Part shown: positions 1 through 64,000 of the stretch, piece by piece | How positions within the stretch are numbered: position 1 is the stretch's first letter | Layout of the letters: each line of letters opens with the position of its first letter | Assembly (NCBI RefSeq): GCF_030734285.1 | Contig: NZ_CP132294.1 | Coordinates: 1,612,001-1,676,000 of the forward strand | Direction: 5' to 3' | Origin: Natronococcus sp. AD-5 | Lineage (GTDB): Archaea > Halobacteriota > Halobacteria > Halobacteriales > Natrialbaceae | DNA length: 64,000 bases | Notes under the pieces: generated by a model | The model's input: the letters and a program-made list of their open reading frames with translations, nothing else | Told to the model about the DNA's origin: nothing | Databases searched by the model: none | Program-made: the position numbers and the translations under genes

Positions 1-120
1 AGGGAGTGTCCCGACTGTGGCGGCAACGTCCTGAAGGTCGGCTACATGCCCTCCGTCACCGAGTTCGTCACGGGCTGGAAGTGCCAGGACTGCGACTGGA
101 ACGAGACCGACAGGGACTGA
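1..120 (+). CDS. C-terminal end of a small zinc-ribbon protein (DUF5795-like), truncated by window edge
   Basis: Only the last 39 residues are visible. They carry two CxxC-type knuckles, CPDCGG near the window start and CQDCDW near the end, about 23 residues apart, which is a typical small zinc ribbon. The tail resembles what I remember of the haloarchaeal DUF5795 family (…GYMPSVTEFVTGWKC…). The reading frame is open from base 1 and stops at TGA 118-120. The molecular role is unknown; zinc binding is inferred from the cysteine pairs. The start codon lies outside the window. Confidence 0.75.
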   Translation, partial: RECPDCGGNVLKVGYMPSVTEFVTGWKCQDCDWNETDRD

Positions 121-196
121 CGCGCTTCCGGCCGGTTTTCTCCTCCGCCGTCCGGTTCGTCGAGCGCCGAAGCCCATTGCCACCCGTCGAGACGAC

Positions 197-1057
197 CTAC
201 AGCGACGCGGCCGCGTAAGAGGTCTCGATCCCGTGGTTCCGGAGGAGGTAGCCTGCCAGCGACCTGGCCCACTCGATCCGGGTCTCGAGGGTCGTGTCGT
301 ACCGCGTAACCTCGGTGATGTAGCCGGCGCGCTCGAGGTCGCCGGCGACCTTGTGGATGAGCCGCGGGTGCTCCCCCGAGAGGGTGTTCCCGAGCGTGAA
401 CGCGTAGTCCTCGGGGTACGAGTCGTCGACGACGTTCCGGTTCATGCAGTCGGTGACGCGGCTCGCGATCCCCCTCGAGGCGCCCGCCGCGGACGGGAAG
501 ATCGCCTGGCCGTACCCGTCCGGCCCGAGATCCGAACCCCAGATCCCCATGGAGCTGTGCATGTCGATGACGACGTCCGCATCGTGGCCGATAACGAGGT
601 TCCAGATCTCCTCCGCGATCGGCGTCGTCGGGGACGCGCCGGTCGGGAACTGCTGATTGAGGTCCCCGTCGGGACCGCTGTACGTTCGCTCTTCGACCGC
701 GGGGGCGTTCGCTTCCGGCAGGACGACGAGCGTACCGCGATCGAACGTCCACTCCGCGACGTCGTGGGCTGCTTCGACGCCGGCCAGTTCGTTGCCGTGC
801 ATCCCGCCGACGACTACCGCGGTCGGGCCCGACCGGTCGGCGTCGCCGATGTACGCGGTGGTCTCGTACTCGGTTCCCGCGCGCAACGTGTGCGTGTCCC
901 GACTGATCGGACCGAATCCGTCGTCCGCGCTCGCGGTTCCAACGCCGAGGAGTGCAGCGGCCGTCACTGTCGTCCCGGTCGCGATAAACGAGCGCCGTGA
1001 CGGCCTCGTCTGTTCGGTACGGTGCGCTAACTGCTCGTCCGTCGAGTGGTCGTTCAT
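197..1057 (-). CDS. Tat-exported succinylglutamate desuccinylase/aspartoacylase-like zinc hydrolase
   Basis: The protein starts with a twin-arginine signal (RRSFIATG near residue 21, followed by an Ala/Gly-rich hydrophobic stretch and an ASA-type cleavage site), so it is probably secreted folded. The mature part carries GGMHGNELAG around residue 86 and DMHSS further on, the His/Glu and His zinc ligands of the M14-like AstE/AspA superfamily. The substrate is unknown; an exported member could trim acyl or peptide groups outside the cell. I chose the ATG at 1057 over an upstream in-frame ATG at 1078 because it gives the usual short n-region before the twin arginines. The protein is about 286 residues and monocistronic, convergent with the gene fragment at the window start. 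Confidence 0.75.
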   Translation of the reverse strand: MNDHSTDEQLAHRTEQTRPSRRSFIATGTTVTAAALLGVGTASADDGFGPISRDTHTLRAGTEYETTAYIGDADRSGPTAVVVGGMHGNELAGVEAAHDVAEWTFDRGTLVVLPEANAPAVEERTYSGPDGDLNQQFPTGASPTTPIAEEIWNLVIGHDADVVIDMHSSMGIWGSDLGPDGYGQAIFPSAAGASRGIASRVTDCMNRNVVDDSYPEDYAFTLGNTLSGEHPRLIHKVAGDLERAGYITEVTRYDTTLETRIEWARSLAGYLLRNHGIETSYAAASL

Positions 1058-1469
1058 TGAATCAACCGAATACACCAAGCGTAAACGCGTATGAAAGTAT
1101 ACTGTCTTTTCCGCTCGTCAAAGAACCCCATATCGCCACCGCTTCGATTCGTACCGGTCGCCGCCGTCGAACGGAGACGACGTTCGAGCCGTCCACAGAC
1201 CGAGATCGGCCGTTTCGACCGGCGTCGATCGGACGAATCGGACGTCCTCGCTCGAGTTCTCGCCGCCGGTCCGATCGGTTCCGTACTCCCCTCGTACTCG
1301 CCGGCCGCTGGTTGCAAAACTGCAACCGGCGCGCCAGGCGGTCGCTACCGACCGTTTCAGCGCGCGAATCGAGCGGTCGGCGGCGCAGAGAGGCGCGTTC
1401 GGGTTCGTTTCGCTCGCGCGTACCGTCCGGACCGAAAACACTACCAGCGTCTGATCGTTGTCGATCAGT

Positions 1470-2642
1470 ATGAGAGAGTGTTCAGCGATCGTTCTCGCGG
1501 CGGGGGAGGGGAAACGGCTTCGGCCGCTCACGAAACACCGGCCGAAGCCGATGCTTCCCGCGGCGACGAAGCCGATTCTCGAGCACGTCTTCGACGCGCT
1601 GATCGAGGCGGGCGTCACCGATATTACGGTCGTCGTCGGGTACAAGCGCAACCGCGTCCAGTCGCACTTCGGGCCGACGTATCGTAACGTGCCGCTGCGG
1701 TACGTCGCGCAGGAAAAACAGCTCGGCAGCGGGCACGCGCTGCTGGCGGCGGAGTCGGCGGTCGACGGCCCGCTGCTCGTCGTCAACGGCGATCAGCTGG
1801 TCGACGAGCGGATCGTCGAGGACGTCCTCGCGGCGCACGACGCGACCGCGGCGACGCTCGGGCTGGTCAGGCGATCCGACGTCGCGAGGTACGGCGGCGT
1901 CCTCCTCGAGGACGAGCGCGTGACGGAGATCGTCGAGAACCCGCGCGACGAGCGGGGATATCGCCTCAACGCGGGCGTGTACGCGTTCGAACCGTCGATC
2001 TTCGACGCCATCCGTGCGAGCGAGCCCCGGGCGGGCGAACACGCTCTCACCGACGCGATATCGACGCTCCTCGGGAACGACGAGGGCGTCCGCGGCGTCG
2101 TCTCCGAGGGAACGTGGGTCGACGCCACCTATCCGTGGGACCTCCTCCGGATCGCCGACGACCTGCTCGCGGGCGGCTCGTCCGCCGAGAGCCGGGCGTC
2201 GCCGGCCGCGTCGATCCACGACGCGGCGACGATCCTCGATCCGGTCGTCGTCGAGTCGGACTGCGTCGTCGGTCCCGGCGCGGTCGTCGGGCCGAACGTC
2301 TGTCTCGGCGAGAACGTGACGATCGGCTCGAACGCGACGGTCGAGCGCTCCGTGCTCGACGCGGACACGCGAGTCGGGAACGGCGCGGTCCTGTCCGACT
2401 GCGTGACCGGTCGCGGCGTACGGATCGGTCCGAACTCGACGGTGGTCGGCGGCCCGGGCGACGTCGAAGTCGGGAACGAGATCCACCGCGAGGAAGCGCT
2501 CGGCGCGGTGTTGGCCGATCACGCCCGCGACGGCGGCGGCGTGACGTACGAGCCGGGGACGGTCGTCGGCTCGGGGACCGTTTGCTACAGCGGCACGACC
2601 GTCGGCGGCACGATCCCCGGCGAGACGGAGGTTCGTACCTGA
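1470..2642 (+). CDS. Sugar-1-phosphate nucleotidyltransferase with left-handed beta-helix tail (GlmU/RmlA-like)
   Basis: The N-terminus has the nucleotidyltransferase signature LAAGEGKRLRPLT at residues 8-20 and the substrate-loop PKPMLP. NGDQ follows near residue 105 and a metal-site-like GTWVDATYPWD near 220. From about residue 245 the sequence turns into hexapeptide repeats (VVGPGAVVGPN, TIGSNATV, RIGPNSTV), a left-handed beta-helix. This layout matches archaeal bifunctional GlmU-like or glucose-1-phosphate uridylyl/thymidylyltransferase proteins that make UDP- or dTDP-sugars for glycosylation and envelope polymers. The ATG at 1470 puts the signature at the normal place; a TTG at 1458 is less likely. 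Which sugar and which nucleotide cannot be told from sequence. Several such paralogs usually occur per haloarchaeal genome. Confidence 0.85.
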   Translation: MRECSAIVLAAGEGKRLRPLTKHRPKPMLPAATKPILEHVFDALIEAGVTDITVVVGYKRNRVQSHFGPTYRNVPLRYVAQEKQLGSGHALLAAESAVDGPLLVVNGDQLVDERIVEDVLAAHDATAATLGLVRRSDVARYGGVLLEDERVTEIVENPRDERGYRLNAGVYAFEPSIFDAIRASEPRAGEHALTDAISTLLGNDEGVRGVVSEGTWVDATYPWDLLRIADDLLAGGSSAESRASPAASIHDAATILDPVVVESDCVVGPGAVVGPNVCLGENVTIGSNATVERSVLDADTRVGNGAVLSDCVTGRGVRIGPNSTVVGGPGDVEVGNEIHREEALGAVLADHARDGGGVTYEPGTVVGSGTVCYSGTTVGGTIPGETEVRT

Positions 2643-2960
2643 TGTGTGCGACGAGACGACGAAGCACTGCCCGCTCGAGAAGGTCCGTCGAGTCCGTTCC
2701 GCGATAGAAAGTCGCCGTGACGCGGCAGACGACGCGATCGGGCGCTCGTATTCGTCCGCATCGATCACACGCTCTCCGGACGCGGCCACGGTGGGAAGGT
2801 GGGTGACCCCGCCCACCACAGTGCCGTCGTCGCCCTCGCCCCCACGCGCTCCCCGTAGTGCCGCGAAGGCATAGTTCTGTCGGCCGAGTAACTATTCTGC
2901 GCCGACGGGAAATCGCGCGGCGGGTACGACTCCGACGCTCGCCCGTTCCGCGAGATCGCC
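2643..2960. other. Intergenic gap, 318 bases, with one G/C hairpin
   Basis: I see no credible gene here. The gap lies between convergent genes and contains a perfect 6-base stem (GGTGGG at 2798-2803 with CCCACC at 2812-2817, 8-base loop). It could be a shared 3' structure, but there is no T-run to mark a classical archaeal terminator. I looked for 7S RNA and RNase P RNA core motifs here and did not find them. Confidence 0.4.
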
Positions 2961-3521
2961 TTACGACTCGATCCTCGACGATCGTGACAGGACGCGGCCG
3001 ATGGCGGCGCGGATCGGCTCGAGCCCCGGATAGCCGTCGCGCCGCCAGTAGACGAGCGCCAGCGCCGCGAGCACGAACTCGAGGAGAACGTACGGATCGC
3101 CGAACGACTCGAGGAAGAGTTCGATCACAGACGGCGCGCCGGACTCGTAGAGTTCGATCGGCAGCACGGGCCAGAGGAGGATGTTCGGATCGGCCGCGCC
3201 CCACAGCGCCGGCAAAACGTCGACCAGAACGTGCGAGAGCGCGCCGAGCGCGAACGCGGGCCCGTAGGGGCGGCCGTACCGCCGGGCGAGGAGAACGGCG
3301 CCGATCGAGAGCGGAACCAGGAGGAGCAGCGAGTGAGCGAGCGTACGCCCGGTCGGGAGCACGCCCAGATACCACCCCAGCGGTTTGTCGACCAGATCCG
3401 GGAACTGGGTGCCGAGCAGGAGTACTAGAACGGCGATTTCGCCCGGCGGGCGGCCGAATCGCGTCCGCGCCGCGAGCGTATAGCAGAGATAGCCGACTGC
3501 TGCGTGTCCGAGCGGCCACAT
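2961..3521 (-). CDS. YdjM/DUF457-family membrane-bound metal-dependent hydrolase-like protein
   Basis: About 186 residues with four to five hydrophobic segments. Conserved family pieces are MWPLGHAAVGY at the very start, GTQFPDLVDKP, GRTLAHSLLLL and ALSHVLVDVLPA. The spaced His and Asp residues in these segments form the presumed metal site of the YdjM/DUF457 membrane family. The physiological substrate of this family is not established. I chose the ATG at 3521 because GH right after the start is a hallmark; the longer upstream extension to 3620 is Arg-rich, has no homology features and would overlap the promoter of the divergent esterase gene. Confidence 0.8.
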   Translation of the reverse strand: MWPLGHAAVGYLCYTLAARTRFGRPPGEIAVLVLLLGTQFPDLVDKPLGWYLGVLPTGRTLAHSLLLLVPLSIGAVLLARRYGRPYGPAFALGALSHVLVDVLPALWGAADPNILLWPVLPIELYESGAPSVIELFLESFGDPYVLLEFVLAALALVYWRRDGYPGLEPIRAAIGRVLSRSSRIES

Positions 3522-3684
3522 GCAGTTCGGCCGATGCGAGCGAGGCCTATAACGCGTCTGATTTCTCGACGGGTTCGCCTCGCGTCTGCCGAACGAGACA
3601 CGATTGGACGGAGTTGTCACTACATTCTTGTTCGTTCTTGATTTTAAGGCGTCCTGTGACGGTAAAAGTCACGGTCAGGAGCTC

Positions 3685-5943
3685 ATGAACGATTCCGATC
3701 ACGATTCCGAGCGGCGGGACGTAACGCGGCGCACCCTCTTGCAGGCGACGGCAGCGGGCACGGCCGGACTCTCGACGTCTGGCCTCGCGTCGGCCGACGA
3801 CGATCCGATCGACGAACCACTGCCGGTCGAGGACCCCCCGGCGGACTTCGTCTGCGATCCGAACGCCACCGAGCACTACACGGAGGTCTCGCTCGAGCCG
3901 ACCCACGACTTCGGCGAGGAGGAGACGGTCGAACTCGAGAGCGATCAGGACGGGAAGAAGATCCAGATCGGCGTGTTGAAGCCCGATCTCGAGGACGGGG
4001 AGAGGGTCCCGGTTATCCTGCGGGCGACGCCGTACGTCGACGACCTCCGCGAGAAGTCGCTGCGGGACTGCGTGCGCACCGAGCGGCTGACGGAGAACTA
4101 CGTCGAGCAGGGGTACGCCGTCGCCGCCGTCGCCGTTCGCGGAACGGGCGGATCGGGCGGCTGCATGGAACTGTTCGGGCCGAACGAGCAGGCCGACGTG
4201 GACCAGGCGGTGACGTACCTCGGCGAGGCCGCGTGGTCGAACGGCAACGTGGGTATCATCGGCCGCTCGTACGACGGGTCGACGCCGTGGATGGCGGCCC
4301 GAATGGGGAACCCGCACCTGGCGACCGTCGTCCCGTTCTCCGGCGTCCCGGACATGCACGATCTCATGTACCGGCGCGGCGCGCCCGAACCCCGCGGGTA
4401 CGCGATCCTGCCGGGGCTGTACTACGCCATCTCGATCGGGATCCACTCGCCCGCGTCCGGGACGGGGTTGGCGACCTACCTCGAGCGGGCCTCCTGCCCG
4501 GACAACTACACCGACGGGTCGGTCTGGTCGCTGTACGCGGGCGCGACCGGCGAGCGCGATCCGAGCGGCTACTGGACCGAGCGCATCCTCAGGCGCGGCG
4601 TCGCTCGCAACTACGAGGGCAGCGTCCTGATGGTTCACGGGCTGCAGGACTGGAACGTCAACCCCTCGCAGGTCTATCCCTGGACGGACGACCTCCGAGA
4701 GGCCGGTATCAGGACCCACATCTACTTCGCGCAGTTCGGGCACCACTACCCCGACGACGGGCGGATTCAGGACACCGACGCCTACAACGAGCACTGGGCG
4801 GACTTCCTGCTCGCCTGGTTCGAGAGCGAGTTGAAGGGGCGCGACGAGGCGGTCGTCGCGGAGGAGATCAACGCGGTGGACGTCTTCGACGCGTCCGTCC
4901 ACGCCCAGCACTCCGGCGGCGAGTGGTACACCGCCGACGAGTGGCCGCCGGCCGAGGCCGAGGAGACCGACCTCTTCCTCGGGACCGACGGGAACCTTCG
5001 CGCGACGCCCGACTCGGAGACGGGCGAGGAGACGATCTACGTCGACGAAACGCGATCGTACGATCCCACCCAGCCCTCGGACCCGGAGCCGGGTTGTCGG
5101 GCCTGCGCGACGTTCGTCTCCGCACCGTTCGAGGACGACTTCCGGTTCGCCGGCGAGCCGGAACTCGCGCTCACGGTGACGCCGACCGCCTCGGGCGGCC
5201 ACCTCACGGCCTACCTGTGGGCCGTCGACGAGGACGACGCCGAGCGCCTGGGCTGGGGGCAGATCGACCTGCGGTACGCCGACGACTCCCCCGCTGCGGA
5301 GTATCCGACTCCAGGCGAGGAACTGGACGTCAGCCTGCCGATCGAGCCCCTCGACGCGACCGTTCCCGAGGGACAGCGCCTCGCGGTCGTCCTCCACCAG
5401 GGAACGACCGGGGATCGAACGTACTCGCCGACGCCGGCACCCGTCGTAGTCGAGACCGGCGGCGACAACGGACTGGCGCTGCAGGCGTGGAACGCCGGGG
5501 TGCCCCGAGCGAGCCTCGACGTCGATGGAACGCGCGCGGACAGCGGCTCGGTCTTCACCGGCGGTCAGACGAACCGGACCGACCTCGCGGTCGCCGTCCG
5601 GCAGCCCGCCGACGAGACGGTGCTCGTCCGCGATACGGTTCCCGACGGGTGGACGGTCGACGAAGAACACGGCGACGTCGTCGCGACGGCGCCGGCGCCG
5701 GACGGCGACACGCACGTCTACTTCGGACTCGACGAGCCGCGAAGCGAGTACGACGCGCTCACGCACTTCGCGTCGGCGCCCGACGACCTCGAGGAGTCGG
5801 GCGAGCACGCGTTCGGTCCGATAGCGGTAACGACCGAAACCGACGATTCGGACGCGGACGAGGGTCCATCGCTCGCGGATCGCGAGTGGACGAGACTCGA
5901 GGAGACGGACCGGGACGTGATCGTCACCGCGGTGAATATCTAG
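3685..5943 (+). CDS. Tat-exported CocE/NonD-family alpha/beta hydrolase (X-Pro dipeptidyl-peptidase-like)
   Basis: 752 residues. The N-terminus has a twin-arginine signal (TRRTLLQATAAG with an LASAD cleavage region). The hydrolase core has the nucleophile elbow GRSYDG with Ser195, a downstream DWNVNP acid region and a His pair (FGHHYPDD) near residue 353, followed by a lid/cap segment. The C-terminal third matches the galactose-binding-like domain of X-Pro dipeptidyl-peptidases and cocaine-esterase relatives. It probably cleaves peptide or ester bonds outside the cell, which is inferred from the family. The start at 3685 follows a GGTCAGGAGC stretch and gives a standard signal length; an upstream start at 3604 would add a hydrophobic stretch unlike a Tat signal. 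Confidence 0.85.
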   Translation: MNDSDHDSERRDVTRRTLLQATAAGTAGLSTSGLASADDDPIDEPLPVEDPPADFVCDPNATEHYTEVSLEPTHDFGEEETVELESDQDGKKIQIGVLKPDLEDGERVPVILRATPYVDDLREKSLRDCVRTERLTENYVEQGYAVAAVAVRGTGGSGGCMELFGPNEQADVDQAVTYLGEAAWSNGNVGIIGRSYDGSTPWMAARMGNPHLATVVPFSGVPDMHDLMYRRGAPEPRGYAILPGLYYAISIGIHSPASGTGLATYLERASCPDNYTDGSVWSLYAGATGERDPSGYWTERILRRGVARNYEGSVLMVHGLQDWNVNPSQVYPWTDDLREAGIRTHIYFAQFGHHYPDDGRIQDTDAYNEHWADFLLAWFESELKGRDEAVVAEEINAVDVFDASVHAQHSGGEWYTADEWPPAEAEETDLFLGTDGNLRATPDSETGEETIYVDETRSYDPTQPSDPEPGCRACATFVSAPFEDDFRFAGEPELALTVTPTASGGHLTAYLWAVDEDDAERLGWGQIDLRYADDSPAAEYPTPGEELDVSLPIEPLDATVPEGQRLAVVLHQGTTGDRTYSPTPAPVVVETGGDNGLALQAWNAGVPRASLDVDGTRADSGSVFTGGQTNRTDLAVAVRQPADETVLVRDTVPDGWTVDEEHGDVVATAPAPDGDTHVYFGLDEPRSEYDALTHFASAPDDLEESGEHAFGPIAVTTETDDSDADEGPSLADREWTRLEETDRDVIVTAVNI

Positions 5944-6099
5944 CGACGATCGGAGCGGCTCGAACCGACGGCGACGGCCCGGCGATTCGACGCGTTCGTC
6001 GCGACTGCAACCGGCGAGGTCGGGGATCGCCGTTCGGCCCGGCCCCTCACCGCTGCTTCCGGTAGCTTTATCGTGGTAAAGGTTGACACAGATACTCCC

Positions 6100-6225
6100 A
6101 TGACCGGTAAACTCGTCGCCCTGTTCACCCTCCTCCTGCTTGTGCTCTTTCTCGCCGGAGCGCCGGCGGTCGCCGAGTTCACGACGGCACAACTGTGCGG
6201 ACCGTTCGAGTCGCTCGAGTGCTGA
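6100..6225 (+). CDS. Small membrane or secreted peptide, 41 residues
   Basis: A short reading frame starts ATG 6100 with MTGKLVALFTLLLLVLFLAG, one strongly hydrophobic segment, then a short tail with two cysteines (QLCGPFESLEC) and a TGA stop. A TATA-like AGCTTTATCG lies at 6064-6073, about 30 bases before the start. Single-membrane-pass peptides of this kind are common in haloarchaea and easily missed. It could be a lone transmembrane peptide or a secreted Cys-pair peptide; function unknown. Confidence 0.5.
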   Translation: MTGKLVALFTLLLLVLFLAGAPAVAEFTTAQLCGPFESLEC

Positions 6226-6309
6226 TCGGTTCGTCGGTTCGACCGGCACCCGCAGTGTCGCCACCGCGCGAGGAGCGGCCGACCCGCTCGTGGAGCCGTC
6301 GTTCGCGCC

Positions 6310-7002
6310 TCATCCGGCAGAGATAACGTCTTCGGTTCCGTGGAGTTCGCGCTCGAAGAAGTCGCGATTCTCGCGGATCCGGTCCTCGCTCCACTCCCAC
6401 CACTCGAGTTCCAGGAGCCGCTCCCTAATCTCCCCGGGGAAACGCCAGCCGATCCGTTCGGCCGGGACCCCCGCGGCGACGGCGTACGGCTCGACGTCGT
6501 CGGTGACGACCGCTCCGGCGCCGATGATGGCGCCGTCGCCGATCGTCACGCCCGAGAGGATCGTCGCTCGCGTGCCGATCCAGACGTCGCTGCCGACCGT
6601 GATCGGCCCGTCCGCCGTCGGCGGCAGGTCGCTGTCGAGGACCTCGTCGTAAAACCGGATCTGCAACGACGGCTGTGACGTCTCGTGATTCGTCTGCTGG
6701 AACGTCGTCTCCCTGGCGATCGCGCAGTACTTCCCGATCTCGACGTCCCCGACGAGATCGCAGGCCGGCTCGAGGTTCGTCCGTCTGCCGAGCGTAACGT
6801 CACCGTCGAGCACGCAGCCGCGGCTCAGTCTCGTGTACGGACCGAGTTCGATCCGTCGCCGGAGCAAACAGCCGATCGGAATCCGGGCCGTCGGATCGAT
6901 ATCCAGCTCCGTCGAGTCGAGATACCGGTTGAGCAACCCGTGCGTCGCGGCGGGATACCCCAGTAGCGACAGCGACCGTTCCACGAAGGTCTGGAGCGTC
7001 AT
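6310..7002 (-). CDS. CatB/Vat-type hexapeptide-repeat acyltransferase
   Basis: About 230 residues of left-handed beta-helix repeats (DIDPTARIPIG, TLGRRTNLEPA, VEIGKYCAI, ITVGSDVWIGTRATI, TIGDGAIIGAG). The sequence GAIIGAGAVVTDDVEPYAV with GVPAERI and the aromatic LEWWEW tail is characteristic of xenobiotic acetyltransferases and WbbJ/LbH_XAT enzymes. These transfer an acetyl group from acetyl-CoA to a hydroxyl on a sugar or antibiotic. The acceptor here is unknown; an envelope sugar is most plausible given the sugar genes nearby. The ATG at 7002 is preferred; a further ATG at 7035 is in frame. Confidence 0.8.
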   Translation of the reverse strand: MTLQTFVERSLSLLGYPAATHGLLNRYLDSTELDIDPTARIPIGCLLRRRIELGPYTRLSRGCVLDGDVTLGRRTNLEPACDLVGDVEIGKYCAIARETTFQQTNHETSQPSLQIRFYDEVLDSDLPPTADGPITVGSDVWIGTRATILSGVTIGDGAIIGAGAVVTDDVEPYAVAAGVPAERIGWRFPGEIRERLLELEWWEWSEDRIRENRDFFERELHGTEDVISAG

Positions 7003-7577
7003 ACGCGGTATCTTTACCCCGTCGTATAACCACAAATAATTTATTTAGACACGAGATATAGTCCCGGCCCGACACCACTCCAAAGCTGTACCTACCATCG
7101 GTAGGTGGCGAGAACAGTTCGGATAGTTTGCAGTTGCACGCGCGGCAATCGCGGTTCGCACCGGAGATGAGAAGACCGTCGATAACGTGCGTTCTAGCGG
7201 TCCCAGCGTTCGTCCGAGCCGGATGAGTCCGAGTAGCGTTTCGGACCGGGCGCCGACGCGTCGCGACCGCGACCGCCGACCGAGCGGCGCGATCACCGCG
7301 GCAAGTATTCCTCGGCCGGAAGCCGGTGGGCCGGATCCGCTAGTCGATCTCGGCGAATCCTACGACCGGTTACGGCCGTCGGGATATCGCCGACGACCGC
7401 GCGCGACCGAACTCCGCGGCGGGGCCGGTCGGACGTCGTCGGTGACGGCTCGGTGATACGCGACCGGCCGGTCGCGTTCGATCAGGTTACCGAAAATACT
7501 GGCGCGGTAAAAATAAACGAGATCGAGGTACCAGGCACATAACAATCCGTCGAACCGGGTTGACTCCGAATGGACCA
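7003..7577. other. Intergenic region, about 575 bases
   Basis: No gene seen. The left end is AT-rich and holds the acyltransferase promoter. The right 110 bases (about 7465-7577) carry the upstream region that is repeated before the paralogous lipoprotein gene at 40.6 kb. It includes CATAACAATCC at 7538-7548, about 30 bases before the start codon, which may serve as the TATA box. Confidence 0.4.
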
Positions 7578-8879
7578 ATGGATCGACGAACCTATCTTGC
7601 AACGGCAACCGGAGCGGCGATCGCCATCGCCGGCTGTTCAGAGCTCGGAGGGCCGGGCGAGACGGACGAGGAGTCCGAAAACGGCGAAAACGGCGGCAAC
7701 GGATCGAACGGTGAGAACGGAGAAGACGAGTCGAACGACTACCCCGAACTGGCCGGGACGTTCGACGACTTCGAGGACCTCGAGCCGTGGGAGGCGTTCC
7801 AGGGTATCGGCGCGATTCAGGCGGACACGGGTCGCTCCTACGACGGTTCGCAGTCGGCACGACTGTTGCCGGATTCGGAGGGGCAGGTCCGGGTGCGTCG
7901 CGAACTGGACGACCCGATCGACATCACCGAAGTCAGGCCCGGGCTCGCCATGACCGCCGTAGACAACGGGATAGTGCGCATCCAGCTCCAGGACGAGGAC
8001 GGGGACTACGTCGAGTACAGCCAGCAGGTGCTCGAGAACATGCCCCTGGCCCGCAAGAACTTCGGGCCCACCCGCGTGCGCGGTGAGCCCGACCTGGAAG
8101 AGATCATCGTCCTGCAGATCATTCGCTGGTTCGGCGACACCGAGACCACGGACAGCGACGGCGAAACCACCCCCAACCAGATGTGGGTCGACGACTTCCA
8201 CTTCGTCCCCAACGCCAACCCGGGCAAGGTGATGCTCCAGTTCCACGGCGGGTACGAGACCCACTACACGGAGGCGTTCTGGCGCGTCTCGCAGTACGAC
8301 TTTCCGGCGACGACGTTCGTCCCGACCGATCGGCTCCGCGAGGACGCCGCGGTCGAGGGCGACCGACTCACGCACGACCAGGTCGGGGAGCTCGCCGACG
8401 CGGGCTGGACGATCGGCGCGCAACCGGCGAACGGGTTGCAGCTTCAGACCGTCGAGTCGGACAGAGTCGAGGAGGTCGTCACCGAACCGATCGACTGGCT
8501 CGAGGACGAGGGGTACGACGACGGCGCCCGATTCTTCGCGTACCCCGGCTCGCAGTACACCGAGGAGTCGTACGAACTCGTCCAGGACAACTACGATCTC
8601 GCGTTCGGGGGCAATTCGCCGAGTCAGGGCTACGCCGGGAACCCGCACCTCTGCTCGACCGTCTCGGGCCCCTCCTCCCCCGAAGAGGCGGAGGACCTGC
8701 TCGACTGGACGGCGGAGCACGGCGGGATCACGAACATCGCGTTCTACCAACTCCTGGAGGGCGACGCGATCGGCGGACTCGAGGCGACCCTCGCCGGACT
8801 CAACGAGCGCGTCGAGTCCGGCGACCTCGAAGTGATCACGCCCGAGGAGATGGCCGACGAGTACGTCTACGAGGACTAA
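7578..8879 (+). CDS. NodB-like (polysaccharide deacetylase superfamily) lipoprotein, copy 1
   Basis: 433 residues. The N-terminus MDRRTYLATATG…AIAGC is a Tat lipoprotein signal with lipobox Cys20, followed by an Asn/Gly/Glu linker. Residues about 55-215 form a beta-rich domain of carbohydrate-binding type; from about 220 a NodB-like fold follows (VMLQFHGGYETHYTEAF, FPATTFVPTDRLRED, LTHDQVGELADAGWTIG, RFFAYPGSQY). The metal-binding Asp-Asp of the usual TFDDG motif is FHGGYE here and the His-x3-His after EIGSH is replaced, so deacetylase activity is doubtful. It is anchored outside the membrane and may bind glycans. A paralog is at 39363-40646 with a conserved upstream region. I chose the second ATG because the lipobox spacing matches the paralog. 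Confidence 0.8.
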   Translation: MDRRTYLATATGAAIAIAGCSELGGPGETDEESENGENGGNGSNGENGEDESNDYPELAGTFDDFEDLEPWEAFQGIGAIQADTGRSYDGSQSARLLPDSEGQVRVRRELDDPIDITEVRPGLAMTAVDNGIVRIQLQDEDGDYVEYSQQVLENMPLARKNFGPTRVRGEPDLEEIIVLQIIRWFGDTETTDSDGETTPNQMWVDDFHFVPNANPGKVMLQFHGGYETHYTEAFWRVSQYDFPATTFVPTDRLREDAAVEGDRLTHDQVGELADAGWTIGAQPANGLQLQTVESDRVEEVVTEPIDWLEDEGYDDGARFFAYPGSQYTEESYELVQDNYDLAFGGNSPSQGYAGNPHLCSTVSGPSSPEEAEDLLDWTAEHGGITNIAFYQLLEGDAIGGLEATLAGLNERVESGDLEVITPEEMADEYVYED

Positions 8880-9194
8880 CGCCCGTCCAAATTTCGGGCC
8901 TCCGAACCGCGTCGTGCGCCGCTCCCAGACGGATCCGTGCGGGGACGGCACGAGAGGGACTGTCGCTCGCAAGTTTCTCGACCGGTCGCTCGAATCGACG
9001 GGCGAGAGCCATCGTCGGGGCCGAACGACCCAGCTCCGAGTGCACGAGTAGCCGCGGGCGGCGGTACCGAATAGCACCGCCCTGCCGAAATCAGTTATCC
9101 AAAAATTCGATCGATTTGCGACGTCCGTACGGATAAGATGTATTAAGCCGGTATTATTTTACCCGGATTTCCGCTCGACCCCCATTTTATTTTA
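8880..9194. other. Intergenic gap before the nitrite reductase promoter
   Basis: About 315 bases without a convincing gene. GC content drops from about 9090 onward, where the regulatory region of the downstream nitrogen operon begins. Confidence 0.4.
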
Positions 9195-9306
9195 TTTCGT
9201 AAACGAAAGCCTTTATGATATTGTGTCCGTACACGTACTACCCGTACCAGAAGATGATCTCACAGATATTCGCCCTCGCGGTTGACGAACGTTTCCATCC
9301 AGGTGA
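9195..9306 (+). promoter_or_regulatory. Promoter, palindromic operator candidate and Shine-Dalgarno of the nitrite/nitrate reductase operon
   Basis: A perfect TTTCG-TAAA-CGAAA palindrome (9195-9208) abuts a TATA-like CTTTATGAT (about 9211-9219). The likely transcript start near 9240 leaves a leader of about 70 bases. AGGTGATT at about 9300-9307 matches the end of haloarchaeal 16S rRNA and sits five to seven bases before ATG 9312. The palindrome upstream of TATA is a reasonable activator or repressor site for nitrogen control; this is inference. Confidence 0.5.
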
Positions 9307-9311
9307 TTCTA

Positions 9312-11078
9312 ATGAGTAATAAGAAAGAGGAGTGGAAGGACGGACTGTACGGCGACGACGTCCGGGCGAAGATCCTCGAGTTCGCCGAGCGCGGCTGGGA
9401 GTCGATCCCCGAGGAGGAACGCGACGAGTGGTTCACCCGGTTCAAGTTCTGGGGGCTCTTCCACCACCGGTCGGGTCAGGAGTCGTACTTCATGATGCGG
9501 CTGACCAACTGCGGAGGCGTGCTCGAGCCCGGTCAGTTGCGGGCGATCGGCGAGGTCGCCCGCGACTACGCGGTCGGGCCCGTCGAGAATCCCGAGTTCG
9601 GCGACGCCTGGATCGACCTCACGACCCGCCAGTCGATTCAGCTCCACTGGCTCAAACTCGAGGACGTCCCGGCGATCTGGGAGCGACTCGAGGCGGCCGG
9701 CGTCTCCTCCCGCTCGGCCGGCGGCGACACGATGCGCAACATCTCGGGGTGTCCCGTCGCGGGCAAGGGCGAGGAGTACGTCGAGAGTCGCGAGATCTTG
9801 GACGGGATTCAGGCCGAAATTCGCGACGACGACGACCTCTGTAACATGCCCCGGAAGTTCAACATCTCCGTCTCGGGCTGTCGTCAGGGCTGCGCCCAGG
9901 ACGCGATCAACGACGTCGGGCTCGAGCCCGCCCACAAGCTCATCAAGGGGGAGGAAATCAGGGGCTTCAACGTCCGCGTCGGCGGCGGCCTCGGCGGCCG
10001 GAAGCCGCGTCGCGCCCGGTCGCTCGATCTGTTCGTCCGCCCCGAACGGGCGGTCGAGACGGTGCGAGCGTTCGTCGAGTTCTACCACGAGGCGGGGAAC
10101 CGCCAGAACCGGTCGAAGAACCGCGCCCGGTTCTTCGTCGACGAGCGGGGAACCGACGAGATCCGCGCCGCCCTCGACGATCGGCTCGCGTTCGACCTCG
10201 AGTCCGCGGGGACGAACTTCCGCGGCGAGTACACGTACAACGCCGGTCGGCCGACCGACCGCGGCGCCCACGACCACGTCGGCGTCTACGACCAGGCGGA
10301 CGGGCGGAATTACGTCGGCCTCTCGGTGCCGGTCGGACGGCTTCCGGCGAACGAGGCGATCGAGCTCGCCGACCTCGCCGACGCGTACGGCTCGGGCGAA
10401 GTCCGACTCACCCGGCGCCAGAACCCGCTGGTGATGGACGTCCCCGACGACGCCCTCGAGGAGCTCATCGACGAGCCGCTGCTCGAGAAACACAGGCCCG
10501 AACCGAACCCCTTCGTGCAGGGAACGATGGCCTGCACCGGAACGGAGTTCTGCTCGCTCGCGCTCACCGAGACGAAGGCCCGCACGGCCCGGCTGCTGCG
10601 GTGGTTAGACGGGAACGTTTCCCTCCCCGACGACGTCGAGCGGATCAAGATCCACTACTCGGGCTGTACCGCCGACTGCGGGCAGGCGATGACGGCAGAC
10701 ATCGGGCTGCAGGGGATGCGCGCCCGCAAGGACGGGGAGATGGTCGAGGCGCTGGACGTCGGCGTCGGCGGCGGAATGGGCGCAGACCCCTCGTTCGTCG
10801 AGTGGATCCGCCAGCGCGTCCCCGCCGACGAGCTGCCGGGACTGCTCCGCAACCTGCTCGAGTCGTACGCCGCCCTCCGCGAGGACGGGCAGCCGTTCCG
10901 CGAGTGGGTCGAAGCAACCGGCCACGAGACGCTGGTCGAACTCGCCGAGCCCGAGGAGGCCTCGGGGTATACGGACCCCTGTCTGACCGACGGCAAGCAG
11001 TCGTGGTACCCCTTCGACGACGGGCCCAGCCCGGCGCCGACGGCCCCCGACGGAACGCCGCTGGAGGCCGACGACTGA
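9312..11078 (+). CDS. nirA: Ferredoxin-dependent assimilatory nitrite reductase (nitrite/sulfite reductase family)
   Basis: 588 residues. Two ferredoxin-like nitrite/sulfite reductase halves are visible (TNCGGVLEPGQLRAIGEVA and LSVPVGRLPANEAIELADLA). Each half is followed by a siroheme/4Fe-4S region. The cofactor cysteines are Cys408 and Cys414 (CTGTEFC) and Cys452 and Cys456 (CTADC), giving the family spacing CX5C…CX3C. It reduces nitrite to ammonium with electrons from ferredoxin in the cytoplasm. The adjoining nasA makes nitrite rather than sulfite the substrate; in Haloferax the equivalent gene has been called nasD. The ATG at 9312 has a good ribosome-binding sequence. It leads a three-gene operon: the next gene starts two bases after its stop. 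Confidence 0.92.
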   Translation: MSNKKEEWKDGLYGDDVRAKILEFAERGWESIPEEERDEWFTRFKFWGLFHHRSGQESYFMMRLTNCGGVLEPGQLRAIGEVARDYAVGPVENPEFGDAWIDLTTRQSIQLHWLKLEDVPAIWERLEAAGVSSRSAGGDTMRNISGCPVAGKGEEYVESREILDGIQAEIRDDDDLCNMPRKFNISVSGCRQGCAQDAINDVGLEPAHKLIKGEEIRGFNVRVGGGLGGRKPRRARSLDLFVRPERAVETVRAFVEFYHEAGNRQNRSKNRARFFVDERGTDEIRAALDDRLAFDLESAGTNFRGEYTYNAGRPTDRGAHDHVGVYDQADGRNYVGLSVPVGRLPANEAIELADLADAYGSGEVRLTRRQNPLVMDVPDDALEELIDEPLLEKHRPEPNPFVQGTMACTGTEFCSLALTETKARTARLLRWLDGNVSLPDDVERIKIHYSGCTADCGQAMTADIGLQGMRARKDGEMVEALDVGVGGGMGADPSFVEWIRQRVPADELPGLLRNLLESYAALREDGQPFREWVEATGHETLVELAEPEEASGYTDPCLTDGKQSWYPFDDGPSPAPTAPDGTPLEADD

Positions 11079-11080
11079 CC

Positions 11081-11374
11081 ATGCGTCGCCGGCTCGACGT
11101 GACCGCCTACACCACGTTCGACCACGTCGACGCCCGCGCCGCGGGCGACGGCTGGGTCGACGAGGCGGTCGCCGTCCTCGACGTGGAATCGCCGCGCGAC
11201 GAGCGAACGGTCACGCTGGGCCTCGAGCTCGATCCCGGCGACCTCGCCCGTCTCGATCCTCACGCCGACTTCGTCCCGCTGACGCCCGGCCAGGCGCGGG
11301 TGCTCGCCGCGGAGCTGGAGGCGGCCGCCGACGCGGCCGAGCGCGGCGAGGCGATGACGAGCGGGAGGGGGTGA
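11081..11374 (+). CDS. DUF6360-like small protein between nitrite and nitrate reductase
   Basis: 97 residues starting MRRRLDVTAYTTFDHVDA and ending in a helical Ala/Glu-rich stretch. This opening and the central VTLGLELDPGDLARLDPHA resemble the haloarchaeal DUF6360 family as I remember it. No cofactor motif, signal or membrane segment is visible. Two bases separate it from the nitrite reductase stop and six bases from the nasA start, so it is translated from the same message. The position suggests an accessory role in nitrate assimilation, such as assembly or electron-transfer support, but nothing in the sequence proves this. Confidence 0.75.
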   Translation: MRRRLDVTAYTTFDHVDARAAGDGWVDEAVAVLDVESPRDERTVTLGLELDPGDLARLDPHADFVPLTPGQARVLAAELEAAADAAERGEAMTSGRG

Positions 11375-11380
11375 GCGACC

Positions 11381-13444
11381 GTGAGCGACCCGGTTTCGAC
11401 GACGTGCATGCGCTGTGCCGTCGGCTGCGGACACGTGCACCGCGCCGCCGACGTCGGCTACGGGATCGACGCCGTCCGCGGCGACGCCGCCCATCCGGTC
11501 AACCGGGGGTTGGCGTGCGCGCGAGGCATCCGCGAGAGCAAGGATCCCGACGGCGACTGGCTCGCCCAGCCGCTCGTCCGCCGCGACGGGGAGCTCCGAC
11601 GGACGACCTGGGACGTCGCGCTCGCACGCGCGCTCGAGGGGCTGGGGCGGGCCCACGACCGGGACCCGGACGCCGTCGCGATCCTCGGCAGCGGCCAGCA
11701 GACCAACGAGGCCGCCTACGCGCTCGGAAAGGTCGCTCGCGGCGGGTTCGGCACCCGCCACTACGACGCCAACACGACGCTGTGTATGGCCAGCGCGGTG
11801 ACGGCGTACTACCAGGCGTTCGGCAGCGACGCTCCGCCGTGTACCTACGCCGATATCGACGACGCCGATCGCCACGTGATCTGGGGAGCCAACCCCGCGG
11901 TCGCTCACCCCGTGCTGTTTCGCTGGCTCAAGCGGAGCGCCGACGAGGAGGGCGTCGAAATCGTCGTCGTCGACCCGGTGCGCTCCGAGACCGCGGAGAA
12001 CGCCGCTCACCACGTCGCGCCCGATCCAGGCAAGGACCTCGCCCTGGCCCGAGCGGTCCTCGCGCGACTCGTCGCCACCGACCGCGTCGACGAGGCGTTC
12101 GTCGAGGACGCGACCGACGGCTTCGACGCGCTTTGCGACGCGCTCCCCGACGCCGAGTCAGCCGCCGCGGCGGCCGGCGTCGAACTGACCGACGTCGACC
12201 TCCTGGCGGACGCGCTCGAGCGGCGAGCGCTCCTCTACTGGGGAATGGGCGTCAACCAGCACGTCCAGGGCACCGAGACGGCGCGGGCGCTGATCGACCT
12301 GACGCTGGCGACCGGCAACCTCCGGCCCGGCGGCGGTCCGTTCTCGCTTACCGGGCAGGCCAATTCCATGGGAACCCGCATCTGTTCTTCGAAGGGAACC
12401 TGGCCCGGCCAGCGGGCCTTCACCGACCCCGATCACCGGCAGTCCGCCGCCGATCACTGGGGGGTACCGGTCGAGCGCCTGCCGGACGACCCCGGACCGG
12501 GCCCGGTCGGCATCCTCGAGGCCGACGCGGTCGAGGCGGTCTGGACCGTCGCGACCAACCCCGTCGCCGGGATGCCCGACGCAGACGCCGCCCGCGAGGC
12601 GCTCGAGGACGCCTTCGTCGTCGCCCAGGACGCCTTCCGCACGGAGACGACCGCGGTCGCCGACGTGGTCCTCCCCGCGGCGACGTGGGGCGAGTCCGAA
12701 GGGACGACGACGAACATGGAACGGACTATCTCGCGCGTGCGGGCGGCCACCGACACCCCGAGCGGGGTGCGGTCGGACCTCGAGATCGTCGCCACGGTCG
12801 GTTCGCGGCTCTTTCCCGACCTCTTCGAGACGGGGGCGCCGGAACCGTCGGCGGTCTTCGACGAGTTCGCGGCGCTGACGGCGGGGACCGCCGCCGACTG
12901 TTCGGGCATCAGCTACGAGCGACTCGAGGAGGCCCGCGCGGTCCGCTGGCCCGCACCCGACGAAACGAGCGCCGGCGGCTACCGCTACTACGGCGACGGG
13001 TCGTGGTCGTTCCCGACCGAGACGGGAAACGCCCGGTTCTCGACCGGGCTGCAGGCGCCGCTTCCCGAACCGATCGACGACGAGTACGACCTCGTGCTGA
13101 CGACGGCCCGCGAGGCCGACGGCTACAACACGGGCGTCCGCTCGCGGAGCGACTCGAGCGACGAACCGGTCGCGCGCGTTCACCCCGACACCGCCGACGC
13201 GCACGCCCACGCCGTGGACGACGACCGCGTCACTATCACCTCCCGGCGCGGCGCCGTGACGGCCCGCGTCGATCGGGACGAGGGGATCCCGCGGGGAATG
13301 GTCTGGCTCCCCATTCACCACCCGGAAACCAACCGACTCACCCTCTCCGACCGCGATCCGCAGTCGAAGGAACCGCACTTCAAACAGTGTGCCGTCAGGC
13401 TGGCGGCTCCCCGGGCGGCACTTCCGCCCGCAACGGCCGACTGA
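11381..13444 (+). CDS. nasA: Assimilatory nitrate reductase, molybdopterin oxidoreductase family
   Basis: 687 residues with a GTG start six bases after the preceding stop. The N-terminal 4Fe-4S ligands are Cys9, Cys12 and Cys16 (CMRCAVGC) plus the Cys in GLACARGI. Molybdenum bis-MGD-binding stretches follow (AILGSGQQTNEAAYALGK, HVIWGANPA, GMGVNQHVQGTETARALIDL, DVVLPAATWGESEGT) and a C-terminal ADC-like domain ends the protein. There is no Tat signal, so it is cytoplasmic, as expected for assimilatory NasA. It reduces nitrate to nitrite, which the product of the first gene of this operon reduces to ammonium. Ferredoxin is the usual donor in haloarchaea. Dissimilatory NarG is excluded by the short length, missing Tat signal and context. 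Confidence 0.9.
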   Translation: MSDPVSTTCMRCAVGCGHVHRAADVGYGIDAVRGDAAHPVNRGLACARGIRESKDPDGDWLAQPLVRRDGELRRTTWDVALARALEGLGRAHDRDPDAVAILGSGQQTNEAAYALGKVARGGFGTRHYDANTTLCMASAVTAYYQAFGSDAPPCTYADIDDADRHVIWGANPAVAHPVLFRWLKRSADEEGVEIVVVDPVRSETAENAAHHVAPDPGKDLALARAVLARLVATDRVDEAFVEDATDGFDALCDALPDAESAAAAAGVELTDVDLLADALERRALLYWGMGVNQHVQGTETARALIDLTLATGNLRPGGGPFSLTGQANSMGTRICSSKGTWPGQRAFTDPDHRQSAADHWGVPVERLPDDPGPGPVGILEADAVEAVWTVATNPVAGMPDADAAREALEDAFVVAQDAFRTETTAVADVVLPAATWGESEGTTTNMERTISRVRAATDTPSGVRSDLEIVATVGSRLFPDLFETGAPEPSAVFDEFAALTAGTAADCSGISYERLEEARAVRWPAPDETSAGGYRYYGDGSWSFPTETGNARFSTGLQAPLPEPIDDEYDLVLTTAREADGYNTGVRSRSDSSDEPVARVHPDTADAHAHAVDDDRVTITSRRGAVTARVDRDEGIPRGMVWLPIHHPETNRLTLSDRDPQSKEPHFKQCAVRLAAPRAALPPATAD

Positions 13445-13599
13445 CGGACCGATTCGTCTCGGTCATACGCCGGACTGGTAGTTATCGACGCGAAAAACGA
13501 CTCGAGCGGAAGTAGAAGGCGAACCGCCGTCGACGTCCCCCCTCGCCGTTCGTGAGGAGTGTCGTCCTGCTCTCAGGATGCGTAGGCCACTCCGTCTCC

Positions 13600-16119
13600 T
13601 CAGAGCGAACTGAGCACGACGACCGGGCACGGGGCGTTCTGGATGACGTGCTCGACGCGATGCCCGTAGAAGGCGCGTTGGCTGATCGGCCGCATCTCGG
13701 TTCCCATGATGATGAGGTCGACGTCGTCCTGGTCGGCGAGATCGACCATCGTGACCTCCGGTTGGTTGCTCACTTCGACCGTCGTGAGCACCTCGGCGCC
13801 CATCTCGTGGCCCAGTTCGGCCTCGCGGTCGACGATCTCCTCGCCGATCTCGATCGCCTTCGAGAGATCGGGCTGTTCGACGAACCGCTCTCCCACCGGC
13901 GGTTCGTCGACGACGTGGACGATCTCGACGATGGCGTTCTCCTGGGTGGCGATCGCGAAGGCGATCTCGGCAGCGTGGCGGTTGAACTCCGTTCCCGCCG
14001 TGGGGAGGAGAATGCGCCGCAAGCGCGTGTCCATCTCCTCGAGGGCGCTCTCGCCGGAGTACGGCGTGCTGACGACCATCGTCGGCGTCGACGCCTCCTG
14101 GATGACTTCGTCGACGGTTTCGCTGAAGAGCGGTTCGTCCGGGTCGCTCGCTCGCCCGGCCTCGCCGAGGACGGTCAGGTCGTAGTTGGGCGACTCGTCG
14201 AGAATCGTGTCGCTGATGCGGCCCTCGGTCTTGCGGACGAGGGTCCGCGGGGATCGGCTTTGCTCGCCGAGTTGGCGTTCGATCAGCTCGAACACCTCTT
14301 CGGTGACGTCGTGTTCGTCGTCCTCGTCGTGTTCGGCCAGGATCTCCCGCTCGAGTTCGTCGCTCGCGTCGTCCGCCGCCCGCTCCGTGGGGGTGACGAG
14401 GCGGCTGTCGGTTTCGTCGAGGTCGGCGTCGGTGGCGGTCGACGAATCGTCGGTCCTCGCGTCCCCTCGCCCGTCCGATCGCGTGGCGCGCCGGTTTCGG
14501 AACCGCTCGAGCAGGGTTCCGAACGACCCGTCGTCGCCGCCGTCACCCTCGTCCGCGACGTACATCGACGTCAGCTCGATGTCGCGGTTGCGGATCATCG
14601 GACCGAGCAGTCGGGCGGCGTACTGCGTGTCGGCACCGCCGCGGGTCGGCAGCAGGATCCGCGTGACGTTACCGAGGAAGCTCCGGCGCTGTCGCTTTTC
14701 CCGTTCGATGCGTTCGCGTTCCTCCTCCGTCACGGGCACCCGCGGGAGCGTGTACCGGAGCATCGGCGGCGCCATGATCGAGGTGATCACGGCGATGGCG
14801 ACGATGATGCTGTACATCTCGATGGTGAGAACGCCGAGGGTGAATCCCACGAGGGCGACGATGATCTCCATCGCCCCGCGGGCGTTGAGACCGGCGCCCA
14901 TGGTGACGCCCTCCCAGTGGCCGAGACCGACGGCCTTCGCGCCGACGTACGACCCGACGAACTTGCCGGCCACGGCGATCGCGAGCGCGGCGACGGCGAT
15001 CGCAAACACCGTCGGCTCGAGCAACCGGCCGAGGTCGACGCGCAGGCCGGCCGCCGCGAAGAAGATCGGCGCGAAGATCGAGAGCGTCACGATCTCGAAG
15101 ACGTGCTCGGTTTCGTAGTCGAACCGGTTGACCTGTCCGACGAGAATGCCGACGATGAACGCGCCGAGGACGACCTCGAGTTCCAGCGCGTGCGTGATGG
15201 AGCCCATCGCAAGGGCGAGCACCATGAGCGTCGTGATCTTGGCCATCTGACCGCCGATGTAGTTATCGACCTGGACGAAGATCCAGCGGACGATCCGCTG
15301 GCCGACGGTGAACCCGAAGACGAGGATGACGACGAGCGAGACGATCGTTCCGCCGATGCTCGAGAGTTCGATCTGCCCGGTGCGTTCGAGGCCCGCGACG
15401 AGCGCGAGCAGGATCCAGCCGACGGTGTCGTTGATCATTCCCGCGGCGAGGGTGATCTGCCCGAAGTTTCGGCGGATCTGTCCCATGTCCATGAGGATCT
15501 TCGCGATCACCGGGATCGCGGAGATGCTCATGGCGACCGCGACGAAGAGGCTGAACGTGAGTCGGCTTCCGTCCTCCGCGAGGAACGTCTCGGGGAGGTA
15601 CCAGGCGAAGGCGAAGCCGAACCCGAACGGGACGAGGATGCTCGCGAACGCGATCACCGTCGCTTCGGTCGCCTTCGAGACGATGAGATCGAGGTCGGTC
15701 TCGAGGCCGGTCAGGATGATCAGCATGATCAACCCGATCCACGACAGCACGCTGATGAGGTGGATGCCGGACTGAAGGTCGACGCCGTGGCCCGTGGTGA
15801 ACTCGACGGCGGCGGCCGTCGCCGACATCGCGCCCAGCAACGACGGACCGAGGACGATGCCGGCGGTCAACTCGCCGACGACCGACGGCAGCCCGAAGCG
15901 CTTCGCCACTTCGCCGAGCCCGCGCGCGAACAACAGCAGCAACGTCAGCATGGCGAACAGCCACACGAGCTCCTCGTGCGGGATCGCCTCCAGCTCGGAC
16001 GGATCGACCTGGAGGGGAACTGCGACCGCGTCGAAGAACGTCGCAGCGCCCGGGAACGACGAGGGCGGCGGTGGCGGCGAGACCGACGAAAGCACCGCCG
16101 TCGGGACGGTCAGTGCCAT
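13600..16119 (-). CDS. Kef-type cation/proton antiporter fused to universal-stress-protein domains
   Basis: 839 residues. About residues 40-430 form a 12-13 segment Na+/H+ exchanger (CPA2/Kef) domain, with FGLPSVVGELTAGIVLGPSLLG, a GLETDLDL motif, SISAIPVIAKILMDMGQI and NARGAMEIIVALVGFTLG. From about 485 (RILLPTRGGADTQYAARLL) a first UspA-like domain is interrupted by a long acidic Asp/Ser/Thr-rich stretch around 535-600. A second complete UspA domain starts at RRILLPTAGTEFNRHAAEIA and ends with the nucleotide-binding signature MGTEMRPISQRAF…PCPVVVL. It probably exchanges Na+ or K+ for H+ with regulation by nucleotide bound to the cytoplasmic USP tail. It stands alone, convergent with nasA. 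Confidence 0.85.
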   Translation of the reverse strand: MALTVPTAVLSSVSPPPPPSSFPGAATFFDAVAVPLQVDPSELEAIPHEELVWLFAMLTLLLLFARGLGEVAKRFGLPSVVGELTAGIVLGPSLLGAMSATAAAVEFTTGHGVDLQSGIHLISVLSWIGLIMLIILTGLETDLDLIVSKATEATVIAFASILVPFGFGFAFAWYLPETFLAEDGSRLTFSLFVAVAMSISAIPVIAKILMDMGQIRRNFGQITLAAGMINDTVGWILLALVAGLERTGQIELSSIGGTIVSLVVILVFGFTVGQRIVRWIFVQVDNYIGGQMAKITTLMVLALAMGSITHALELEVVLGAFIVGILVGQVNRFDYETEHVFEIVTLSIFAPIFFAAAGLRVDLGRLLEPTVFAIAVAALAIAVAGKFVGSYVGAKAVGLGHWEGVTMGAGLNARGAMEIIVALVGFTLGVLTIEMYSIIVAIAVITSIMAPPMLRYTLPRVPVTEEERERIEREKRQRRSFLGNVTRILLPTRGGADTQYAARLLGPMIRNRDIELTSMYVADEGDGGDDGSFGTLLERFRNRRATRSDGRGDARTDDSSTATDADLDETDSRLVTPTERAADDASDELEREILAEHDEDDEHDVTEEVFELIERQLGEQSRSPRTLVRKTEGRISDTILDESPNYDLTVLGEAGRASDPDEPLFSETVDEVIQEASTPTMVVSTPYSGESALEEMDTRLRRILLPTAGTEFNRHAAEIAFAIATQENAIVEIVHVVDEPPVGERFVEQPDLSKAIEIGEEIVDREAELGHEMGAEVLTTVEVSNQPEVTMVDLADQDDVDLIIMGTEMRPISQRAFYGHRVEHVIQNAPCPVVVLSSL

Positions 16120-16432
16120 TCTCGATCGCCTCCGGAAGCGCTACCTAGCGGACGCTCTCTCGACCTTCGATGCCCGTCGGACGAACGCAGAAAATGGAGG
16201 GGGAACATTGTTCGGTATCCCGGTAGGGTTGGTAGTGACCGTACGAACCGCCCAGTGACAAACCCTATGATTATCGACCGCACCGGGCCGGCGCGACCTC
16301 GAGTCCGGTCGACGGCGACTCCCGGAACGATCGGCCGCTGTGTACCTCTCCCGACCGAGCGTCTTCGGCTCGACGCTTCGGTGCGCGCCGTTCGCAAACG
16401 GCGCAGCGTGCGCCGTCTTGCGCCGCGGTCGA
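16120..16432. other. Intergenic gap with the antiporter promoter
   Basis: 313 bases without a gene. A TAGGGTT…AACCCTA inverted repeat (roughly 16224-16270) lies upstream of the antiporter and might be regulatory. Nothing else is recognisable. Confidence 0.35.
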
Positions 16433-17287
16433 TCACTCGAGACCGCGCTCGCGGATCCGCAGTCGAATCCCGTCCGGATCGGCCGTCTCGAATCCGCTGC
16501 CCTCCGCACCGGTGGTGTCGATCCCCCGTCGTTCGAGCCGCTTGCGGAGCGCGGCGAGCGCGTCCTCCTCGGGGACGACGAGTTCGAACCACTCGAGTCC
16601 GCGCCCTCGCGGCGGCGCCGACCGCCTCTCCCACACGTTCAGTCCGAGGTGATGGTGGTAGCCGCCGGCGGCGACGAAGAGCGCCGAGTCGTCGTACCGC
16701 TGTTTGATTCCCGTCCCGAGGGCGTCGACGTAGAACTCCCGGGCCGCCGGCAGCGACGATACCTCGAGGTGGACGTGGCCGACGGTCGTCGCGTCCGGGC
16801 TCGACGTCCGTCCGCGACCCGCGCTCCGGACGCCCTCGATGACGAGCGGTTTCGTGTCGATTCCGATCGTGCCGTCGTCGGCGACGGGCCACGCCTCGCG
16901 CGGTCGGTCGCGGTACACCTCGATCCCGTTTCCCTCCGGATCCGAGAGGTACAGCGCCTCGCTCACGACGTGGTCCGCCGTGCCCTCGAGCCGCCAGCGA
17001 TCCTCGATCCGCTCGAGGGCGTCGCCGAGCGCCGCCCGCGACGGAACGAGAAACGCCGTGTGGAACAATCCCGTCTCGTCATCCTCTCGAGGCGGCGCCG
17101 CCGCGTCCTCGACGAGCACGACGAGCGGTTCCCCGCCCGCGGCGAGGATCGCGCGGTCGTCGCTGATCTCCCGTACGTCGAGTCCGATCACCGTCTCGTA
17201 GAAGCGGCGAACCTGCTCGAGATCGTTCACCCGGAGCGCGACGCGCCCGACCGTCGTCGCGGCCGGCAAGACACCTTCGGCAGCCAT
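16433..17287 (-). CDS. Two-domain VOC-family protein (catechol 2,3-dioxygenase / glyoxalase-like)
   Basis: 284 residues with two glyoxalase/bleomycin-resistance (VOC) modules. Each contains the beta-alpha-beta-beta-beta pattern: VGRVALRVNDLEQVRRFYE… SDPEGNGIEVYRDRP, then VGHVHLEVSSLPAAREFYVDA… HHHLGLNVWE… ADPDGIRLRI. His residues in GRVAL/GHVHLEV and Glu in GIEVY fit a divalent-metal site, as in CatE-type extradiol dioxygenases of Bacillus and haloarchaea. The substrate is not predictable. The frame continues upstream, but the start MAAEGVLPAATTVG at 17287 is right for the family; upstream is the transporter gene in another frame. Confidence 0.8.
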   Translation of the reverse strand: MAAEGVLPAATTVGRVALRVNDLEQVRRFYETVIGLDVREISDDRAILAAGGEPLVVLVEDAAAPPREDDETGLFHTAFLVPSRAALGDALERIEDRWRLEGTADHVVSEALYLSDPEGNGIEVYRDRPREAWPVADDGTIGIDTKPLVIEGVRSAGRGRTSSPDATTVGHVHLEVSSLPAAREFYVDALGTGIKQRYDDSALFVAAGGYHHHLGLNVWERRSAPPRGRGLEWFELVVPEEDALAALRKRLERRGIDTTGAEGSGFETADPDGIRLRIRERGLE

Positions 17288-17508
17288 TACGGCGGAATTG
17301 GCGGTCTGACGGGTTAGGTCTTTTCGCACCGGCGGAACGGGCGGCGTATCCGTTCCCCGTAGCACGCACCACCGCTTGAGGGTATCGTTCGATTCGACCG
17401 TCGGATGCTGGGTGACGGTCGACGACAACTGCCGTTTTCGAGGACCGGTCCCTCGAGACGCGCAGCGCCACCGCCAGCCTGATCGGCGGCCGACGAGAGG
17501 GTTGGCGA

Positions 17509-18834
17509 TCAGTCGTCGGCCGTGACGGCCGGCGCGTCCGCGCCGCTTTCGGGTTCGTCGACGATCCAGCCGGCGGTGGTCGCCTCCTCGGCGACGCGGG
17601 GCTGGAAGACCCACGCGCTCAGCGCGAGGATCGGGACCATCGTCAGCGCGACGACCGCGTAGCCGACGTGGAAGTTCGGCAGGAACGGCGCGGCGAAGAC
17701 CAGCGGATAAACCGTGCCGCCGATCGTACCGATCCCGCCGACGACGCCGGCGACGGTTCCCGAGTTGTTCGGAAACATCGCGGGCACCTGCGCGAAGATC
17801 GCACCTTCCGAGAACGCGCAGCTCACGCCGACGACGAACCCGGCGGCGACGGCGAGGTAGACGTTGCCGGTCAGTCCGGCGGCAGTCATTCCGACCAGCG
17901 CGAGCACGACGAGCGCGAGCGTGGCGAACGTCCACTGCTCGCGGTAGCGGCCGTCGAACCACGGGAGCAACTCGAGTTCCCGGCGCGCGACGACGTCGCT
18001 GATGTAGCCGCCCAGGGGCCGGAGCAGCCCGGCGGCGATCGAAAACGTCGCCGCGAACGTCGCGGCGATCACGAGGTCGCCCTCGCCGAACCCCTCGCGG
18101 TAGTAGGTGCCCAGCCAGCCGTTCATCGCGACCTCGAGGCCGAAGCTCATGACGTAGGCCGCCGAGAGGACGACCGCCCCGTGGCGGGTGGCGACGTAGA
18201 GCCACTGCCGAGCGCTGACGCCCCGTTTCGTCGCTTGCCGTCGCTGCTCGGTCCTGGCCGCCTTCCCGAACGCGAAGTAGACGATGCCCAGAACCACGGC
18301 CAGCAGGCCCGTGTAGAAGAACGCGGCCCGCCAGTTCGTCGCGAACAGCGGGCCGGCGTACCCCTCGCCGAACAGCCGCGGGAGCGTGAAGTACGCGCCC
18401 AGCCCCGCGCCGGCGTTGCCGACGCCGGCGAAGATTCCTTCCGCCAGCCCGAGGTTCTCCTCCTCGAACCACTGGGAGACGTGCTGGATGCCGATGACGA
18501 AGGTGATCCCCGCCAACGAGGCGACGACGCGCGAGGCGGTAAAGACCTCGTAGCTCCGGGCGAACGCGCTGGCGATCGAAAAGATCCCGACGATCACCAG
18601 CGTCGCTCCGGCGGTCACAGGCGCGCCGTACCGATCGGTGAGCGGACCGATGAAGATGCGGCCCAGCGGGACGGCCACGACGGCCGCGCTCGAGACGAGC
18701 CCCAGCTGGGCGACCGAGAGTCCGAACTCGTCGGCGATCTCACCGGTGAACGGCGCGAAGGAGAACCAGATCACGAACCCGAGGTTGAACATCGCCGTCG
18801 CGAGCAGGAGGTTCCGCCACTTGCCGTGGATCAT
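17509..18834 (-). CDS. nasB: NarK/NasB-type nitrate/nitrite MFS transporter
   Basis: 441 residues, 12 membrane helices. NarK family nitrate signatures are visible: [17 protein letters not shown] in helix 5 and [18 protein letters not shown] in helix 11, plus the MFS motif [13 protein letters not shown] between helices 2 and 3. Arg residues in helices 2 and 8 bind nitrate in this family. It imports nitrate and/or exports nitrite across the cytoplasmic membrane for the reductases encoded at 9.3-13.4 kb. Unlike the common nasA-nasB arrangement it lies about 4 kb away on the other strand, with its own promoter region near 18930 (CGTAAATAAGG read on -). Confidence 0.88.
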
Positions 18835-19333
18835 CCTTGCTCGTCCTCCGTCGGGCGGCCTGACGGCTGCTGAAGCCTGTTCCGGTAGACGGACGGCTCA
18901 CGCCGCCCATCATCGAGAACGTATTCGTCCTTATTTACGACCACATTCGCCATGTTCGTCCACATATTCTGACTTATCGTGCTCTCTCAAGCACCAATAA
19001 GCGTATCTATTAGTATGTTCACACAGTTGTAGCATTCCAAGTGCGTATTACGAGATATTAGGTTCGTCGAGACGGGCAGTTCGTTCCGGCATTCGGCCGA
19101 TCGATCCGCCAGCTACGAAGGGTCGGTACCGATTCGTCCACTTCGGTACGCGGTCCGCGAGAGATACTCCCGATCGCCGTCGTCGCGACGACGGGAGGTT
19201 CGCGTCCGGGTTGCACTCTCGAGTACCGGTGCGCGTTCCGTCGTCGAACACTTGGCGATCGGGAGTATCTCTCGCGAGCGGTGGACGATCCGGCACCCGG
19301 TCGACGCCTCCCTGCAGCGCTCGGTGCCGGCGC
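18835..19333. other. Intergenic region, about 500 bases, with transporter promoter and long inverted repeat
   Basis: No gene seen. The left part is the AT-rich promoter of the NarK-type transporter. The right part holds a perfect 23-base inverted repeat described separately. Confidence 0.45.
19156..19276. repeat. Perfect 23-base inverted repeat around a nested palindrome
   Basis: The arm at 19156-19178 (begins CGCGAGAGATACTCCC) is exactly complementary to 19254-19276 (begins GGCGATCGGGAGTATC). The 75 bases between contain a smaller CGTCGTCGCGACGACG palindrome at 19178-19193. As RNA it would fold into a long stable stem. It may be a terminator, a protein site or the ends of a small degenerate mobile unit; no coding sequence lies inside. 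Confidence 0.7.
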
Positions 19334-19576
19334 TCAGACGCCGTGGCGCTGCCGACACTCGTCGCAAATCAAGGCTCGAAACCGCTTCTGCTCCCCGCAG
19401 CCGTGGCAGAGTCTGTGCCACTCGAACTCGAAGTCGACGAGTCGCTCTCGTCGATCGCCCTCGTGCCGTTTCTTCCCGGTCGTCCCGTTCACTAGGGGTG
19501 CGCCGTCCGGATCGATCCATCTGACCGACCGCGCTCGGCAGTCACACCTCCCCGATTCCCCCGTCCCCGTAGCCAT
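19334..19576 (-). CDS. Small Cys-pair (zinc-finger) protein
   Basis: 80 residues; the C-terminal half reads LCHGCGEQKRFRALICDECR, two CxxC knuckles 14 residues apart, a small zinc ribbon. The N-terminal half is basic and without motif. Haloarchaea encode many small proteins of this kind. The ATG at 19576 is the first in frame; a shorter protein is possible. No clear operon partner. The Cys pattern makes it likelier than the overlapping + strand frames. Confidence 0.45.
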   Translation of the reverse strand: MATGTGESGRCDCRARSVRWIDPDGAPLVNGTTGKKRHEGDRRERLVDFEFEWHRLCHGCGEQKRFRALICDECRQRHGV

Positions 19577-19680
19577 CGTGATACACGTGTGAACTGTACG
19601 TCTAAATAACTGTTCGCCGAACGCTGAAGAGCGAGTTCGCCGGCCTATCCCGACCAGCCAAACGCCGTCGGTACCGGCAG

Positions 19681-19842
19681 TCAGAGCGTTTCACTCCAGG
19701 ACACCACTGCTTCCCCGTCGTAGAGTTCGCGGTACGTCGTACAGCTCGGACAGCCCCGGCAGCCGTGGATCGCGCCGTGGGCGCCGAACACCCGGGCGAA
19801 GGTATACGTGACGTACTCACCACAATTGCCACAGGTTGGCAT
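19681..19842 (-). CDS. DUF7563-like small zinc-finger protein, copy 1
   Basis: 53 residues: MPTCGNCGEYVTYTFARVFG…HGCRGCPSCTTYREL. CGNC and CPSC-type knuckles flank a short beta-rich core with the pattern C-x2-C-x6-FxRVFG. I recognise this as the small haloarchaeal family I know as DUF7563. A second member is at 32306-32464 (FVRVFGDNSGHLEGC). Probably a zinc-binding protein; partner and role unknown. The ATG at 19842 gives the family's length. Confidence 0.7.
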   Translation of the reverse strand: MPTCGNCGEYVTYTFARVFGAHGAIHGCRGCPSCTTYRELYDGEAVVSWSETL

Positions 19843-19929
19843 GGGGTATCCTATCACGGAAATCCAATAGTCGTACTGGTCGATGCGATATTTGTCCTCT
19901 GCCAATCGTCGTCGTTTCCCACCACTCGT

Positions 19930-20187
19930 GTCCTGACCGGGCATCCGTGACCGGTTCGTCCGATTCGCCGCCGCGGGTGCGCTCTCGCTGTAGCGGACGA
20001 TAGACCGACAGGTAAAAAAACGCGATGACGGCCACCAGCGCCAGCAGCGGGCCGTTCCGGGAGGAACGCGACCACGAGCGCGAGCGTCGCGAAGGCACCG
20101 AGGGCGCCCGCTGACGAACTGGAGCACCGCTTGCCCCCCGCCGGTGCCGTCGCCGGCGTCGTTGCCGACGTCGAATCTTCGCGGCAC
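19930..20187 (-). pseudogene. Frameshifted remnant of a small two-helix membrane protein
   Basis: Read on the - strand from GTG 20187, three frames in turn give a sensible protein. MPRRFDVGNDAGDGTG runs into VLQFVS. After a shift, [16 protein letters not shown] gives helix 1; after another shift, GPLLALVAVIAFFYLSVYRP gives helix 2, followed by the charged tail LQRERTRGGESDEPVTD. No single frame holds both helices. This indicates a decayed gene with at least two indels, or assembly error. The product would have been a small integral membrane protein of unknown role. Confidence 0.5.
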
Positions 20188-20491
20188 GTCGATCCGAGTC
20201 TCGACCGGCGTCTCTCATCGGACTCAGAGCAGCGGCCGGGCGGGCGCGGTCGTCGGCGAGGTCTCGGTCGCGGGCGTGAGTCATCGTCCACCTGGTGAAC
20301 GTACGCCCGACGCGACCGAACGGGTACGTGCGGACCCTCCCACCCTCTGGCCTGCGCGCGTGACGGCACGGGCGTCTCGAGCCACGCGCTCGTCGTCCCC
20401 GAAGGCCTATGCTGAGTGCTACCGTAGACCACCACTGCCAGCGGGCGACCACACCCACCCGTCACGGCGCAGTGAACTCGAGGGACGTACC

Positions 20492-20803
20492 ATGACAGTC
20501 ATCGCCAGATTCGAGGTCATCCCCGTTCGCGACGGGAGCCTCTCCGACGGCATCGCACAGGCTATCGAGGCGCTCGAGGAGTTCGACGTCTCGTACGAAC
20601 TGACCGCGACGGACACGGTCATCGAGGCCGACGACGTCGACGAGGTGTTCGACGCCGTCCAGGCGGCGCACAACGCGGTCGAGAGCGACCGCATCATCAC
20701 TTCGCTCGAGGTCGACGACTACCAGAATCGCGATCAAGAGGCCGACGATCGCGTCGAATCGGTCGCCAGCGTGCTCGGCCGCGAGCCGAAACGCGACCGG
20801 TGA
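20492..20803 (+). CDS. MTH1187/YkoF-family thiamine-binding protein (DUF77)
   Basis: 103 residues: MTVIARFEVIPVRDGSLSDG, a middle EFDVSYELTATDTVIEADD and VFDAVQAAHNAV. This is the ferredoxin-like fold of the MTH1187/YkoF family, whose members bind thiamine or a related pyrimidine and often act next to thiamine transport. The charged C-terminal tail is longer than usual. It stands alone here with no transport genes nearby, so the ligand is inferred from the family. The ATG at 20492 is the natural start at the beginning of the first strand. I saw no TPP riboswitch in its leader. Confidence 0.8.
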   Translation: MTVIARFEVIPVRDGSLSDGIAQAIEALEEFDVSYELTATDTVIEADDVDEVFDAVQAAHNAVESDRIITSLEVDDYQNRDQEADDRVESVASVLGREPKRDR

Positions 20804-21062
20804 CCGGCGAGTTCGATCCGCTCGAGGAGCCTCGCAGTATCGGGACGGCCGTTCGCCCCACGAAACGGGTTCCCACACTCTGCACAGTTCTCGGCGGAGC
20901 GAGACTCTATCTCGAGCTATGATATTACGACAGAAGATTCAGCCCTCCACGAGATAAATAAAAAACAATAGGTTAGTAATCCTCTGGTTCGCATTGGAGA
21001 GCAGTGGGGCGAACGGGTCGAGAGTGGGCGAACCAGTACGATCGAACGATCCAGGTATCAGC

Positions 21063-21218
21063 ATGTGCGCACTCGAGATCTCCGTCACCGGACCCGACAA
21101 CGACGAACTGACCGCCGTCGAACGAGAACTTCTCGCGAAAGTCGTTCACGATTCGCTAACTAGCCACTTCGGCGTGTATCCCGACTCGGTCGTCGTCCAG
21201 ATCACGACGGATAATTAA
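21063..21218 (+). CDS. Small uncharacterised protein, 51 residues
   Basis: MCALEISVTGPDNDELTAVERELLAKVVHDSLTSHFG… folds plausibly as strand-helix-strand. The composition is acidic and codon use matches nearby genes, so it is probably real. I do not recognise the family. It lies after an AT-rich promoter-like stretch (20930-20990) and has no partner. A longer start at 20994 is in frame but lacks such features. Confidence 0.5.
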   Translation: MCALEISVTGPDNDELTAVERELLAKVVHDSLTSHFGVYPDSVVVQITTDN

Positions 21219-21255
21219 CTCGAGACGCCTCCGAACGGAGTATCGACGGCGGCGG

Positions 21256-21735
21256 CCGAGTTCGGCGGAGCGTCTCGATCAACTGTTCGATGTCCTGAAT
21301 CGGTTCGAAGGCGTGTGACACGGCGGCGTTCGAATGGGTTCTGCGCTCTCGACCGAGGCGCCAGATTACACCGCGGTGCGCTCGCCGATCGTCTCGAGTT
21401 CGACCCCGGTCGCGCGTCGTTCGATCCCCTCGAGTTCGGTCAGCAGTTCGGTGTGGGTGGTTCACAGTTGCGTCTCCGCTCGCGGCCACGGATCGGTCGG
21501 GCTCACGACGCCTGAGCCGAGCAGGCCCGCCCCGGCGAGTCCGCCCAGCGCCTCGAGTGCGAGTGCGTTCGCGCGTCGGCGCTCGGCGTCGGCGTCGCCC
21601 TCGAGTGCCAGTCGTTCGATCAACCCCACGAACAGCGGTTCGACGACTTCGTCCGAACCTGTCCGTCGTTGACGCGCTGATGAACGTCGGATCGGACGGC
21701 ACGCTCGACCTGCTGCGGTCGGTAGGTGACGGATG
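21256..21735 (-). pseudogene. Decayed gene scattered over several frames
   Basis: On the - strand pieces of plausible protein follow one another in different frames: YRPQQVERAVRSDVHQRVND, then FVGLIERLALEGDADAERRR with a Gly/Ala-rich helix ending AETQL and a stop, then THTELLTELEGIERRATGVE followed by a stop, then FEPIQDIEQLIETLRRTRP. This suggests a former helical regulator-like gene with multiple indels. I cannot name the family. No intact frame covers the region. Confidence 0.4.
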
Positions 21736-21900
21736 AGGTACGCCGACCGGACACTCGCAAAATCCCGACCGCACCGGTCGGCCGGCGAGCGCGCGGCCGT
21801 CGTGCGCCACGGCGTCCGTCTCGATCGGTACGACGCTACCGGCACCCCCGATTGATTGTCCTTACCGTGGTAACTAGTATCGAGAAGAAGGGTGACCAGC

Positions 21901-22005
21901 ATGACGCCGTTCGAGTACGTGCTGCTCGGCGTCGCGATCGCGATCCTCGTCGGCTACCTGGCGGCGGTCGTGATCGCTCGGCTCGAGCGACTGCGTGCGC
22001 GCTGA
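21901..22005 (+). CDS. Single-pass membrane peptide, 34 residues
   Basis: ATG 21901 opens a 35-codon frame: MTPFEYVLLGVAIAILVGYL then a second half of the helix and a positively charged end (RLERLRAR), stop TGA at 22005. One clear transmembrane helix with a basic inside tail. It lies immediately after a TACCGTGGTAACTAG stretch and stands alone. Function unknown. Confidence 0.45.
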   Translation: MTPFEYVLLGVAIAILVGYLAAVVIARLERLRAR

Positions 22006-22100
22006 GGGTGGACGGGCCGTACCAGCGACGCGCCGAGCGAGGACGACGAGCAACGAACCCTGAAGGACGGCTCCCGTCCGGTCGTCCGGAAGCGAGGCCG

Positions 22101-22769
22101 TCACTCCGCGTCGCGATCGGCGGGGCGCGCCTGAATCATGGTAATGATACCGAGCAGCCGGGTGGACGTACGATACGTCGACAGGCCCGCCTCCGCGACG
22201 AGTTCCGTCGGTTCCTGATTCCAGCGACACCCCATCTTCTCGTAGTGGGCCTCGGCGCGCCAATCCTGCAATCGCGCGATCGACTCGACGTCGCTCCGGC
22301 CGTGCTCGAGCAGGAGGATCTGGCCGTCGGGACGGCAGACCCGTTGCATCTCCCGGAGCGCCGCGACGGGGTCGGGAAACGTGCAGGTCGACAGCGACGA
22401 GAGCACCGTATCGAAGCTGTCGTCGGGAAACTCGAGCGCCTGGGCGTTCATCTCGTACAGGGTGGCGTCCACGTCGAGGCGCTCGAGTCGTCGCCGCGCC
22501 TTCGCCAGCATCTCGGGGCTGATGTCGATCCCGGTGAGGTCGACCGCGTCCGGGAGGTATCGAAAGTTCGGCCCCGTGCCGCAGGCGACGTCGAGGACGC
22601 GTCCGTTCGCCGACGCGAACAGCCGTCGCCGATACCGGCCGGTGAGTCGGCGGTCGAACCACTCCATCCGGTGGATCCAATCGGCCTGCTCCGCGTACAC
22701 CGATCGGATCTCGTCGATGGACTTGTGGCGGTGCTCGGCCGGCGCGTGAGTTGTGTCGGTCGAAGTCAT
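22101..22769 (-). CDS. Class I SAM-dependent methyltransferase (UbiE/COQ5-like)
   Basis: 222 residues. Motif I is VLDVACGTGPNFRYLP near residue 55-70, followed by LTGIDISPEMLAKARRRLE, the post-motif ALEFPDDSFDTVLSSLSTCTF and LREMQRVCRPDGQILLLEHG. This is a typical class I methyltransferase that uses S-adenosylmethionine. The sequence is closest in feel to METTL7/UbiE-like phospholipid or quinone methyltransferases, but the acceptor cannot be told. The ATG at 22769 gives the standard N-terminus before KSIDEIRSVYAEQA; the longer frame to 22892 is not needed. Confidence 0.85.
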   Translation of the reverse strand: MTSTDTTHAPAEHRHKSIDEIRSVYAEQADWIHRMEWFDRRLTGRYRRRLFASANGRVLDVACGTGPNFRYLPDAVDLTGIDISPEMLAKARRRLERLDVDATLYEMNAQALEFPDDSFDTVLSSLSTCTFPDPVAALREMQRVCRPDGQILLLEHGRSDVESIARLQDWRAEAHYEKMGCRWNQEPTELVAEAGLSTYRTSTRLLGIITMIQARPADRDAE

Positions 22770-22955
22770 GTGAATGCGCCGAGCGAGCGCGGGTCGGTCG
22801 CCGGTCGCTGTAACCGCGCCTCGGCGAGAGTGACTACGACCCGGGGCATAATATTCCATTCCGGAGACGCGAGACGGAAGTCGGCATCGCAATGGGGTTA
22901 CACAGAACGTGGAGGGATCTCACAGAGTTCCTCGACGAGCGTCTCGAGGGATCGC

Positions 22956-23372
22956 TTACCCACGGTCCTGCTCGTGAGGACGCTCGTTTTCTGACTCGTG
23001 GGGTTCGTGCGAACGGCCCGTCCGACGGGTGTCGTCTCGCGCTCGAGCGTCCGCGAGCGCGGCGCGCTCGCATACCCGCCGGCGCGCCGCCTCGGTCGGG
23101 TTCCGGATTACCGTTACGGGTTCCTCGCGCGAATCGCGCCAGTCGGCCGAGTCGCAAAGCTGTCGGTGCGCACACTCGAGTTCGGCGCGGAGTTCGCGCA
23201 GGTGGCGTTTCGCCGCTTGGCGAGTATCCGACTCGAGCGCGACGTCGTTCTCGACGGTCTCGAGAACGGCGGTCGCGCGAATGTCGATCACCTCGAGGAC
23301 GGGACCGTAATCGGGACATAGTGCGTTTCGTCGGTCGGGGCTTTCATGATCCCGTGATTCGTCGTTCGTCAT
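22956..23372 (-). CDS. Haloarchaeal hypothetical protein, helical core
   Basis: 138 residues. The middle (ALCPDYGPVLEVIDIRATAVLETVENDV…QAAKRHLRELRAELECAHRQL) is amphipathic helix with single cysteines. The C-terminal third is a low-complexity Arg/Asp/Glu/His tail. The coding side is chosen over the + strand because of the acidic helical core and the start ATG beside a plausible spacer. Family not recognised. Confidence 0.5.
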   Translation of the reverse strand: MTNDESRDHESPDRRNALCPDYGPVLEVIDIRATAVLETVENDVALESDTRQAAKRHLRELRAELECAHRQLCDSADWRDSREEPVTVIRNPTEAARRRVCERAALADARARDDTRRTGRSHEPHESENERPHEQDRG

Positions 23373-23598
23373 GGATTCCGTAGGCCGGTTACGGGAGCTT
23401 CTCGCGGACTCGGTATCTCAAGCACCGATCCGGCGTTTTCGAACCTCGTGAGAGTTCGGTCCGCGTATAGCTTCCCCGAAACGATGACCGCACTCCAATT
23501 ACTTAATTTTCTAGCATACATAATCCATAGTTAGGATATATGATCCAGAATGCGCTCGATCCGGTGCAGTTAATCACCGAACAGTGTACCACCGAAGT

Positions 23599-23907
23599 AT
23601 GCGAGCCCGCGTATCGTGGATGAACGAGGCCGACGATGCGATTCTAGAGTATTTGCAGGAACTGGAAACCGACGCGGGCCACCGTATTTCGCTCTCTCCG
23701 ACCGCCGTCTGGCACAATATCGTCGACGAACTCGGCGTTTTGGATCGAAGCCAGAATACGATTTCTCGCCGAATGAACGTGCTCTCGGACGCAGGATTAC
23801 TCGAGAAGACCGACGAGAAACGCGGCTACTACAGGATTACGAATACGGGAATCGCGTATCTCGAGGGGGAACTCGACTCGACCGATCTCGGGCGGTCCGA
23901 AGAGTGA
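23599..23907 (+). CDS. Winged-helix DNA-binding protein (phage PhiH1 repressor-like)
   Basis: 102 residues with a wHTH: MNEADDAILEYLQEL, ISLSPTAVWHNIVDELG, QNTISRRMNVLSDAGLLEKTDEKRGYYRITNTG. The last part is recognition helix plus wing. It resembles haloarchaeal PhiH1-repressor-like regulators that carry the same opening. Targets unknown. An AT-rich promoter lies upstream at 23490-23560. The ATG at 23599 is chosen; a second ATG at 23620 (MNEADD) would trim seven residues. Confidence 0.75.
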   Translation: MRARVSWMNEADDAILEYLQELETDAGHRISLSPTAVWHNIVDELGVLDRSQNTISRRMNVLSDAGLLEKTDEKRGYYRITNTGIAYLEGELDSTDLGRSEE

Positions 23908-24032
23908 TCGGAACGGCTCGCGAGTGAGAGTACTCCGAAAGTCTTGCTCGCGTGGCCCGGTCAGGCCGCTGTCGGGTTTGTAACGCCCTACTCGTGCCGA
24001 TTTCGGTCCCGGTCAGTTTCTCCGGACGAGAG

Positions 24033-25319
24033 TTACCAGGTCAGACCTTCGTACGCGATCCCGTCCCGGCGCCGGATGATTCGGCGACCGTCGACGACGA
24101 CGGGGGAAGCCATCGCGTCGAACTCCTCGTCCAGCGTCGCGAACTCGTCCCAGTCGGTGACGACTACCGTTCCGTCAGCGCCCTCCAGGGCGTCGGCCGC
24201 CGAATCGGCGTACTCGAGGCCGGGGAATCGCTCTCGCATCCGCTCGATCGCAACGGGATCGTACGCGACGATCTCGGCCCCGCGCTCCCGAAGGAGTTCG
24301 ATGGTGGGAATCGCGCGCGAATTCCGGACGTCGTCCGTCCGGGGTTTGAACGAGAGTCCGAGAACCGCGATTCGGGCTCCGTCGAGATCGACGTGATCCG
24401 CGAGCAGCTCGAGCATCCGCTCGGGCTGGCGGTCGTTGACGTCGACGGCGGCCTCGAGCAGGGTCGGATCGTACCCTTCCGCACGTGCGGCCGCGATGAT
24501 CGCGTTGACGTCCTTCGGGAAGCAGGAGCCGCCCCAGCCGACGCCGCTGCGGAGGAACTGCTCCGAGATGCGGTCGTCGAGGCCGATCGCGTCCATCACT
24601 TCGTACGCGTCCAGGTCGAACTCCTTGCAGACGTTCCCGAGGTCGTTGACCAGGCTGATCTTCGCGGCGAGGAAGGCGTTGTTGGCGTACTTGATCATCG
24701 ACGCGGTTTGCGGATCGGTCTCGACGACGTGGGCGTCGTGGTCCTCGAGCAGCGGCTCGAACACCGCGCGGAGTTCGTCCATCGCCCACTCGGAGTTCGT
24801 TCCGAAGACGAGTTTGTCCGGATGCGTGAAATCGGCGACGGCGCTTCCCTCTCGGAGGAACTCCGGATTCACCCCGACCTCGACGTTCTCGTTTCCGTCG
24901 GCCCCCCGGCGGACGGCCGGCTCGATCACGTCCTCGATGCTCGTCGGCGTCACCGTACTCTTGACGACGACGAGGTGGCGCTCCGATTTGTCGGCGAGCG
25001 CCTCTCCGGTCGCTTCGGCGGCGGCCTCGAGCGCCGTGAGATCGATACTGCCGTCGTCGTTCGAGGGCGTGCCGATCGCCAGGAAAGTGACGTCCGACGC
25101 CGGCACGGCATCGTACGAGGTCGTGGCCTCGAGTCGATCTTCCGCGTGTTCCGCGAGCAGTTCGTCTAATCCGGGCTCATCGATCGGCGATCGGCCCTGG
25201 TTGAGCGCCTCGACGATCGCTTCGTCGATGTCGATCGCCGTGACGTCGTGGCCCAGTTCGGGCAAACAGGTCGCGATCGTCGTACCGACGTACCCGCTGC
25301 CGATGACGGAGATATCCAT
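24033..25319 (-). CDS. aglM: UDP-glucose 6-dehydrogenase / nucleotide-sugar dehydrogenase
   Basis: 428 residues. The N-terminal Rossmann domain has [16 protein letters not shown] (GxGxxG), the central domain has [20 protein letters not shown] and [19 protein letters not shown], and the catalytic Cys266 is in [10 protein letters not shown]. The C-terminal UDP-binding domain has [20 protein letters not shown]. This is the UDP-glucose/UDP-ManNAc dehydrogenase family, oxidising the C6 hydroxyl to the uronic acid with NAD+. In Haloferax, AglM supplies glucuronic acid for N-glycosylation, which is why I offer the symbol; substrate choice is inferred. The ATG at 25319 starts exactly at the Rossmann strand. 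No other glycan genes are adjacent. Confidence 0.85.
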
Positions 25320-25854
25320 TACGTTGGTTGCTCGAGCCAGGATCCAAGAGCGTTCTGGTACTGCGAGCAGAACGTTTCGGGAACCGGAACGGCATCGAAA
25401 CCGGAGAGTCACCGGTTAGCGTCGATACGCGTCGCGTGTCTCGCGCGGGCTCTCCCCTCCTGTGGCGGACGGAGTATCCTCGGTGTTACGGCGTTCGCGT
25501 TCGAAGAAGGCGCGATTCTCGTGGCGACGTCCGAAGTCGCCCATCGGAGGGGCTTCCTCGATGTCGCGGAGACCCCTATCGAGACCGCTCACGAGAACGA
25601 CCACGTCATCCCGTTCGGCGGAGGAATCGCGTACAGACGTGAAACTCCCACCGCTCGGGATTTCCGCGCCTGCAGTCCCGGGAGGACGCCAAAGCGGGTC
25701 GGCTCACGGACGAGTCTCGAGGAACCCGTCTCGATCCTCCCGTAGAGAGAATCGGGCCGATCGTTGCACGGTAAGAGGGGCCCGTTCGAGGCGGACAAGG
25801 ACGTCACGGTTCTCGGTTGACGACCGAACACCCGCACGCAGACGGGACGGTGTA
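25320..25854. other. Intergenic region, about 535 bases
   Basis: Several overlapping frames exist but none has recognisable motifs, a good start signal or consistent composition. I see no gene. The density of broken frames is in keeping with the decayed genes on either side. Confidence 0.35.
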
Positions 25855-26142
25855 TTACTCCGCGGCCGGGAGGTCAGTCACGCGAAGTTCGCCGTCGACT
25901 TCGTAGACGTAGCCCCGCTCGAGCAGCCGGGTGAGCGCGTAGTCGGCGTCGGCCTGCGTGACGGCGTCCTCGCCAGCACCGGACAGCAGGGCGATCGCCT
26001 CCTTACGCGTAATTGCCGGCGCGTGCGACGACGCCGTGGAAGCGGACCCACCGCCTTTCTCGCTAAGATGGGCGCGGAGATCGGTGTACACGTCGAGGAT
26101 CCACGGGGAAAGTACGGGACTGGAATCACGTGAATACGCCAT
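25855..26142 (-). CDS. Small helical, wHTH-like hypothetical protein
   Basis: 95 residues: MAYSRDSSPVLSPWILDVYTDLRAHL… ITRKEAIALLSGAGEDAVTQADADYALTRLLERGYVYEVDGELRVTD. The second half looks like a winged helix (helix-turn-helix then LLERGYVYEVDGELRV wing). Possibly a DNA-binding protein; no family name recalled. The ATG at 26142 lies beside an AT-rich upstream stretch (26150-26200). Alone, no operon. Confidence 0.6.
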   Translation of the reverse strand: MAYSRDSSPVLSPWILDVYTDLRAHLSEKGGGSASTASSHAPAITRKEAIALLSGAGEDAVTQADADYALTRLLERGYVYEVDGELRVTDLPAAE

Positions 26143-26700
26143 TCTGTCACCCTCGAATGCGAGGCCCACGTATACACACAAAAAATCTCTAGTTGACCGA
26201 ACCGTTCTGCGGAGGTTCGAGCCGTAGGAAGCAGTTGATCAACCGACAACTATCCGTCTGACCGTGTACAACGCGTTGATACGGCCGGCCCCGAACTCGG
26301 AATCGCCACGGCCGTCCACAAGTTCGGCCCGCGTTCGTCCTGCGCCGGTTGCTGATCCGGGCGAGTTCGACGACGAGCGAGACACGCCCGGCGATCTGCG
26401 ACGCTGTGACGGTCGCGTCGCGCTGGGTGACCGGCACGACTCCGCGGACGCCGCGTGCATCGCGGGGCGCGTCGTGGGACCGGAAACACACGACGAGAGA
26501 GCCATTTACACCCACGAGTTCGCATCTGATGTATCGAGCCGATTTCTGACATCGTCATCCCGTCCCGTGACGACGTATCGTGCATTGTCAGCCGCGCTTA
26601 TCGTTCCGCGTACGCCGTTCCAGCCCGCTACGCCGATCGGACGGAGGCTGACGACGGGATGTGGTATGTATTTCCATCACAGTCCGGCGAATTGCATACA
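26143..26700. other. Intergenic region, about 560 bases
   Basis: GC-rich left part without a gene I can support, then a fall in GC content from about 26650. No RNA gene recognised. Confidence 0.35.
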
Positions 26701-26727
26701 TTTATATTATATGAAATTAAATTTCAT
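26701..26727 (+). promoter_or_regulatory. TATA box and 17-base palindromic operator candidate
   Basis: TTTATATTAT at 26701-26710 is a strong TATA box. It is followed directly by ATGAAATT-A-AATTTCAT (26711-26727), a perfect palindrome lying between TATA and the expected transcript start at about 26731, where the next ATG sits. A repressor bound here would block the promoter. Confidence 0.5.
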
Positions 26728-26730
26728 TTC

Positions 26731-26898
26731 ATGGAGATAGAAGAGAGTATAACGCGACTCGAGCGTGATGATTACGCATCAGAACGGCCTCCGGAGAGCG
26801 AAATTGACGATCAACGCTCATCGCTCTTCCGTCGGGTATTCCTATCTCACGAGCGGGGAAGAGCAAAATTTTATAACAGTCCCAATTATCATTTCTGA
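26731..26898 (+). CDS. Small charged protein, 55 residues, leaderless promoter
   Basis: MEIEESITRLERDDYASERP… ends KFYNSPNYHF. It is highly charged with no cysteine or membrane segment. The start ATG lies about 25 bases from the centre of a perfect TATA box, as expected for a leaderless archaeal message, which is the main argument that it is real. The codon composition is much lower in GC than its neighbours, a sign of transfer or of a remnant. Function unknown. Confidence 0.4.
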   Translation: MEIEESITRLERDDYASERPPESEIDDQRSSLFRRVFLSHERGRAKFYNSPNYHF

Positions 26899-26904
26899 TA
26901 ACGA

Positions 26905-27477
26905 GTGTCCCCGCAATCGCAACCATCGCCCCGATCACCCTCTGACCCAGCAGCGTCCACCGGACGCGAGGGTCCCGCCCGCTCACCGCGGCCGGGGGTG
27001 GAACGCGAACGACTCGTAGTTCGGTATCTGTCGCGTCGGGAAGGCCAGGTTCGAATGCGCGCGATCGCGCGGTCCGTCGCGGCCGCCGAGTCCGGGACGC
27101 CCATCACGGATCTGTCGACGGGGCGGTATCAGCGCGTCTACACTGCACTGTATCGCACCCATCTCCCGCGCCTCGACCGCGCCGGGCTGATCGAGTACGA
27201 GCGGGAACGCGGCCTCGTTCGCCCGACCGCCCGGCTCGAGCGGAACGCACCCGTACTCGAGGCACCCGCCGCAGTTGACAGTTCGTCGGCCCCCGAAGCC
27301 AGGAACGGGACGAAGCCATCCGACCGGCGAGAGGCGTACGTGGCGGCGTTCGGGCTGGCCGGACTCGCGCTCAGCGGGGCGCTGGTACACCTGTCACTGG
27401 TCGCCAGCGTCCTGGTCGGCGGCCTCGTGATCATCGCGTTTCTCTACCGCACGATCGCGGCCGCGCGAACCCCGTAG
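26905..27477 (+). CDS. DUF7344 winged-helix protein with C-terminal membrane helices
   Basis: 190 residues. The region from RERLVVRYLSRREGQVRMRAIARSVA to RYQRVYTALYRTHLPRLDRAGLIEYERERGLV matches the haloarchaeal DUF7344 wHTH pattern. Two hydrophobic segments follow (YVAAFGLAGLALSGALVHL and VASVLVGGLVIIAFLY). It is therefore a membrane-attached putative transcription regulator. GTG at 26905 is the start, about 30 bases after TATA-like ATTTTATAAC (26868-26877). It follows the small charged gene by six bases and could be influenced by it. Ligand and targets unknown. Confidence 0.75.
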   Translation: MSPQSQPSPRSPSDPAASTGREGPARSPRPGVERERLVVRYLSRREGQVRMRAIARSVAAAESGTPITDLSTGRYQRVYTALYRTHLPRLDRAGLIEYERERGLVRPTARLERNAPVLEAPAAVDSSSAPEARNGTKPSDRREAYVAAFGLAGLALSGALVHLSLVASVLVGGLVIIAFLYRTIAAARTP

Positions 27478-27806
27478 CTGAGCGGTGCCGATACTGAGCG
27501 GCTCGAGCCGGTAGTCCTGCAGAACGTGCGGTCGTCCGCCGCGGCGCAGCGCACCACCGGAACCAGAACTCGGCCCACACCGGCGATAGTGGGCGGGTCT
27601 CGGTCCGCTTTACCGCAGTGCTACGCCCGGAACGGTGTCTCGAGGTCGGAATTATCATTAACACAGATAGTAACACTGCCAATATTTTCCACAAAACATA
27701 CTACGTGGGATCGAAACGACAGTACTGATGGCAATGGTTCGGATCAAGCGGCGAGGGACTTCATCGGTGACCGGCGACGAACGCGGCGGTCTCGAGATGA
27801 AGCGCT
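27478..27806. other. Intergenic region, about 330 bases
   Basis: AT-rich at 27650-27730 and otherwise featureless; I see no gene or RNA. Confidence 0.35.
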
Positions 27807-28076
27807 ATGAGTGACGAGACCTACGCCGTTCATCTGGTCGACGGCCGAGTCGTGGAGTGCGAGACGATTACGGTGCCGGACGACGGCGAGAGCGATTGGA
27901 TCCGGTGCATACGGTCGGAGCCGTCGCCACGCGAAAAACTACCCGAGACGACGAAATACTACAACTGCGAGAACGTCGCACGAATCGAGCGGACCGATCG
28001 GAACGGCAGCAAACGCGTCATCGGCGGCGAGCAACTCGACTTCGCAAGCACTATCAAACGGGCCGTCAGCAAGTGA
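27807..28076 (+). CDS. Small uncharacterised haloarchaeal protein
   Basis: 89 residues: MSDETYAVHLVDGRVVECETITVPDD…YYNCENVARIERTDRNGSKRVI. Beta-rich, acidic, two cysteines. The pattern of a substrate-like strand, ECE and later NVARIE resembles weakly the protein at 29954 (IECEEIKVIG…LSNVTGVTG). Both could belong to one fold of small beta-barrel proteins; this is a guess from pattern. No partner gene. Confidence 0.55.
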   Translation: MSDETYAVHLVDGRVVECETITVPDDGESDWIRCIRSEPSPREKLPETTKYYNCENVARIERTDRNGSKRVIGGEQLDFASTIKRAVSK

Positions 28077-28286
28077 CCAGCGCAACCGCCGACCCTTGCT
28101 CCCGGTTCAGCCCGCGTCGCGACCGTCCCGAGCGCGGGACGCGGCCGAGACACGGTCGATCGGACCGCCGCGAAAGACGCCATCCCGGATCCTCTCTTGG
28201 GGCGACAGCAGTGGGACTCGTGGCGCGTCGCAAGCGCTCGAGTCGCGGCTCTCGTGGCTTAGAACTACGCGGCGATTCAGCGGCGA

Positions 28287-28500
28287 CTACTCGAGTTCGA
28301 GCGTCCACTCGCCGTGAGCCTCGACGCCGACGTAACCGTGATCAGCGTGGTGGAACGACGTCCCGCCGGTGTACGGTCCGATCTCGTCGACGAACTCACC
28401 GAACCGATCTTCTATCGGGAAGATAGTCACCTGAAAGGTGTAATCGCCGTGATTCGAGCACGCCGCTGTGTGCGATCCGCCGAACTCGAACGGGCCAACA
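28287..28500 (-). pseudogene. C-terminal fragment of a beta-rich extracytoplasmic protein
   Basis: On the - strand the frame gives GVGPFEFGGSHTAACSNHG, then YTFQVTIFPIEDRFGEFVDE and EAHGEWTLELE with a stop. This matches a recurrent haloarchaeal C-terminal domain of exported proteins (beta strands ending in a W-x-(L/I)-x-(L/I) edge). The stretch before it has no signal peptide or body, only an unrelated 13-residue lead-in, so it looks like the tail of a truncated gene. Confidence 0.45.
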
Positions 28501-28538
28501 CCCGCGACCTGGTATCGTGGAGGGCTGCGACAGGGCAT

Positions 28539-29282
28539 CCTCGCTGGTCATCCGTGACTGTCGTGTTCCACAGTGTGGGACACTTCTCGGCAATTACATA
28601 CAAGCAGTCGTGGATTCGTACGACGAGGTGGGAAGCGGGCGGGAATTCCATTACCAGTCACAAGCGCTCCACCATTCGTGATGGGACCCGGCTGCATCCT
28701 CTCTTACACGGAACGAACGCGTCTATGAGGTTCTCTCGGAAAGGGTTCGAGCCGATAGTGCGTGAGCACGGGCTCGAACCGGTACGGCGTTCGCCGAGAA
28801 AATCGAAGGGGATGCGAGGTTGGGGGAACGATCGGTTCGCTCACTTCCGTCGACCGGGCGTCGTGCCACGGCGTCGTCAATCCCACCGTGGCGGTCAGGT
28901 ATCCGGGCGGGTCCCGTAACTCGCTGGGACGGGGCGCGGAATCTGCTACCGCGAGAAACCGCCCACGGCAGTCAGCGCACTAGGGCGTTCGCTCGGGGGG
29001 TGGCACGAGGGATCGATGTCCCCACCCGCCGTGAATCATCCGCGACGTCACGGCGGTACTGAGCGTCCGCTGCTAGCACCGCAGGCTGCCCCTGCATTCA
29101 CGTCGACCTCTACTCGAGGGCCCGCGGTGAGGGCGGTCGCTAAACTCGAACGACCCGCGTCCACGATCGCTCCGTTGCGACCCGGGAACACGCGGCCTCG
29201 TCTTCGAGGAAGTCGGCGCTCGAGAACTCACAAGGTTTATGCTCCGATCGCGGCTCGATCCGGAGCAGACAGGAGTCCACGG
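28539..29282. other. Intergenic region, about 740 bases
   Basis: No gene I can support. It contains a 10-base inverted repeat (GGTTCGAGCC 28744-28753 with GGCTCGAACC 28771-28780) and a directly repeated CGGAGCAGACAGGA near 29259 and 29298 beside the next gene's start. Frames are broken, which fits a decayed accessory segment. Confidence 0.35.
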
Positions 29283-29591
29283 ATGCGCACGATCACACGG
29301 AGCAGACAGGAACTGATCGCCGTCGCCGCAATCGTCACGAGCGCGACGGCCGCCGGCCTCGCGTCGTACCTCCTCCTCGTCGGCCCGACGCCGCGCGGAA
29401 AGCAGTTCATCACGGCAACCGTTCCACGCGTCGGCGGCCTCGACGCCGTGGCCGTCGCCGCGCTCGTCCCGACGGCGGTAGTCACTGCGGGGGTGCTGAG
29501 CGCCGTCGTCTTCGAGGGCACGCGCCAGCTCACCGCCGCGCACGACCGGCGGCGCGAACTCGAGACGGACGCGTTCGACGACCCGGGGTGA
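29283..29591 (+). CDS. Two-helix membrane protein, hypothetical
   Basis: 102 residues with helix 1 at LIAVAAIVTSATAAGLASYLLL and helix 2 at LDAVAVAALVPTAVVTAGVLSAVVF, a short periplasmic-type loop between, and an acidic Arg/Glu tail (RRELETDAFDD). ATG 29283 is chosen as the start of the basic n-region. No family recognised. It stands alone. Confidence 0.6.
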   Translation: MRTITRSRQELIAVAAIVTSATAAGLASYLLLVGPTPRGKQFITATVPRVGGLDAVAVAALVPTAVVTAGVLSAVVFEGTRQLTAAHDRRRELETDAFDDPG

Positions 29592-29953
29592 GACGGACGC
29601 GGTGTCGGCGGGGTGCTTCCGGGAGAATACCGCCGCCTCGTCGATCGATGGTGAGAGATTCGAGTTATACGTCGCCTCTCGGCGGCATTGAAATAGTTGT
29701 ACCAGACCGTGGTTTTATGGGCTCTGGAGCGCTGCTCTCGGCACGGGGACCGGGGATGCGCGCCCTCGTCTACCGTAGTATCCGTTCGACGTCGCGTGCG
29801 TTTTACCCGGTCCTCCGCCCCCTTCGTAACGACGAACGGCCTCACGAGTATCTTCGCTCGTAGCGAACGTCAACCCTGTCGACGGCATTTGGGCCGTATC
29901 GTCCGGTCCGTGACACACGGTTAATACCTCGTCGCGGTGAACGGTGAAACGGT
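29592..29953. other. Intergenic region, about 360 bases
   Basis: No gene seen. The right end has a TATA-like GTTAATACC (about 29920-29928) around 27 bases before the next start codon. Confidence 0.35.
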
Positions 29954-30187
29954 ATGAGTACGACCGTGTTCCTCGACACCCCGATGGACGACGAACGCAG
30001 CATCGAGTGCGAGGAAATCAAAGTGATCGGAAATATCGTCTGGGCGCGCCCTGACGGTGACGGACAGGAGATCGTCATCCCCCTGTCGAACGTGACGGGA
30101 GTCACGGGTGACGCCGTCGAACAGGAGATCGAGGAAGTCGAGTACCCGGGCGGACGGGTTACCGAACTCGTTACCCGCCTCTCCTAA
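29954..30187 (+). CDS. Small uncharacterised acidic protein
   Basis: 77 residues: MSTTVFLDTPMDDERSIECEEIKVIGNIVWARPDGDGQEIVIPLSN… acidic and beta-rich. A TATA box about 27 bases upstream supports a near-leaderless start at 29954. Weak pattern similarity to the protein at 27807. Function unknown. Confidence 0.6.
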   Translation: MSTTVFLDTPMDDERSIECEEIKVIGNIVWARPDGDGQEIVIPLSNVTGVTGDAVEQEIEEVEYPGGRVTELVTRLS

Positions 30188-30245
30188 CGGGTACACGCAA
30201 ATCGCCGCCTTCGCTCGCTCAGAACGGCGGCGACCGCGAAAATAG

Positions 30246-30587
30246 TTAGTCGGCTGGCTGGTGATCGGACTGGACGGATCGCTCTTCCGGACGAGCGTCG
30301 GCTACGAGGCGCCGACCCTGCCGTGTTAGCGCCCGTAGATAGCGAACGACGTTCAGGGGTCCGGTTCGCGGTCCCGGCGAGCGATAGCACGCGATCAGCG
30401 ACCACATCGTTGCCACGCCGACCGAGCCGAGCGCGGAGAAGGTCATCCCCATCGTCGCGTAGGTAACCGCGTACACCGAACCGATCGTCATCGACGGCAC
30501 GCTCGAGCCGAGCGGAATTTGCGCAGTTACATCCCGGATCGTCGGAGCGAGAAAGACGATCGAGAGGACGCTTCCGGCGAGAAACAC
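30246..30587 (-). CDS. Hypothetical membrane protein
   Basis: 113 residues. Two to three hydrophobic segments (FLAGSVLSIVFLAPTI; VYAVTYATMGMTFSALGSVG; VATMWSLIACY) and a basic, then acidic, cytoplasmic tail. The protein begins directly with a helix, so it may lack an original N-terminus or be an intact small protein. No family recognised. Confidence 0.45.
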   Translation of the reverse strand: MFLAGSVLSIVFLAPTIRDVTAQIPLGSSVPSMTIGSVYAVTYATMGMTFSALGSVGVATMWSLIACYRSPGPRTGPLNVVRYLRALTRQGRRLVADARPEERSVQSDHQPAD

Positions 30588-30957
30588 CAGGTCTTACCAC
30601 ATCATCGAAATCAATTACTCGAGAATGAGTAAAAGTTTCTCGGTGTGGGATGAAGGGGACGAGATCGCTCGATCGCGAAGCGGTCCGCGTTCACGAACCC
30701 GGGAGCACCGACTCGAGCCGAGCGGCCCGACTACGGGTCGACGAAACACGGACGGGCGCGGTGCCGGCGGTAATTGCGGACGTACGCCGGCATCCGGCCG
30801 TATCCGTGTCGCAAGCAATGTAAGGCAAACCCCTATGCAGTCAGTTCCCGACAGCCCCCACAGGGCGCGACGGAGCAACCAGAAGACGCCGCGTCGGGAA
30901 GCGACGTCCCTCGAGCGCGGAACGCGAAACGAACACCAACGGCCAGACGGAGTACCA
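30588..30957. other. Intergenic region, 370 bases
   Basis: Divergent spacer between the membrane protein and the exported protein. An AT-rich patch with AATTACTCG at about 30611 may hold a promoter. No gene seen; the + frame continuing upstream of 30958 is Arg/Ser-rich and has no features. Confidence 0.35.
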
Positions 30958-31467
30958 ATGCATCGACGAACGGCTATCGGCGTAATCGCCGGCGCAAGCC
31001 TCGCAACCCTGACGGGCGGCGCCACCAGCGGAGTCGATACCGAAACGACGACCGCCGTCGGTGAGCAGCCGGATACGGAGCGCGGCGATCCGAACACAGC
31101 GACAAGACTCGCCGACGCGCCGCCGGATACGGGCGTCGACTTCGAGGTCGGACCCGTTTCGCTGACGGAGTGTGGCATTACCTGTCGCGACGCGACGACG
31201 ACGCTCACCAACACCGGTAGCAGGGATGCAACCGGTGTTCGTGCGGCCGTGTCGGTCTTCACCGACGACACGCTCGTGTGGGAGACCGACGACCACGTCG
31301 GACGGCTCGCGGCCGGCAACGCCGTGACCCGGACGCACCGTATCGACGTCGATCCCGGAACTGCTCTCGCGATTCGGGAGAACGACGGCCGGATCAGGAT
31401 GGAGGTCACGATCGTGTCAGATCAGCAGACGGAGCGAGTCGTCCGCGAGAAGGACGCCGAGGTCTGA
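30958..31467 (+). CDS. Exported protein with CARDB-like beta domain
   Basis: 169 residues. The N-terminus MHRRTAIGVIAGASLATLTG is Tat-like (RRTAIG then hydrophobic). The mature part after a Thr/Glu linker reads VDFEVGPVSLTECGITCRDAT, then LTNTGSRDATGVRAAVSVFTDD, the pattern of a CARDB/Ig-like adhesion domain (x-TNTG-x-A). The CGITC pair could form a disulfide. It probably sits outside the membrane; role unknown. The ATG at 30958 gives the signal peptide at the right distance. Confidence 0.65.
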   Translation: MHRRTAIGVIAGASLATLTGGATSGVDTETTTAVGEQPDTERGDPNTATRLADAPPDTGVDFEVGPVSLTECGITCRDATTTLTNTGSRDATGVRAAVSVFTDDTLVWETDDHVGRLAAGNAVTRTHRIDVDPGTALAIRENDGRIRMEVTIVSDQQTERVVREKDAEV

Positions 31468-31644
31468 TCGTCGCGAGTCTCACGCCGCTTCCGTTCACCG
31501 CCGTCCTCACCGATACCGGCCGGCGCGTGTGGACGGACCGTCGGAGCCGCTACGGGCCTCGGTACCGCCGCTCGAGCCGGTCCCGCACCGGTCCCGACGG
31601 CGGGCGCTCCACATATTTATGCGATGGTTGCGAAATACACCCCG

Positions 31645-32058
31645 ATGACCGGGACTGGCAGATTCAAAGTATTCGGCGTGTACGTCTCGAAGCCAGTCCG
31701 CGACGCCCTCGCGGCGCCGGCGTACGAAACGGCCGGAGTCGTCTCCCTCGAAGACTACTTCGACGCGTCGGGATCGGTCCCGGAAGGGGATCCCGGTGCC
31801 GAAGCGACCGACGCGCTCCTCGCCGACGTCGTCGAGGGGTTCGCCGACCTGTACGACGACGCGGACTTCGACGCCGCCGGTCGACTCGGTCCCGACGCGT
31901 TCGAACTCGTCCACCTCGCAGCCGCTCCTGAGCACGTCGCCCGCGCCCGCGAACAGTTCCGCGCCGCCGCGACGATCCAGGACGCGGACCTGCGGACGGT
32001 TCACACCGCGATCCTCGCTGCGTATCTCGACCTTCCGACGGCGGCTGCCGACCGGTAG
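31645..32058 (+). CDS. Hypothetical acidic helical protein
   Basis: 137 residues from ATG 31645 (MTGTGRFKVFGVYVSKPVRDAL…). Very acidic helices (EATDALLADVVEGFADLYDDADFD) with no cofactor motif. A TATA box ATATTTAT at 31613-31620 lies 25 to 30 bases before ATG 31645, so a leaderless start at 31645 is favoured over the in-frame ATG at 31624. I do not recognise the family. Confidence 0.6.
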   Translation: MTGTGRFKVFGVYVSKPVRDALAAPAYETAGVVSLEDYFDASGSVPEGDPGAEATDALLADVVEGFADLYDDADFDAAGRLGPDAFELVHLAAAPEHVARAREQFRAAATIQDADLRTVHTAILAAYLDLPTAAADR

Positions 32059-32305
32059 ACGGAGCGCAGCGCATCGCGAACGGTGTTCGACGGACCGGAG
32101 CCGGTCGCGAACGCACCCGAAACGGACCGCGGCGATGGCTACGGTTGGACGTTGTAATTCGGTTGCAGTGTTCCTCGAGTCCCGACGTATTTCGTCTGAG
32201 AATCCTACAGAACGTTCATCGCGGCCGTTCGTTCCGAAACGAGGTCTCGACGATAACACTAAGTATAGTCATGACCATTGGTAGCATGTATCAAGGTGAA
32301 TAGCC

Positions 32306-32464
32306 ATGAAGACCTGTCCAAACTGCAACGAGATGGTCTCGGCGAATTTCGTGCGCGTCTTCGGGGACAACAGTGGCCATCTCGAGGGCTGCGTGCACTG
32401 TCTGACCTCGGCGGAACTCACGGGTACGGCCGACGAGCGCGAGTACCTGTCCACCCTCCCGTAA
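32306..32464 (+). CDS. DUF7563-like small zinc-finger protein, copy 2
   Basis: 52 residues: MKTCPNCNEMVSANFVRVFGD, then LEGCVHCLTSAELTG. It shares the C-x2-C-x6-FxRVFG-x-GC-x2-C layout with the protein at 19681-19842. Two knuckles suggest one zinc ion. GTGAATAG near 32296 precedes ATG 32306. Function unknown. Confidence 0.7.
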   Translation: MKTCPNCNEMVSANFVRVFGDNSGHLEGCVHCLTSAELTGTADEREYLSTLP

Positions 32465-32646
32465 CGCGGTCGCGAGCGCTCTTCCCGCTGCGGACACGAG
32501 GAGCATAACTGGGCGCGTCAGGTGAGTTCGATGAGCAGCGGCGAGCGCTGAGTGGTGTGCATCCCGCGCCGAGGACGGTCGTCGTCACCGCGTTGCAGTT
32601 CGAATTCGCGAGTACGAGAGCGTCGTTCTGGGCTCTACAAAAGACG

Positions 32647-32880
32647 TTACGACCGACGCGCCGCCACGTCGGTTTCGTCGGCCGCGTTCGCCCGATTCGG
32701 CGACTCGTTCATCTCCTCGACGCAGCAGGAAAGACAGGTGAGTTCGTGCGTGTTCGGATTCCGCCAGCGCTCCCGCTCGAGCCAGATTCCCTTTACGTCC
32801 TCGCCATCGATCTCGACCCCGCAGTGAAAACAATTGTTGGGCACGCCGGGCGGGGTCGGCTGTGGCCAGTAGAGTTGCAT
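32647..32880 (-). CDS. Small zinc-ribbon protein
   Basis: 77 residues: CFHCGVEIDGEDVKGIWLER, then THELTCLSCCVEEMNES. CxxC pairs about 30 residues apart make a zinc ribbon with a short beta hairpin between. It starts ATG 32880 next to an AT-rich upstream stretch (32895-32940). It is the fourth small Cys-pair protein in the window; role unknown. Confidence 0.55.
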   Translation of the reverse strand: MQLYWPQPTPPGVPNNCFHCGVEIDGEDVKGIWLERERWRNPNTHELTCLSCCVEEMNESPNRANAADETDVAARRS

Positions 32881-32908
32881 GAGAGACCCCTCTAGCGCGG
32901 AATATCAT

Positions 32909-33085
32909 AGTTCTATCTATTACACATTCCGTGAATTTATCGCTGGATCACCGCTACTTGCCGCGATTATTGCGTCTCGTCTCGAGTCGCTTTCACCGGT
33001 CGACTCCAAACGCTAACTAGTCGCGAGATCGTGATAGTCCTCGAGTACCGAGACAATGCAGGACACGGAAGGGGGAATGGGAATT
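32909..33085. other. Intergenic region left of repeat element A
   Basis: AT-rich promoter zone of the zinc-ribbon gene, then a spacer. No gene seen. Confidence 0.3.
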
Positions 33086-33253
33086 GGGGAGCACTCGGCG
33101 CGGGAGCGAGTGGTCGCCGAGTGGGGAGCGGGTGGGGGTGGGTGACGGTCGAACGACGTGGCAGGGTGCCGATCGGGTGGGTGCCTGGTTTGGGGTCCTG
33201 CCGTCCTCGTCTATCACGGGGGTAGTAAAAGCGTTCATTCCAAACCATGTTGG
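33086..33253. repeat. G-rich hairpin element, copy A
   Basis: This copy has a 9-base stem CACTCGGCG (33092-33100) with CGCCGAGTG (33115-33123). A G-quadruplex-capable tract (GGGG-AGC-GGG-T-GGGGG-T-GGG, about 33123-33143) follows, then GACGGTCGAACGACGTGGCA, and a distal box TAGTAAAAGCGTTCATTCCA before TGTTGG. Copies B (34446-34601) and C (37031-37209) share stem, G tract, GTCGAACGACGTGG and the distal box. No coding frame is conserved among copies. Confidence 0.75.
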
Positions 33254-33287
33254 GTGTTTCGCAGACACTAGAGGTTTGCAACCGACT

Positions 33288-33313
33288 CGGCGCTCCTAGC
33301 AAGAAGAGCGCCG
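33288..33313. other. 8-base-pair hairpin
   Basis: CGGCGCTC (33288-33295) pairs perfectly with GAGCGCCG (33306-33313) over a 10-base loop, just right of element A and left of the broken phosphodiesterase gene. Could be a transcript end structure. Confidence 0.4.
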
Positions 33314-33458
33314 TGATGCCCCTACCAGAGACGCGTATTCGTGAACGTAATCGTATACAGCCGTATATTTCGAACCTGTTTTGTTATTTTATTACCTGTA
33401 TGAAAGTATTATAATTACTTTCGATGGGTAACGAATTGCGATACAAGACAGTCCAAGC

Positions 33459-34349
33459 ATGCTGAATAGACGGCGGTTTATCGCAGGGACGAGCGCGGCT
33501 GTAGCCGGATCAGTCGCCGCATCGACGGGAGTCTGCGCGGACGAAACGGAGGCCGCTGCTGATGCCGATCGCAACGAGCGAGCGACGGTCATCGCGCACC
33601 GCGGCTTCGCCGAGACGTATCCCGAGTACACCGTCGCCGCGTTCGAACTCGCGGTTCAGGGTGGAGCCGACGACGCGGCGCGGATTGGATCGAACTCGAC
33701 GCGTTTCCGACGCGTGACGGCGAGATCGCGGTCTCCACGACTCGGAACTCGGCAGCCTGACCGACACCGAGGGAGTGCTCTACGAGACGCCCGCCAGCGA
33801 GGAGTTCGCCGCCGAAGTGCTCGAGAGCGGAGAGACGATCCCCACGCTCGACGAAGCGATGGAGGTCGTCCCGGCGAACGTCGGCGTCAACATCGACATC
33901 GAGGAAGGCTCGCCCGACGTCCAGTTCGGCCGCGTCGACGACCCCGAGGCCGAGCGGGAGGGAGTGGACGTGGCTCGAGTCGGTTGTCGAGATCGCGACC
34001 AGCTACGACAACGAGTTGTTGTTCTCGATGTTCTAGGAGGGCGCGCTCGCGACCGTCCGCGACATCGATCCCGATCTGCCGGCAGCGTACCTGCTCTACG
34101 ACTCCATTCAGGAGGACTCGACGTCACCGACGAGTACGATACCGACGCCGTCAACCCGCCGCTGGAGAAGATCTACGGGACGCCGCTTTTCGACGGCGAC
34201 GCCTACGAGGAGATCGATCTCGTCGCCGAAGCGCACGAACGCGATCTGCCGGTCACCGTCTGGACGATCAACACCTGGTACGAGGTCGAGCGATTGATCG
34301 ACGCCGGCGTCGACGGGCTCTTTCTCGATTACTCCGAAAGCGTGAGGTA
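33459..34349 (+). pseudogene. Broken glycerophosphodiester phosphodiesterase (UgpQ-like) with Tat signal
   Basis: It starts normally with MLNRRRFIAGTSAAVAGSVA (Tat) and the catalytic VIAHRGFAETYPEYTVAAFE. After about 33690 the reading shifts: DWIELDAFPTRDGEIAV, then another shift to HDSELGSLTDTEG, then ETIPTLDEAMEVVPANVGVN, another shift near 33960, a TAG stop at about 34034 (LLFSMF-stop-EGALATVRDI). A correct end follows, HERDLPVTVWTINTWYEVER and GVDGLFLDY. These are the GDPD family motifs (HRG, E-x-D, TIN). At least three indels and one stop disrupt it, so it cannot be functional. It would have hydrolysed glycerophosphodiesters outside the cell. Confidence 0.85.
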
Positions 34350-34445
34350 CCTACTCGGCCGGCGAATAGCCACTCCTCGCCGCGGCTGTTCGAGAACGAT
34401 ACGCTTCTCGGAGTACCGTACCGGACGAAAGGGAGAAACGACGGC

Positions 34446-34601
34446 TGGTGGCGCACTCGACGCCGGAGCAGGTGGCCGCCGAGCGGGTGAGGGTGGGTGT
34501 CGGTCGAACGACGTGGCAGGGTGCCTGGCTGTGGGGAGCGCCGTCCCGCCATCGATATCTAGCGGAGGGCGTGTAAAGTCGTTCATCCCAAAATATGTTG
34601 G
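34446..34601. repeat. G-rich hairpin element, copy B
   Basis: It keeps the order of copies A and C: GGTGGCGCACTCG, a partly paired stem arm (CACTCGACG with CGCCGAGCG, two mismatches), a G tract GGGTGAGGGTGGG, GGTCGAACGACGTGGCAGGG, and a distal GTAAAGTCGTTCATCCCAAA before TGTTGG. It is the most diverged copy and lies between the broken phosphodiesterase gene and the 3' end of orc1. Confidence 0.7.
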
Positions 34602-34690
34602 TGAGCCGCTCGTTGTACCGTTCCGACAGTCGATAGTACGATCGACGCGGCGACGGAAGTACTCCCGGTATCGGCTTCGCGATCCGCCGA

Positions 34691-35893
34691 TCAGACCTCC
34701 GTTTCGGCGCAGGCGGCCAGGATCACGTCGGGATCGTCGAGGAGACGATTCTCCATGTAGTTGCCTTTCCCCTTGCCGGCCCACTTGCGCTCCTGGTCGA
34801 TGATCGAGAGAAACTCGAGTTCGGAGAGGATATCGCGGACCCGGCGGAGTTTGAGCGGGTCGGAGCTCTCCTGGGCGCAGACGCGCTGGTAGACGTCGTA
34901 GACCTCGGTCGTGCGGACGGCGGCGTCGCTGTCGTCTGCCTGCTGGACCAGAAACGCCATCGCCTCGAGCACCATCTTCGCGTGACTCGGCGACTTCGAG
35001 ATGAGTTCCGCGAGCCGACTGGTCTCTTCGCGCTCGTGGGCCTGATCGACGCAGTCCTCGGTCACGGCGTCCATCCCCTCCTCTTCGGCGATCTCGCCGG
35101 CGAATCGGAGGATGTCGATCGCCTTGCGCGCGTCGCCGTGTTCGCGCGCCGAGAGGGCCGCCACTCGCGGGATGACGCTTTCCGCGAGGACGCCCTCGTG
35201 GAAGGCGTCCGACCGGGAGGTGAGGATCTCCTGGATCTGCGTGGCGTCGTAGGGGGCGAACACGTACTCGCGCTCGCAGAGGCTCGATTTGACGCGCTCG
35301 TTCAGCGACTCCTTGTACCGAACCTTGTTGCTGATCCCGATGACGCCGACTTTGCTCGACTCGAGTTTGCCCGATTCGACGGCCCGCGAGAACTGCATCA
35401 ACACGTCGTCGTTTTCGATCTTGTCGACCTCGTCGAGGATGACGAGGACCACGTCGTACAACGCGTCGGTGATCTGCCAGAGGCGCCGGTAGTATTCGGC
35501 CGTACTCAACCCGGAGTGCGGGATCGAGACGCCGGTTCGGTCGCGGTCGTTGAGCTGGTGGGCGATCGACTGGACGACTTGCGTTTCCGTCGAGTCCTGG
35601 AGACAGTCGACGTACGTGACGCCGATCGTGACGTCGTTGCGGTCGGCGCGGTCGATCGCCTGGTTGGTGATGAATTTCGCACAGAGCGATTTGCCGGTGC
35701 CCGTCTTCCCGTAGACGAGCACGTTGTTCGGCGTATTCCCGTGGGTCGCCGGTTTGATCGCCGTGGCGAGATTCTCGAGTTCCGCCTGCCGACCGATGAT
35801 CCGATCGCCGTCCGGTAAGTGCGAGACCTGCAAGAGCTCCTTGTTCCGGAAGATCGCCGTCTCGCTTCCGAAATAGTCAACCGAGTCGGACAT
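34691..35893 (-). CDS. orc1: Orc1/Cdc6-family replication initiator
   Basis: 400 residues. AAA+ ATPase: Walker A GKTGTGKS at 62-69, Walker B VVLVILDEVDK near 150, sensor 1 GVIGISNKVR near 190 and a sensor 2 arginine region HGDARKAID near 265. The C-terminal winged helix (TTEVYDVYQRVCAQESSDPL, RRVRDILSELEFLSII) contacts origin DNA. It binds origin boxes, loads the MCM helicase and starts replication. It faces away from the adjoining repeat array, as is common for haloarchaeal orc1-linked origins. A TATA-like TTTTAAGAA read on - at about 35923-35931 lies right before the start, giving a near-leaderless message that overlaps the origin. Haloarchaea usually hold several orc1 genes; this one's origin type is specified by the box sequence. 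Confidence 0.93.
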   Translation of the reverse strand: MSDSVDYFGSETAIFRNKELLQVSHLPDGDRIIGRQAELENLATAIKPATHGNTPNNVLVYGKTGTGKSLCAKFITNQAIDRADRNDVTIGVTYVDCLQDSTETQVVQSIAHQLNDRDRTGVSIPHSGLSTAEYYRRLWQITDALYDVVLVILDEVDKIENDDVLMQFSRAVESGKLESSKVGVIGISNKVRYKESLNERVKSSLCEREYVFAPYDATQIQEILTSRSDAFHEGVLAESVIPRVAALSAREHGDARKAIDILRFAGEIAEEEGMDAVTEDCVDQAHEREETSRLAELISKSPSHAKMVLEAMAFLVQQADDSDAAVRTTEVYDVYQRVCAQESSDPLKLRRVRDILSELEFLSIIDQERKWAGKGKGNYMENRLLDDPDVILAACAETEV

Positions 35894-35934
35894 TACTTTG
35901 GCCTATCATTCTACGGCGCATTCTTAAAACGTTC

Positions 35935-36228
35935 GAACCGCGTTTCCGCTGTAAGAACGCGATTTCAGGGCGTTCAGGCCCTCTTCACCACGGAACACAC
36001 CCCTCGTTGCCGCTGTATACCGAGTCAGTAGACCCCTCATTTCCGCTGTATGTCCGGAGAGAGGACCCCGGAATGCCGCTGTATGCGACGGGATTTTGGA
36101 TCGCCGTCGAGGAACCTCATTTCCGCTGTATAAGTTTGAGTTGTACGGAATGAGGCACTGTAACACGCCAATCCCACCCCGGAGTGCCGCTGTATCGATC
36201 GCACACACACCCCGCGTTGCCGCTGTAT
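35935..36228 (+). repeat. Array of seven origin-recognition-box-like repeats, + orientation
   Basis: Consensus ACCCCTCGTTGCCGCTGTAT; invariant part CCGCTGTA. Twenty-base boxes start at about 35935 (degenerate), 35999, 36032, 36065, 36112, 36176 and 36209, so start-to-start distances are 64, 33, 33, 47, 64 and 33. The complement reads ATACAGCGGCAACGAGGGGT, with the G-run typical of archaeal origin recognition boxes. Expected binding sites for the neighbouring Orc1. Confidence 0.85.
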
Positions 36229-36451
36229 GGGTTCGGTGGTAGGTTCGAGTCGAACGGGAGGGGTTTGCTCGAAGACTGACGCAGTTATCCGGTGGACGCG
36301 GACGGTAGGATGGATCGAGAGTGAGTGACATGGCGATCTGAGAAGGGGAAGACGAGCGAAGTAGCCTTGCGAGAAAGGGGACGAGTTCATCGCGAGCGGG
36401 AAATCCGCGTTCGAGACCGTTCGAACTCGATCGCGTTCGAGGTACTCGGCG

Positions 36452-36479
36452 GAATTTTACAAATCACGCTTATTTATAG
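36452..36479. other. AT-rich duplex-unwinding element candidate
   Basis: The local base composition drops sharply (AATTTTACAAATC…TTATTTATAG) within otherwise GC-rich DNA, between the left and right box clusters. Confidence 0.5.
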
Positions 36480-36613
36480 ATGCCCATTCTATCCGATCGA
36501 ACTGCCGACTCCAACTCCGAATTCCGGTTCTGTGGGCGGGACTGCAATCCGAGCTGCCGTGGCGCTCGAAAAGGCACTCGAGTCGACTGGCCGGCTCCCG
36601 ATCCCCTGCCTGC

Positions 36614-36633
36614 ATACAGCGGCAACGAGGGGT
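36614..36633 (-). repeat. Inverted origin recognition box 1
   Basis: ATACAGCGGCAACGAGGGGT, an exact complement of the box consensus, followed by GTG. It is identical over 20 bases to the box at 36864-36883. Confidence 0.85.
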
Positions 36634-36863
36634 GTGCCACGAACCCGCGACGATTGCCATGACAGAATAACCGTCAGCTTCGGTATTGCGGCGGAACCTC
36701 AGCGGCTAGCACCGGGAACCGTAGATAATTCTTCGAGGCGGTGGCGGCAGTACGTACGCGTAAACGGCAGCAGTACGTGTAACACCGGTCGCTCTTCGTA
36801 CCGCGCTCTCTGCACGTGATCGGTCGATCGGACCACTTCGGGTAGCGTCCTCTCCCGTTCTCG

Positions 36864-36883
36864 ATACAGCGGCAACGAGGGGT
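36864..36883 (-). repeat. Inverted origin recognition box 2
   Basis: Second exact inverted copy, again followed by GTGT. The spacing to the first is 250 bases. It marks the right border of the origin region. Confidence 0.85.
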
Positions 36884-37030
36884 GTGTATCGCGCGACGAA
36901 TTGCGCGCACCACGCGGAGCGAAGCACGTCGTAGATCACGTGCGAATGGGCATAGAAAAGACACCGCGCATACATCACACTGCGGAGCGAGCACCTAACG
37001 TTGGGCGACGTGGTGCGTGAAAACGGCAGG

Positions 37031-37209
37031 TGGTGGCGCACTCGGCGCGGGAGCGGGTGGTCGCCGAGTGGGGAGCGGTGGGGGGTGGGTTGGTGACGGT
37101 CGAACGACGTGGGGGTCGATCGGGTGGCAGGGTGCCTCGGGGTGGGGGGGTTCCCGCCATCACTTGCTATCAGACGAATAGTAAAAACGTTCCTTCCAAA
37201 TTGTGTTGG
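37031..37209. repeat. G-rich hairpin element, copy C
   Basis: The stem CACTCGGCG/CGCCGAGTG is identical to copy A. The G tract GGGGAGCGGTGGGGGGTGGG, GACGGTCGAACGACGTGG, a second G-rich stretch near 37139-37150 and the distal box TAGTAAAAACGTTCCTTCCA before TGTTGG follow in the same order. Right of the origin boxes. Confidence 0.75.
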
Positions 37210-37385
37210 AGCAGCGATGCACCCGTATTACGCCCCTTGATTCGTCGCAGAAACCGCCGGCGAGCACGTCGACGCAGCGAGAACCACTACATCATCACGA
37301 ACCGTACGCAGCGGGCTCACGGGGCGTGACGGGCCTGCCAAGCACGCTGTAACAACCTCTCGAGATAGAACGACATCCTCCGTGC
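37210..37385. other. Spacer right of the origin
   Basis: No gene; separates element C from the lipoprotein gene. Confidence 0.3.
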
Positions 37386-37889
37386 TCAACAAGCGCTCGA
37401 CATCGTCGTTTCTAACCCCGTCTCGCGCAACGCAATCACCGCCTCCGAGCGGTCACAGTCGGCCCCCGAGTGCTCGAGCGTCATGTCACTCTGCGTGTCG
37501 CCGGCAGCAACCGTCATCTCGTAGGTTCCCGGCTCGAGCAGCGTGAGAACGAGATACGCATCGGCCGGAACGGCGTCGGTCCGCTCGAGCACGGTTTCGC
37601 CGTCGTGGACCACGCGGGTTGCGATCGATCGCTCGTCGGAGCCGTCGTTCCAGAGGTAGACGGTAGTCCCGTCGTCCTCGTCGGCCGCGTCGGCATCGCC
37701 GATCGTGACTCGATCGAGCGGTTCGTCGGCCGCCGAATCGGCGATCGGAGTATCGTCGGGACGATCCGACGATTGCTCAGGCGCGTCTTCGCCGTTGGTC
37801 CCCGCGGTATCGGTCAACGTCCCGAGACAGCCGGCGAGGGCGGCGAGCCCGCCACCGAAACCGAGCCGAAAGAGGGTGCGACGTTCCAT
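37386..37889 (-). CDS. Tat-exported lipoprotein with beta domain
   Basis: 167 residues. The signal MERRTLFRLGFGG ends in the lipobox LAGC (Cys21), followed by an acidic Ser/Asp/Thr linker. The C-terminal domain (VTIGDADAADEDDGTTVYLW, YLVLTLLEPGTYEMTVAAGD) is a small beta sandwich with two cysteines (ADCDRS and terminal SAC) likely to form a disulfide. It is displayed on the outside of the membrane; ligand unknown. ATG 37889 is used because it fits the signal; an in-frame ATG at 37901 exists. Confidence 0.7.
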   Translation of the reverse strand: MERRTLFRLGFGGGLAALAGCLGTLTDTAGTNGEDAPEQSSDRPDDTPIADSAADEPLDRVTIGDADAADEDDGTTVYLWNDGSDERSIATRVVHDGETVLERTDAVPADAYLVLTLLEPGTYEMTVAAGDTQSDMTLEHSGADCDRSEAVIALRETGLETTMSSAC

Positions 37890-38142
37890 ACCCGTTGTCA
37901 CTCGACCGCGACTGAAACGCTTTTTTCACGGGATGTGAACCGTCACGGTTCGATACCTCCGCGTCCGTCTCGGTTCTCGTACGGCCCCGCGATGGTTCAC
38001 CGCGACGCGAGTCCCGAAGTCGGCTCTACTCGGACTCGACTCTGGTACCACCGGGATGCGGAACGACGATCGAACGACCCCTTGATAGCGATCCGACATT
38101 CGCGCGTCCAACCGTTATCCATCGTCCGAGCGAACCGGTGCT

Positions 38143-38976
38143 ATGGCCACACCGACGGTACTCGTTACTGGCTGCGCGTCGGGAATCGGCAACGAAACCG
38201 CGCTAGCGTTCCACGACCGCGGTTGGACGGTCTACGCGACGGATTCCGACCCGGACGCCCTCGGGGATCTCGAGGAACTCGGCTGCGAGACGGCCGAACT
38301 CGACGTCACGGATCCGGATCACGCCAGCCGGGTCGTCGATCGAATCGACGACGAGCAGGGGCGCCTCGATTGCCTGATCAACAACGCGGGCTACGGCCAA
38401 CCAGGCCCCGTCGAGGAGGTCCCGACCGAGGCTCTCGAGGACCAGCTCCGGGTCAATTTCTTCGGCGTCCACCGGCTCATCAGAGCCGCGCTGCCGCTCA
38501 TGCGCCGGCAGGGACGAGGCCGGATCGTCAACGTCTCGAGCGTCTACGGCCGGACGTTCTTCCTCGGACAGGGCGCGTACGTCGGCTCGAAGTGGGCGCT
38601 CGAGGGGTTGAGCAACGTGTTACGGGCGGAAGTGTCAGACCACGGGATCGACGTCGTCCTGATCGAACCCGGCCCCGTCGAGACGCAGTTCGGCGAGCGC
38701 GCGCTCGAGGAGAAGGAAAACCGCGAGGAAACGGGCGCCTATCCGTGGTTCGATCGGCTCTACGACGAGGAACGGTACGGCCGCCGGTTCATCGACAGGG
38801 CGGTCGGCCACGTCCAGCCCGAGACGGTCGCCGACCGCATCCTCGAGATCGCTACCGAACCCGATCCCGACGCCCGGTACGTCATCGGTCCCTGGAAGTA
38901 CCAGCTCTGGGCCGGCAAACTGGTGCCGACGGGCGTTCGCGACCGGCTACTCGAGCAGGTCAAACGAATGCCGTAG
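38143..38976 (+). CDS. Classical SDR-family oxidoreductase
   Basis: 277 residues. The NAD(P)-binding TGCASGIG is at 9-16, the structural NNAG near 84, the catalytic Ser in VNVSSVYG near 134 and Tyr-x3-Lys in AYVGSKWALEG near 149-153. The sequence fits the group of classical short-chain dehydrogenases that includes retinol-like and ketoreductase enzymes (EPGPVETQFGERA). It reduces or oxidises a hydroxyl/keto group with NAD(P)(H); substrate unknown. The gene is monocistronic. Confidence 0.85.
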   Translation: MATPTVLVTGCASGIGNETALAFHDRGWTVYATDSDPDALGDLEELGCETAELDVTDPDHASRVVDRIDDEQGRLDCLINNAGYGQPGPVEEVPTEALEDQLRVNFFGVHRLIRAALPLMRRQGRGRIVNVSSVYGRTFFLGQGAYVGSKWALEGLSNVLRAEVSDHGIDVVLIEPGPVETQFGERALEEKENREETGAYPWFDRLYDEERYGRRFIDRAVGHVQPETVADRILEIATEPDPDARYVIGPWKYQLWAGKLVPTGVRDRLLEQVKRMP

Positions 38977-39362
38977 TCCGATCGTTGGCATCACAATTGC
39001 CGGTTCTCTCCCGATAACCGGATATATCGGCGTTTGTCACGCGGGTGTACGAACGTTCTCCGTGAAGCACGAACGTCCTCCGCGAACCGTGAAAACGGCG
39101 CACGACCGCCGATCAACCGCCCGCTCTCCGAGAGCGATCGTCTCTCCGAAAGCGAATCCCGCTCGTCATCGAGCGAAACCGTCGGTTTCGCGGACGGTGA
39201 GAGGCGATGGTTCTTCAGCAGCCGGGTTCCGCCGGCGATGGCGAGGGCTCACCGATCCCTCGAGCAGTCGGCGCGTTGCGCCGACGACTTCGCGAATCGA
39301 AGGGGCGCTCAGCCGCGGAAGATCTCCGGTCTTCCGGACGACACCGAGGCGCTCGGCCTGCG
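38977..39362. other. Intergenic region, 386 bases, with short tandem repeats
   Basis: Convergent spacer. It contains an imperfect tandem ACGAACGTYCTCCGYGAA (about 39050-39085) and repeated CTCTCCGARAGCGA (about 39123-39160). No gene seen. Confidence 0.35.
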
Positions 39363-40646
39363 TTATCCGTAGACGTACTCGTCGGCCATCTCCGCGGACG
39401 TGATCACTTCCAGGTCGCCCGACGACGCGAGTTCGTCGAGATAGGCGAGCGTCTCGTCGAGCGCCTCGAGGGTGGCATCGTCGTCGAGTTTATAAAACGC
39501 GATGTTGGTGATCCCGCCCCACTCTGCCGTCCAGTCGAGCAACTCCTTCGCCTCCCCGGGGGAGGAGGGACCCGAGACGGTCGAGCAGAGGTGCGGGTTC
39601 CCGGCGTAGCCCTGACACGGCGACCGGCCCGCGAACGCGAGATCGTAATTGTCCCGGACGAGCTCGTACGATTCTTCGGTGTACTGCGAGCCGGGGTACG
39701 CGAAGAACCGGGCGCCGTCGTCGTACCCCTCGTCCTCGAGCCAGTCGATCGGGTCGGTGATGACGTCTTCCAGCCGGCTCGAGTCGACGCCACCGAGGTG
39801 CGTCCCGTTCGCCGACTGTGCGCCGATCGTCCAGCCCGCGTCGGCGAGCTCCCCGACCTGGTCGTGCGTGAGTCGGTCGCCCTCGACCGCGGCGTCCTCG
39901 CGGAGCCGATCGGTCGGGACGAACGTCGTCGCCGGAAAGTCGTGCCTCTCGACGCGAGAGAGCGCCTCCGTGTAGTGGGTCTCGTACCCGCCGTGGAACT
40001 GGAGCATCACCTTCCCCGAGGTGGGCCTGGGAACGAAGTGGAAGTCGTCGACCCACTGCTGTCCCTCGGCGTCGTCGCCGAACCAGCGAATGACCTGCAG
40101 GACGACGACCTCGCTCAGGTCGGGTTCGCCTCGCACGCGGGTGATGCCGAAGTTCGTGCGAGTCAACGGCATATCGCCCGTGATCTGCTGGCTGTACTCG
40201 ACGTAGTGGGCATCTTCGTCCTGGAGCTGGATCCGCACTATCCCCTGGTCCGTGTCGGTGGTCGCGGCGAGTCCGGGCGCGACCTCTCGGACGTCGATGG
40301 GTTCGTCCAGCTCGCGACGGACGCGAACCTGCCCGTCCGAAGCCGGCGACGACGTGAGGAGCGCCGACTGCGATCCGCCGTAAGAGCGACTCGGATCCGC
40401 TCGGAGCGAGCCGATGTCCTGCCACTCCCACCACTCGTCGAGATTCTCGAAGTCGTCGAACGTGCCGACCAGCTCCGGATAGTCCTCCGAATCGTCGTGA
40501 CCGTCAGAATCGTCGGCGCTACCGTCGGTCGACTCGTCCTCGCTGGAGTGCTCGTTGTTCGTATCCGGTTCGCCCGGCCCGCTGAGCTCCGTACAACCGG
40601 CGAGGGCGATCGCTGCTCCCGTCGCAAGATAGGTTCGTCGATCCAT
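39363..40646 (-). CDS. NodB-like lipoprotein, copy 2
   Basis: 427 residues, MDRRTYLATGAAIALAGC with lipobox Cys18, a Asp/Ser/His linker, then the same architecture as copy 1. The beta domain has YGGSQSALLTS and QVRVRRELDEPIDV; the NodB-like part has VMLQFHGGYETHYTEAL, LTHDQVGELADAGWTIG and FFAYPGSQYTEESYEL. As in copy 1 the metal-binding residues of active deacetylases are replaced. The upstream about 110 bases resemble those of copy 1. Membrane-anchored; role perhaps in glycan or S-layer glycoprotein binding. Confidence 0.8.
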   Translation of the reverse strand: MDRRTYLATGAAIALAGCTELSGPGEPDTNNEHSSEDESTDGSADDSDGHDDSEDYPELVGTFDDFENLDEWWEWQDIGSLRADPSRSYGGSQSALLTSSPASDGQVRVRRELDEPIDVREVAPGLAATTDTDQGIVRIQLQDEDAHYVEYSQQITGDMPLTRTNFGITRVRGEPDLSEVVVLQVIRWFGDDAEGQQWVDDFHFVPRPTSGKVMLQFHGGYETHYTEALSRVERHDFPATTFVPTDRLREDAAVEGDRLTHDQVGELADAGWTIGAQSANGTHLGGVDSSRLEDVITDPIDWLEDEGYDDGARFFAYPGSQYTEESYELVRDNYDLAFAGRSPCQGYAGNPHLCSTVSGPSSPGEAKELLDWTAEWGGITNIAFYKLDDDATLEALDETLAYLDELASSGDLEVITSAEMADEYVYG

Positions 40647-40770
40647 CGGTGTATCGAAACCACAACCCGAACGGGTGGATTGTTATGTTCAAGGTATCTC
40701 GAGATCGGGGCCCTGTACCGCAAAGATAATTTGCGGTAATCGGGTCGAACGCGACCGACGCGCGCGTTCC
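40647..40770 (-). promoter_or_regulatory. Upstream region shared with the paralogous lipoprotein gene
   Basis: Read on -, GGTCGCGTTCGA, GGTTACCG/GATTACCG, GCGGTA, GAGATC-x-AGRTACC and CATAACAATCC (40677-40687) occur in the same order as at about 7465-7548. CATAACAATCC lies about 30 bases before each start codon and may be the TATA box. The conservation beyond the gene suggests shared regulation or a recent duplication that took the promoter along. Confidence 0.6.
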
Positions 40771-40912
40771 GCAGGAGTACGGAGCAGCCGTCCTCGCTAT
40801 CCAGAACACCGTTCGTTACGGGAGTCGGACGAATTACAATCGTCGTACCGTTCGCCTGTACGCAACGGACGGTTCACGGTGGATCCCGAAGGCGAAGCCG
40901 CACTGCCGATCG

Positions 40913-41785
40913 CTACCAAACGAGCCATTCGAGGACGAGCACGAGCGCGGCCAGGAAGACGTGTTCGCCGTCGATGATCCCGCCGTAAAACAGCGGGCCG
41001 CGATCCCGGCTCGCGAAGGGGATGTAGCAGCCGACGTACCCGTGGAACGCGAGCAGAACGAGGAACCTGGCGTCCAGGACGCCGGTCGCGACGAGGGCGA
41101 CGACGGCCGCCGCGACGAGACCGTTGGCGAACTGGGCGACGATCCGGGTCCGTCGCGGGCCGAACGCCGTCGGGATCGTGTCGATCCCCTGTTCGCGGTC
41201 GCCCTCGATGTCCTTGACGTCGAACACCGCCGCGGCGATCGTGATCATCGTGCCGACGTAGCCGGCGAGAAAGAGGACCTCGAGCGCCCACGGCTGCTCG
41301 TAGTAGACGCCGACGCCGAGGGGGATCACGGCCCAGGCGAAGCCGACGAAGAGGTTCTTCACGAGGAAGACGTGCTTGACGCCGCCCAGCGAGTACAGCA
41401 GCGCCACCACCAGCGGCAGGAGGAGATAGCCGGCGCCCGGCAGCTCCAGCAAGAGTGCGACGACGATCGCGCCGAGGTAGAGCCCGACGCCCAGACCCAA
41501 CCAGACCAGGCCGTAGCGCTCGACGAACGCCGCCCGCCGGGGGACGTTTTCCCGGTCCTCCTCGAGGTCGGTGAACCGGTTGACCGTGTAGACGAACATC
41601 GTGACGGCGAAGACGATGAAAAACGGGAGCGGGTCGAACGGCAGGTCCGCGAGGACGGTCGTGGTGACCACCACGCTCGCCGCCGCCAGCGAGATGAAGA
41701 GGTTACTGTGGACCAGGAACCGGCAGACGGCCAGCAGCCGGTCGACCCGGCGGTGATCCTCGCGAGCGCTGGTCGAGGTCGACAC
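40913..41785 (-). CDS. UbiA-family prenyltransferase
   Basis: 290 residues, 8-9 membrane helices. The two Asp-rich prenyl-diphosphate sites are NRFTDLEEDRENVPRR near 70-85 and DVKDIEGDREQGIDTIPTAFG near 190. This matches the UbiA superfamily (digeranylgeranylglyceryl phosphate synthase, menaquinone and chlorophyll-type prenyltransferases). It transfers an isoprenoid chain to an acceptor in the membrane; for haloarchaea, lipid or quinone synthesis is likely but not decided by sequence. GTG 41785 is the best start (STSTSAREDHRRVDRL); upstream sequence is low-complexity Pro/Arg. Confidence 0.82.
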   Translation of the reverse strand: MSTSTSAREDHRRVDRLLAVCRFLVHSNLFISLAAASVVVTTTVLADLPFDPLPFFIVFAVTMFVYTVNRFTDLEEDRENVPRRAAFVERYGLVWLGLGVGLYLGAIVVALLLELPGAGYLLLPLVVALLYSLGGVKHVFLVKNLFVGFAWAVIPLGVGVYYEQPWALEVLFLAGYVGTMITIAAAVFDVKDIEGDREQGIDTIPTAFGPRRTRIVAQFANGLVAAAVVALVATGVLDARFLVLLAFHGYVGCYIPFASRDRGPLFYGGIIDGEHVFLAALVLVLEWLVW

Positions 41786-42098
41786 TATGGCATCGCCTCC
41801 GGTGTCGCCGGGCGGCCGAACGGTCGGTAGCGGCGGCCGAATCGTCGGGAGCGGCGTCGGTACTCGAGCGTACGCGCGACCGCGCCGGGCGAACGTTCGT
41901 CTCGGAACCGAGTCCGGGACTGTTCGTCCCGCGCGGTACGCTCGCCGCGGATGCCGATACCGAGATGCAACGCTTACGTCGGGGTTGGGGCCGTACGGAG
42001 TCAAGGGCTTCGGTGCTCGCACGCGACGCGGCGGTCGCTGGTCGAGCGCAGCGGGTCGAGAAGAAGTCGCGTTCTCGCTGACGAAATTCGGCTCTTCG

Positions 42099-42221
42099 TT
42101 ACTGGTACTGCGACTCTCGTCGGGCCTGGTACATCAGCTCCCACACCGCGTCCTCGATCGACTCGGGGTTCTCTTCCTCGAGTTTCTTGTACAGGGACTC
42201 GGAGACGGTGACTTCGGGCAT
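42099..42221 (-). CDS. Small antitoxin-like protein, 40 residues
   Basis: MPEVTVSESLYKKLEEENPE then SIEDAVWELMYQARRESQYQ. This strand-then-two-helices pattern is like ribbon-helix-helix or VapB-type small proteins and the DUF7557 type of haloarchaeal antitoxins. No toxin is adjacent. Short but well-formed start and stop, and an AT-rich promoter (42245-42280) upstream on the - strand. Confidence 0.55.
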   Translation of the reverse strand: MPEVTVSESLYKKLEEENPESIEDAVWELMYQARRESQYQ

Positions 42222-42394
42222 CACGTGGGCATTCACCAGCGCGCCTAATAAAAGTACCCTAATACGGAATTGAGTTAATTTCCGGCCGAGGCGGAGCGAC
42301 CGGCTAACGGGCGTGAACGATTGCCAGGGGAAGAGTCGCCGCCGTGGCGGCGAAATGCGGCAAGTGATGCCACGTGACGAACCGAAACTGGCAG

Positions 42395-42400
42395 GATTTA
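42395..42400 (+). promoter_or_regulatory. TATA box of sucCD
   Basis: GATTTA within CAGGATTTAAGC lies about 27 bases before ATG 42425, fitting a leaderless or nearly leaderless transcript. Confidence 0.5.
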
Positions 42401-42430
42401 AGCAAGGGCGGAACAGCCGTTCGAATGGCT

Positions 42431-43585
42431 ATGAAACTGCACGAGTACCAGGCGAAGCAGGTCTTCGCCGACGCCGGGATTCCGACGCCGGAGTCGCAAC
42501 TCGCTTCCGACGTCGACGGCGTACTGACCGCAGCCCAGGAGATCGGCTACCCGGTCGCGGTCAAGGCACAGGTACAGGTCGGCGGCCGGGGGAAAGCCGG
42601 CGGGATCGAACTCGTCGACGACGACGACGAAGCCCGCGACGCGGCCGATTCGATCATCGGAATGGATCTCAAGGGCTACCGCGTCGATCAGGTCCTCGTC
42701 GAGGAAGCGGTCGACTTCACCGACGAACTCTACGTCGGGATCACGATGGACCGCGGCGAGGGCAAGCCCGTCGCGATGGTCTCGACCCGCGGCGGCGTCA
42801 ACATCGAGGAGGTCGCCGAGGAGGACCCCGAGGCGATCGCACGCGAGCACGTCGACCCCTCATTCGGGATGCACCCCTACCAGGCCCGCAAGGCCGTCTA
42901 CGACGCGGGCGTCGACCGCGCCGTCGCCCGCGACGTCTCGAACGTTCTCATGACGCTCTACGAACTCTGGGAGAACCGCGACGGCTCCGACGCCGAGATC
43001 AACCCGCTGATGGTGACGAGCGACGACGAGGTCATCGCGGCCGACGCCGTGATGAACATCGACGAGGACGCCCTGTTCCGCCAGCCCGAACTCGCCGAGA
43101 TGGAAGAGGAAGCCGCAAGCGGCGGCGACGAACTCGAGCAGAAGGCCGACGAGTACGACTTCGACTACGTCCGCCTCGAGGGCAACACCGGCATCATCGG
43201 CAACGGCGCCGGTCTCGTGATGACCACGCTCGACCTCGTCGACCACTACGGCGGCGAGCCCGCCAACTTCTTGGACGTCGGCGGCGGCGCGAAGGCCGAC
43301 CGCATCGCGAACGCGCTCGACATGGTCTTCTCCGACGACAACGTCGACAGCGTCGTCTTCAACATCTTCGGCGGCATCACCCGCGGGGACGAGGTCGCCC
43401 GCGGCATCAACGAGGCGCTCGAGCAGTTCGACGAGATCCCCAAGCCGGTCGTCGTCCGTCTGGCCGGGACGAACTGGGAGGAAGGCATGGAGATTCTGAA
43501 CGAGGACCTCGTGACGGTCGAACAGACCCTCGAGGACGCGGTCCAGCGTGCTGTCGAGTACGCTGAGGAGGTGAACGACCAATGA
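42431..43585 (+). CDS. sucC: Succinyl-CoA synthetase (ADP-forming) beta subunit
   Basis: 384 residues. The ATP-grasp start [20 protein letters not shown], the [15 protein letters not shown] nucleotide loop and the C-terminal [17 protein letters not shown] with [16 protein letters not shown] identify it. It converts succinyl-CoA, ADP and phosphate to succinate, CoA and ATP in the citric-acid cycle. ATG 42431 is the family start; ATG 42425 (two residues longer) sits closer to the expected leaderless transcript start. The stop overlaps sucD by ATGA. Confidence 0.95.
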
Positions 43586-44454
43586 GCGTACTAGTCGACG
43601 ACGACACGCGCGTCGTGGTACAGGGCATCACCGGCGGGGAAGGCAAGTTCCACGCCGAACAGATGATGGAGTACGGCACCAACATCGTGGCCGGCGCGGT
43701 CCCCGGTAAAGGCGGCCAGGAGGCCGCCGGCGTTCCCGTCTACGATACGGTCCGCGAGGCCGTCGAAGAGGAGAACGCCGATACGTCCGTGATCTTCGTC
43801 CCGCCGGCGTTCGCCGGCGACGCCGTCTTCGAGGCGCTCGACACGGACCTCGACCTCGCCGTCGCCATCACGGAGGGCATCCCGACCCAGGACATGGCCC
43901 GGGTCAACAAGCGCCTCTCCGAGACCGACACGCGACTCATCGGTCCCAACTGTCCCGGCCTCATCACGCCCGGCGAGGCCAAACTCGGTATCCTCCCCGG
44001 TAACATCTTCGCCGAGGGGAACGTCGGCCTCGTCTCCCGCTCCGGGACGCTGACCTACCAGGTCGTCGACAGCCTCACCAACCGCGGCATCGGCCAGACC
44101 ACCGCGATCGGCATCGGCGGCGACCCGATCATCGGCACGGACTTCGTCGACGCCCTCGAACTGTTCGAGAACGACGACGAGACCGAGGCTATCGTCATGT
44201 GCGGCGAAATCGGCGGCGAGGACGAGGAGGAGGCCGCCGCCTACATCGACGACAACGTCGAGACGCCCGTCGCCGGCTTCATCGCCGGCCGCACGGCCCC
44301 GCCGGGCAAGCGGATGGGCCACGCGGGTGCGATCGTCTCCGGTTCGGGTACCGGCACCGCCGAGAGCAAGATCAACGCGCTGAACGACGCCGGCGTCCCC
44401 GTCGGCGACACTCCCGAAGAGGTCGCCGATCGCATCGAGGAGTTCCTCGGGTAA
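43582..44454 (+). CDS. sucD: Succinyl-CoA synthetase alpha subunit
   Basis: 290 residues. The CoA-binding [17 protein letters not shown] begins the protein, then [16 protein letters not shown]; the phosphorylated His247 sits in [19 protein letters not shown]. Together with sucC it forms the heteromeric enzyme. It overlaps sucC by four bases, so translation is coupled. Confidence 0.96.
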
Positions 44455-44483
44455 CGACGCCCGCCGTTCGGGTGCGCCGTTCG

Positions 44484-44500
44484 TTTTTTGTCCGGTTTTC
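44484..44500 (+). terminator. T-rich transcription end after sucCD
   Basis: TTTTTTGTCCGGTTTT about 30 bases after the sucD stop. Archaeal RNA polymerase stops at such T tracts. Confidence 0.45.
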
Positions 44501-44605
44501 CGCGCTCGTACAGCGCATCGCATGAGCTGATCCGCAACTCGTCGGGGGGCCGTGCAGACACCTTCCGGCCGTACGATCAGGGGGACGGAGCCCGTCGATA
44601 CGATC

Positions 44606-44761
44606 ATGCCAGTTTCGCTCGAGTGCGACGCCTGCGGTCACCGCCACACGATTCCGGAGCGACCGGACGATCCGAACGGCGGCGGAACGGTCTGTCCCGC
44701 GTGTGGCGCCAAACCGTACACGGTCCGGCGGGAGGGGCTCGTCTGGCACCCCGAACCGTAA
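44606..44761 (+). CDS. Small zinc-ribbon protein
   Basis: 51 residues: MPVSLECDACGHRHTIPERP… GGTVCPACGAKPYTVRREGL. Two CxxCG knuckles make a classical zinc ribbon. It follows sucCD by 150 bases and is convergent with thioredoxin. ATG 44606 gives the first strand right before the first knuckle. Role unknown. Confidence 0.7.
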   Translation: MPVSLECDACGHRHTIPERPDDPNGGGTVCPACGAKPYTVRREGLVWHPEP

Positions 44762-44806
44762 CATACGCACCGTAGCGCCTTCCCCGCGAGGACTTCCAGA
44801 GCGACG

Positions 44807-45247
44807 CTACGCAGTGCCCTCGGAGGCGTGACGGTCGATCACCTGTCGCAGGCTCGCTCCGTCCTGCATCCCGACGAGTCGTTCGACCGGCTCGCCGTCG
44901 GCGAACAGCAGCAGCGTCGGCAACCCCTGGACGCCGTACTGCTGGGCGAGCGCCGGATTCGCGTCGGTGTCGACCTTCGCGATGGCGGCGGGCGTCTCTC
45001 CGGCCAGATCCTCGAGGATCGGCGCGAGCATCCGGCAGGGGCCGCACCAGTCCGCGTAGAAGTCGACCAGGACGAGGTCGTGGGCGCCGAGGACGTCCCG
45101 GAACCGCGCCCGGCTCTCGACGGCGACGGGCTCGTCGGGACTCGACGCGCCCCGTTGTTCGCGTTCGATCCGCTCGCGCAGCCGTTCGCGCTTCTCGGCG
45201 CGAATCCGCTCGAGGTCGTCGGTGTCGGGGTCGTCCGTTTCGACCAT
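44807..45247 (-). CDS. trxA: Thioredoxin
   Basis: About 146 residues. The catalytic DFYADWCGPCRMLAP and cis-Pro GLPTLLLFADG are intact, with LVGMQDGASLRQVI at the end. A haloarchaeal N-terminal extension (LERIRAEKRERLRERIE) precedes the fold. It reduces protein disulfides. ATG 45247 is likely; ATG 45262 is also in frame. It sits 32 bases after the acidic-protein gene and is probably cotranscribed with it. Confidence 0.9.
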   Translation of the reverse strand: MVETDDPDTDDLERIRAEKRERLRERIEREQRGASSPDEPVAVESRARFRDVLGAHDLVLVDFYADWCGPCRMLAPILEDLAGETPAAIAKVDTDANPALAQQYGVQGLPTLLLFADGEPVERLVGMQDGASLRQVIDRHASEGTA

Positions 45248-45279
45248 GCCCGAGTCTACCATCCCGGGGAGAAAAACCG

Positions 45280-46089
45280 TTACGAGAGACCGAGTTTCGA
45301 CCGCAGCCAGCCCAGAACGCCGGTCGATCCGTCCTCGTCGGGGTCGTCCGTCGTCGCGAGTTCGGACTCCGCGGGAACGACGAGCGAGGTCTCGTTCGAG
45401 GCCGCCTCGGACTCGACGGAAGCGAGGTCAAGGGGGCCGGGATCGAGGGAGGTGGACTCGACGGAATCGGACTCGCTCGAGGCCGCGTCGTCGCCTTCGG
45501 CGGTGATCGCGGGTGCCGCTCGCTCGTCGCCGCCGTAGGAGGTTTCCGTCTCGGTACCGGTCCGATCGAGGGCGTCGCGGATCGTCGACTCGTCGCCGGC
45601 GGCCGGTTCCTCGCGTGTTCCGCCCGTCGAACCCGACTTCTCGCCGGTCGCCCCGTCTTCGGTGAGCGACGCGTCGGCCGCGGGTTCTACCGACGCGTCG
45701 CCGGTGTCGACCCAGAGGAACTCCTCGCCCTCGGTCCGGTCCGGAATGAGGAGCGCCTCGAGCGCGTCCTCGTCGACGAGCAGCGCCGCGTCGATCGCCG
45801 ACTCGTCGGTCGAGGGCTCCGGTTCGTCCGCGCTCGCGATGATCTCCGACGGGCGGTCGTCCGCGAGGACCGCGTCGGCGTCCGCCGTTTCGTCGGCCTT
45901 GAGTCGATCGAAGACCGCCGTCGCCGTCTCGTCGTCGCGTTCGTCGGCACTCGTTCGCGGGACGGGCTCCCGGTCGGGCGGCCGCTCGTCGATCGGGTCG
46001 TCCGCAATTGGTCCGAACAGCTCGTCGAGCCCGGGGCCGGCCTCGAGTCCGCCGTCGCGCGGGGTATCGTCCGTGGCACTGTCGGTCAT
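45280..46089 (-). CDS. Highly acidic, low-complexity protein
   Basis: 269 residues dominated by Asp, Glu, Ser, Thr and Ala. Only short segments look ordered: GLDELFGPIADDPIDERPP, DEDALEALLIPDRTEGEEFLW and the C-terminal STGVLGWLRSKLGLS. No signal or membrane segment. It is likely a disordered cytoplasmic protein with a C-terminal helix. It precedes thioredoxin by 32 bases. Function unknown. Confidence 0.65.
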   Translation of the reverse strand: MTDSATDDTPRDGGLEAGPGLDELFGPIADDPIDERPPDREPVPRTSADERDDETATAVFDRLKADETADADAVLADDRPSEIIASADEPEPSTDESAIDAALLVDEDALEALLIPDRTEGEEFLWVDTGDASVEPAADASLTEDGATGEKSGSTGGTREEPAAGDESTIRDALDRTGTETETSYGGDERAAPAITAEGDDAASSESDSVESTSLDPGPLDLASVESEAASNETSLVVPAESELATTDDPDEDGSTGVLGWLRSKLGLS

Positions 46090-46445
46090 GGGCAGCTCTC
46101 GGTCGATAGATTGTCACCCTCCTTTAACTTTTGGAATGTTTGATTGTGTACGAACGGGCTAGAATTGGTATATGTTTCTGACGGCCGTTTCTCGCTCCTT
46201 CCGCCTAGACAGCCTAACAACCGGTCACTTTTCAAGATTAAAGGAGCAAATATTCAGATTGTGACCCCGGACCAGAGAGCAGGTTAGGACTCTCGAGGGA
46301 CGCGTCGGTTCCTTTCGCGGCGCGATAATCTCTCGCCCCATCAGCGGGTGGTCGACAGGGCTACCTGTTACCCGAACCGTCCTCGACGCAAAGACTGTCA
46401 TCGTGCTTACCGACGAGTCGCTGCCGACGAGAGTCTCCGCAATCA
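46090..46445. other. Intergenic region between divergent genes
   Basis: Holds the promoters of the acidic-protein/thioredoxin pair (left) and, at its right end, bioB. AT-rich around 46120-46260. No gene seen. Confidence 0.4.
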
Positions 46446-46486
46446 TTATATACTCGTCAACTACCTTTTCGAATGTGGTTTACGAG
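46446..46486 (+). promoter_or_regulatory. bioB TATA box and BirA-like biotin operator
   Basis: TTATATA (46446-46452) is followed at once by CTCGTCAAC (46453-46461), a 16-base spacer and GTTTACGAG (46478-46486). The arms are inverted repeats with one mismatch. This resembles the biotin operator pattern of bacterial and archaeal BirA, TTGTNAAC then 14-16 bases then GTTNACAA. It covers the expected transcript start and the first codons. Identification is by pattern; no BirA gene is in the window. Confidence 0.6.
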
Positions 46487-47584
46487 ACAGGCAACCCGAC
46501 GGTCGACGGCGCGCTCGAGCGGGTCCTGGCCGGCGAGCGACTCGACCGCACCGACGGCCTCGCGCTGATCGCCCAGCCGGTCGACCCGCTCGCTGCGGCC
46601 GGAGCGGCCGTGCGCGATCGCTTCGGCGACGGGACGGTCGACGCGTGCTCGATCGTCAACGCGAAGGCGGGCAACTGCGCCGAGGACTGCGGCTTCTGCG
46701 CGCAGTCGGTCCACTTCGACACCGGAATCGACACGTACGGCTTCCTCGGCCCCGAGAAGATCCTCGAGGCGGCCGAGCGCGCCGAACGCGACGGCGCCCA
46801 GCGGTTCGGCATCGTCGTCGCGGAGAAGGGCGTCTCGAAGGAGCACCGACCCGACGAGTGGGACGAGGTGATCGAGTCCATCCGTCTCGTTCGGGACGAG
46901 TGCGACCTCGAGGTGGACGCCTCCCTGGGGATTCTCACGGAGGAGGAGGCCGAGATCCTCGCCGAAGAGGGAATCGGACACTACAATCACAACATCGAGA
47001 CCTCGCCGCGGTACTTCCCCGAGATCGTCGGCTCCCACAGCTTCGAGGATCGCGTACGGACCCTCGAGGTCGCAAAGGAGGCCGGCATGGACCTCTGTGC
47101 CGGCGTCATCCTCGGGATGGGCGAGACGCCGACCGACCGCGTCGACGCCGCGATCGCGTTGCAGGAGATCGACGTCTCCTCGCTGCCGGTGAACGTCCTC
47201 AACCCGGTCGAGGGGACGCCGCTCGCCGAGCGGGGCGTCGAGATCGCGACCGACGAGATCGTCAAGACGGTCGCGGTGTACAAACTGCTCCATCCAGAGT
47301 CGCGCGTGCGCCTCACCGGCGGGCGCGAGGTCAATCTCGAGCCCCACGAGCAGCACCTGCCGCTCGAGGCTGGCGCCGACGGCCTGCTGACGGGAGATTA
47401 TCTCACCACGGAGGGCCAGTCGCCGGGCGAGGACATCGAGATCATCGAGCGCGCCGGCCTCGAGCCGAACCGGGCGGTCAACGAGTTCGACACCGAGGCG
47501 GTGAAAGCCCGTGACGCGGACGCGGCGAGCGAAACGACGGCCGAGACGACGGCGAGTACGGGCGCGGAACCGGGCGACGACTGA
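46475..47584 (+). CDS. bioB: Biotin synthase
   Basis: 369 residues with a GTG start about 25 bases from the TATA box, hence leaderless. The radical SAM 4Fe-4S ligands are Cys68, Cys72 and Cys75 (NCAEDCGFC), followed by VAEKGVSKEHRPDEWDEVIE and HYNHNIETSPRYFPEI, and LNPVEGTPLAERG. It inserts sulfur into dethiobiotin to give biotin. The C-terminus carries an acidic tail. First gene of a biotin cluster; 32 bases before the oxidoreductase gene. Confidence 0.94.
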   Translation: MVYETGNPTVDGALERVLAGERLDRTDGLALIAQPVDPLAAAGAAVRDRFGDGTVDACSIVNAKAGNCAEDCGFCAQSVHFDTGIDTYGFLGPEKILEAAERAERDGAQRFGIVVAEKGVSKEHRPDEWDEVIESIRLVRDECDLEVDASLGILTEEEAEILAEEGIGHYNHNIETSPRYFPEIVGSHSFEDRVRTLEVAKEAGMDLCAGVILGMGETPTDRVDAAIALQEIDVSSLPVNVLNPVEGTPLAERGVEIATDEIVKTVAVYKLLHPESRVRLTGGREVNLEPHEQHLPLEAGADGLLTGDYLTTEGQSPGEDIEIIERAGLEPNRAVNEFDTEAVKARDADAASETTAETTASTGAEPGDD

Positions 47585-47616
47585 CGAATACGGACGACCA
47601 TCACTACATCGACGCT

Positions 47617-48684
47617 ATGAACGAAGTTACGTTTGCGGTGCTCGGCACCGGCGGCATCGGACGACGAACGCTCGAAGTGAGCCAGCACAAAGAACACCTC
47701 ACGCCCGTCGCGGCCTGTGACCGCCACGGCGTCGCGCTGGATTTCGACGGCCTCGACGTCGACGAACTCCTCGCGGCGACGGAGGGGAACATCGACAGCG
47801 GGCCGCGAGACGATGACGTTGCGACCGACGGCGGGGCCGCGGCAGCCGGGGGCGGCGTCAAACAGCACGGCGAGGACGAGGGTGTCGTCGCTTCGGACCA
47901 GGCACACCCCAGCGAGAACCCCATCCGGGACGTCGTCGATCACGGCGATCGGATCGACGCCGTCCTGCTCGCGCTGCCGAACTACGAGCACGACTTCATC
48001 CCGCGCGTGGCCGATCGATTCCTCGAGGGCGGCTACTCCGGCGTCGTGATCGACGTCCTCAAGCGTTCGCGCGTGATCGGCATGCTCGACGAGCGCAGCG
48101 AAGCGTTCGAAGAGCAGGGCATCACGTTCGTCTGCGGCGCCGGCGCGACGCCGGGCTTCCTCACCGGCGCGGCCGCGCTGGCGGCCCAGTCGTTCGTCGA
48201 GGTCGAAGAAGTGGACATTCGGTGGGGCGTCGGCCTCAAATCGGGGTACGAGGACAACCGCGGCACGGTCCGCGAGGACATCGCCCACCTTCCCGAGTAC
48301 GACATCGCAACCGCGCGCGACCTCTCCGACGCGGAGATCGAGGAGATCATCGACGACCGCGACGGCGTCATCGAGTTCGAGGACATGGAACACGCCGACG
48401 ACGTCCTGCTCGAGCGGGCCGGGATCTGCGACGCCGAGGACGTCACGGTCGGCGGCGTCCTCGACGTTCGCAGCGACGAGAAGCCGACGACGACGACCGT
48501 CTCGGTAACGGGGACGACCTTCGACGGCGAGACGGCGACGAACACCTTCCAACTCGACGACGCGACGAGCATGGAGGCTAACGTCAACGGCCCGGCGCTG
48601 GGCTACCTGAAGGCCGGCGTTCGTCGCAACCGCGCCGGCGAGTACGGCGTCTTCGGGCCGGCCGAACTGATGCCCGGCTTCTGA
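47617..48684 (+). CDS. NAD(P)-binding saccharopine-dehydrogenase-like oxidoreductase in the biotin cluster
   Basis: 355 residues. The Rossmann start is FAVLGTGGIGRRTLEV. Further segments are DAVLLALPNYEHDFIPRV, FLEGGYSGVVIDVLKRS, CGAGATPGFLTGAAALAAQS and a C-terminal domain ending FGPAELMPGF. A Gly/Ala/Asp low-complexity insert of about 30 residues interrupts the first domain. It resembles the dehydrogenase/saccharopine-like type found beside bio genes in haloarchaea. The reaction is unknown. Location between bioB and bioF and the short gap to bioB suggest a role in biotin or its pimeloyl precursor. Confidence 0.75.
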   Translation: MNEVTFAVLGTGGIGRRTLEVSQHKEHLTPVAACDRHGVALDFDGLDVDELLAATEGNIDSGPRDDDVATDGGAAAAGGGVKQHGEDEGVVASDQAHPSENPIRDVVDHGDRIDAVLLALPNYEHDFIPRVADRFLEGGYSGVVIDVLKRSRVIGMLDERSEAFEEQGITFVCGAGATPGFLTGAAALAAQSFVEVEEVDIRWGVGLKSGYEDNRGTVREDIAHLPEYDIATARDLSDAEIEEIIDDRDGVIEFEDMEHADDVLLERAGICDAEDVTVGGVLDVRSDEKPTTTTVSVTGTTFDGETATNTFQLDDATSMEANVNGPALGYLKAGVRRNRAGEYGVFGPAELMPGF

Positions 48685-48877
48685 GCGTCGACGGGACGCC
48701 GGACTGTTTTCGCCCGCAGTCGAATAGGATAATATCTAGAAACGTCCGTGAAGAAACAGTCATCGTCGAGCAGTCAAATACCGATATATGCCGACAAAAC
48801 CGCCGTCAAAGGGAGTTTCGCACCTGAGCGATCGGAACCGTGACAGTGAAACCACGCCGCTGTCACTTTTTACTAGA

Positions 48878-50086
48878 ATGGAAGACCGCGGGTTTGATCT
48901 CGAGGGGCGACTCGACGCCCGTGCGGGGAACGACCTGAAACGATCGCTCGCGCCCGTCGATCGGGTCGCAGAGCGAGGGTACTTCGCGGCGCCGTCCGGC
49001 GGTGATCTTCCGGTGCTCGGCTCCGAGGAGGCGCTCGTATTCGGGTCGAACAACTACCTCGGGCTGACCGACGACCAGCGCGTCCAGGACGCGGCGCGAC
49101 AGGCCGCCGCCACCGTCGGAACGGGCGCGGGCGCGAGCCGACTCGTCACGGGCGATACGCTCGTCCACCGGGACCTCGAGCGCGTGCTCGCCGAGACGAA
49201 GCGAACCGAGCGCGCGCTCGCGTTCTCCTCCGGCTACGCCGCCAACGTCGGGACGATCGCGGCCATGGAGCCGGACGTCATCTTTTCGGACGAGTTGAAT
49301 CACGCGAGTATCATCGACGGCTGTCGGCTCTCTGGCGCGGAGACGGTCATCTACGACCACTGTGACGCGGCGAACCTGCGGGAAGCGATGGCGGCCCGGG
49401 CCGAACGAGACGGCGCCGACGAGGAGTCGTGGTTGATCGTCACCGACAGCGTGTTCAGCATGGACGGAACCGTCGCCCCCCTCAGAGCGATCTGTAACGC
49501 CGCCGAGGCGTTCGGCGCCTGGGTGATGGTCGACGAGGCTCACGCGACCGGCCTCTACGCGGACGGCGGCGGGGTCGTGCAGGCCGAAGGGCTCGAGGAC
49601 CGGATCCAGATCCAGCTCGGAACGCTCTCGAAGGCGCTGGCGAGCCAGGGCGGCTACGTCGCGGGGAGCGACGCCCTGATCGAGTACCTAGTCAACGATG
49701 CGCGCTCGTTCGTCTTCTCGACCGGACTCGCGCCGCCGGCCGCCGCGGCCGCCAGCGAGGCGCTGCACCTCGCCCGCCACGGCGACGCCCGCGAGCGCCT
49801 CTGGGAGAACGTCGCGCACCTCTGTGACGGTCTCGAGTCGATGGGGTTCGAGGTGCTCGGTGACTCCCAGATCCTCCCCGTTCTCGTCGGCGACCGGCGT
49901 GACGCCCTGGATCTCGCCGCCGGCATCAGGGACCGGGACGTGGTCGCACCGGCGATTCGCCCGCCGACCGTTCCCGAGGGGACCTGCCGGGTTCGCGTCA
50001 CCCCGATGGCGACGCACGATCAGGCGGACATCATCGCCTGTCTCGAGGCGTTCCGGACGGTCGGCGAGGAGGTCGGGCTGCTGTGA
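48878..50086 (+). CDS. bioF: 8-amino-7-oxononanoate synthase
   Basis: 402 residues from ATG 48878 (MEDRGFDLEGRLDARAG). PLP fold-type I: FGSNNYLGLTDD, ASRLVTGDTLVHRDLE, NHASIIDGCRLSGAETV, DSVFSMDGTVAPL, the DEAHATG Asp, and the PLP Lys in TLSKALASQGGYVAG. It condenses pimeloyl-CoA/ACP with alanine. ATG 48788 further upstream is in frame and has TATA-like GATATATG overlapping it, so the longer form is unlikely to be translated. The stop overlaps bioD by four bases (GTGA). Confidence 0.9.
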   Translation: MEDRGFDLEGRLDARAGNDLKRSLAPVDRVAERGYFAAPSGGDLPVLGSEEALVFGSNNYLGLTDDQRVQDAARQAAATVGTGAGASRLVTGDTLVHRDLERVLAETKRTERALAFSSGYAANVGTIAAMEPDVIFSDELNHASIIDGCRLSGAETVIYDHCDAANLREAMAARAERDGADEESWLIVTDSVFSMDGTVAPLRAICNAAEAFGAWVMVDEAHATGLYADGGGVVQAEGLEDRIQIQLGTLSKALASQGGYVAGSDALIEYLVNDARSFVFSTGLAPPAAAAASEALHLARHGDARERLWENVAHLCDGLESMGFEVLGDSQILPVLVGDRRDALDLAAGIRDRDVVAPAIRPPTVPEGTCRVRVTPMATHDQADIIACLEAFRTVGEEVGLL

Positions 50087-50760
50087 GCGACGCGGCGCCG
50101 ATCGCCGTCGTCGGCACCGGGACCGGCGTCGGGAAGACCGTCGTCACTGCCGGCCTGACGTCGTGGTTTCGCGAGGCCGGCGTCGCCGCGCGGGCGATCA
50201 AACCCGCCCAGACCGGGTTCCCTCCGGACGACGACGCGGGCTTCGTCGCCGAGGCCTGCGGGGAGCCCGACGCGGCGACCTGCCTCCGGTATCTCGAGCC
50301 GCCGCTCGCGCCCCGCGTCGCGGCCGAACGGACGGACGAACGGCTCGAGTACGACGCCCTTCTCGAGGCGTGTCGGCGCGAACTCGATCGCACGCCCGTC
50401 TCGATCGTCGAGGGGATCGGCGGCCTCCGGGTGCCGCTGGCCGGCGAGCGGGAGGTGCTCGACCTGGTCGCCGATCTCTCGGCGGCCGCGGTCGTCGTCG
50501 CCCGCTCGGGGCTCGGAACGCTGAATCACACCGCGCTCACGGTCGACGCGCTCGAGCGCCGCGGCGTCGACGTCCGCGGAATCGTCTGCAACGAGTACGA
50601 GGGGGCGTCGGTCGCCGAGCGGACGAACCCGCCCGAACTCGAGCGAATGACGGGTCGCACAGTCGAGACGGTTCCGCCGCTCTCGAGCGACGATCCACGG
50701 GAACTCGCCGCGGGCGTTCGCGACGCGCTGTCGGACGGCTTTTGCGACCGACTCTCGTAG
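50083..50760 (+). CDS. bioD: ATP-dependent dethiobiotin synthetase
   Basis: 225 residues, GTG start overlapping the bioF stop. P-loop VVGTGTGVGKTVVTAGL near 10-25, KPAQTGFPPDDD, the VEGIGGLRVPL and IVCNEYEGASVAERTNPPEL guanidine-like nucleotide part. It forms the ureido ring of dethiobiotin from diaminopelargonate, CO2 and ATP. BioA, which makes the diamine, is not in the window. Confidence 0.92.
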   Translation: MSDAAPIAVVGTGTGVGKTVVTAGLTSWFREAGVAARAIKPAQTGFPPDDDAGFVAEACGEPDAATCLRYLEPPLAPRVAAERTDERLEYDALLEACRRELDRTPVSIVEGIGGLRVPLAGEREVLDLVADLSAAAVVVARSGLGTLNHTALTVDALERRGVDVRGIVCNEYEGASVAERTNPPELERMTGRTVETVPPLSSDDPRELAAGVRDALSDGFCDRLS

Positions 50761-50775
50761 AAGAGTAACCGTCGA

Positions 50776-50970
50776 TCAGGCGGGTGGCGTCGCCGACTCG
50801 TCCTCGAGCGCGGCGGGTTCGCCGTCGACTGCCGCATCGCCCGATTCCAGCGACGCGTCGACGAGATACGAGACGATTTCTGACTTTCGGTGTTTCACTT
50901 CGAGGTGCACGTGGAGGTCCGTGTGCTCCTCGTACGTCTTCGAACAGAGGGGGCAGTCGTGCGTGCTCAT
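50776..50970 (-). CDS. Small C2H2 zinc-finger protein
   Basis: 64 residues: CPLCSKTYEEHTDLHVHLEVKH is a classical C2H2 finger, then KSEIVSYLVDASL and an acidic Ala-rich tail. Such one-finger proteins are common in haloarchaea and may bind DNA or proteins. ATG 50970 begins MSTHDCPLC. Confidence 0.75.
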   Translation of the reverse strand: MSTHDCPLCSKTYEEHTDLHVHLEVKHRKSEIVSYLVDASLESGDAAVDGEPAALEDESATPPA

Positions 50971-51105
50971 GGGTCGTCGGTCACCAACGAGCCCTGTCAT
51001 CACACACCGACGTAATAGTGTCGATCAGTCTGAATATGAACATATTCGACAGTGGTAACACTCCGTTATTCAGCCCGGATCGCACGACCGAAATACCGGC
51101 ACGTT

Positions 51106-52605
51106 TCAGAGAAAGTCGGAAAGTCCGGACTGGTCGTCGTCCGGTTCCTCGGCCGTCGACGCGGGCTCCGCCGGCTCGTCGTTCGCCTCGGCGTCGTCGT
51201 CGGCGCTCGAAGCCTCGAGGGGCTGCTGGTCGCCGTCCGCAGTCGCCGCAGTTTCGTCGGCGCTCGAGTCGTCCCCGTCGCCGTCGGCAGACTCGCTCTC
51301 GAAGAAGGCGCTGCCGGAGTGTTCGACCGCTTCCTCCTCCCGGCGCTCTTCGGCGTCCTCGACGATCGACTGAACCTTGTTGGTGTCCTTCCCGCTGCCG
51401 GTGACGAACGACACCTCCGCCTCGTCGAGTTCGTAGATGGCGGCCATGCGCACGGTGAGGTCGCGGTTCTTGCAGTGGTGGGTCATCGCCGAGAGGAACG
51501 GGAGGATCTCCCGGCGGGCCGTCGAGACGCTCGTTCCTTCGCGCTCGGCGATGCGCTCGGCGATGGCGTCGCGCGTGTTCCGCGTCCCCTTGGTGCGGCC
51601 GAGCTTCGACCAGTAACTCGGCGGCCCGTAGCGGGTCCAGCCACCCTTCGATCCCCGACGGGAGGCGGCGACGCCCGCGGTCATGTTGTCCGTCGCGTAC
51701 CGCCAGTAGGAGTAGTCCTGCGTGGCGCGAACCCGACCGAGCCAGCGGTCGGCGTTCGAGAGGAACTCGTAGGCGTCGGCCAGTTCCTCGCCCTCGTAGT
51801 CTTTCGGGACGTTGTCCTCGATCCAGTTGAGCAGGTCGTCGGGCGTCTCGTCGACGTCGTAGGAGGCGTACAGCGCGCCCTGGGCGTCCTCCTCCTTGAT
51901 GAGCGCGTCGAGGAAGTCGAAGATCCCCTCCGTCGTGTCGCGCTCGCTCGTAACGACGTCGTCGACGGTCAGCCGCTCCGCCTCCTCGGCGACCGCCTGA
52001 AGGTCGTTGACCGCCGACCGGAGGTCGCCGCTCGTGTTCTCGGCGATCTTCTCGAGGGCTTCCTCCTCGAACTCGACCCCCTCGCGCCGGCAGATGTCAC
52101 GGAGGACGGGAACGATCGAGCGCTTCGAGACGTCGCGGAACTCGATCGTCTCGCAGGCGCTGCGCAGCGACTGGCTCATGTCGTAGAACTCGTTCGCGAC
52201 GAGGACGATCGGCTGGTTCGCGTCCTTGACGACGCGGGTCACCTCGCGGGAGCCGCCGTAGTCGGCGTTCCCGTGGAAGTTGTCCGCCTCGTCGAGGATC
52301 ACGAGCCGCCGTCCCGCGCCGCCCGCGGTGAGCGTGCCGCTCTTCGAAGCCTCGCCTGCGATGCGTTCGATCACGTCGGCCCCCCGGCTGTCGCTCGCGT
52401 TGAGTTCCATCACGGGCCAACCCATGTCGTTCGCCAGCGCGTGCGCTGCGGAGGTCTTTCCGACCCCGGGGCTGCCGTGGACGATCACCGAGTCCCGGTG
52501 ATCCTCCCAGGTTTCGGCCCACTTCTTCAACTGGTCGCGGGCCTTGTTGTTTCCGCGCACCTCCGACAGCGTAGTCGGGCGGTACGTCTCGGTCCAGTCG
52601 CTCAT
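51106..52605 (-). CDS. rfcL: Replication factor C large subunit (clamp loader)
   Basis: 499 residues. The start MSDWTETYRPTTLSEVRGNN is the RFC box; Walker A is HGSPGVGKTSAAH near 44-56, Walker B LVILDEADNFHG near 105-116, sensor ALRSACETIEFRD. The acidic, low-complexity C-terminus ends in DQSGLSDFL, a PCNA-interacting (PIP-box) motif. It loads the PCNA clamp at primed sites with RfcS. It stands alone on the - strand; its start region is repeated at 53414-53475. Confidence 0.95.
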   Translation of the reverse strand: MSDWTETYRPTTLSEVRGNNKARDQLKKWAETWEDHRDSVIVHGSPGVGKTSAAHALANDMGWPVMELNASDSRGADVIERIAGEASKSGTLTAGGAGRRLVILDEADNFHGNADYGGSREVTRVVKDANQPIVLVANEFYDMSQSLRSACETIEFRDVSKRSIVPVLRDICRREGVEFEEEALEKIAENTSGDLRSAVNDLQAVAEEAERLTVDDVVTSERDTTEGIFDFLDALIKEEDAQGALYASYDVDETPDDLLNWIEDNVPKDYEGEELADAYEFLSNADRWLGRVRATQDYSYWRYATDNMTAGVAASRRGSKGGWTRYGPPSYWSKLGRTKGTRNTRDAIAERIAEREGTSVSTARREILPFLSAMTHHCKNRDLTVRMAAIYELDEAEVSFVTGSGKDTNKVQSIVEDAEERREEEAVEHSGSAFFESESADGDGDDSSADETAATADGDQQPLEASSADDDAEANDEPAEPASTAEEPDDDQSGLSDFL

Positions 52606-52647
52606 TGGCGGTGATAGGTGTGAACGGCGTTTAGTGGTTGCGGAGCG
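52587..52647. repeat. rfcL start-region repeat, proximal copy
   Basis: Contains the first codons of rfcL (complement of MSDWTE) and its upstream: TCTCGGTCCAGTCGCTCATT then CGTTTAGTGGTTGCGGAGCG. The second copy lies at 53414-53475 on the other side of the vapBC genes. Confidence 0.8.
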
Positions 52648-53022
52648 TCATTCCCCATCAACCGTCTTCAAGTCGAGACGAGGCGTGACGTCCTCGTACG
52701 TGTCATCACTGGAGACGATGGTATCTCCGTTGGATTCGACGAGGTGAAGCGCGTCGAACGGCGTGAAGCCGTGGTCTTCGACGTACGTTGCTGCGGAGAC
52801 GACCGTATCTACGTCGCCGCGTACCTCGACGAGGTTAGCGGCGTTCGTGACGACGCGTTCGGTATCTCGTTTCTCGCGGTAGGCGACCAGAAGGAGTTCA
52901 ATGAGTGTAAACTGCGACGTCCACAACTCGTCTTGGTGCTCACGATACACGGTTTCGGCGGCGTCTCCGAGCCAGTCTTCGTCCTTGATGAGTGCGAGGA
53001 GAAAATCCGTTTCCGCGTACAT
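52648..53022 (-). CDS. vapC: VapC-like PIN-domain toxin
   Basis: 124 residues of PIN fold: MYAETDFLLALIKDEDW with Asp6, FTLIELLLVAYREKRD with a Glu, HGFTPFDALHLVESNGDT with Asp and IVSSDDTYEDVTPRL. These acidic residues bind Mg2+ for RNA cleavage. ATG follows the antitoxin stop without a gap (TAAATG). The target is unknown; family members cut tRNA or rRNA. Confidence 0.9.
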   Translation of the reverse strand: MYAETDFLLALIKDEDWLGDAAETVYREHQDELWTSQFTLIELLLVAYREKRDTERVVTNAANLVEVRGDVDTVVSAATYVEDHGFTPFDALHLVESNGDTIVSSDDTYEDVTPRLDLKTVDGE

Positions 53023-53253
53023 TTATCGTCCGGCCTCGTCGAGGGCCGTCTCCCGTGCTTCTTCACGAAGCTCGTCAGCCGACTTGTCGATGTCCGCGAA
53101 CTCGTCTCTGAGCGCATCGAGCGGGTCGTCAGCGACAGGAACTAACTTGATTCCGTCGTGAAGCTGAACGATATGATAGCGCTCGCCGTATCGCTCACGT
53201 ACTTCTTTCGGGAGCGTAAGACGGCCGCGGTCGTCTAACGACGCATCGGACAT
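53023..53253 (-). CDS. vapB: AbrB/SpoVT-type antitoxin
   Basis: 76 residues: ASLDDRGRLTLPKEVRERYG is the swapped-hairpin AbrB DNA-binding segment; DPLDALRDEFADIDKSADEL forms the toxin-binding helices. It neutralises VapC and likely represses the pair's own promoter. ATG 53253 begins MSDASLDDRG; a longer start at 53307 exceeds the family length. Confidence 0.88.
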   Translation of the reverse strand: MSDASLDDRGRLTLPKEVRERYGERYHIVQLHDGIKLVPVADDPLDALRDEFADIDKSADELREEARETALDEAGR

Positions 53254-53413
53254 ACGTTGACGTATGGTGGGCGAAGGTAAAAACATTCCCCGAGACAGCT
53301 GAGACACCCATCATCTAAACCACCTAACTGGGTTCATCTCCCTGTTTACGAGCGACCGGCTGGATGGATTCGACGCATCCAGCACGTCGAATCTACATCA
53401 CGTTTTATCGACT
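53254..53413. other. Spacer upstream of vapB
   Basis: Holds the vapBC promoter; no gene seen. Confidence 0.35.
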
Positions 53414-53475
53414 TCTCGGTCCAGTCGCTCATTGCAGAATCGTTGGGGTGAGTCGCGTTTAGCGGTTGCGGAGCG
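53414..53475. repeat. rfcL start-region repeat, distal copy
   Basis: TCTCGGTCCAGTCGCTCATT is identical to 52587-52606 and is followed by a diverged stretch and CGTTTAGCGGTTGCGGAGCG. Only six codons and the upstream region of rfcL are present, so it does not encode protein. Confidence 0.8.
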
Positions 53476-53680
53476 ATCCAGCACGAGCGGATCGGTCTCG
53501 GTGAGAGCCGCCGCGGACAGCCTGCTCTTCAGCCCGCCGTGCCGCGACGGCACGAACGGTCTCGCTGTAGAGAAACGGTTAGATCCGAGTAGAAACAGTT
53601 AGAGACGTTCTACTCAGCCCGTTTACGCCCACAGGAATAAATCGCGATCCCGTATAGACCAGGGTGGTGACGAAAGACCG
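53476..53680. other. Gap before the Met-rich peptide gene
   Basis: No gene. A Shine-Dalgarno-like GGTGGTGA (about 53663-53670) precedes ATG 53681. Confidence 0.35.
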
Positions 53681-53956
53681 ATGCGAAAAATTACCGCTGG
53701 ACTGCTCGCTCTGACACTGATTCTGGCCGTCGCAGGGACGTTCAGTATCGCTGGACTCGCCCACGAAGAACCGAATGACGACCACGAAGAGTGCGCGGAG
53801 ATGATGGAGAACGACGCGCCCGACGACTGCCCCATGGCTGATGGCGGGATGATGGGCGGAATGATGGATAGCGAGATGGAGGAGGACTGTCCGATGGAGG
53901 GTAACGAGATGATGGCCGATGGGATGATGAACGAGTCAGAAACGGGGTGTCACTAG
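53681..53956 (+). CDS. Secreted Met/Cys/His-rich peptide, possible metal binder
   Basis: 91 residues. The signal peptide is MRKITAGLLALTLILAVAGT with cleavage near GLAHEE. The mature part of about 64 residues contains many methionines (ECAEMMEND; MADGGMMGGMMDSEMEED; GNEMMADGMMNE), four cysteines (one in ECAEM, two in DCPM, one near the end) and a terminal CH. Met clusters with Cys/His are typical of extracellular Cu(I)/Ag(I) binding. Metal binding is inferred. It is followed by a T-run terminator at 53993-53998. Confidence 0.7.
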   Translation: MRKITAGLLALTLILAVAGTFSIAGLAHEEPNDDHEECAEMMENDAPDDCPMADGGMMGGMMDSEMEEDCPMEGNEMMADGMMNESETGCH

Positions 53957-53992
53957 CACCGGTTCTCAGGGGCGGGCGTTGCCTGAACGACG

Positions 53993-53998
53993 TTTTTT
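53993..53998 (+). terminator. T-run terminator after the Met-rich gene
   Basis: TTTTTT about 37 bases past the stop, with flanking GCCT…AGGC that can pair. Confidence 0.45.
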
Positions 53999-54046
53999 AG
54001 GCGAACGTGGCCAGTAACTGCTCCCACCTCGATAGGGAGAAACTGG

Positions 54047-54664
54047 TCACGTACGAACGTGCTCTTTGAGCAGTTCGCCGGGATAGACGCGATACGTCCG
54101 TCCCTGTTTTTCGCGGTAGATCAGGCCGCGATCCTCTAACGCGCTTACGGTCTGGCTGACTTTCGCCTTCGAGAAGTCGGATCGACCGCGCAGTTCGACC
54201 TGGGTCAGTCCGGGCGACTTGATGATCGGCTCGAGAACCTGCCGTTCGTCGTCCGGGAAGATAGTTAACGGTCGCGGAGCCGCGTCGAGGTCGTTCTCTC
54301 CGCCCGAGCCGGGTGATTCGGCGTTCGCGTTCGTCTGAGGTGGCGCTTCGGGTTCCGTTTCGCGGGCGGCGTTCGCCGTCGACCCGCCCGAATCCGGAAA
54401 CAGGTGATCGCGACCGAGCGCGTAGGCACCGAGGACGACGCTGATCGCCACGAGCGTTCCGAAGAAGTTCCAGACGGGGTTCGCACCCGGCATCCCCAGC
54501 AACATCTCGCTCATCATTCCGCCCGTGGTTCGAAGCTGCCAGTACGCACGAACGGTGCTGAATCCGCCGAGCAAGGCGATTCCGAGGATGATTCCGAGCA
54601 CGACGCGGTCGGCGACCTCGCGGGTGAGGTAGCGCCGTCCCTTCTCAAGCACGGTTGTCGTCAC
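54047..54664 (-). CDS. Membrane-tethered winged-helix regulator (DUF7343-like)
   Basis: 205 residues. Helix 1 (VVLGIILGIALLGGFSTV), an external loop with GGMMSEMLLGM, helix 2 (FFGTLVAISVVLGAYALG), a Pro/Asn/Glu linker, then a wHTH (EPIIKSPGLTQVELRGRSDF, SKAKVSQTVSALEDRGLIYR, REKQGRTYRVYP). It probably senses something outside or in the membrane and acts on nearby DNA. The Met-rich loop between the helices echoes the Met-rich peptide encoded on its 3' side. ATG 54664. Confidence 0.8.
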   Translation of the reverse strand: MTTTVLEKGRRYLTREVADRVVLGIILGIALLGGFSTVRAYWQLRTTGGMMSEMLLGMPGANPVWNFFGTLVAISVVLGAYALGRDHLFPDSGGSTANAARETEPEAPPQTNANAESPGSGGENDLDAAPRPLTIFPDDERQVLEPIIKSPGLTQVELRGRSDFSKAKVSQTVSALEDRGLIYREKQGRTYRVYPGELLKEHVRT

Positions 54665-54918
54665 CCCGAACGCTCGCGGGGACGCGATCGAGCGCCGCAG
54701 TTTTCGACCGGAAGAAGAGCGATCGGAGAGGCATCACGTGATTCGGTCCAATACGACTCGATAACGGTGAGCAGCAGGAAAAGCGCCGCGGTTTCGAGAG
54801 CGGTCGCTCGACGGCGCGCTCCCTCATCGAACCGGATGGATAACGGCCAAAAGGGCAGCCTCCGAAGAGGTACCTATAACACGGTGAACGGAACTACGAG
54901 AGCGGCGACGGGATCAAT

Positions 54919-55404
54919 ATGAGTGACGAACGGAGCACCGCGGCGGCCGGACCGTCGGATCAGCAGCTGCGGTACGCGGCCGGAGTCGTCGCGCTCCTCG
55001 TCGCGGGCCTGCACCTGTTCCACCCGCAGTACGGCCTCGAGCGACTGGTGATTCTGCTCTCGACGGATCCGGCGTTGCTCGTCTCCCACCCGCGTCCGAT
55101 CGCGTTCGTCCTCTCGGCAGTTGCGATCGTCGTCGGCATCTACCTGATATTGTTCGGCGTGTTGGTACGGCCGATCTACGCCCTCGGGATGATCCTCGTG
55201 CTGACGTACCTCGTCGGCTACTTCGCGTGGCACCTCACCGGACACGGCGGGTTCTTGCCCGGACGCATGCCGAATTATCACGGGCAGGGGCCGTACGAAA
55301 CCGTCATCGCTCACCTCAGGGGAGATCTCTGGGCGCGGGCGGCGATCCTTCTCGAGAGCGTGTTACTCGTCCTCCTCGTGGTTCTCTATCGCCAGGAGTC
55401 GTAA
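54919..55404 (+). CDS. Four-helix membrane protein (DUF7475-like)
   Basis: 161 residues with helices at YAAGVVALLVAGLHLF, IAFVLSAVAIVVGIYLILF, VRPIYALGMILVLTYLVGYF and WARAAILLESVLLVLLVVL. A His-rich loop HLTGHGGFLPGRMPNYHGQG lies between the last two. The first and second helices resemble the DUF7475 type as I remember it. Divergent from the wHTH gene with 254 bases between. Function unknown; the His/Met loop might bind metal. Confidence 0.7.
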   Translation: MSDERSTAAAGPSDQQLRYAAGVVALLVAGLHLFHPQYGLERLVILLSTDPALLVSHPRPIAFVLSAVAIVVGIYLILFGVLVRPIYALGMILVLTYLVGYFAWHLTGHGGFLPGRMPNYHGQGPYETVIAHLRGDLWARAAILLESVLLVLLVVLYRQES

Positions 55405-55448
55405 ACGGTACCGTAATCGTCGGTCCACTGTGATAGCGCGTTCGACGG

Positions 55449-55727
55449 ATGAATGACCGAACGGATGCGGCGGTTAACGGTGCACTGATGGTGATCGGCG
55501 CGGCGGCGGTCGTCGATACCGTCGTATTTCACTGGGTGCTCGAGTGACACCGGTCGATCGAGGGTGCACCCGACCACGAATTCCTCCTCCTCGAGGCCGG
55601 CGTCGTCCTCGTCAGTGGGGTCCCGTTCGCGATCAGGCGCGGCGCACGAACGGCGGGTGAGAACCGACGAGTAGCCCACACCGACGGAGAGAACCACCGC
55701 GTTAGTACCGGCGGAGCCGCTAACTGA
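55449..55727 (+). pseudogene. DUF2243-like membrane protein gene interrupted by an in-frame TGA
   Basis: Frame from ATG 55449: MNDRTDAAVNGALMVIGAAA, VVDTVVFHWVLE, TGA at 55545-55547, then HRSIEGAPDHEFLLLEAGVV, LVSGVPFAIRRGART and a proper stop at 55727. Reading through gives the DUF2243 pattern FHWVL-x-xHRxIEG. With one stop only, it is a young pseudogene or a sequencing error. It lies 45 bases after the DUF7475-like gene. Confidence 0.65.
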
Positions 55728-55747
55728 CTCAAGCCCGAACGGAACCC

Positions 55748-56503
55748 ATGAACGTCGCGATCGTCACCGTCGGCGACGAGCTGCTGGCGGGCACGACGAC
55801 CAACACCAACGCCTCGTGGCTGGCCGAGCAACTCACCGAGCGCGGAGCGACCGTCCGCCGAATCCTCACGATCCCCGACGACCGCGAACTCATCGCCGAG
55901 ACCGTCGCCCGCTGGAGCGACGCGTTCGACGCCGTGATCGTTACCGGCGGCCTCGGCGGGACGCCCGACGACGTGACCCTCGAGGCGGTCGCCGACGGCC
56001 TCGAGCGCGAGCTGGTCGTCCACGAGGGGATCCGCGACCGACTGGTCGAGAAGGCCCGCGCGTTCCGCGAGTCAAACCCGGACCTCGTCGCGGAGTACGA
56101 CCTCGAGATCGACATCGACGCCGCCGCGTCGATTCCGGCGGGGTCGACGCCGATCGTCGTCGACGAGGCTTGGGCGCCGGGCTGTGCCGTCGAGAACGTC
56201 TACGTCTTCGCGGGCATCCCGGAGGAGATGCGAGCGATGTTCCGCGAAGTCGCCGAGGAGTTCGCGGGCGAGGCGACGACCCGAACGCTCTACACGCCGG
56301 CGCCGGAGGGGTCGCTCACCGACGTGCTCGAGGGCGTGACCGACGAGTTCGACGTCGCCGTCGGGAGCTACCCGCGAAGCGAGGATCGACCGGGTCGGAT
56401 TCGCCTCGTCGGAGCGGACGCGGAGCGGCTCGAGGCCGCGGCGGCCTGGATCGACGCGCGGATCGAGACGGTAGAGCCGCCGACGAGCGAGCGGTCCGAC
56501 TGA
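55748..56503 (+). CDS. CinA/MoaB-like molybdopterin-binding-domain protein
   Basis: 251 residues: MNVAIVTVGDELLAGTTTNT, NASWLAEQLTERGATVRRIL, VIVTGGLGGTPDDVTLEAVA and a PGCAVENVYVFAGIPEEMRA segment. It is the COG1058 domain of competence/damage-inducible CinA, without the C-terminal nicotinamide deamidase domain. Family members have nucleotide or ADP-ribose pyrophosphatase activity; the role in archaea is uncertain. Confidence 0.88.
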   Translation: MNVAIVTVGDELLAGTTTNTNASWLAEQLTERGATVRRILTIPDDRELIAETVARWSDAFDAVIVTGGLGGTPDDVTLEAVADGLERELVVHEGIRDRLVEKARAFRESNPDLVAEYDLEIDIDAAASIPAGSTPIVVDEAWAPGCAVENVYVFAGIPEEMRAMFREVAEEFAGEATTRTLYTPAPEGSLTDVLEGVTDEFDVAVGSYPRSEDRPGRIRLVGADAERLEAAAAWIDARIETVEPPTSERSD

Positions 56504-56622
56504 GCGCAGCTTCCGCGGATCCGTACCGCGTTCGGCGTTCGTCGCTCGAGCCGCCGCTGCTCCCGCGACGGCGCGAACCGCGACTCCGGTAGCTACTTGG
56601 GTCGACCGCACAACCGTCGCAC

Positions 56623-57333
56623 ATGGGCGGCCGTGGACCGAAGCGGGAACTCGCAGAGAAGATCGCGGGAGAAATCACGCTGAGTGACGACCCCGGGGCG
56701 ACGTTACACAAGTGGCGGACGGACTTCGACGTCTCTCAGACCGACCTGGCGAACGAGTTGAGCGTCTCCTCCTCGGTGATCTCCGACTACGAGAGCGGGC
56801 GCCGCGAGAGCCCCGGCATCGGCGTCGTCGGCAGGCTCGTCGAGGGGTTGCTCGCGATCGACGAACGTCGCGGCGGCGACCGGATCCGCCAGTACGGTCG
56901 CGTCCTCTCGGCCGGCTTCGAGAGCGACGTCGTCTACGACCTGCGGGAGTACGCGACCTCGATGCCGCTGGTCCGACTGTACGACGAGATCGACGCGACC
57001 GAAATCGCAAGCGGGAGCACGGACCGAATCAGCGGTCACACGGTCATCGACAGCATCGAAGCCATCACCAGGCTCTCGAGCGAGGAGTTCTTCCGCCTCT
57101 ACGGTCAGAGCACGAACCGCGCTCTGGTCTTTACGGGCGTCACGCGGGGCGAGGCGGTCGCGGTCGCGCTGCGGGTCGTCAACCCGACGCCGAACGCCGT
57201 CATCCTCCACGGTATCGAGGAGACGGACCTCTGGGAGCACGCCGCCGACCTGGCGCGGATCGACGGCTATTCGCTCGCCGTCACGACCGCGCCGCTCGAG
57301 GACGTGCTCGATCACCTCGTAACGATCGAGTGA
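56623..57333 (+). CDS. Archaeal Xre-type transcription regulator with C-terminal ligand-type domain
   Basis: 236 residues. HTH at TLHKWRTDFDVSQTDLANELSVSSSVISDYESGRRESPG. The rest (ISGHTVIDSIEAITRLSSEEFF, RLYGQSTNRALVFTGVTRGE, HGIEETDLWEHAADLARIDG) is the conserved C-terminal domain of archaeal helix-turn-helix proteins found across Euryarchaeota. Probably a global or core regulator. Target unknown. Followed 12 bases later by a small membrane gene. Confidence 0.85.
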   Translation: MGGRGPKRELAEKIAGEITLSDDPGATLHKWRTDFDVSQTDLANELSVSSSVISDYESGRRESPGIGVVGRLVEGLLAIDERRGGDRIRQYGRVLSAGFESDVVYDLREYATSMPLVRLYDEIDATEIASGSTDRISGHTVIDSIEAITRLSSEEFFRLYGQSTNRALVFTGVTRGEAVAVALRVVNPTPNAVILHGIEETDLWEHAADLARIDGYSLAVTTAPLEDVLDHLVTIE

Positions 57334-57345
57334 CGACGGGACGCT

Positions 57346-57543
57346 ATGAACACCATGACAGAGGCCGCCACTCGTCGCAAGGATCGCTGGACGCTCGCGC
57401 TGACGCTCGTTGTCGCCGCGTCGTTCGCCGTCGTCTACGCCGTCGACGAGCCGGCGCTCTGGCTGGGCTGGGCCGTCCTCGCGGCCGCCGTTTCGGGGTC
57501 GGCGATGGTACTGCTCAACCGGGAAACGCCGCAGGAACCGTGA
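57346..57543 (+). CDS. Small two-helix membrane protein
   Basis: 65 residues: a basic start, WTLALTLVVAASFAVVYAVD, then WLGWAVLAAAVSGSAMVLLN. It follows the regulator by 12 bases, so it is cotranscribed. ATG 57346 or 57355. Function unknown. Confidence 0.65.
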   Translation: MNTMTEAATRRKDRWTLALTLVVAASFAVVYAVDEPALWLGWAVLAAAVSGSAMVLLNRETPQEP

Positions 57544-57549
57544 TCGCGC

Positions 57550-57933
57550 TCAGGCGATCTGGTCTTCGTACTCGTCGGCGGAGAGCAGGGCCTCGAGTTC
57601 GCTCTCGTCGCTCGGCTCGATCTCGAGCATCCAGCCGTCGCCGAACGGGTCGTCGTTGACCAGTTCGGGCGCGTCGAACAGCTCCTCGTTGATCGCGACG
57701 ACCTCGCCGCTGACCGGCGCGTAGAGGTCCGAAACGGCCTTGATCGACTCGATGACGCCGAACTCCTCCTCCTGGCCGACCGAGTCGCCCTCGTCCGGGA
57801 GTTCGACGAAGACGACGTCGCCGAGTTCGTCCTGCGCGAAGTCGGAGATGCCGACGCGGACGACCCCGTCGGTCTCGAGCGCCCATTCGTGCGATTCCTG
57901 ATACCGTCGATCGTCGGGAGTGTCGAAGCTCAT
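57550..57933 (-). CDS. gcvH: Glycine cleavage system H protein
   Basis: 127 residues. The lipoyl-Lys65 is in [31 protein letters not shown] and [13 protein letters not shown] complete the family pattern. It carries the aminomethyl group between P, T and L proteins. Two bases separate it from gcvT, which precedes it on the - strand. Confidence 0.96.
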
Positions 57934-57935
57934 TG

Positions 57936-59033
57936 TTATTCTGTTTCGATGAACGGCGTGGTTTCAACTCTTGCCTTTTTCGACTGGCCGCGAACGACGA
58001 CCTGCAGCGTCGTTCCCGGATCGGCGTACTCGACCGGGACGTAGCCGAGCCCGATCGGTTTCTCGAGGGTCGGACTCATCGTTCCGCTCGTGACGGTGCC
58101 GATCACTCGACCCTCGGTGTTCGTGATATCGTAGCCGTGGCGCGGGACGCCGCGGTCGATCAGCTGGAAGCCGACGAGTTGCTCCTCGACGCCCGCTTCC
58201 TCGGCCGTCGCCAGCGCGTCCCGGCCGACGAAGTCGGTCTCGAGGTCGACCGTGAACCCGATCCCCGCCTCGTACGGCGTCCGGGGGTTGGACTCGACGT
58301 CGAAGTCCTGGCCGGCCAGCAGGAGTCCGGCCTCGATCCGGAGCGTGTCGCGGGCGCCGAGCCCGCAGGGCTGGCAGTCGAAGCGCGACCAGACGGTTTC
58401 GGCCTCCGACCACGGCACGACGAGCTCGAAGCCGTCCTCTCCGGTGTAGCCCGTGCGGGCGGTCCAGCACTCGATGCCGTCGACGGTCGCGTACGTCGCC
58501 TCGAACCGGCTCAAGTCCGCGGGCGATCCGTCGGCGACCCGCTCGACGAGGTCCGAGGCGTTCGGTCCCTGGACGGCGAACATCGCGTACTCGTCTGTCT
58601 GGTTGTCGACCGTCGCCTCGAGGTCCCACTCGTTGCGGTAGCTGATCCACCGTTGGTGGGTCGCCTCGTCGGTCCCGGCGTTCGGAACGAAGAGGTAGGT
58701 CGGATGCCCGCCCTCGTCCGGCAGCCGGTAGATGACGGTATCGTCGATGATGATCCCCTCCTCGTCGGTGATCGTGGCGTACTGGGAGTCGCCGACGCCG
58801 AGGCGGCTCACGTCGTTCGAGGTGAGCCGTTGCATCAACGTCGCGGCGTCCGGTCCGGTGACGTGGATCTGGCCCATGTGCGAGACGTCGAAGATGCCGA
58901 CGTCCTCGCGGACGGCCCGGTGTTCCGCCTGGATCGAGTCGAACTCGACGGGCATGTCCCAGCCACCGAACTCCGTAAACTTCGCTCCACGCTCGTCGTG
59001 GATCCCACGCAACGGCGGCGTCTGAAGCGGCAT
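57936..59033 (-). CDS. gcvT: Glycine cleavage system aminomethyltransferase (T protein)
   Basis: 365 residues. [36 protein letters not shown], the folate site Asp region [17 protein letters not shown] and [20 protein letters not shown] are typical. It moves the aminomethyl carbon to tetrahydrofolate. First gene of the gcvT-gcvH pair; the P proteins (gcvPA/PB) are not in the window. Confidence 0.96.
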
Positions 59034-59154
59034 AGTCGGGTTGACACTCCGGGGGTAGTAATGTCTTTTCGTCGCTGACGGCCGAATTCCCTCGACGGCG
59101 GTCGAGTAACCCGGCGAAACGGCGAAGAAACGAAGCGAGGAGTAGTCGTCCGAT

Positions 59155-60741
59155 CTAGCGGGCGTACTCGGTGATCGTCAGCGTGTACTCGCCGCTGCCG
59201 TCGTAGGAATCGACGAGAACGTGGAGATCCGTCGAGGTGTCGGGGTCCTCGATGACGATCTCCTCGTCGCTGCCCCAGGTGTAGGAGATGTGATCGTAGT
59301 CCGAGGTCGTCGGGCAGTAATCGCGCTCGTTGGCGTAGAGGTCGAACGTCGCGTCGCTCGGCCCCTCGAGGTCGATGACGACCTTCCGCGGATCGGCGAA
59401 CTCCCAGCTATAGGCCCAGCAGTCGCTGTCCCAGGAGCCGGCGAGGGAGTCTGTGACCGTTGAGGTTACCGTGTCGTCGTCTCCACCGCCGTCGCCGTCG
59501 TCCGGATTCTCGTCGGGAGCGGTGTTGACGGCGTTGTCGGCGTCGACCCGACCGTGGCCCTGTTCCTCGTCGGAGAGGCCGACGTCGACGGCGGTATTCT
59601 GCAGGTGCTCGCGGAGCTGCACGTTCGAGAGCCCCGAGTGCGCCGAGAGCGCGAGGCCGGCGACGCCGGCGGCGACCGGCGAGGCCATCGACGTTCCGGA
59701 GAACTCGTCGTAGTCGTTCCACGGGACCGACGAGAGCACGTTGCTGCCGGGTGCGGCGAGTTCGATCCCGGGACCCAGGTTCGAGAACGAGGAGAGGTTC
59801 TCGTTCTCGTCGAGCGACGAGACGGCCATGACCGTATCGTACGCCGCCGGGTACGAGACGCTGCCGCCGTAGTCGTTGCCGGCCGCGGCGACCAGCAGCG
59901 AACCCGCGTCGTAGGCGTACTGGCAAGCGTTGTCCATCGTGCTCGAGTAGCCGCCGCCGCCGAGGGACATGTTGATTACCTCGGCTCCCTGGTCAGCCGA
60001 CCACTGGACGGCGTCGGCGATGTCCGACAGCGAGCCCCCGCCGCTTTCATCCAGGGCGCGGGCCGACAGCATCGAACAGTTACAGATGCCGGCGTGGCCC
60101 GTCCCGTTGTCGGTACCGCCGGCGGCGATCCCGCCGACGTGAGTCCCGTGATTCTCGTCCGCGTCGACCGGATACGGATCGTCGCTGTTACCGGCGAAGT
60201 CGCGGCCGTAGTTCGAGACGCTCCCGTCCATGTTCTCCTCGAGGTTCGGGTGGTCGTACTGGATTCCCTGGTCGACGACCGAGATCGTGACTCCCGGGTC
60301 GCCGAGCGTCGTCTCCCAGGCCCCTTCACAGTTGACCTGCTGCGGAGCGTACTGGTCGCCGTACCGCGGGTCGTTCGGCGTATAGAACGCCTCGACGGTC
60401 GCGTTGTCCTCGGCGTAGGCGATGTCGCGGTCCTCCAGGACGTTCTCCTTGAAGTTCTCTTTCGCCCGGTCGTCGGCGTTTTCGGGGAACTTCACGGCGA
60501 CGTAGCCGAGCGTCTCGTTCGCGTGGACGATCTTCGCGTTGTCCGGGATCTTCGGTTCGACGGTCTCCTCGGCGTTCGAGACCGAATCGTCGACGCCGAC
60601 GAGAATTTCGTCCTTCTTCGGACCCGGTTTTCGACCCGGTGTCGCCGTCGTGATACCGCTGAGGCCGAAGAACGCGCCCAGTGCACCAGCCGCCTTCAGT
60701 ACAGTTCGCCGATTAGCACGATGAATGCCATCTTCTGCCAT
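59155..60741 (-). CDS. Halolysin-type subtilisin protease with Tat signal and C-terminal domain
   Basis: 528 residues. Tat signal [20 protein letters not shown]. Inhibitor-I9-like prodomain (about 45-125). S8 catalytic triad: Asp157 in SVVDQGI, His198 in NHGTHVGG, Ser351 in SGTSMASP; oxyanion Asn in AAAGNDYGG. After about residue 400 an acidic linker and a PPC-type beta domain ([25 protein letters not shown]). It is secreted folded and degrades extracellular protein. A TATA box TATTTAATA (- strand, about 60768-60776) gives a near-leaderless message. Confidence 0.93.
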
Positions 60742-61165
60742 GGTCCGAATGGCCAGACATCGTGACTCTATTAAATACTTATGAAACGACGTACAATTTA
60801 TGCTTCAATGATCAATATGATTGGATATACCAGTAATAATAGTTCTCCATACACTCCGATGGAAACGTTTGTTTTTCAACTTCTTCGGTCGTAGATAATA
60901 AACCAAATGTGAGTTTGCTAACGGCCAGCAATTTTTGCCAAGGGCCATAAAATCCAGCGTCACGTTCGGAAGGAGTAGTCCGTGTAAATTCAAATAAACT
61001 TACTACAATTATCGGATATCGTGTATAGCTGTAGTTAACGGCTATAATTATCTGCCGTAGTCAGTGTCACAGAAAACTGGAGTCGGCGCGCGACTACTTC
61101 CTGACGCGAGCGCCGCCCCCGCCGCGTTTCGTCACACCTTTTTCCGGATACGCGAAAGCGCAGCC
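60742..61165. other. AT-rich intergenic region, 424 bases
   Basis: Long AT-rich stretch between the divergent protease and NYN genes, the lowest GC of the window except near 26.7 kb. No gene or RNA recognised; short frames here have no support. Confidence 0.4.
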
Positions 61166-61621
61166 ATGTTCGACCGCCTTCGAGCCCGGTTCGGCGACGG
61201 TACCGACGTGTCGACGGTCGGCCTCTTCGTCGACGGGCCGAACGTCTTTCGCGACGAGTTCGACGTCGACCTGGACGACCTCCGGACCGCCGCCGAGGAT
61301 CTCGGCCGCGTCGGCGTCCTTCGGCTGTATCTCGACGAGCACGCGACCCCCGGACTCATCCAGGCCGCGGAGGCCCGCGGTTTCGAGGTGATCGTCACCA
61401 GCGGCGACGTCGACGTCAAACTCGCCGTCGACGCGACCGCGCTGGCCGGCGACGGCACCATCGACCGGCTGGCGATCGCCTCCCGGGACACCGATTTCAA
61501 GCCCGTCCTCGAGTACGCCGGGAGGGTCGGCGTCGAGACGGTCGCCATCGCGCCGGGTACTCACGGTCGCTCCGACGCGCTCCGAAACGCGGCCGACGAG
61601 GCGGTAACGCTCGGAAACTGA
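61166..61621 (+). CDS. NYN-domain (PIN-like) protein, TIGR00288 type
   Basis: 151 residues. Metal-binding acids: GLFVDGPNVFRDE near 15-25, SGDVDVKLAVDATAL near 85, ASRDTDFKPVLEYA near 110, fitting the NYN/PIN-like RNase fold. Archaeal members are probable RNA nucleases of unknown target. ATG 61166 follows CCTTTTTCCGG by 25 bases, suggesting a leaderless start; the upstream in-frame extension is not conserved-looking. Confidence 0.85.
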   Translation: MFDRLRARFGDGTDVSTVGLFVDGPNVFRDEFDVDLDDLRTAAEDLGRVGVLRLYLDEHATPGLIQAAEARGFEVIVTSGDVDVKLAVDATALAGDGTIDRLAIASRDTDFKPVLEYAGRVGVETVAIAPGTHGRSDALRNAADEAVTLGN

Positions 61622-61710
61622 CGGCTTCGGGCGGCGAGCGGTCGACAGTCGGCGCGCCGCGACCCGAACGAGTCGGTGACTTTTCACCTGCGGCGTTCCC
61701 ACGTGCGCGT

Positions 61711-62562
61711 ATGATCGACGACGAGACGCCGGTTCTCGACAACCACCTGCACCTCGACCCGGACAACAACCGCGGGATCGACGCCGTGCGCGACTTCGCC
61801 CGCGTCGGCGGGACGCACATGCTCGTGGTGAACAAACCCTCCTGGCACCTCGGCGTCGAGGCCGACGCGGGGGATGACTTCCGCCCAGTCTTCGAACGAA
61901 CGATCGAAATCGCCGCCGACGCCGCGGCCGAACTCGAGGGCCGAGCCTGGCCCGTCCTCGGGATCCACCCGGGGCTGATCTCGCGGCTCGTCGACGAGCG
62001 CGGCTACGCGCCCGACGAGGCCCGCGAGATCATGCGAGCCGGGATCGACGTCGCCGCGGAGTACGTCGAGTCGGGCGAGGCGCTGGCGCTGAAGTCGGGT
62101 CGTCCGCACTACGAGGTCGACGACGCGGTCTGGGACGCCTCGAACGCCGTTATGCGACGCGCGTTCGAGCGCGGGGCCGACCTGGACTGCGCCGTCCAGC
62201 TTCACGCAGAATCGAGCGAGGAGATGACCGAAGTGACCGACCGGGCCGAAGAGGTCGGGCTTCCCGCCCACCGCGTCGTCAAACACTACGCCGGCGGCCG
62301 ACTCGAGGGCCCCGTCCCGAGCGTCATCAGCGAGAAGGACGAACTTAAACGCGCCGCCGAGCGCGGCGAGCCGTTCCTGATGGAGACCGACTACATCGAC
62401 GACCCGGACCGTCCCGGGGCCGTCCTCGGGCCGAAGACGGTTCCTCGACGGGTCGCGTGGCTGCTCGAGAACGGCCACGACGAGGCCGTCCGGAACGCCC
62501 ACGTCGAGACCCCGAAACGGGTTTACGGCATCGATACCGAAACGACGCTCGAGCGGCGCTGA
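61711..62562 (+). CDS. Archaeal TatD-related metal-dependent hydrolase
   Basis: 283 residues. DNHLHLDPDNN has the HxH metal site, then VLGIHPGLISRL, GEALALKSGRPHYEV, CAVQLHAESSEEMTEV, HRVVKHYAGG and METDYIDDPDRPG with the last metal acid. This is the archaeal branch of the TatD/amidohydrolase superfamily. It may act on nucleic-acid or other phospho- or amido-substrates. Confidence 0.85.
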   Translation: MIDDETPVLDNHLHLDPDNNRGIDAVRDFARVGGTHMLVVNKPSWHLGVEADAGDDFRPVFERTIEIAADAAAELEGRAWPVLGIHPGLISRLVDERGYAPDEAREIMRAGIDVAAEYVESGEALALKSGRPHYEVDDAVWDASNAVMRRAFERGADLDCAVQLHAESSEEMTEVTDRAEEVGLPAHRVVKHYAGGRLEGPVPSVISEKDELKRAAERGEPFLMETDYIDDPDRPGAVLGPKTVPRRVAWLLENGHDEAVRNAHVETPKRVYGIDTETTLERR

Positions 62563-62638
62563 GACGGATCGGACGAGCACAGTCGCGTCGACGTACAGGT
62601 AGAGAAAGGCATTTCAAGCGGCCGGTGTAGGTGTCTGT

Positions 62639-63217
62639 ATGAGCAATCCCCCCACCGAGTACTACTCGGAGGAACGCTGGCAGAACTGGATCGATCGAAT
62701 CAAAGACGAAGACATCGATCCGGAGGACGAGTCCTCGGCGCGCCTCCTGCTCAACCTGCAGGACGACACCGCGATCGCGATCGCGAAGATCGTCGCCGCG
62801 TACGACGACGGCGAACTCGAGCAAGAGGAGGCCCTCGAGGAGATTAACGACGTCCGCGAGGTCGTTCTGAGCGAGGTCGACATCGAGGACGAGGAGAAGT
62901 TGATCCTCGTCGACGGCGTCCAGACGAGCCTCGTCTGCGTGTTCTTCGCGGCGGAGGAGTACATCGCCAACGGTCCTGCCGAGGAGGGGGATATCGTCGA
63001 TTACCTCGGCGCGGCGGCCAACGCCGAGGCGGAAGAGGACCTCGACGCGGCGCTCGGCTACGCCGCCCAGGCCGGCACGCTCATCATCGACGGCGAGGAA
63101 CTCGACATGAGCGTCGCCGAAGAGCTCGAGTACGGGCTCGTCACCGAGTGGATCAACGGCCTCGACAGCCTCCAGAGCGCGATGAGCGACCCGGAGGTCG
63201 TCGAGGAAGACGAATAG
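62639..63217 (+). CDS. DUF2150-family acidic helical protein
   Basis: 192 residues. WQNWIDRIKDEDIDPEDESS, DDTAIAIAKIVAAYDDGELE and VDGVQTSLVCVFFAAEEYIA match the DUF2150 family of Euryarchaeota. Very acidic. A TATA-like CATTTCAAG (about 62610-62618) is 25 bases before the start. Function unknown. Confidence 0.85.
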   Translation: MSNPPTEYYSEERWQNWIDRIKDEDIDPEDESSARLLLNLQDDTAIAIAKIVAAYDDGELEQEEALEEINDVREVVLSEVDIEDEEKLILVDGVQTSLVCVFFAAEEYIANGPAEEGDIVDYLGAAANAEAEEDLDAALGYAAQAGTLIIDGEELDMSVAEELEYGLVTEWINGLDSLQSAMSDPEVVEEDE

Positions 63218-63380
63218 GTTCGGCCGGTCTCGTTCTCGAATTCGTCCGTCGATCGACGAGCGACGCGGCCGTCGCTCCCCGACTCGAGCGCTCCGGAAGC
63301 GACGAGCGACCGCCGCGCTCGCGGTACCTCGATCGGTCGACGCGCGGTTCGTCGATCGTCGAAACTTCGAACGACAATAT

Positions 63381-63387
63381 CATATAG
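63381..63387 (+). promoter_or_regulatory. TATA box of the HMG-CoA synthase gene
   Basis: CATATAG 25 bases before ATG 63409; leaderless start expected. Confidence 0.55.
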
Positions 63388-63408
63388 ATCGGACAATATT
63401 CGCATACC

Positions 63409-64000
63409 ATGACCACCGTCGGTATCGACGCCGTCGAGATCTGGACCGGGAATCTCAAACTCGACCTGCCCGGCACGTTCGCGCCCGAGAAGGGCGAGGA
63501 TCCGGAGAAGTATACGAAGGGACTCGGTCTCAACGCCAGTTCGTTCCCCGACAGCTACGAGGACATCGTCACGATGGGGGCGAACGCCGCCTACCGGCTG
63601 ATGGAGCGAAAGGGGCTCGAGCCGGACGATATCGGACGGATCGACGTCGCGACCGAGAGCGCGTTCGACAACTCGAAGCCGGTTTCGACGTACGTCGCGG
63701 GCTGTCTCGAGCAGGTCTACGGCGACGACTTCCACCACGCCAACAAGGGCGAGCGGAAGTTCGCCTGCATCGCGGGGACCCAGAGCCTGGACGACGCCTA
63801 CAACTGGATCCGCGCGGGCCGCAACCGCGGCCGCGGCGCGCTCGTGATCGCGACCGACACGGCGCTGTACGCTCGCGGCGACGCCGGCGAGGCGACCCAG
63901 GGCGCGGGCGCCGTCGCGATGTACATCGCCGAGGATCCCGACCTCGTCGAACTCTCCGCCGAGCAGGGCTACGGCTCGGCCGACGAGACGGACTTCCTCA
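63409..64000 (+). CDS. hmgB: Hydroxymethylglutaryl-CoA synthase, 5' part (cut by window edge)
   Basis: 197 codons visible. MTTVGIDAVEIWTGNLKLDL begins the thiolase fold; the catalytic Cys120 lies in GERKFACIAGTQSL, with VIATDTALYARGDAGEATQG after it. Condenses acetyl-CoA and acetoacetyl-CoA to HMG-CoA, the mevalonate-pathway entry for archaeal lipids. The C-terminal half lies outside the window. Confidence 0.93.
   Translation, partial: MTTVGIDAVEIWTGNLKLDLPGTFAPEKGEDPEKYTKGLGLNASSFPDSYEDIVTMGANAAYRLMERKGLEPDDIGRIDVATESAFDNSKPVSTYVAGCLEQVYGDDFHHANKGERKFACIAGTQSLDDAYNWIRAGRNRGRGALVIATDTALYARGDAGEATQGAGAVAMYIAEDPDLVELSAEQGYGSADETDFL

Follow-up and report, generated by a model that had tools for sequence, protein, structure and literature searches.

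Upstream of an orc1/cdc6 gene of Natronococcus sp. AD-5, a 20-base box is repeated seven times in the same orientation, at steps of 64, 33, 33, 47, 64 and 33 bp. The locus raises the question of whether this array is part of a replication origin served by the neighbouring Orc1, and of what purpose such regular spacing might serve. We have approached both points by comparing the window, i.e. the whole 64-kb stretch of DNA that was analysed, with the rest of the AD-5 genome and with related loci in other haloarchaea.

Judging by its domains and relatives, the gene adjoining the array (P0001) is a genuine Orc1/Cdc6, as had been proposed in an earlier note made from the letters of the window. The protein matches TIGR02928 with 424 bits, against a cut-off of 181.3, and contains the Cdc6_lid and Cdc6_C winged helix domains of Pfam. 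According to phmmer, its closest relatives with solved structure are S. solfataricus Cdc6-1 (2qby_A, E=4e-61) and A. pernix ORC1 (2v1u_A, 2e-60). The AD-5 genome holds at least 11 TIGR02928 matches above the cut-off. Orthologues of P0001 with 77-100% identity are present in 62 of the 125 Natrialbaceae genomes searched, among them those of Natronococcus pandeyae, Natronococcus jeotgali, Haloterrigena salina, Haloterrigena turkmenica, Halopiger xanaduensis, Natronorubrum bangense, Natrinema thermotolerans and a Halostagnicola sp., and the next relatives follow at 58-68% identity. Of 391 genomes from the class, just 80 have relatives at E<=1e-150, and all relatives with at least 77% identity are confined to one family. 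By this distribution, P0001 does not appear to be the Orc1 of the oriC1 type, which is conserved in all haloarchaea. In Natrononativus amylolyticus, Natronosalvus rutilus, Natronosalvus halobius and Natrinema versiforme, the orthologous locus is carried by plasmids of 294-768 kb. As the loci are found both on chromosomes and on plasmids of this size, the predicted origin family of the P0001 type can be regarded as a portable origin module.

The seven direct boxes of the earlier note, all ending in CCGCTGTA, and the steps between them were reproduced exactly (Table 1). Its list left out two perfect inverted copies, boxes 8 and 9, even though their sequence had been quoted; they sit 0.4-0.65 kb past the direct array. 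The ends of the boxes read GGGGT or GGGGTGTGT, and all seven direct and both inverted boxes have a G-string. On either side of an AT-rich element, the G-strings aim away from it. The lowest-GC 40-mer of the orc1 upstream region, at 36453-36492, has 28% GC. In the window, CCGCTGTA occurs 11 times, compared to 1.1 expected, a count reached by 0 of 100 shuffles. Within the AD-5 genome, the box forms an array solely at the orc1 locus: the 5.17-Mb sequence contains seven copies of the 20-base box with 0 mismatches, all in one 885-bp stretch at this locus, and copies scattered away from orc1 amount to one singleton with a single mismatch (C1:2510766). The window gave no matches in scans for Rfam families and tRNAs. 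Elsewhere in the window, positions 33459-34803 hold a sequence that, from its translation, we take to resemble a glycerophosphodiester phosphodiesterase; it appears broken over reading frames, and is probably a pseudogene or affected by sequencing errors.

Table 1. Features of the orc1 locus, in window coordinates.
Feature	Position	Strand	Basis
orc1/cdc6 initiator gene (P0001, 400 aa)	34691..35893	-	TIGR02928, Pfam, phmmer
TATA-like element TTTTAAG, putative orc1 promoter, touching box 1	35923..35929	-	59 orthologues, consensus beside box 1
Direct box 1, proximal triplet, weak G-string variant GAACC	35935..35954	+	sequence
Direct box 2, proximal triplet, step 64	35999..36018	+	sequence and orthologues
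Direct box 3, proximal triplet, step 33	36032..36051	+	sequence and orthologues
Direct box 4, middle box, number and position differ among genomes	36065..36084	+	
Direct box 5, opens distal triplet, weak G-string variant GAACC	36112..36131	+	
Direct box 6, distal triplet, step 64	36176..36195	+	sequence and orthologues
Direct box 7, distal triplet, step 33, extended G-string ACACACCCC, facing AT-rich element	36209..36228	+	
AT-rich conserved DUE-like element TTCGAGGTACTCGGCGGAATTTTACAAATCACGCTTATTTATA	36436..36478	+	low GC and conserved motif
Inverted box 8, perfect ATACAGCGGCAACGAGGGGTGTG on + strand	36614..36633	-	
Inverted box 9, same as box 8 over 23 bases	36864..36883	-	

The upstream region of each orthologue was scanned with a weight matrix built from the nine window boxes, at a threshold set on shuffled sequence to about 0.1 false site per locus, and spacing was not used in the scan. 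One of the 62 orthologues (L083) was excluded for a misplaced start codon, leaving 61 loci. Of these, 59 contain two triplets among their direct boxes, each with a step of 63-65 bp followed by one of 32-34 bp; in the other two loci, just the distal triplet is incomplete. In the 59 orthologues, box 1, which opens the proximal triplet, starts at a distance of 38-43 bp upstream from the orc1 ATG; in every one it is abutted by a TATA-like element, whose own start is 32-37 bp from the ATG. The other end of the array is also the same in 59 of 59 cases, consisting of the distal triplet and then one or more inverted boxes, and the middle boxes in between number from 0 to 14. Each triplet is built to one plan, namely a weak box, an AT-richer linker of about 43 bp, a strong box, a 12-bp linker and another strong box. 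In the first box, the G-string has a weak form (GAACC or xxACC instead of ACCCC), and the AT content of the 43-bp linkers is 0.52, versus 0.43 for the region. Box 7 and the inverted boxes have the extended G-string, with a conserved ACACAC extension. In Natrarchaeobius chitinivorans AArcht7 (L025 / L105), the direct boxes have multiplied to 20, most of them following each other at 33-36 bp, and the array is still framed by both 63-64/32-33 triplets.

In 46 of the 59 loci, the 40-mer of lowest GC in the upstream region falls in the interval from the distal triplet to the inverted box. The AT-rich element has a recognizable motif, TtC.AtacacT.A.TGgac..T.ACacAg.a.t.gTATTTA, which is matched at 21 or more of 34 positions in 56 of the 59 orthologues (24/34 for the window copy), compared to a maximum of 19 in shuffled sequence. 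As TATTTA is TATA-like, the element could also hold a promoter.

The spacing of the boxes has been held much more tightly than the sequence between them. Among the orthologues, the gaps are 63.5+/-0.56 and 32.2+/-0.39 bp in the proximal triplet and 63.1+/-0.34 and 32.2+/-0.52 bp in the distal one, and they differ by at most 2 bp even where the Orc1 proteins are less than 85% identical (559 locus pairs). Between genomes, the median identity of the proximal spacers is near random, at 0.36 for the 43-bp and 0.33 for the 12-bp spacer. In the distal triplet, randomisation of the spacers has gone less far (0.44 and 0.75), and the shorter spacer owes its conservation to the extended G-string within it. 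The distance from triplet to triplet ranges from 80 to 619 bp. Spacers compared within one locus are likewise near random, with an identity of 0.32, and tandem duplication was therefore ruled out as the origin of the pitch. On neither strand does the box score rise at +31 to +33 of the 63-bp gap, as it would over a degenerate fourth box, so that the 32-bp slots do not form one unbroken filament. The phased array of the earlier note thus stands as far as non-random spacing at about 3 and 6 turns is concerned, but its uniform 33-base iteron gives way to two 63/32 triplets with a variable middle.

Seven boxes placed randomly over the same span would yield two 62-65/31-34 triplets with a probability of 3e-4, and five gaps near multiples of 32.3 bp with a probability of 2.5e-5. 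Recurrence in orthologous loci is stronger evidence than these figures for the window: about 0.01 of 60 loci with two triplets would be expected by chance, and 59 were observed, with the reservation that orthologues share ancestry and hence are not 59 independent trials. Spacing within +/-1 bp in about 60 genomes, despite largely randomised spacer sequence, suggests that it matters for Orc1 assembly.

The steps of 63-64 and 32-33 bp correspond to 6 and 3 helical turns, and such whole-turn spacing, conserved independently of spacer sequence, is characteristic of a regularly phased direct-repeat array. In eight Orc1 clusters that use this type of box (weighted), the gaps between adjacent boxes on the same strand cluster at whole turns, with a Rayleigh value of 0.59 at 10.6 bp that was equalled by 0 of 2000 phase-randomised controls; among the periods tried, the maximum was 0.62, near 10.3. 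Phasing as a general trait of haloarchaeal boxes had to be rejected. The TTCCGGTG Orc1 family, a sister family with a different box and comparable divergence, has no phase preference (0.11 versus 0.62 for the P0001-type family, at 10.5 bp). The Orc1 relatives with 58-68% identity from other haloarchaeal families (L129-L145, L085-L089) share with AD-5 the box core, mostly TGCCGCTGTA (CCGATG in L085-L089), the proximal box beside the gene and the inverted boxes farther out, but have steps of 22/64/22/42, 22-23, 105/44 or 100/36 bp. The 105/44-type subgroup drifts (103+/-3.5 and 42.3+/-3.7 bp), and some steps, such as 100/36, are out of phase, which counts against binding to one face. In view of these sister spacings and of the shared ancestry of the clusters, the helical phasing that appears strong in the Natrialbaceae family is just suggestive beyond it.

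The type of box follows the orc1 clade, with CCGCTG, CCGATG and CCGGTG boxes accompanying different clades. In the recognition-helix region, the P0001 clade has LRRVRDILSELEFLS and the CCGGTG clade LRRVRDLLKEHAFLD. At residues about 345-366 of P0001, SEL is replaced by KEH in the CCGGTG clade (L084, L090-L103), alongside the change of the box core from CCGCTG to CCGGTG, and these substitutions are a candidate specificity code for Orc1 boxes. The pairing of box and orc1 homologue, together with the spacing, is kept in about 60 genomes. The separate origin class matched to its Orc1 that the earlier note had envisaged corresponds to a known haloarchaeal rule, described in the survey of Wu et al. 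2012 (PMC3528665).

The locus shares with archaeal origins of the ORB/Orc1-Cdc6 type an adjacent orc1, G-string boxes of which some are inverted, an AT-rich element between inverted boxes, and a box that is specific to the neighbouring Orc1 family. We predict that it is an Orc1-dependent origin of a Natrialbaceae family. Probably, Orc1 monomers would bind cooperatively on one face of the DNA, and the proximal triplet would autoregulate orc1. By analogy with other members of the family, the neighbouring Orc1 would bind the boxes, open the AT-rich element and load MCM, with box 7 and box 8, which flank this element and have the extended G-string, as the likely core for both steps. As the triplet steps amount to whole turns, Orc1 molecules would come to lie on one face and be able to make contact, and the constraint on length suggests that adjacent molecules indeed touch. 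The distal triplet may aid Orc1 assembly next to the unwinding element. The position of box 1 at the orc1 promoter suggests that Orc1, bound to the proximal triplet, represses its own gene, and the variable middle boxes might adjust affinity or titrate Orc1. The conserved phasing suggests that initiators must align on the DNA for replication to start.

In a more specific version of this model, Orc1/Cdc6 would assemble cooperatively and in phase on a composite unit of three boxes, set 6 and then 3 turns apart and present twice, and firing would depend on the length and not the sequence of the spacers. We advance it tentatively, with slightly less than even confidence. If true, it would make the locus an archaeal counterpart of bacterial phased DnaA/iteron arrays, and an evolvable one, with other clades using 2-, 4-, 6- or 10-turn steps. 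Higher-order Orc1/Cdc6 complexes are a matter of debate: cooperative binding has been described in Methanothermobacter and in A. pernix, whereas footprints obtained in Sulfolobus fail to support such assembly, which counts against the cooperative model (PMC5333045). Further points against it are the lack of a box within the 63-bp gap and the weaker randomisation of the distal spacers. The cumulative GC skew over 43 sampled stretches of the chromosome has a minimum around 1.62-1.76 Mb, which is within noise and too weak to mark an origin.

Alternatively, the direct array could be mainly a regulatory sink that titrates Orc1 and represses orc1, with the origin reduced to the core of box 7, AT-rich element and box 8. 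The spacing would then serve cooperative titration or handcuffing and not an opening assembly, but handcuffing is not known for Orc1 arrays. The contact of the proximal triplet with the orc1 promoter in all 59 orthologues would agree with such a role, and the variable number of boxes would fit a tunable sink; on the other hand, the distal triplet, which faces the AT-rich element, is as rigid as the proximal one. There is a precedent in H. hispanica, where a box-rich region beside cdc6E restrains oriC2, likely via titration, but this sink lies downstream of its gene and away from the origin (PMC3936714). On balance, we consider a mere sink unlikely. It is still less probable that the locus is a dormant or decayed origin, retained for another role of Orc1. 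Haloarchaeal genomes do have many orc genes, as the count for AD-5 illustrates, and intact-looking origins can be silent, two of the seven predicted H. hispanica origins having no ARS activity according to the 2012 survey (PMC3528665). Against dormancy, boxes, AT-rich motif and phasing are under constraint in about 60 genomes, and on the four separate plasmids the orthologous locus may be the origin of the replicon.

The spacing might also have no function and be a frozen accident that goes back to a single ancestor or to tandem duplication of a 32-bp unit. All orthologues come from one archaeal family with shared ancestry, and expanded arrays such as that of N. chitinivorans exist. However, an accident would hardly have kept lengths within 1-2 bp while the proximal spacers drifted to near-chance identity both between genomes and within a locus, while the gap between the triplets varied by hundreds of base pairs over the same time, and while sister-clade loci drifted by up to 12 bp; we regard it as very unlikely. 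That the boxes are operators of a different DNA-binding protein is scarcely credible. The box family tracks the Orc1 clade, and the winged-helix recognition segment changes accordingly. The cooperative origin remains our preferred reading.

Bacterial plasmid iteron origins have direct arrays of initiator boxes in helical register, close to an AT-rich region and the initiator gene. The AD-5 locus is similar in its regular direct boxes beside such a region and gene. It differs in having an Orc1/Cdc6 AAA+ protein instead of a RepA-type initiator, and in its two 63/32 triplets, variable middle and inverted box past the AT-rich element. Judged by its initiator, the locus does not belong to the iteron plasmid class, but its array may still function like an iteron array.

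Among haloarchaeal systems, the orc/cdc6-adjacent origin families of Wu et al. 2012 resemble AD-5 in their G-string boxes, inverted around an AT-rich element, in the adjacent orc1 and in a box sequence specific to the Orc1 family, whereas fixed spacing between boxes or triplets is not described in the main text (PMC3528665). H. turkmenica and H. xanaduensis were part of the 2012 genome set, so that the origin family itself has probably been catalogued already. The oriC2 and oriC2D of H. hispanica, with plasmid-like incompatibility as a shared trait, are like AD-5 in having many boxes beside the cognate cdc6 and possible control by titration (PMC3936714). The 11 ORBs within 722 bp beside cdc6E contradict the notion of the earlier note that haloarchaeal origins typically have fewer boxes; this cluster lies downstream of cdc6E and is itself no origin (PMC3936714). 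The AD-5 array is found upstream of its gene, with the orc1 promoter on one side and the AT-rich element on the other. Published work already covers the pairing of Orc1 and box families, multiple origins, G-strings, the movement of origins from one replicon to another, and a box-rich region that acts as a negative regulator (PMC3936714, PMC3528665). In the literature accessible to us, we found no description of fixed, phased box spacing. The same holds for the conserved, duplicated triplet; box-rich arrays and Orc1-paired families are known.

Some further observations concern other parts of the AD-5 genome. Isolated TGCCGCTGTAA-type boxes are found at G000:C1:3856354 and 3897251 and at G000:C2:33275 and 36854. 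In other haloarchaea, this form of box is used by Orc1 relatives, many of which are plasmid-borne; the copies in AD-5 are possibly leftovers of another origin. Downstream of a second orc1 on C2 (L003, G000:C2:378733-382857), TTTCCGGTG boxes at 2702-2911 of the locus have steps of 40, 80, 40 and 40 bp, which are regular, yet not whole helical turns. The ARS vectors of J7 (PMC5350488) were considered as proof of activity and set aside, the only informative match, by the forward primer of pFJ2, being to an orc1 locus of AD-5 other than that of P0001 (L013 / L007, G000:C1:3456439-3460920). The Orc1/Cdc6 encoded there is a 595-aa frame, in which the TIGR02928 match is split near residue 100-109, and this suggests an insertion, for example an intein.
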